From a virus, in the IMG/VR virus record IMGVR_UViG_3300022538_000065, positions 1 through 22,787 of that record: 22,787 nucleotides of DNA; one strand, 5' to 3'. The notes beneath the pieces were generated by a model. It had not been told where the DNA came from. It did not search any database and was given only the letters and a program-made list of their open reading frames with translations. Each line of letters begins with the position of its first letter. Positions within the stretch are counted from its first letter, which is position 1. The position numbers and the translations under genes are program-made. Positions 1 through 22,787 of this stretch are shown one piece after another.

Positions 1-1
1 G

Positions 2-2053
2 ATTGCAACAGAAGTTTTTGGTGGCGGTGGTGAAGCTTTCGGTAAACTTCTCAAGTCTGCGGAATTTAAGAAATCTCTTGGCGAGGCAACTTCTGAAGGT
101 CTTTTGGGTATTGGTGCTTCTGGAACTACTCAATTAATGAAAGGTAGATTTAGAGGACAAGGATTCCAGTTTGCAAGAAAAACTGGGGCTATTTGGGGCG
201 AAGAGGTTGCTGCTATGAGATCTGTTCAATCTTCTATTAGTCCTTCTGTATATGCACACAATAAGATGTCTATTGATATGGAATATTTTGCTGGCAGAGC
301 TATAGGCGATATTCCAGTTTCTGAATTAAAAGGTATTCCTAATATTGCAGAAGAAGTAACAGGAGCTTTTGGTAAATTACATAAAGCTGGATATAGACAT
401 GGAGATCCTCATCTAGGCAACGTAATGATGATAGATACTCCTATGGGGCCTCGAGTAGGATTAATAGATTTTGGTGCAGCCAAAAAACTTTCTAGTTATT
501 CACCTGGAGAAGCAGTTCAACAGATTGCAACTGATATTGATGTAGCTGGTGGTGGATTGAAACAATTAATGGGTGGGTCGGCACAAATGTTCAGACCTGC
601 ATTTATGCAATCTGCAGTACAGCCTGTTCAAGAAATAGCTGAAGAGTTAGATATACTTGATATTGCTATGGGAGCCGCACCTAATAAGATTCCTAGTAAA
701 TTTCCTGCTATGCCCGAAGGCCATACATTAGCGGCCCAAGTCAGAGAAGAATTAACTGAATTCAAAGGAGATTTCGCTTCCAGGTGGGATCCGATGAGAA
801 AACTTGCTACTAAGATATATGGTGGTGCTGAACCTGCTGCATTTAAGAAACTAATAGAATCTAAAGAGTTTAGAGGTGCCATGGGAAGAGCTCTTAAGGG
901 AGAATATAAGATTATTGGTACGGGCTCTATGGCTGAGGCGCGATCATATAAAGCCAATCTTAAAATTGGTGGAGAAACCGAATCTTTCGACTTTGTTGCT
1001 AAAGTAGCTCTTGGGGCTGACCGAAAAGTATCAAGTGGCACAGGTATATTAAGATGGGAGAAAACTCTTGAAGGGAGTTATAAAGCAGAGACTAAAGCAT
1101 TGCAAGAATTAGGTACTGCCCGAGCCCCTTCGTTATATGGAGCTGGCGAAGAATTTGGTTTAAGAAATACAATCCTTATGGAAAAGTTTACAGATGTTAA
1201 ACCCTTGGCTAAGGATTTAACGGATGTAGAACATTCTACTTTAAAAGAATTTATTCAAGACGCTCATAAGAAGGGGTTTACTCATACTGACTTGCATGGT
1301 GATAATATTGTTAGAGTAATGACTCCTGAGGGCAAACCAGAAGTTGGTGTATTGGACTGGGGTATGGCAAATAGATTTGAAAAGTCTGCTGGCGTAGGTG
1401 CTCATCAGATAGAAGCAGGAGAGCAAGCATTTGGTCTTCTACAAGAAGTTTCTCAAGAAAGATTAGGTAAAGGAATTACTCTCCACGAGTATTCGCAAAT
1501 GGCTGATTTAGCTAGATTAGGATCTCATAGATTAGCAAAAGCCAATGATCCGACAAGTAAATTGGGTATATACGGGATTAATGCAATATATGATGTAGGG
1601 AGTAGCCGTGTATCTGAGGAATCTCTTAAAACTGTATTTGGTCATGTATTAGATTATCACAAGTCTACTAAGTCAACTTTAGCACCTATTATATCAGGAG
1701 AACCACTTGTATTTAAAACTCTGGTTAAAGGCCGGCCGGCAAAAATGATAGAGGATGTAGAACTTCCTCCGGATAATCTAGATAAAGCTATTGTTGCTAA
1801 TAAACGTATTGATAAAATGGCTCACGATAAAACTTTATTAGCAGAGAATGAGGCTACTATGGCAATTTTAACTAAAGCTGATAGTCCTCGTAAAGAATTA
1901 AAGCGAAAGATTGCAATAGATTCAATAACTATTGCTGCTAAAAGAAATAAACGATTTTATGACCGATCTCAACAATCAGTTGGTATCGGATTACGAAGTG
2001 CTAGTCGAGCTACTAAGGGCCATACTGGGTTTGGCTCGACAACCATTAGTTAA
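2..2053 (+). CDS. Tandem kinase-like domain virion protein (5' end outside window)
   Basis: The reading frame is open from base 2, so the start lies upstream and 683 residues are visible (numbered here from base 2). Two kinase-like domains follow each other. Domain 1 has a glycine loop GIGASG (36-41), a lysine in FARK (60), a helix-C-like glutamate (67), the catalytic loop HGDPHLGN (133-140) and IDFG (155-158). Domain 2 has IGTGSMAEA (305-313), VAK (lysine 334), a glutamate (363), HTDLHGDN (428-435) and LDWG (451-454). The catalytic-loop style resembles the ABC1/UbiB, RIO and aminoglycoside-phosphotransferase side of the kinase superfamily rather than classic Ser/Thr kinases. Each domain is preceded by a similar leader helix, so the unit was duplicated. 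About 230 residues after domain 2 lack a recognisable fold and end in a Gly/Ser-rich tail. Kinase-like identity is clear from motifs; substrate, and whether the protein is packaged in the virion, are inference from its position before the terminase. Confidence 0.85.
   Translation: MATEVFGGGGEAFGKLLKSAEFKKSLGEATSEGLLGIGASGTTQLMKGRFRGQGFQFARKTGAIWGEEVAAMRSVQSSISPSVYAHNKMSIDMEYFAGRAIGDIPVSELKGIPNIAEEVTGAFGKLHKAGYRHGDPHLGNVMMIDTPMGPRVGLIDFGAAKKLSSYSPGEAVQQIATDIDVAGGGLKQLMGGSAQMFRPAFMQSAVQPVQEIAEELDILDIAMGAAPNKIPSKFPAMPEGHTLAAQVREELTEFKGDFASRWDPMRKLATKIYGGAEPAAFKKLIESKEFRGAMGRALKGEYKIIGTGSMAEARSYKANLKIGGETESFDFVAKVALGADRKVSSGTGILRWEKTLEGSYKAETKALQELGTARAPSLYGAGEEFGLRNTILMEKFTDVKPLAKDLTDVEHSTLKEFIQDAHKKGFTHTDLHGDNIVRVMTPEGKPEVGVLDWGMANRFEKSAGVGAHQIEAGEQAFGLLQEVSQERLGKGITLHEYSQMADLARLGSHRLAKANDPTSKLGIYGINAIYDVGSSRVSEESLKTVFGHVLDYHKSTKSTLAPIISGEPLVFKTLVKGRPAKMIEDVELPPDNLDKAIVANKRIDKMAHDKTLLAENEATMAILTKADSPRKELKRKIAIDSITIAAKRNKRFYDRSQQSVGIGLRSASRATKGHTGFGSTTIS
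5..88 (+). repeat. Kinase-unit leader repeat, copy 1
   Basis: Encodes residues 2-29 of the partial kinase protein. It aligns with copy 2 on the pattern ATxxxGGxxxAFxKLxxSxEFxxxxGxA. The match is at protein level; the DNA has diverged. It directly precedes the glycine loop of kinase domain 1. Confidence 0.75.
806..892 (+). repeat. Kinase-unit leader repeat, copy 2
   Basis: Encodes residues 269-297 and sits just before the glycine loop of kinase domain 2, at the same distance as copy 1 from domain 1. The spacing of 267 residues between copies defines the length of the duplicated unit (leader helix plus kinase). Confidence 0.75.
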
Positions 2054-2064
2054 AGTATTATACT
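2036..2064 (+). promoter_or_regulatory. Possible sigma70-like promoter before the glycine-rich genes
   Basis: TCGACA at 2036-2041 (5 of 6 to TTGACA) and TATACT at 2059-2064 (5 of 6 to TATAAT) are separated by 17 bases, the ideal spacing. Transcription would begin near 2071, shortly before the SD at 2084-2090. In AT-rich DNA such matches arise by chance, and late phage genes often use phage-specific promoters, so this is a candidate only. The -10 element overlaps the inverted repeat TATACTT/AAGTATA (2059-2065 and 2068-2074). Confidence 0.3.
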
Positions 2065-2097
2065 TACAAGTATATACCTTTTTAGGAGGTTGATAAT

Positions 2098-2673
2098 ATG
2101 TTAGGTGGAATAGTAAGTGCGATGGGGCATGTAGGACGCTTTGCTAAAAGAGCAGGTATTGGTGCTGCTGCAGGTGGTGCTCTAGGGCTTATGAATACAG
2201 GTGACTTGGGTGGCATGGCCGGCGGAGCTGCTATGGGTGCTGCTGCGGCCGGTATAGGCATACCAGCTGTTTCTAGAATGGCTTCGAATAGAGGATTATC
2301 TTTTGCTGGTGCTGCTGGCAGTGGATTAGGATTCTTAGGTAGAGGTGCTGCAAAAATGAGAGGGGCTGGTATCGGTATGATGGGTCGTGGTGGTAGGATT
2401 GGAAGCAATGTAGGACTAGGAATGAGTGCAGCAGGTCGTCTCGGTGTTAGTGGAGCTACTGCAGGTATTTCTGCTCTTGGTAGACCTGGTGTTAGTATTG
2501 CTGTAAATAAATGGGGCGGTCGTGGATTAGCAGCTATGGGCGTCGGTTCTGCTGCATATATAGGCTCATCTGTAATCGGATCTAATCGAGGATACAGCGG
2601 ATCAGCTGGACTTATGGGTGGCTCTCTTCCACAGATGGGCAAACTACCCACTATTGAGGACCGTATAAAGTAA
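2098..2673 (+). CDS. Gly/Ala-rich glycine-zipper protein, probable virion-internal or membrane-active
   Basis: A 191-residue protein dominated by Gly and Ala. Start ATG 2098 is fixed by a strong SD AGGAGGT at 2084-2090. Residues 20-55 are a nearly continuous GxxxG/AxxxG pattern, and further Gly-rich stretches with regularly spaced Arg or Lys run to about 175 (for example around 80-115 and 115-135). The last 15 residues are polar, ending TIEDRIK. No signal peptide or enzyme motif is visible. Glycine-zipper sequences are known for tight helix packing in membranes and pores. Between the kinase gene and the next glycine-zipper gene, a role in genome ejection or as an internal head protein is plausible but unproven. 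The family is not recognised. Confidence 0.85.
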   Translation: MLGGIVSAMGHVGRFAKRAGIGAAAGGALGLMNTGDLGGMAGGAAMGAAAAGIGIPAVSRMASNRGLSFAGAAGSGLGFLGRGAAKMRGAGIGMMGRGGRIGSNVGLGMSAAGRLGVSGATAGISALGRPGVSIAVNKWGGRGLAAMGVGSAAYIGSSVIGSNRGYSGSAGLMGGSLPQMGKLPTIEDRIK

Positions 2674-2689
2674 TTATTAAAGAGTTAAT

Positions 2690-3463
2690 ATGGCATACAA
2701 TAATTGGTTTCCCAAAAATCCAAATCCAGATCCTGGATTCTTAGGCAAAACTCGTTGGTCTACTCATGTTTGGGGAAGACAAACCTTTGCTAAGGGTTTT
2801 GCTCGAGGAGGATTGGCATATACAGCATTTGCGCCTAGTCGTAAGGAAATGTTATTAAGCCCTTGGAGAATGAAAACTCATCCTGGTTCTGCTCAATATA
2901 TAGAGAATCTTAGAAAGCTTCAAAGTATAACTCCGGCAAATAAAAGCAGAAGAATAAATAAAGCTATAGAACAGGCTCGTAAAGCTAAGCCTAGAGGTAT
3001 GAGTGGTCATTTATTGGGCATTGGCATGACTGCAGCAGTAGTTGTAATACCTGCTATGATGGCTGAAGGTGGATTGCATGAGAAGGCTAGAGTGGCTACT
3101 ACTGGTATTGGCCTAGAAGCCGGCTGGCTTGTGGGATCAAAAGCAGGTATGGGTATTGGGGCAGCAATTGGTAGTTATGTTCCTATAGTTGGAACTGCAG
3201 TAGGTGCTGGTGTGGGATGGATTGCTGGTGGTATCGCCGGAGGTATTGCTGGGGGAGAATTAACAGAGGCTTTAACTCGGATACCAGATCGTATGGTAGA
3301 TAAAGAACGAGAACGCCGCAGGTTAGACTGGGGCCAACATACTAAAGCTTTTCAAACACAAAGAGCCCATACAATGAGGCAGCAATCCTTAGCTGCTATG
3401 AATCGTGGACAAATGTCTGCTCGTTCATTATTGGGCCAGGAATCTGTATTTGTACATAGGTAG
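2690..3463 (+). CDS. Glycine-zipper protein with hydrophobic segment, probable virion-internal protein
   Basis: A 257-residue protein starting 16 bases after the previous gene; ATG 2690 has only a weak AAAGAG-type SD. The N-terminal 100 residues are basic and aromatic (Trp/Pro-rich start, then a Lys/Arg helix at 70-102). Residues 105-125 form a membrane-like hydrophobic stretch, and 137-190 are a long glycine zipper (repeated GxxxG, for example GAGVGWIAGGIAGGIAGG). The C-terminal part, 195-257, is charged and helical with a run of Glu/Arg at 205-212. The layout of basic head, membrane-inserting centre and charged tail fits an ejected, membrane-active virion protein better than a soluble enzyme. 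No catalytic motif is seen. Function is inference. Confidence 0.87.
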   Translation: MAYNNWFPKNPNPDPGFLGKTRWSTHVWGRQTFAKGFARGGLAYTAFAPSRKEMLLSPWRMKTHPGSAQYIENLRKLQSITPANKSRRINKAIEQARKAKPRGMSGHLLGIGMTAAVVVIPAMMAEGGLHEKARVATTGIGLEAGWLVGSKAGMGIGAAIGSYVPIVGTAVGAGVGWIAGGIAGGIAGGELTEALTRIPDRMVDKERERRRLDWGQHTKAFQTQRAHTMRQQSLAAMNRGQMSARSLLGQESVFVHR

Positions 3464-3494
3464 ACATGAATACATTCTCAGATAAGGAATAGTA

Positions 3495-5432
3495 ATGCCA
3501 TTAGAATCATCTGATACCCTTGTTGATCTGAGACAAATTAGTCTACCTTTTGATTTAGATGAGGTTTCTGAGCAATGTCATAAGTGTGTTCGTAAGCAGC
3601 TAAAGAAATATGAGAAGTTTGTTGACAATGATAGCAAATCAACCAAAGATAGATTTATTGTCCCTTGTACTGGAATACCAAAAGAATATATTAATCCTAG
3701 TTTGAAACCTATGTTTCCTACCGAGGAAGCTTGGGAAGAAGCTGTATCAACTTTAGACATAGTTAAATGGGTAGCAAGAAACTTAAAATTACCTAACGGA
3801 GAATATTGGATTGCTAGATGGTACCAAGAAGAAGTTTTAAGATGCTCATCTAAACGTAAAGTTCTAAGAATGGCCAGAAGGATCGGCAAAACAGATAGTG
3901 TATGTGTCGAAATTTGTTATCGTTTATTTACTGAGTCTAATATAAAAATTGTTGTGGCTGGTCCTCAAAAGTCACATACAGAAGAAATTATTACACGTGT
4001 TCGTGCTTTTATAAAAAATAATTCTATTTTATCCAGTATGGTAACTAGAGATGTTTCTGCACCATGGTATGAAATATTACTTAGTAATGGTTCTAGACTT
4101 CGTGGTTTTGCTGCAGGTACTAAGGGTAAGGGCGCCGGGACTGGTGTTCGTGGCCAGGACGCTGATTATCTTTACATCGAGGAGATGGATTTTGTAGACG
4201 AAAATGCTATTCGGGGAGCTGTTCTGCCTATTCTACAAACTACTCCAGATACTGCATTGGTAGGCTTCTCTACCCCGTCAGGATTTCAGACCCCCTATTA
4301 TATGTTGTGCGAACAAAGCCCCAACTATATAGAATTCCATTATGACTACAAAGTACTATCTCACTGGCGAAATGTAGAGATGGAGCGTTCTGCATTCACA
4401 GAAGAAGACTGGCAGCATGAGTTCCTTGCAAGCTGGGGTTCATCTGAATCGGGCGTATATAAACCATCATATATCGATAGAGCTCTTAAGGTTTATAAAT
4501 ATTCAGATATATCTTATTCGCCTATGTGGAGATACTGTATCGGAACTGATTGGAATGAAAAATATGGTACTGAGTTAGTTGTTCTAGGATACGATACAGC
4601 GACAGGTAGATTTCAGGTAGTAGAGACGGTTCGAGTTGAAGGGATGGAATTTACACAGCTTGCTGGTATTAATAGGTTATTAGAATTAAACAAGAAGTGG
4701 AAGCCAGTTTTTATATATATAGATTCGGGAAATGGCAGCACGAACCATGAATTATTAAGGAAAACAGCCATGGAAAACAGACATCCTGGCGGAGATAGAG
4801 ATACAGCAAAACTTTTAGATATTTTAAAGAAGTATGACGCTGGAGCTTCAATTAGCATTAAAGATCCTATAACTAGTGAGGAAAGTAAAGTGCCAGCTAA
4901 GGCATTTATGGTAAATGCTTCAATTCGTATGTTCGAACAAAATAAAATAAGTATTTCTTCCCACGATAATATTTTAGAAAAGCAGTTAAGAAATTATATC
5001 ATCGAACGTTATACTCCTACAAAAGCTCCGGTATATGGATTAGAGAATAAACAGATATTAGATCATAGACTTGATGCCCTTAATTTGGCTATTGTTGCTT
5101 TTCATTTAGAATTTGATGACTTGCATACAGTACATGTGGTAACATCTGTAGCAGCTATTCCGGATCCCAGAACACAGTCAGGTTATAAAAACAGAATGGC
5201 ACAACGAGATCAAGAATATAATCCAGAAGATCGTAGATTAGAAGGACCTTTAAATAAAAGCTCGACATATTTTAGGACTCCAGCTAGATTAGATAATATG
5301 AGAGGCACAACTAAAATTGATAGGCCTGGTTGGGATTATGATCGAGAAGACGAGAGAAGAGCAGAATGGCTACAGAGACGAAGAACTAGAGCTCGTATTC
5401 AGCGAGATCGCCCAAAACGCACAACATTTTAA
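3495..5432 (+). CDS. terL: Terminase large subunit (packaging ATPase and headful nuclease)
   Basis: A 645-residue DNA-packaging motor protein, close in length to T4 gp17. The ATPase domain shows a terminase-type Walker A RMARRIGKT (125-133), Walker B YLYIEE (225-230, with catalytic E230) and coupling motif FSTPSG (258-263). The RNase-H-like nuclease domain shows GTDW (D352), YIDSG (D410) and LDHRLDALN (D523, D527), the expected acidic triad regions. The N-terminus has a CHKC pair (28-31) of unknown meaning. The last 60-70 residues are strongly Arg-rich and look disordered, which would suit DNA or portal contact. Start ATG 3495 has AAGGA at 3484-3488. The protein should dock on the portal and cut and pump DNA with a small terminase subunit, which is not recognisable in this window. 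Confidence 0.97.
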   Translation: MPLESSDTLVDLRQISLPFDLDEVSEQCHKCVRKQLKKYEKFVDNDSKSTKDRFIVPCTGIPKEYINPSLKPMFPTEEAWEEAVSTLDIVKWVARNLKLPNGEYWIARWYQEEVLRCSSKRKVLRMARRIGKTDSVCVEICYRLFTESNIKIVVAGPQKSHTEEIITRVRAFIKNNSILSSMVTRDVSAPWYEILLSNGSRLRGFAAGTKGKGAGTGVRGQDADYLYIEEMDFVDENAIRGAVLPILQTTPDTALVGFSTPSGFQTPYYMLCEQSPNYIEFHYDYKVLSHWRNVEMERSAFTEEDWQHEFLASWGSSESGVYKPSYIDRALKVYKYSDISYSPMWRYCIGTDWNEKYGTELVVLGYDTATGRFQVVETVRVEGMEFTQLAGINRLLELNKKWKPVFIYIDSGNGSTNHELLRKTAMENRHPGGDRDTAKLLDILKKYDAGASISIKDPITSEESKVPAKAFMVNASIRMFEQNKISISSHDNILEKQLRNYIIERYTPTKAPVYGLENKQILDHRLDALNLAIVAFHLEFDDLHTVHVVTSVAAIPDPRTQSGYKNRMAQRDQEYNPEDRRLEGPLNKSSTYFRTPARLDNMRGTTKIDRPGWDYDREDERRAEWLQRRRTRARIQRDRPKRTTF

Positions 5433-5445
5433 ATAGGAGAATGTT

Positions 5446-5910
5446 ATGAGTTTACAATTATATTACAAAGAGAATGATCAATTTATAGCAATAACTAAAG
5501 ATAGTGATTTAACAAATCCTTTAATTATGGTTCATAATGGCAAAACCGGAGATACTGTTACTATACAATTATACGTTAGGAATACTGATGTTGCTAAATG
5601 GTATTCTAATATAATTGTGACACCGGTAGATTTGGTAGATGCGGATCCATATGGTGATGTTATTTATTCAGAGACTGGTTGGGGAGTTAAATTATCCCAG
5701 GGAGCCGAGGAGCCAACCTCAGGCGAATGGGAAGATATTGCATGGGGAAATTCTATTAATATGGCAGATATTGGTTCTGATGCAGCAGCAGATACTACAA
5801 CTTATTTACCACTTTGGTATTTAGAGACATGTCCACCTAATACAGATGCTCAAGTTAAAACAGATATAGTGGTTAATGTTTCGTATACCGAAAATGCTAT
5901 TACTGGATAG
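5446..5910 (+). CDS. Beta-rich putative structural protein (unknown)
   Basis: A 154-residue acidic protein with alternating hydrophobic and polar residues typical of a beta sandwich (for example around 30-48, with a GDTVTIQLYVRN stretch, and a final strand near 138-148). No signal peptide or catalytic motif. SD TAGGAGA lies at 5434-5440 before ATG 5446; an earlier ATG at 5441 is out of frame. Sitting 13 bases after the terminase and within the head genes, it is likely a small virion protein such as a capsid decoration or neck component. I do not recognise the family. Confidence 0.85.
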   Translation: MSLQLYYKENDQFIAITKDSDLTNPLIMVHNGKTGDTVTIQLYVRNTDVAKWYSNIIVTPVDLVDADPYGDVIYSETGWGVKLSQGAEEPTSGEWEDIAWGNSINMADIGSDAAADTTTYLPLWYLETCPPNTDAQVKTDIVVNVSYTENAITG

Positions 5911-5917
5911 ATGTTAC

Positions 5918-6094
5918 ATGAAGAATAATATAACCAAAGAAGAAATGAAGAAACGGCTTGCTGATTGGATTAATTCGGAAGAAGGCCAAAGAGCGATGAA
6001 AGAGGCTTGTGAGAGAGCTAATGCTGCAACTGATTATTTAAAGAAGGCAAGAAAGATAGATTGGTGGAGACTCCATGAGCCTTTTACAATTTAG
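5918..6094 (+). CDS. Small helical hypothetical protein (58 aa)
   Basis: ATG 5918 is preferred. An in-frame ATG at 5876 lies inside the upstream gene and would add residues unlike the rest, whereas 5918 follows that gene's stop by 7 bases with a purine-rich GGATAG ahead. The product is charged and helical (EEMKKRLADW, then REKR-type residues) with a Trp pair near the C-terminus (IDWWRLHEP). It is tightly packed between neighbours and co-directional, so it is likely translated with them. Function unknown. Confidence 0.7.
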   Translation: MKNNITKEEMKKRLADWINSEEGQRAMKEACERANAATDYLKKARKIDWWRLHEPFTI

Positions 6095-6102
6095 GAATAA
6101 TA

Positions 6103-6522
6103 ATGGACGCGAATAAACTTAAAGAAATTTTAAAGCCCAGAGATCGTTCTTTGCTAGATGCGCAGACAGGTAGTTCGTGGATACCTCGAGAACCCAAAGA
6201 AGTAATTTTACCTTATGTCAGTGACGAAGAAGAGAAAGTAGATTTAACAACTGTAGATGGTAAACGTAAGAAAGCTAAAGAAATATATGATAATTACGGC
6301 AAGATAATTGATACCTGTACTACAATGAAAACAGAGATTGAAGAACGTTGTAAAAATGTAGTTGTGGACTTAAATCCATCTGAACATTTGCCTATTATTG
6401 AGGCTGTTAGAAGAGTTTTTGGAACTGATGGTCGACGAATTACTTTTGAGATGTATAAGAAATGTATCGAAAATCTTGCTAGATTGTCGGATAATAATAT
6501 CCCTATTCCAGGAGAGAAATAA
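6103..6522 (+). CDS. Helical hypothetical protein (139 aa)
   Basis: Begins 8 bases after the previous stop with TAGGAA ahead of ATG 6103. The first 60 residues are polar with Pro and acidic runs; residues 60-135 look mainly helical, with Lys/Glu-rich amphipathic patterns (KKAKEIYDNYGKII, then EMYKKCIENLARL). There is no zinc, membrane or enzyme motif. A small helical protein near the terminase could be an assembly chaperone or a small terminase subunit, but no helix-turn-helix is evident and I would not assign it. Confidence 0.85.
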   Translation: MDANKLKEILKPRDRSLLDAQTGSSWIPREPKEVILPYVSDEEEKVDLTTVDGKRKKAKEIYDNYGKIIDTCTTMKTEIEERCKNVVVDLNPSEHLPIIEAVRRVFGTDGRRITFEMYKKCIENLARLSDNNIPIPGEK

Positions 6523-6523
6523 A

Positions 6524-6895
6524 ATGATGATTATGGCACCAATAGATCAGTCTGTATATATGGAAACTGCTACACAGATAATCTACTGTAAACTTTTCCC
6601 TTTAATAGTTCAGGATTTCTTAACTCGACATGATGGTGTAGAGATGATGAAGTCGAATAATTTACCATTTGCTAGTAGAGTAGTTGTGAAACCTGGGCAA
6701 GCAGTTAGTGTGCCTCCTGGAACAGGCAGTACTACTTCTCCAGGCTCTGGTAACGGTACAGGGCAAGTAACTCCTATTTATAATGGTAAGACTTTGTTGC
6801 CACAAGACGAACAGTTAAAACAAGAGAAGAAAGCTATTGAGGATGCTGGTGGAGTTACTACTTCTAATATTGTAAACAAAGCCTTGGGTGGATAG
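6524..6895 (+). CDS. Hypothetical protein with Gly/Ser/Thr-rich linker (123 aa)
   Basis: The frame is open further upstream, but the start is set at ATG 6524 by AGGAGAG at 6511-6517 and because it abuts the previous stop. A helical N-terminal half (about 1-45, starting MMIMAPIDQS) is followed by a flexible Pro/Gly/Ser/Thr linker (about 58-85) and a short polar helical C-terminus. The next gene's ATG follows its stop immediately. No known family recognised; a structural or assembly role is guessed only from position. Confidence 0.8.
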   Translation: MMIMAPIDQSVYMETATQIIYCKLFPLIVQDFLTRHDGVEMMKSNNLPFASRVVVKPGQAVSVPPGTGSTTSPGSGNGTGQVTPIYNGKTLLPQDEQLKQEKKAIEDAGGVTTSNIVNKALGG

Positions 6896-8938
6896 ATGTC
6901 ACTTTTACAGGAAGAAATACCAGTTGGGAATGACGGGAAGCAATTAGCAGAGAAAGTTTCAACTGAAGGAGTAGAGGTTAATCTTCTTAATCCTTATGAG
7001 CAGACAGATTATGGTGTAATTGTTAAGGCTTTTGAGGTCGAGACATCTAACTGGGCCGAAGAAGACTATGCACTTGCTTCCCATTATAGAGATGTTTATG
7101 GCACACAACACTTTTCGCAGCGTGTGCGCGAACAGATGAATTATTATCCTGGGATGCATCAAACAAATGCCAATATACCGGCTACTGATCCTCAATATAC
7201 TAATGCCAAAGAGATGGCTGATGACAGATTGAACTTCTGGAATAATGCAATGGATAATCCAGATGCGTTCATGAATGGTGTTCGTCAAAGACAAAGGGAT
7301 TTTGACTACACTAAGATCTTTGGACCAGATTCATCTGCTAAAGAACGTGGTCGTGAACTTGGCAAGATGTTGACGGAATGTATTCCGTGTTTTGATAGAT
7401 TATTAGATCCGGGTTCACTTTTACCTAATGGAGATCTTCTAGAAATACATGCTTTAAATATCAAAATACGAACAGATATCCTGGATAAGATCCGTAATTT
7501 ATTTAAGGACCCCGGGGCATATATTGATATTTGTGAATTGTTAAAACTATTCTCTCATTTATGTCCACAAGACTTGCTGGCTATTCTAGCAATGCTAACT
7601 CAATATTTAGCTAAACTTAATTTAGATGTCAAATTCAATATAGATTTTATAATTCAACTAGTTGGTCCTATTTTAAGTCCTTTCTTAGATGCTCTAAGTC
7701 AGTGGTTAGATAAGTGGATCCAAATGATTTTAGCACCAATAATTTGTGTGGTGGATCATATCAATGAGACTATTTTAATTGCACGGAGTGCACAAATCCC
7801 ATTCTCTGATATTAGTTCAAATGTTGATTTGGATATAGGTGTTGCTGGGCCGGCTCATAGAAATACTGCAGGAGAGTTTGGCGGAGGATTTGATACTGGT
7901 ATTGGTAATAAGAATAAGGGTGTTTTTGATAAAGATAATACAGATCCTCATGGATCTGCTTGGGGTGATTGGCAATGGGAACAATTTAATACTCCAGAAG
8001 AACAAAAGTATAATCCTGAAATTCCCAGAGTCCCTAAAGAAGAAATACAAATGTCTGGAGAAGAAATTTCAGAAGCATGGTCTCCTTCATTCTCGGAAGC
8101 AGAACGTGAAGAACGAAATGCTCAGTGGCAGGAACTTAAGCAGCGAGAAGAACAAAAAAGACGTAAGGTTCCAGCTCCATTACAACGCTCTAAAGCAGAC
8201 GGTACTCGTTGGAGTAAAGATGACATTCCAAATTCTGAAAAACATATAGCTGGAGGAGAGTGGGAAGCTGGTTATCATCCTCCCGAACAACAAGACCGAC
8301 CAGCAGAAACCGCTACGTATCTTGATGTATCTCCACTAATTAACTCTATTGTTCAGATGCGTAATATTTTGCAGGCTGGAATTCAATATGTACGTGATTG
8401 GTTTACTTATGTTACCCAAATGATTTATGATTTATTAGGAACTGATATTGGCTGGATGCAAAAGAAAGCAGATAATACAATGATGAAATCTCGTATTATA
8501 CAGCTAATAATGATGATTCAGTCTATTATTAGAGCAATTGCTCAGAATGGTCTTGAATGTGGTACTCATAGTAATTTTAATCCAGCTCAGATGAAATATA
8601 TTATAGAAAGAGAGTTAAATAGCCGAACAGATTCTACTTTTATAGTGAACGATGACGGATCTATAACTCTTATACCAGCGGGCAGTACTCCAGAAGCTGA
8701 AGTTCAAGACAATAGTGCATTGGATGCAGATGCACTTGATACTACTACAACTGGAGTTATTCCATCCAAGATTCCAGGTGTTTTACCAAGTGAAGAAATA
8801 GTTGAACCTTCCTCTGAAGAACAAAATCAGGTACAATCAGGTATTGTTATTAGAGATTGTTTTAAAGATGTTAATCAGGAAGATTTAGAGAAAGTTAGAA
8901 GTTGGATTAGAGATTTCGAGAAGAGAGGTAAGGTTTAA
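6896..8938 (+). CDS. Large unknown virion-region protein between terminase and portal (680 aa)
   Basis: The ATG directly follows the upstream TAG, and the TAA shares one base with the portal ATG, so translation is likely coupled. Residues 1-150 are polar and Trp/Tyr-rich. Residues 150-300 contain Cys residues (C162, C165, C213, C223) and several strongly hydrophobic helices at 226-300, amphipathic or membrane-like. Residues 320-475 are Gly-, Trp- and charge-rich and probably extended, with a charged helix at 400-425. Residues 478-556 are again helical and hydrophobic, and the C-terminal 100 are acidic with a final charged helix. No enzyme motif recognised. Tight coupling with the portal suggests a head-vertex, internal-core or neck role, which is inference. 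Confidence 0.87.
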   Translation: MSLLQEEIPVGNDGKQLAEKVSTEGVEVNLLNPYEQTDYGVIVKAFEVETSNWAEEDYALASHYRDVYGTQHFSQRVREQMNYYPGMHQTNANIPATDPQYTNAKEMADDRLNFWNNAMDNPDAFMNGVRQRQRDFDYTKIFGPDSSAKERGRELGKMLTECIPCFDRLLDPGSLLPNGDLLEIHALNIKIRTDILDKIRNLFKDPGAYIDICELLKLFSHLCPQDLLAILAMLTQYLAKLNLDVKFNIDFIIQLVGPILSPFLDALSQWLDKWIQMILAPIICVVDHINETILIARSAQIPFSDISSNVDLDIGVAGPAHRNTAGEFGGGFDTGIGNKNKGVFDKDNTDPHGSAWGDWQWEQFNTPEEQKYNPEIPRVPKEEIQMSGEEISEAWSPSFSEAEREERNAQWQELKQREEQKRRKVPAPLQRSKADGTRWSKDDIPNSEKHIAGGEWEAGYHPPEQQDRPAETATYLDVSPLINSIVQMRNILQAGIQYVRDWFTYVTQMIYDLLGTDIGWMQKKADNTMMKSRIIQLIMMIQSIIRAIAQNGLECGTHSNFNPAQMKYIIERELNSRTDSTFIVNDDGSITLIPAGSTPEAEVQDNSALDADALDTTTTGVIPSKIPGVLPSEEIVEPSSEEQNQVQSGIVIRDCFKDVNQEDLEKVRSWIRDFEKRGKV

Positions 8939-11115
8939 TGGCAGTAACTCGTAGACAAACTAAAAAGTCTTCTACCAATATTATAATAAAGACTAGTTCT
9001 AAGAATAGTGGCCTTAAAAAACAGAGAACAATTATTCCCAAAGTAATTCCTTCCCCTGTTAAAGTATATACATCTAATATTGGACGTTCTCGAGCTAACG
9101 CACTTCGATGGGAAGTTCCAGAATGGGATTTAACTGAAACTGGTCGAATTCTGGATACTGAATCATATTTCAGGAGAGCTTGTAAGAATAAGAAAAATTT
9201 ATTTCTTAAAGAAGGTTATGATTTCGTAGGACCTAATCTTGATAGAGTTATTTATGTTAGAAAGCGTATCCGTCAAATGGAAGAAGCGACAAACTTACCA
9301 TTTGAAGTACTAATAAGCCAGGCTTCATCTTCGCTAACTAGAGCCTCTAATGCTTTTTGGGTAAAAGCCAGGAAGGATAAAGCTTCGGGTGGCAAAGTAC
9401 GTGTCAATGCCAATGGGAAGAAACTAGATCCTATAGCTGGATATTTCCCTTTACCAGCTGAAACTGTCAGATTCAAACGAGATGAGTATGGCAAGATCAA
9501 AAAGTATATGCAAGAGGTGTATGGCAAAACCGCAAAAGAGTTTGCACCAGAAGATGTTGTACATTTTTGTTTTAATAAGAGAGAAGGATATGCTGTTGGT
9601 ACGCCAGATGTAGTAGCTGTTAAGGATGATATTAGAGCATTACGACGTATTGAAGAAAATATAGAATTATTACTTTATCAACACTTGTTTCCTCTTTTCC
9701 ACTATCAGGTTGGTACTGAAAAGCAGCCTGCAGCTGTGTTCTCTGATGGTAGTTCTGAAGTGGAGGACATCCAACTTAAAGTTGCTCATATGCCTTCTGA
9801 TGGTTGTTGGGTTACACCAGAACGGCATAAGATTACACCTCTACAGGCAGATGGCCCTCCGATTGCAGTAGATAAAGTTATCGCCCATTTTAAACAACGT
9901 ATTTTTACTGGTTTAGGTCTTAGTTCAGTGGATATGGGCGAGAGCGGATCAAGTAACCGGAGCACGGCTCAAACATTATCTAGAAACTTAATAGATGATA
10001 CAAAAGCAGATCAAAAAGAATTCGCTTCACAATTTAAAGCATACATTATTAAAGAATTATTATTAGAGAGCACCTTTTCTGAACTAACTCTTTTTGAAGA
10101 TGAGAATCTTGTAAATCTTAAATTTAAAGAGATTGATTTCGAATCTAGACAAGCTAAAGAAAATCATTTTGTAGATATGTTTGAGAAGAATGCTATTACA
10201 CATGACGAGATGAGGTTGGAATTAGGATATGATCCATTTGAAGGTGAAGGCTGGCCTACATCTAGTAATAAGGCCCAAATGATTCGTAAAGGTGATGGAG
10301 ATTGGGCGAGGACAAATTATGGAATTATCGGAAGAGATAAAGTAATATTACAGTCTTTAGATGAGCCTGGCACCGATGCATCTAAGAGCGAAACAAAATC
10401 TCGAACTGTTCAAAATAAGAATAAACCTGCTAATCAGCATGGGGTTAGATCTAGCACTAAAATAAATAAAGATTCTTTTGGAACTAATAATCCAATATCT
10501 ACACTTGATGTTGTATTTAATCAAAGGGCTCCTTTCCAAAGTATTTACAAAGACTTACAAGTTGATGTGACTACACAGATAAGATATAGGGGTTTTAAAT
10601 CTAATGAGGTTAAATTATTAATTGGCAGCGCCTTCGCTAGAGCAAAAGATTATTTAGTTTCATTGTCACAAAAAGCATATCGAATTGGATTACGTAATGC
10701 CGGTGTGGAAGTCTGGCAGGTTCAGTTAGATAAAGCAGATATTTTAATTCACGATCATATAAATAAGTATACGGGAAAGTTAAGGAAAACGTTATTGAGT
10801 ACAATCGAGCGTAATACGATAAAGAATATAAAACTAAAATCAGAAGATGCAATCATTACTGGCTTAGTGTTTGATAGTCTTAAACATCGTACCGCCATGC
10901 TTGATAATAGTGAAATTATGCGGGCTTACAACTATGGCAAAGTTAGTGGTTATCGTGTTTTGGGCGCTCCTCAAATGAAATCTTTCCGTCATGGCAATAC
11001 GGCATGTGATATTTGCGACAAACATATTTTGTTTTACAAAGAATCCAATGTTATAATTTATGATGAATTACCACCATTTCATCCACACTGCACTTGCGAA
11101 ATGGTAGTAGGATAA
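8938..11115 (+). CDS. Portal protein with fused MuF-like C-terminal domain
   Basis: A 725-residue fusion. The first 30 residues are basic. The portal core covers about 50-450, recognisable from its clip/stem pattern: residues near 211-260 (DVVHFCFN, a GTPDVV turn, a long helix, then LFPLFHYQVG) and a helix with SRQAKENHF near 402-410. A polar linker spans 470-530. Residues 530-725 resemble the Mu gpF / SPP1 gp7 minor head protein family, ending in a metal-site-like pattern: CDIC (690-693) and PPFHPHCTC (712-720). The portal forms the ring through which terminase packages DNA. MuF domains are minor head proteins that associate with it, so the fusion fixes one copy per portal subunit. SD-like GAGAGGTAAGG lies inside the end of the upstream gene. 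Confidence 0.92.
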   Translation: MAVTRRQTKKSSTNIIIKTSSKNSGLKKQRTIIPKVIPSPVKVYTSNIGRSRANALRWEVPEWDLTETGRILDTESYFRRACKNKKNLFLKEGYDFVGPNLDRVIYVRKRIRQMEEATNLPFEVLISQASSSLTRASNAFWVKARKDKASGGKVRVNANGKKLDPIAGYFPLPAETVRFKRDEYGKIKKYMQEVYGKTAKEFAPEDVVHFCFNKREGYAVGTPDVVAVKDDIRALRRIEENIELLLYQHLFPLFHYQVGTEKQPAAVFSDGSSEVEDIQLKVAHMPSDGCWVTPERHKITPLQADGPPIAVDKVIAHFKQRIFTGLGLSSVDMGESGSSNRSTAQTLSRNLIDDTKADQKEFASQFKAYIIKELLLESTFSELTLFEDENLVNLKFKEIDFESRQAKENHFVDMFEKNAITHDEMRLELGYDPFEGEGWPTSSNKAQMIRKGDGDWARTNYGIIGRDKVILQSLDEPGTDASKSETKSRTVQNKNKPANQHGVRSSTKINKDSFGTNNPISTLDVVFNQRAPFQSIYKDLQVDVTTQIRYRGFKSNEVKLLIGSAFARAKDYLVSLSQKAYRIGLRNAGVEVWQVQLDKADILIHDHINKYTGKLRKTLLSTIERNTIKNIKLKSEDAIITGLVFDSLKHRTAMLDNSEIMRAYNYGKVSGYRVLGAPQMKSFRHGNTACDICDKHILFYKESNVIIYDELPPFHPHCTCEMVVG

Positions 11116-11131
11116 TAAGGAGTGCTGAATA

Positions 11132-13258
11132 ATGGCAGTAATAATTCAATTCAAAGATTATTTTAGACTAAGCAAACCAACAGATACAGAGCTTGCTCAA
11201 TTTAAAGAATTTCTTAATATTCCTAATAACGGGAAATCTTTATTTATCAAGATGGAAGCTACTCATGCTGGGTTTGTTAATAAAAATAATCGTTACTATA
11301 TTCCATCTCGTATGAATGAGGGTGTTTCTACCTTTCGAACAGAAGAAAAGCCTACAAAATTATTGAAGCATCATAATGCCAATAGTGATCCTGTAGGAGT
11401 GATCCGAGGCGCCAGATTTATTCCAACTATTCCTGAGGATCTTCAGGATAACCCTGATGTTATGACATTAATGAGTAGCAGTGCTCCTATCAAGAAACAA
11501 TTAAAGGCAATGAGGAATCTGCAACGAGCTGGTATAATAAATAGAGAGGGCTGGCGAGGCCTTGGGTATATTGAGCTCATTGCAGAAGTGATGGACCAAA
11601 CTACTATTGGACAAGTTCAAGATGGTCGGTATGATGCAGTTTCTACTAATTTTCAGTCCCCAAGTGCGGTTCATTGTTCTATATGTGGCCAAAATGTTTT
11701 AAAAGACGGCTGGTGCGATCATGACTTGGGTGAATTATATAAAGAGGATGGAGCTGCCGACAAGGATGATTTTAAGTTTGTAGCACAATTAATTCCGGCC
11801 GAACATGAATATTTAGAGGCCAGTTTTATCACTTTTGAAGGAGATCCTTTGGTTAGTATTGATATTCTTGATACTAAAGACAAAGGCAAAACTGAACAAC
11901 TTCCAATGCCTGATAAATGGCAGGAGGACAAACAGTTAGGTAACTTAAGTTATCAATTTAAAGATTCTGCTAAGGAGGGCAAAATGGCATTACCAAATAA
12001 GAAAGTCACTCTTTCCGAGACAGAACAGGCAGCTTTTGATGTAATTAAAAAGCTAAGAGCTGATGTTAAGGAAGAGGATCTTTTGGTATTAACTCAAGAT
12101 GTAATGAAGATAATTAATTCTAAAAGCTTTATCACTGACAAAGAAGAACTAGAGCTCAATGATGAAACAGCTATTCTTTATGCTCTTGAAGATGTTGAGA
12201 CAAAAGATCAAAAAATTAATAGCGATGAAATTTGCGATGGTTTGCAAGAGGAATTCGCCAAAATGAGAGATGAAGGTTTGTTAACTGAAGAAGAATTTAC
12301 TGCAGCCGATGCAAAACTTTCAACACAACAGAGGAAAAAGCTATCTAAGTCTACATTCTGTGGACCAGAGAGATCTTTTCCTGTCCCTGATTGTGCTCAT
12401 GTTACTGCAGCCCGGAGGTTAATTGGAAGGTATAAAGGACCCGGGAACAAGGCTACTATTTTAGCCTGTGTGAGTCGCAAGGCTAAGGCTTTAGGCTGTA
12501 CGAAGGCAAAAGATTCTAATAATGTAGTAGAAGACAGTACTCTAAGTACTATTCCTTGTACAGAAGATAAACTTCAACACTTAGAAGATGGCGAACTGCG
12601 TTCACTGTTTCATGCTACTGAATTAGAACTTATTAAAAGAAATCAAACAGTTAAGCGCGACTGCAGTGATTGCGCTGTACATGTAGAGAAAGCAGAAAAA
12701 GCCGAAGAGCAACTATCAAAAACTAATAAGAATCTAACTGAAGCCGAAGTAACTTTATCGATTTTAAGGTCAGAGTTACAAAAGTCTTATATTGATTATG
12801 CAACTCAGGTAGACGAATCAGTTAAATTAGGAGTAGAGATTTATAAATTAAAAGCAGAAAAACTTGCGCTGGTTGGTGTTTTGACACAGAAGTATGATAA
12901 TCTTGATAAAGCGATGGAAGAACTAAAGGAATCAGATATTGACCAAGTGGGAATTTCTATAATGGATTCTTTTGATATTGAAAAAGCTGCCAAGAAACTT
13001 AATGACGGCCTAGCTAAAACACCACAAGGTACTGTAGAAGATCCTACAATCACAATTGATGGCGATAATACTTCGATTACAGATGATCTTTCTGCACCTG
13101 CACAAGCTGCTTTTGATAATATTAAAGAATTAATCGCAAAAGGCGAAGAAGAAAAAGCGAAACAGATCTATGATATAATGAAGAACATGGAAATGTTTCC
13201 CGAACAACTCAAATTTGAAGATCTTTCGGCGGACAAGAATGGAACCGCTGAAGTTTAG
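11132..13258 (+). CDS. Prohead protease fused to capsid scaffold
   Basis: A 708-residue protein starting at ATG 11132 (SD AAGGAG at 11117-11122). The protease half (about 35-250) has the expected His region LLKHHN (H80/H81), GYIELIAEV (145-153) and the Ser motif YDAVSTNF (S171), followed by EYLEASFITFEGDP (227-240). A CSIC...CDH pattern (182-185, 195-197) inserted after the Ser motif looks metal-binding. The second half (from 285) is scaffold-like: acidic and helical, with a Cys/His-containing module at 408-456 (FCGPERSFPV, then DCAHV) and a long coiled coil at 515-600. Such proteases cleave scaffold and capsid proteins during prohead maturation. An internal in-frame start at 11984 should produce the scaffold separately. 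Confidence 0.88.
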   Translation: MAVIIQFKDYFRLSKPTDTELAQFKEFLNIPNNGKSLFIKMEATHAGFVNKNNRYYIPSRMNEGVSTFRTEEKPTKLLKHHNANSDPVGVIRGARFIPTIPEDLQDNPDVMTLMSSSAPIKKQLKAMRNLQRAGIINREGWRGLGYIELIAEVMDQTTIGQVQDGRYDAVSTNFQSPSAVHCSICGQNVLKDGWCDHDLGELYKEDGAADKDDFKFVAQLIPAEHEYLEASFITFEGDPLVSIDILDTKDKGKTEQLPMPDKWQEDKQLGNLSYQFKDSAKEGKMALPNKKVTLSETEQAAFDVIKKLRADVKEEDLLVLTQDVMKIINSKSFITDKEELELNDETAILYALEDVETKDQKINSDEICDGLQEEFAKMRDEGLLTEEEFTAADAKLSTQQRKKLSKSTFCGPERSFPVPDCAHVTAARRLIGRYKGPGNKATILACVSRKAKALGCTKAKDSNNVVEDSTLSTIPCTEDKLQHLEDGELRSLFHATELELIKRNQTVKRDCSDCAVHVEKAEKAEEQLSKTNKNLTEAEVTLSILRSELQKSYIDYATQVDESVKLGVEIYKLKAEKLALVGVLTQKYDNLDKAMEELKESDIDQVGISIMDSFDIEKAAKKLNDGLAKTPQGTVEDPTITIDGDNTSITDDLSAPAQAAFDNIKELIAKGEEEKAKQIYDIMKNMEMFPEQLKFEDLSADKNGTAEV
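11972..11986 (+). promoter_or_regulatory. Internal ribosome binding site for nested scaffold
   Basis: AAGGAGGG at 11972-11979, four bases before the in-frame ATG 11984, lies inside the protease-scaffold gene. It is as strong as the SDs of the capsid and sheath genes in this window. It falls at the boundary between the protease half and the scaffold half, which argues against coincidence. Confidence 0.75.
11984..13258 (+). CDS. Nested scaffold protein (in-frame internal start)
   Basis: Same frame and stop as the protease-scaffold gene; the predicted product is 424 residues starting MALPNKKVTL. It would hold the whole scaffold region: an N-terminal helical motif, the FCGPERSFPV Cys/His module, a coiled coil and a C-terminal helical motif similar to the N-terminal one. 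This is the arrangement known from lambda, where Nu3 scaffold starts inside protease gene C. It would allow many scaffold copies per protease copy. The internal SD is directly visible; actual translation is inferred. Confidence 0.7.
   Translation: MALPNKKVTLSETEQAAFDVIKKLRADVKEEDLLVLTQDVMKIINSKSFITDKEELELNDETAILYALEDVETKDQKINSDEICDGLQEEFAKMRDEGLLTEEEFTAADAKLSTQQRKKLSKSTFCGPERSFPVPDCAHVTAARRLIGRYKGPGNKATILACVSRKAKALGCTKAKDSNNVVEDSTLSTIPCTEDKLQHLEDGELRSLFHATELELIKRNQTVKRDCSDCAVHVEKAEKAEEQLSKTNKNLTEAEVTLSILRSELQKSYIDYATQVDESVKLGVEIYKLKAEKLALVGVLTQKYDNLDKAMEELKESDIDQVGISIMDSFDIEKAAKKLNDGLAKTPQGTVEDPTITIDGDNTSITDDLSAPAQAAFDNIKELIAKGEEEKAKQIYDIMKNMEMFPEQLKFEDLSADKNGTAEV
12011..12115 (+). repeat. 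Scaffold helical motif, copy 1
   Basis: Encodes residues 294-328 of the protease-scaffold protein, at the start of the nested scaffold. Pattern LSxxxQAAFDxIKxLxA, followed by an acidic helix ending DVMK. It matches copy 2 near the C-terminus at protein level. Confidence 0.6.
13088..13189 (+). repeat. Scaffold helical motif, copy 2
   Basis: Encodes residues 653-686, with LSAPAQAAFDNIKELIA then an acidic helix ending DIMK. In known phage scaffolds the C-terminal helices bind the capsid protein. A similar motif at the other end could give the scaffold two like-acting ends. Confidence 0.6.
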
Positions 13259-13271
13259 GAGGTAACAAACT

Positions 13272-14654
13272 ATGACAATTCCAAGAGGATATGTTGCCAA
13301 TCATAAAGTATGGGATCGAATGGGTCGAATCACTCCAAACGTGGAGTATTCTCCAGGTGAGCGTCCTCATTTTGAGTCTTTTCCGGCTCCGTGGCTACCT
13401 ACAGCACGTTACGAAAAAGAGTATGAATACTATATCGTAATTAGCGCAGGTAAAGTTGTTGCCGAAGACACAAATGGGAGTTTAGTTCCAGCTGGCCTAA
13501 GAAAGGCATGGAATAAATCATCTGGTACGACAATTTTGTCTTATACTGCTATTGATGCAGCAGAAAATGTAATCGATTTAACTACAGGTGCGGCTGTAGC
13601 CGGTGAGGTAACTTATGACGAAGCCGCAGTAACTGCAGCTCTGAAAGAGCGTGGATTTATTCGTGCAGATCAACGAGCGATGGACTTTGTTTCTAAACCA
13701 GTTGGTATAGCTTCTTATAATTACTATAAAGCAGCTGGTCCGGATCATACAAATCCAGCCGAGTTGTACCAGCACAACTTTAGACCTCAGGCCTTAGCAG
13801 CTATTACATGTGACTATGTAATTACTGTTCCTGTGGTGCCAGCTGTTGAAACGACAGAAACAATGGATGGAGCTATTGCTAATGCTGCAGGCTCTATTGA
13901 TTGGTCGACGACACGTACTGGTGGTTGGTTTGGTTCTACGGCTATTAACGGACTATTAAAGTATACTGCTACAGTTGCTGATGATGCCGATGTAGTTTGC
14001 TATGTTTTCGAGAAGTTTCCTGTTGCGCATATTACAGCTGAGAGCCCAATTACTCATAGCAACAGTCAGTTAACAAACAAAGTTGCTTCGGTTACAAATG
14101 TAACAGCTGCTGGAGATTACTTTATCGATCACGATTTAGGTCTCTTATTCTTATATGAAGCTGGCGGAGACGTTATTCCTTCAGGATGGGCAGTATCAGA
14201 CACTATTACATATTACAACTACGAAGATGTTGCTGGCGCAGCCCAGATCACAACTTATATGTCGGCCACTGGTAATTTAGATTACGGTGACTTTTTAACA
14301 TATAACGAAGACAGTAATCTCATTAAGGCTACTTTAGATATAGGTACAGCAGAAGGATATAATGCATCATTTAGTGTATATTCAGCTGATCCAGACTATG
14401 GAGCTGGAGAGGATGATGCTATATCTCTACAACTAGAGCAAGCTATCGATAATCATCTTTTCGGTATCGTAGGTCAAATTATTGGAACTAACGTATATCC
14501 GAAGGGATATCTAGATAAGGTTAAAACTGCATTTCATGGTTATAGTGCGGCAAATATGCGAACTCCAGGCTCTGCTACTGGCGGGCGTACTGATCAATTG
14601 ACCTATGCTAACGCAGCAGAAAGAATGGTCATCGTGAACTTAGTGTTCCGATAA
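13272..14654 (+). CDS. Probable capsid accessory/decoration protein (460 aa)
   Basis: It lies between scaffold and major capsid genes with a strong SD AGGAGGT at 13257-13263 that overlaps the upstream stop codon, implying high expression. It is rich in beta-type sequence with many Thr, Ala, Tyr and Asp, and has no signal peptide or enzyme motif. The segment EYYIVISAGKVVAEDTNG near 51-68, followed by LVPAG, resembles the small beta-barrel fold seen in capsid decoration proteins. The C-terminal 80 residues are helical plus beta. Position and expression strength suggest a capsid-binding stabiliser or decoration protein, but I cannot name the family. Confidence 0.8.
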   Translation: MTIPRGYVANHKVWDRMGRITPNVEYSPGERPHFESFPAPWLPTARYEKEYEYYIVISAGKVVAEDTNGSLVPAGLRKAWNKSSGTTILSYTAIDAAENVIDLTTGAAVAGEVTYDEAAVTAALKERGFIRADQRAMDFVSKPVGIASYNYYKAAGPDHTNPAELYQHNFRPQALAAITCDYVITVPVVPAVETTETMDGAIANAAGSIDWSTTRTGGWFGSTAINGLLKYTATVADDADVVCYVFEKFPVAHITAESPITHSNSQLTNKVASVTNVTAAGDYFIDHDLGLLFLYEAGGDVIPSGWAVSDTITYYNYEDVAGAAQITTYMSATGNLDYGDFLTYNEDSNLIKATLDIGTAEGYNASFSVYSADPDYGAGEDDAISLQLEQAIDNHLFGIVGQIIGTNVYPKGYLDKVKTAFHGYSAANMRTPGSATGGRTDQLTYANAAERMVIVNLVFR

Positions 14655-14673
14655 TCACAAGGAGGAATAAACC

Positions 14674-15960
14674 ATGAGTATCAATACATTTGATCATGCT
14701 AAAGCCTTTGGTATTGATAATGAAGAGCAAGGATTCAAGTTATTCTTAGATACTTTTGTCAACGATGGATTTAATGTTCCAACACAATCCAAAGTTGAAT
14801 TCAAAGATTTACTTGCAACTCCAAATGCTGCTATTTGGATGCCTAAGGTTATTGAAGAGATCGTTCGCGAGCCAGTCGAACCAGCGCTGATTGTACCAGC
14901 ATTGCTAGACCGTATCGCTTTTACGCCTGCTGCAAGGATTACATTCCCAGCATTAGGCGCTCTAACTGCATTCGATCTAGCAGAAGGCCAACAGTACCCA
15001 GAGCAATCTTTAAACGTTGCGCCTGGTAGTATTACAATCAATGTTGGTAAAACAGGTATCATGTTCAAGATTACTGAAGAAATGATGAAATATTCACAGT
15101 TTGACGTTATGAATATGCATATCCGTGCTGGAAGACGTGGCTTAGATAGACACAAAGAAAAGAAGGGTATGGATTTTATTAGTGCCATGGGCGTTACGTT
15201 ATTTAATAACACAAGCCCAACTCAATCTGTATATGGTACATGTACAGGTCGAGGAATCTCTGGTGCCGGTAATGGCTCTTGTCGCATGGAGGACTTGCTT
15301 AAAGCATATTCCCATATTATGATGCAGGGTTATACTCCAGATACTATACTTCTACATCCCTTAGCTTGGTCTATGTGGATGGCGGATCCATTGCTACAAA
15401 CTATTACTAAGAATACTGGTAATATGCCTTGGTTCCAAAGAGTTAATATGGCTAAACAAGGTAGACCTTGGGATGCAGCGAATCAAAACAAAATAGGCCG
15501 TCAAGGTGGATACGGCCAGTGGACCCCTAGTGGTAATGCTGGTAGCGAGACATCAACAGATGCATCTAATGCTGGTGTATTTGATCATAACCTAAGGAGC
15601 GCTGCTGAAATTCCAAATTATTTCCCTTATCCTCTGCAAGTACTTGTAAGTGCATTCGTGCCTTATAATGAGGACAATAATACATGTGACGTCATGATTT
15701 TTGACTCCGCAAATCTTGGAGCATTAGTTGTGGATGAAGATGTAACAGTAGATAATTGGGAAGATCCAAGTGCTGATATTATGAAAGTGAAACTGAAAGA
15801 ACGCTATGCGTTTGCAGTGTATGAAGATGGTCTTGCTACGGGCGTTATGCGTAATGTTCCAATTAAGGCTAACGAGATCGCTCTCCCAGTTCACCCAACT
15901 ATTAGTACTACTGGTTCTTTGTCTGAATTAGATCCGACAAGTGCAATTTCTGGTCTGTAA
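14674..15960 (+). CDS. Major capsid protein (HK97-type fold)
   Basis: A 428-residue protein with SD AAGGAGG at 14659-14665, followed by the strong terminator at 15987. Features typical of HK97-fold capsid proteins of large myophages are an N-terminal arm (1-45), LLATPNAAIWMPKVIEEIV (46-64), a core with MFKITEEMMKYSQFDV (130-145), a long spine-like helix near 150-176, and a C-terminal segment with DSANLGALVV then KVKLKERYAFAVYEDG. Gene order (protease-scaffold, accessory, capsid) also supports this. It forms the icosahedral shell after scaffold removal. The short N-terminal arm suggests that any cleaved part is small. No Cys-rich or decoration domain is fused. Confidence 0.9.
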   Translation: MSINTFDHAKAFGIDNEEQGFKLFLDTFVNDGFNVPTQSKVEFKDLLATPNAAIWMPKVIEEIVREPVEPALIVPALLDRIAFTPAARITFPALGALTAFDLAEGQQYPEQSLNVAPGSITINVGKTGIMFKITEEMMKYSQFDVMNMHIRAGRRGLDRHKEKKGMDFISAMGVTLFNNTSPTQSVYGTCTGRGISGAGNGSCRMEDLLKAYSHIMMQGYTPDTILLHPLAWSMWMADPLLQTITKNTGNMPWFQRVNMAKQGRPWDAANQNKIGRQGGYGQWTPSGNAGSETSTDASNAGVFDHNLRSAAEIPNYFPYPLQVLVSAFVPYNEDNNTCDVMIFDSANLGALVVDEDVTVDNWEDPSADIMKVKLKERYAFAVYEDGLATGVMRNVPIKANEIALPVHPTISTTGSLSELDPTSAISGL

Positions 15961-15986
15961 GCGTCACCTTATCGGGACGTAGCTAG

Positions 15987-16021
15987 AAAAGGGAGGAAGG
16001 TAATATACTTCCTCCCTTTTT
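15987..16021 (+). terminator. Strong intrinsic terminator after the capsid gene
   Basis: A perfect 13-bp stem AAAAGGGAGGAAG (15987-15999) pairs with CTTCCTCCCTTTT (16008-16020) around an 8-base loop, and a T-run follows. Outer sequences GCTAGAAA (15982-15989) and TTTCTAGC (16023-16030) are also complementary and could extend the structure in a different pairing. It separates the capsid gene from the neck genes. Confidence 0.9.
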
Positions 16022-16043
16022 GTTTCTAGCGAGGAGTTTATAT

Positions 16044-16589
16044 ATGCGATTGGTTAGATTGAAGAAAGTTGGGGATGCCCCTTTCTGGATTATGCATTGT
16101 ATTAGGCTTTACGAAGGCCACGAATTTAGTCCACTTCTGGATATAGATAAACTAAACGAAAAACAAAAAGAAGTTATTGATCACTCTGTTAGGATTAATG
16201 AGATAGCACTGTATAATGTCCGGGGAGATAGAATAGATGGTGGATTAGAAATGGTTAATATAATCCATGGTATGGTTTCTACAGATGATATAGATGACGA
16301 TGAGGAGGATATATTGCCAGAAATTGCTTCAGTAACAGTAGATACTGAAGAATTGGATATGAATGCAGTAGAGAAGACAATAGCTATTACAGCAGAGTGT
16401 CAACAAGAAGCTCAGTGGCTGATAGCAAAGAATGGTAATACGATTAAGAAAGTTTTATCCGAGCTCGCAATATCTGACTATAACCTAATGTTATTATATG
16501 CTTGTTTAGATATTGAAAATAACGACAAAAATCGTCCTGGGGTCTTGGCGGCTTTAGAGAAGAATATTCAGGAGCATATTGATGGTTAA
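16044..16589 (+). CDS. Hypothetical neck-region protein (181 aa)
   Basis: Start ATG 16044 is chosen because GAGGAG at 16031-16036 is well spaced; the frame is open further upstream, but only into the terminator. The N-terminal 70 residues look like a small mixed domain (RLVRLKKVGDAPFWIM, then RLYEGHEFSPL). An acidic stretch (DDIDDDEED) lies near 83-91, and the C-terminal 70 residues are helical. It overlaps the next gene by 8 bases. It sits where head-tail joining genes begin. Function not recognised. Confidence 0.83.
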   Translation: MRLVRLKKVGDAPFWIMHCIRLYEGHEFSPLLDIDKLNEKQKEVIDHSVRINEIALYNVRGDRIDGGLEMVNIIHGMVSTDDIDDDEEDILPEIASVTVDTEELDMNAVEKTIAITAECQQEAQWLIAKNGNTIKKVLSELAISDYNLMLLYACLDIENNDKNRPGVLAALEKNIQEHIDG

Positions 16590-16857
16590 GCAAAATATTC
16601 CAACTAAGAAACAGATGGACAAAGTAGCTAATAACTTAAAGGCTTTCGAAGTCCTTAATAAAAATATCCACATTGAAAATGGACATGAATTTCTTGAGAA
16701 TATACGAAAAGAAGCCAGACGACAAAGAGCCATGAAGATTGCTAAAGATTTAGAATTACAAGCAAAAGAGTTAGACCAAGTTCCTAGTATACCGGCTGAT
16801 AATTTAGTGGAAGAAGTGGCTTTGGCCGATAGTTTTGAAATCTGTGAGGAAGACTAA
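16582..16857 (+). CDS. Small helical hypothetical protein (91 aa)
   Basis: ATG 16582 overlaps the previous gene's end by 8 bases and has AGGAG at 16570-16574, so translation is probably coupled. The product is almost entirely charged helix (Lys/Glu/Arg-rich to about residue 65) with a short acidic tail. No motif recognised. It may be an assembly partner of the preceding protein, which is inference from coupling only. Confidence 0.8.
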   Translation: MVKQNIPTKKQMDKVANNLKAFEVLNKNIHIENGHEFLENIRKEARRQRAMKIAKDLELQAKELDQVPSIPADNLVEEVALADSFEICEED

Positions 16858-16859
16858 GC

Positions 16860-18725
16860 ATGGCTAGTATACCAAATATTATTGGCGTATCTCCAGCTCC
16901 CGAGGCTCAAGGTATTCCTATTGGGGATCAGTTAAGAATTACTTTTGACCAGGAGATGGATTTAGATTCTTTGAATACTGGTACGGTAGTATTGACTGGC
17001 CCAGACGAAGCGCCTGTTTTCGGCCCCATCGATGTTACTCCATTTGATTCTCCAGGATTTGAAGATGAAGATATACTATCATCTCCTTACTTTAAAGGTT
17101 ACGTCAAGGGAACTATTACTTATTCTCGAGTAGATGCATCTGGAGGAATCGTTGATGATAGTGTTGTAGACTTAACTGGTGATGGAACATTATGGCGAAC
17201 TGTAGCCCTATTTACTCCAGATACACCATTAAAACCTAATGTCCAATATACAGCTATTATATTGGGAGACGAAGCTCCTGATGATGATTTTGACACCGGG
17301 GTAAAAACTAGAACAGTTTTCGATCCTGAATTTACAGGTTCTGGTTCCGGAAGATTAACTTTTAGCGGCGGATATACTGGCACGACTGATACTTCATTTG
17401 TTGTGGAGATTACTGTTGGTGGCCCAACAGGTACTGCAGAATATATTTGGTGGGATAGTAACGATCCACTAACTACGTATACTGGTATTACTACTACTGG
17501 TGAACGAGAATTAGATGATGGCGTCTATATTACTTGTGACCCAGATGGAACTTTCACTACTGGAGATAAGTTTGAAGCAGTAGTAATTCCTGCTATAACC
17601 TTGCCAAATAATTACCGATGGTCATTCTTTACTGGTAGTGGTTCGGTTCTCACTCCTCCCTCTGAACAATCTACTACTGGCATAGAAAGTATTACTACAA
17701 ATGTTTTAGGAGACACTGCTGTTGCTAGTTTTAGTGTAAGTTCTATATCGCCCGTAGATAGGAAATATGGCGTCGCAATTAGTACAAGTCTATATGTGGG
17801 AGAGATTATTACTATTACATTTTCGGCAGCAGTAGATGCCACAACATTAGCAGGAACTGCTATTGATGTGCGTTCAGAAGTAACTAATGGTGATGATGAT
17901 AGTTATGTTGCAACTGGTGCTTTAGATTACGTGGCTGAATTAACTTCGCCTACTGTTTTAACTATAACTTTAGATCCTGGGCAGCTTTATACAAATAATA
18001 TTGTTATTGTAGAACTGGCAAGTACAGTTGCAGATACTGATGGTAATACTTTAGGTAGTGCCTTCAGTTCTTATTTCTCGACTTTGTACACTCCTCTATA
18101 TTCTAGTCTTAGACGAGTACAATTAGATATTGGTCCTTTAATTGTAGGTTTAGATGATGAGACCATTATGTTAGCTATATTTGAAGCTAGTATTCAAGCA
18201 GCTGCTATAAGTTTTACATCTACACCAGCTAATACTAGTTTCTTTAACCATGCTCGTAGACAATATACTACGTGTTTGGCAGAGGCGATGCTTGTTCGCG
18301 CAATTTTAGGTGAGAGCGGATCTTTAGGTCGAATGTCTAAAAAGCTTGGTGGATTAGAAGTATCACGAGGTGGCGATATAAATCTGGTAGAACTGTTGGG
18401 CGAGTTAGAGGATTGTGTGATTGGATGGACGGTGCCTGTAAATACTGGTGGAGATTCAACTCCATTTACCGGTATTAGGCCTGGTTTTAGTGTAAAAGGT
18501 TCTGCTGCTGAAGATGCTATTGTGGTTGGCAGACAATGGGAGCCTACTTCAGGCTTCGGTATTGTTACCAACCGAGAGCCGGCAGCAAATGTTTCCAGAT
18601 ATAATTCGGGCCGTAAAGATTTAAGAACTTTTAGGACAAGAGGACGGAATGGTTATTATTACAATAGATATGGTAGATATTTTAATGGTAGATATCTAGT
18701 AGGGCGGAGTGATGACAACGATTAG
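16860..18725 (+). CDS. Ig-like domains fused to a probable head-tail connector domain
   Basis: A 621-residue protein with SD GAGGA at 16846-16850. Residues 1-135 and about 245-258 form a Big_5/SbsA-like Ig domain (PNIIGVSPAPEAQGIP; ITFDQEMDLDSL; closing strand NYRWSFFTG), apparently interrupted by another beta domain at about 159-244. A second Ig-like domain spans 292-408 (SISPVDRKYGVAISTS; ITFSAAVDATTL). Residues 415-525 are helical and resemble gp6/gp15-type connector proteins: DDETIMLAIFEAS, a Tyr-containing helix with TTCLAEAMLVRAI, then KKLGGLEVSRGG. The last 45 residues are Arg/Tyr/Gly-rich and disordered-looking. The connector would sit under the portal and the Ig domains would project outward. 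The Ig assignment is fairly firm; the connector assignment is moderate. Confidence 0.83.
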   Translation: MASIPNIIGVSPAPEAQGIPIGDQLRITFDQEMDLDSLNTGTVVLTGPDEAPVFGPIDVTPFDSPGFEDEDILSSPYFKGYVKGTITYSRVDASGGIVDDSVVDLTGDGTLWRTVALFTPDTPLKPNVQYTAIILGDEAPDDDFDTGVKTRTVFDPEFTGSGSGRLTFSGGYTGTTDTSFVVEITVGGPTGTAEYIWWDSNDPLTTYTGITTTGERELDDGVYITCDPDGTFTTGDKFEAVVIPAITLPNNYRWSFFTGSGSVLTPPSEQSTTGIESITTNVLGDTAVASFSVSSISPVDRKYGVAISTSLYVGEIITITFSAAVDATTLAGTAIDVRSEVTNGDDDSYVATGALDYVAELTSPTVLTITLDPGQLYTNNIVIVELASTVADTDGNTLGSAFSSYFSTLYTPLYSSLRRVQLDIGPLIVGLDDETIMLAIFEASIQAAAISFTSTPANTSFFNHARRQYTTCLAEAMLVRAILGESGSLGRMSKKLGGLEVSRGGDINLVELLGELEDCVIGWTVPVNTGGDSTPFTGIRPGFSVKGSAAEDAIVVGRQWEPTSGFGIVTNREPAANVSRYNSGRKDLRTFRTRGRNGYYYNRYGRYFNGRYLVGRSDDND

Positions 18726-19278
18726 TGCATATGCCCCATATAGATCTATTGCAAGCAGTAAAGAGCTTGATCTGCGAGTTGAACTACATCGTCTATTATA
18801 TGGTGCTATCGATGAAATTGCTAAAGGTAAAGTCGGTTTATTGCGGCGCATGAGACGAGATAGTGATGGTAATTTAGTTCGTTGTCCTTGTAGAAGTCAG
18901 GCTACTGACGAGCCTGATCGAGATTTTTATTGCAGGTATTGTCAAGGGTCGGGTTCATTCTGGGATGAATATAAAGTAATATACTTTAAAGATGATAATG
19001 CTTTTAAGAGAACTGAAAGTGAAACACAGGAATTTGAGCGTGTGATATTTTACTTTGAATGGAATGTAGATATTACTGCAGACGATTATATTATAGAAGT
19101 CGCACTAGATAAAGCTGGACTACCTGTCATACCAGTTACTCGACTTAAAAGATATGATATACTAAGTGCTAATATATTTAGATCCGATGGTGGTAGAGCA
19201 GAATTTTGGAGAGTACGAGCTAAAGAGTATCGACAATGGAGTGTATGGTATGGTGTCAAAAATCAACAACATAACTAG
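18712..19278 (+). CDS. Cys-rich probable head-closure/neck protein
   Basis: The GTG at 18709 is in frame, but ATG 18712 is preferred, with GGGCGGAG just ahead; the gene overlaps the end of the connector gene. The 188-residue product has a helical N-terminus (16-50), then RCPC (57-60) and YCRYCQGSGSFWDE (73-86), a four-Cys pattern likely to bind zinc. The remainder is beta-rich with a closing basic and aromatic segment. Small proteins with this CxC...CxxCxGxG layout between connector and tail genes fit head-completion or neck proteins. The specific role is inferred from order. Confidence 0.82.
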   Translation: MTTISAYAPYRSIASSKELDLRVELHRLLYGAIDEIAKGKVGLLRRMRRDSDGNLVRCPCRSQATDEPDRDFYCRYCQGSGSFWDEYKVIYFKDDNAFKRTESETQEFERVIFYFEWNVDITADDYIIEVALDKAGLPVIPVTRLKRYDILSANIFRSDGGRAEFWRVRAKEYRQWSVWYGVKNQQHN

Positions 19279-19978
19279 AATACCAGATATTTCTGGAGTT
19301 AAATCTAGTAAAAATTATACTATTAAGACGGAAGACGAGATAAATAATAGTATCGAGCAATACTTACGACAGATTAGTAATAGTGGTACAAATCCACCTC
19401 CTGCTGCAGAATTACCCAAATTTCTTGAATTAGTACAGAATGCGATATGGAGCCGACAAACTACTGAAAGTATTCCAGAAGACAAGAGATTATTAGTTCT
19501 AGGCGAAGATCCCCCTAAGATAAAAGCTTTAGATTCAGAGGCTATAACTTTTCATCTAGAGACACGAGGGCCGGGCCAATATAGCCAAGGTCCTGCAGGC
19601 TCTCCAGGTATCAAGGAAGTTGTTTCTCATTTAAGATCAGTACAACAACATCCGGAACATATCGGAGAGAAGTTAATTACTATGGGGCGTAAATTTGATA
19701 ATATTGTTGCCTTTAATGTCTATGCTGGAACTGATATCCGAGCACTTAAGAGAGTGCTTTGGTTTGAGAATGTAATGGCAGGTTTTCGTTGGTATTTTCG
19801 TTTACATAGAGTTAAACCAATACAACAAGATGTTAGAAGAGTAGGAAAAGTTGTAATTGGTGAGTTATCACTGGTAAAATATAAAGTGTCCTTCTTTGTA
19901 GGGACTGAAGATACATATCAAATCGGGCAGCAAGAATTAAAACGAGTTGCAATGAATGTTGATATGACAACTAATTAA
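19250..19978 (+). CDS. Probable neck or tail-completion protein (242 aa)
   Basis: The frame is open upstream, but ATG 19250 is the sensible start: GGAG at 19238-19241 is 8 bases away and the overlap with the previous gene is only 29 bases. The N-terminal 70 residues are polar and helical, and a short Gly/Pro-rich loop lies near 105-118 (GPGQYSQGPAGSPG). The C-terminal half alternates beta strands (FNVYAGTDIRALKRVLWF; GKVVIGELSLVKYKVSFFV), typical of small neck or tail-terminator folds. It lies directly upstream of the sheath, where the protein joining tail to neck is usually encoded. The identity is inferred. Confidence 0.8.
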   Translation: MVSKINNITRIPDISGVKSSKNYTIKTEDEINNSIEQYLRQISNSGTNPPPAAELPKFLELVQNAIWSRQTTESIPEDKRLLVLGEDPPKIKALDSEAITFHLETRGPGQYSQGPAGSPGIKEVVSHLRSVQQHPEHIGEKLITMGRKFDNIVAFNVYAGTDIRALKRVLWFENVMAGFRWYFRLHRVKPIQQDVRRVGKVVIGELSLVKYKVSFFVGTEDTYQIGQQELKRVAMNVDMTTN

Positions 19979-19990
19979 GGAGGGTTACGA

Positions 19991-21895
19991 ATGCCTGATA
20001 CAGTCGTTCAATATAATAATCTAGCTGGCGTTCCTGCGTATAAAATTGATGGTAATTTAGTGCCAGAAGCCACAACAACCGCTCCTAGGGCATTAGTCAT
20101 TGGTACTGCAGGTAAGGGACGAGGAAGTCAAGCTTACCTAGTAACAACTACAACTCTGTCTAAATCAGAGTTTGGTACTAGTGGCACTTTGCTTCGTGGG
20201 ATGTGGGAAGTAAAATCAACTGGAGCGAAAGAAATCGTTCTTTACCGTATTGGTGCTACAGCAGCAATACTTACTGGAGTTGGAGACAGTGCTGGTAGTG
20301 CAGGCTATACAATACAAACAGTTTCTGAAGATGCAAGTGCAGGAGCAGGCTATGCTCTTTACTATCTTGACACTTCAGATAGGTTAGTTATTAGACGCAC
20401 TACAGACAGCCTAATTGTTTATGACAATGATCTTTCTGCGCCAATCGACCGAGGAGAAGTAACAGTAAGTGGCTTCCGAGCTTCTGGCGGTGGGCCAGAT
20501 ATTGGCTCTGCAAGTTCTTTTGTGGTAATGGAAGATGTGGATCCTAGTACATATGCTGGTACTAGTTACACGGCCGGAACAGATGGATTAGATCTATCTA
20601 GAATGGAGATGTATGAGAAGCTTTATAATGCATATGAGCATCTAAAAGAAATTGATTTTGATTTAATTGTACCAATGGATGTGTATCTAGATGACTACAA
20701 TGTTGTTGCTCAAGGTCATTATCAAGGTGCTGTTACGCCAGAATCTGCTAGCTCTAATGTATATCCAACTGCTGGATCATATCGTCCGGGTACTGATGTA
20801 GATGCTTTGGGTAAAGTTTATGTAGAAGAATACGAAGGACAATACTATTTCTGGTGGATATTTAGCACGGGTGCTTTTGCTGCCGCTGATATTTGGCCTA
20901 CTTCTGTTGGTTCTGCATCAGATACACTTAAGATAGACGGAACAGCTTTAGATATAGATGATTTTCATGAAGTTAATTTTGGATATCAGCTTGGTCGAGC
21001 TTTATATGAATATAGCACTAATGTTGTGGATGCAACAGGTGTTATTGGTGTATTGCCGCCTGTCTCTAATAGTCTAGCCGATAAAGCTAGATGGGCTGGA
21101 CAAGCTCCAACTTGGACCTTAGATACTACTGCTAATACTTATTATATTGCTAGTGCTGGCGATAATGGCACTGGGCTATTGGGTAATAAATTTATGGCTG
21201 GTCGAAATGACTATAGAAGTGGTGCTTTCGGTGGCGGGTTTATTGCAACAGATGGTAAATTTATGGATAGCGGTGCTGAGATTGTTGACGATAACGATAT
21301 AGCTGTAGATCTTGGTAAGTATTTCTCTATAATTACAGACTATCCTTTATTAAGGAATAATTTTAGCTCTACTTCTTATAATGCTACTTTTGCAGCTTCA
21401 TATGGTGGATTTTATCTAAATAGACCACCAGCAAGTTCGCCAACAAATAAGAGAGTTCCAAATACTACATTGATTTATAGATTTGGTTTAACAGCATTAG
21501 ATAATCTGGCTGGTACTGGATACGTAGTTCTGCGACAAAAGACACAAGGTTTAAAAATAGCTGATGCTCCTACTGCGGCTCTACCTACATCTGATTGGAC
21601 TCGCTTGTCGACGGTTCGTATCGTCAAAGCTGTTATCGATGGTGTCCGAGCTGCGGTTGATCCATTCCTAGGAGAAGGGATGACTGATGCAAGTCGAGCT
21701 TCTATGAAGAATAAAGTTGAAAATGTCTTGATGGCAGCTAAGACTGCAGGTTATTTACAAGACTTTAAATCATTTGAAATCATCCAAACTCCACAAATGG
21801 AAGTACAGGGTAAAGCAAATATTAATTTGACTTTGACCCCAGCCTTTGAGTTGCGGCAAGTCACTGTAACGATTTCTCTTTCGAAATCGGGCTAA
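19991..21895 (+). CDS. Contractile tail sheath protein
   Basis: A 634-residue protein, near the T4 gp18 length, with SD AAGGAGG at 19977-19983 overlapping the upstream stop, so highly expressed. The N-terminus shows the sheath start (VVQYNNLAGVPAYKID, then RALVIGTAGKGRGS). The middle carries variable beta domains. The C-terminus has the conserved sheath part: a helix with AVIDGVRAAVDPFLGEG, then a beta segment ending FELRQVTVTISLSKSG. The next gene is the tail tube, the universal order. It polymerises around the tube and contracts on infection. It defines the phage as a myovirus. Confidence 0.93.
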   Translation: MPDTVVQYNNLAGVPAYKIDGNLVPEATTTAPRALVIGTAGKGRGSQAYLVTTTTLSKSEFGTSGTLLRGMWEVKSTGAKEIVLYRIGATAAILTGVGDSAGSAGYTIQTVSEDASAGAGYALYYLDTSDRLVIRRTTDSLIVYDNDLSAPIDRGEVTVSGFRASGGGPDIGSASSFVVMEDVDPSTYAGTSYTAGTDGLDLSRMEMYEKLYNAYEHLKEIDFDLIVPMDVYLDDYNVVAQGHYQGAVTPESASSNVYPTAGSYRPGTDVDALGKVYVEEYEGQYYFWWIFSTGAFAAADIWPTSVGSASDTLKIDGTALDIDDFHEVNFGYQLGRALYEYSTNVVDATGVIGVLPPVSNSLADKARWAGQAPTWTLDTTANTYYIASAGDNGTGLLGNKFMAGRNDYRSGAFGGGFIATDGKFMDSGAEIVDDNDIAVDLGKYFSIITDYPLLRNNFSSTSYNATFAASYGGFYLNRPPASSPTNKRVPNTTLIYRFGLTALDNLAGTGYVVLRQKTQGLKIADAPTAALPTSDWTRLSTVRIVKAVIDGVRAAVDPFLGEGMTDASRASMKNKVENVLMAAKTAGYLQDFKSFEIIQTPQMEVQGKANINLTLTPAFELRQVTVTISLSKSG

Positions 21896-21916
21896 TCTAG
21901 GAGGTCGAATTTAACT

Positions 21917-22594
21917 ATGGCACAAACAAGCGAATTCACTCGAGGTCATAATAGCTTCTCTGGAGTCGATATCAAAGCGACCTTCGGCACACAGGTCATT
22001 GGTTCTTTACAGGGAATAAGCTATTCTATCTCAAGGGAAAAGGCTCCCATCTATACAATGGGCAGCGCAGATCCAAGAGCATTTGCTCGTGGTAAGCGTG
22101 GTATTGCTGGATCAATGGTATTTATTCAGTTTGACTCTGATCCATTAATGTGGGAGTTGGCTAATCCAGACGATGAAACTAAACAGCTATATTTCTTGTC
22201 AGATATTGATGATCTAAGACCGGAGTATAGCGCAACTACAGTTATTCCTGTTGAAGGAACGACTGTGACACCTGTAGGAATAACAAGTTCTAATCAGGCT
22301 GGCGCGAATATAACACAACAAGAAAGCCAGATTACTTCTGCGGGCTCTGATCAAGTTAGAGCATTGCCTTGGTATGCAGATCAAATTCCGCCATTTGATA
22401 TTGTTTTAGTGGCCGCTAATGAATATGGTGCGCTTAGTATCATGAAAATTCTTGGCGTAGAACTGATGAATAGCGGATATGGTGTTTCTGTGGATGATAT
22501 AGTTTCTGAACACAGTTTTACATATATCGCACACGGAATGCTCCCCTGGACCTCTCAAGGCGTGCATCCTGATATGTTAAACGCAAACCCCTAA
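21917..22594 (+). CDS. Tail tube protein
   Basis: A 225-residue protein directly after the sheath, with SD AGGAGGT at 21899-21905 and a longish spacer. The XkdM/gp19-type core is visible: NSFSGVDIKATF (12-23), GISYSISREKAPIYTMGS (33-50), RGKRGIAGSMVFIQF (58-72) and a C-terminal strand region near 160-208. It is longer than simple tube proteins of roughly 140-165 residues, and the additional length falls mainly in a Thr/Ser/Gln-rich stretch at about 95-155. It forms the rigid inner tube inside the sheath. Confidence 0.9.
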   Translation: MAQTSEFTRGHNSFSGVDIKATFGTQVIGSLQGISYSISREKAPIYTMGSADPRAFARGKRGIAGSMVFIQFDSDPLMWELANPDDETKQLYFLSDIDDLRPEYSATTVIPVEGTTVTPVGITSSNQAGANITQQESQITSAGSDQVRALPWYADQIPPFDIVLVAANEYGALSIMKILGVELMNSGYGVSVDDIVSEHSFTYIAHGMLPWTSQGVHPDMLNANP

Positions 22595-22598
22595 TTCT

Positions 22599-22615
22599 AG
22601 CTAGTTAATCTAGCT
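22599..22615 (+). repeat. Short inverted repeat between tube gene and next gene
   Basis: AGCTAG (22599-22604) and CTAGCT (22610-22615) flank TTAAT, giving a 6-bp hairpin without a T-run. A second tiny pairing, CCTC (22619-22622) with GAGG (22627-22630), covers the likely SD of the next gene. Possibly tunes expression; too weak to call a terminator. Confidence 0.35.
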
Positions 22616-22635
22616 TGTCCTCTCTCGAGGCTTAA

Positions 22636-22787
22636 ATGGCACGAAATATAGGTACCAGAAAAGGTGATTTAATTCCTTCCGGAGACTTGCAAATTGCTGG
22701 AGGCAGCACAAGTCCTTTAGTAGTCTCTAGTTATATGTCTCTTGGAAGTTTTTCTGGCGCCGATATAAAAGTAATTGTCCATTATCC
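22636..22787 (+). CDS. Start of a possible second tube-like protein (3' end outside window)
   Basis: Fifty complete codons from ATG 22636 are visible and the frame is open at the window edge. A purine-rich GAGG (22627-22630) precedes it. The product starts MARNIGTRKGDLIPSG, and residues 38-45 read GSFSGADIK-like, matching the tube protein's NSFSGVDIK. A paralogue of the tube, or another tail-core or baseplate protein with the same fold, is possible. The visible part is too short for a firm call. Confidence 0.7.
   Translation, partial: MARNIGTRKGDLIPSGDLQIAGGSTSPLVVSSYMSLGSFSGADIKVIVHY

Follow-up and report, generated by a model that had tools for sequence, protein, structure and literature searches.

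Gene organization of the window

The window, a fragment of viral DNA 22,787 bases long, carries a cluster of head and tail genes of myovirus-like type, including genes for the terminase large subunit (TerL), the portal, a protease/scaffold-like protein, the major head protein, and the tail sheath. Upstream of the TerL gene, an ORF on the plus strand (2–2053) is open at the left edge of the window; it is 5′-truncated, and its 683 visible residues contain 2 complete kinase domains. The features of the region are as follows:

2..2053, + strand: 5′-truncated ORF, 683 aa visible, encoding the C-terminal portion of a multi-enzyme (polyvalent) protein of modular build
2..496, + strand: type A kinase cassette (cassette 1, RIO/Bud32-like), comprising a leader helix and a catalytic domain
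695..781, + strand: degenerate linker ahead of cassette 2 (KFPAMPEGHTLAAQVREELTEFKGDFAS), in a form common to type B kinases; disordered in the model
785..1411, + strand: type B kinase cassette (cassette 2), comprising a leader helix and a catalytic domain
1412..1939, + strand: low-confidence helical region 3′ of cassette 2, conserved in part among type B proteins
1940..2050, + strand: conserved basic C-terminal tail (RNKRFYDRSQQSVGIGLRSASRATKGHTGFGSTTIS), also found on relatives with differing modules
2098..2673, + strand: small Gly-rich protein, encoded between the genes for the multi-enzyme protein and TerL, with homologs in relatives
2690..3463, + strand: small glycine-zipper protein directly 5′ of the TerL gene; C-terminus TMRQQSL..MNRG.M.ARSLLGQE..FVH strongly conserved
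3495..5432, + strand: terminase large subunit
11132..13258, + strand: likely prohead protease/scaffold and possible processing enzyme; ATHAG...VST motifs conserved in homologs

The glycine-zipper protein has 79 homologous ORFs, some of them in relatives devoid of the linker described below. The protease/scaffold was assigned by its motif and by gene order in comparison with 0305phi8-36, and the MCP N-termini yielded no cleavage motif for comparison. The portal ORF (8938–11115) has a portal match at residues 53–435 and, close to the C-terminal end, a weak match to a head-morphogenesis domain (residues 639–723); it is possibly a portal-MuF fusion. The visible part of ORF 2–2053, whose N-terminal part lies outside the window, has no MuF match. 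Another late ORF (6896–8938, 680 aa) is conserved in size at the same place in relatives; it had no PHROG match and a marginal Pfam match only. Two exact probes of 26–30 bases for the upstream sequence matched no other viral contig, and the related contig L003, whose TerL is identical to that of the window, begins downstream of the kinases.

Two kinase domains with intact catalytic residues

The original prediction of 2 kinase-like domains, each with a full catalytic set, was borne out by Pfam, by a profile built from the family, by residue conservation, and by structure models. In Pfam, the whole protein matched ABC1 (E 2.4e-11) and APH (E 7e-10); the first half alone matched ABC1 with 27.4 bits (cut-off 22.9), and the second half alone matched APH with 21.7 bits, slightly under the cut-off. 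The family-built kinase profile recovered domains 1 and 2 with E values of 4e-41 and 5e-50, respectively. A profile search of the PDB with the kinase family placed twitchin and Rio2 at the top of the matches.

The catalytic residues are G36/G38, K60, E68, H133-x-D135, N140, and D156-F-G158 in domain 1, and G306/G308, K334, E363, H428-x-D430, N435, and D452-W-G454 in domain 2. Among 32 related kinase units from 28 proteins, the helix-C glutamate, both catalytic aspartates, and the glycine of the DxG motif are invariant, the catalytic lysine is present in 28 and the asparagine in 29, and the histidine of the HxD motif is replaced by asparagine in 8. The leader helix noted in both domains is real, yet most other units in the family have one as well. 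By these sequence criteria, the 2 domains are genuine kinase domains and look active.

Structure prediction agrees with a kinase fold for both domains. The domain 1 model (mean pLDDT 83, above 90 across the kinase core) had Rio2 and Rio1 as its best PDB fold matches, and domain 1 models confidently as a RIO/Bud32-type kinase with the lysine, glutamate, HxD, asparagine, and DxG of that type; beyond the DFG motif the model shows helices only, without a full C-lobe. The domain 2 model is less confident (mean 65, core mostly 75–95), with a low-confidence helical region beyond the core, and it matched protein kinases in general with modest TM-scores. Therefore, the case for domain 2, which has the same catalytic residues, rests mainly on its sequence. 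Each cassette is most likely a short atypical protein kinase of the RIO/Bud32 type and is predicted to be active.

The kinase pair comprises two old cassettes

The 2 domains were originally thought to be copies of one duplicated unit. Indeed, both have the leader-plus-kinase layout with intact catalytic residues, which would fit a local duplication in the phage of the window that produced a functional kinase pair. However, the 2 domains share only 26% identity, as against 40% between domain 1 and a unit of the related contig L026 and 48% between domain 2 and a unit of L002. In a maximum-likelihood tree, domain 1 groups with the units of L026 and L017 (support 97/95), and domain 2 falls in a separate nine-member clade (99/98). 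Tandem kinases are a minority state (the window, L008, L076, and L066), and the 2 units of L008 are arranged differently from those of the window. Because of the low identity and the different well-supported clades, a recent tandem duplication is not supported, and we consider local duplication very improbable; by their sequences, the 2 cassettes are old and evolved separately.

The multi-enzyme gene occupies a fixed locus in related phages

Related contigs were gathered by using TerL, the window protein, and its second kinase as scan queries. The equivalent ORFs encode 455–2418 aa and lie 1.2–3.4 kb upstream of the TerL gene. The predicted late-gene position upstream of the terminase holds throughout: in 62 of 62 loci, TerL followed the multi-enzyme ORF on that ORF's own strand, including loci found by a DNA pattern blind to TerL. 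The 62 loci are those in which a single stretch contains both TerL and a linker-bearing ORF (or the ORF of the window), and some duplicate one contig; about forty non-duplicate proteins occupy this one fixed locus. A kinase profile match was found in 13 of 16 long records, each time at the multi-enzyme gene, and several relatives have no detectable kinase. No cultured relative emerged from tblastn searches of 50,697 phage records with the window, L004, and L005 proteins, and the host search found no relative of the TerL in the genome collection.

Cutting the proteins at their linkers gave 140 segments that fall into 13 recurrent groups and 41 singletons, in varying order. The segments include (i) a staphylococcal nuclease (SNase) module, above the Pfam cut-off in 12 proteins; (ii) an N-terminal group supported as an RNase_H_2/DnaQ-like exonuclease module; (iii) a GNAT-like module, with weak PDB matches only; (iv) an ATP-grasp-like module, with at best weak Pfam R2K ATP-grasp matches (E 0.06–0.16) and nothing convincing in a PDB profile search; and (v) zincin-, ART-, and Cas4-like modules, which had no Pfam match, the Cas4-like module also having no match in a PDB profile search. 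The ATP-grasp-, zincin-, ART-, and Cas4-like labels are motif readings and are less certain. The multi-enzyme protein is thus a mosaic, in which the enzyme modules vary and the linker and tail stay. The original prediction that more units might lie upstream of the window is consistent with the lengths of the relatives, although the additional part consists mostly of other enzymes and not of a longer kinase array.

A conserved linker separates unrelated modules

The linker is approximately 36 aa in length, has the consensus FSGxDDxYNTIEGLxHxGxAxxxRxxxTDFGSG[YWF], and occurs in 1–6 copies per relative protein between mutually unrelated modules. Across 94 linkers, the phenylalanine is conserved in 100%, the following glycine and serine in 98%, the two glycines in 96%, the threonine/serine in 97%, and the arginine in 81%. 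A glutamate precedes the conserved glycine in 72%. Linkers that share a protein resemble each other little more (50%) than linkers of different proteins do (45%), and the nearest linker belongs to the same protein in 13 of 82 cases, which argues against recent homogenization by exchange within a gene. A membrane-like helix is present before only about 15–22% of the linkers; we thus rejected the idea that such a helix precedes every linker. In L024 (L107), 2 linkers of one protein (residues 278–304 and 700–726) are identical; they seem to belong to a two-module unit that is repeated, which would be a rare instance of recent duplication.

In 24 of the 32 related units, the kinase domain starts 0–8 residues past a linker. 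In relatives, the linker is followed by a WDPLR stretch, and domain 1 of the window protein begins in the leader immediately past the position of that stretch; therefore, a linker is predicted and probably lies just beyond the left edge of the window. The linker ahead of domain 2 has a degenerate form that other type B units also possess, and this form, the one that was modeled, is disordered in the model.

The linker was confined to this gene within the sequences searched. In 13 contigs of up to 197 kb, linker matches lay in one ORF per record, and by pattern no linker-like sequence was found in other proteins of the loci. Six linkerless relatives and phages ME3 and MTATph1 contained no linker. 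An exact DNA pattern of the commonest linker form, which is independent of TerL and which variant linkers would escape, found 33 matching stretches in viral contigs but no match in 257 Gb of bacterial and archaeal genomes. The consensus linker had a single match (E 3) among the 50,697 phage records, and nothing convincing.

The basic C-terminal tail

In most of the complete proteins, the C-terminus is a basic tail that bears a late Gly/His motif, regardless of the last module. The 2 small Gly-rich proteins encoded 5′ of TerL likewise have conserved C-termini. The idea of a packaging tag shared by the 3 neighboring genes was suggestive by eye and statistically weak: 97 real versus 25 shuffled C-termini matched at E <10, many of the matches being to the family itself.

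Comparison with known proteins

Phage polyvalent proteins have been proposed to be packaged in the capsid and injected (Iyer et al. 2017, PMC5512222). Like those proteins, the members of the present family are large and multidomain, join unrelated enzymes in variable architectures, and belong to phages with a portal and terminase; kinase, GNAT, ART, and zincin domains, which resemble the cassette repertoire here, also occur in them (PMC5512222). The relatives join unrelated enzymatic domains in one polypeptide, the truncated ORF of the window contains 2 kinases only, and the window encodes both TerL and portal. The parallel with polyvalent proteins, drawn originally from the window alone, agrees with the repertoire and variability of the relatives. 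Unlike the polyvalent proteins described, the present family is encoded by one gene at a fixed locus in one clade, with a recurring linker before its cassettes and a conserved C-terminal tail; in text searches of PMC5512222, no linkers, transmembrane parts, SNase, or Cas4 turned up. A constant frame with exchangeable cassettes was not found in the open-licence papers that were searched. The family is best read as a protein of a known kind in a new form, distinguished by the constant frame and conserved linker and clade-confined as far as searched.

The window kinases resemble the kinase family of polyvalent proteins in having a kinase core within a multidomain phage protein and possibly, at least in the model of domain 1, a short C-terminal subdomain. 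In that family, an insert separates the catalytic histidine from the aspartate (PMC5512222), whereas the HxD motif is contiguous in both window domains (HGD and HTD) and in the aligned relatives, which places the window kinases outside it. The earlier assignment to UbiB/APH-like kinases holds in part: the Pfam ABC1 and APH models match the catalytic stretch, but UbiB membership was rejected (TIGR01982, 32.8 bits versus a cut-off of 487.55), and the closest folds are those of RIO and Bud32. The UbiB loop is Ala-rich, in contrast to the Gly-rich loops of the window domains (GIGASG and GTGSMAE). Bud32 (TIGR03724) was the best NCBIfam match of the window protein, at 49.2 bits, far under the 125-bit cut-off; unlike Bud32, the window kinases are fused within a phage protein, and no Kae1/KEOPS partner was seen in the window.

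Proposed function of the multi-enzyme protein

We propose that the gene encodes a clade-specific polyvalent protein of exchangeable cassettes, which would be made late, packaged in the head, and ejected, and that the member in the window delivers 2 kinases (probability approximately 0.6). The fixed frame would comprise the recurring linker, often one membrane-like helix, and the basic C-terminal tail. The tail may aid packing into the head, and the protein would enter the host along with the DNA, where the kinases may phosphorylate host proteins and the cassettes of other phages may act on nucleic acids or further targets. Since the modeled linker is disordered and the linker core is kept beside unrelated domains, the linkers may be flexible segments that hold the cassettes apart and are read by a single partner from the phage, which could be a docking protein or a protease that releases the cassettes. 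More tentatively, and less likely than not, gene, linker, and tail may form a constant platform in which one partner reads every linker to load, cut, or thread the protein, so that any enzyme placed behind a linker would be delivered. In the giant phages SPN3US and phiKZ, ejection proteins are head proteins that are cut by the prohead protease and then ejected, at short xxE motifs (PMC5694885). A simple xxE prohead-protease site is not favored for the present linkers, in which glutamate occurs in only 72% and the strongest core is FGSG.

A late position by itself is insufficient proof of packaging, and the protein may instead stay in the cell or prohead, where its kinases would regulate assembly, for example by phosphorylating the neighboring capsid, scaffold, or terminase proteins. 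The fixed site adjoining TerL and the head genes fits such a role, as does the prohead protease/scaffold-like gene of the same cluster; nevertheless, the cassettes vary and include nucleases and other enzymes without evident assembly function, and the absence of a detectable kinase from several relatives makes a conserved assembly kinase unlikely, so that we regard this explanation as unlikely overall. It is still harder to view the domains as degenerate pseudokinases that serve for binding only: the replacement of the HxD histidine in a quarter of the relatives (8/32) would agree with this, but both units of the window and nearly all relatives retain the lysine, glutamate, aspartate, asparagine, and DxG, which renders it improbable.

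The linkers themselves could be remnants of cassette shuffling, either seams of recombination or inert spacers, that have no recognized function. The cassettes have clearly been shuffled between linkers, and a disordered linker region would also be expected of a spacer; yet a core (FGSG, the two glycines, arginine, and threonine/serine) is maintained at the protein level across very divergent phages, and linkers of one protein bear little trace of recent homogenization. On balance, we consider inert linkers rather unlikely and prefer linkers that are recognized by a phage partner.

Within the proposed polyvalent-protein reading, an odd pair of kinases becomes part of a family-wide pattern, in which the enzyme content changes and the linker and tail remain constant. 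If the protein is ejected, the cassettes would represent a catalog of activities that these phages employ as infection begins, and the short linker and tail would provide signals through which loading or processing can be tested. Through the conserved FGSG core, the processing of polyvalent proteins becomes directly testable.

Other features of the related loci

In most relatives, the multi-enzyme gene is directly preceded by a conserved ORF of approximately 265 aa with an acidic tail (L004:2446–3237 and equivalents), whose product could be a small terminase subunit. The TerL ORFs of L008 (8294–11563) and L029 (2784–7247) contain inteins, with Intein_splicing and LAGLIDADG_3 matches, and the lengths of the TerL ORFs of L009, L010, and L019 (about 1020–1110 aa) suggest that these also bear inteins.
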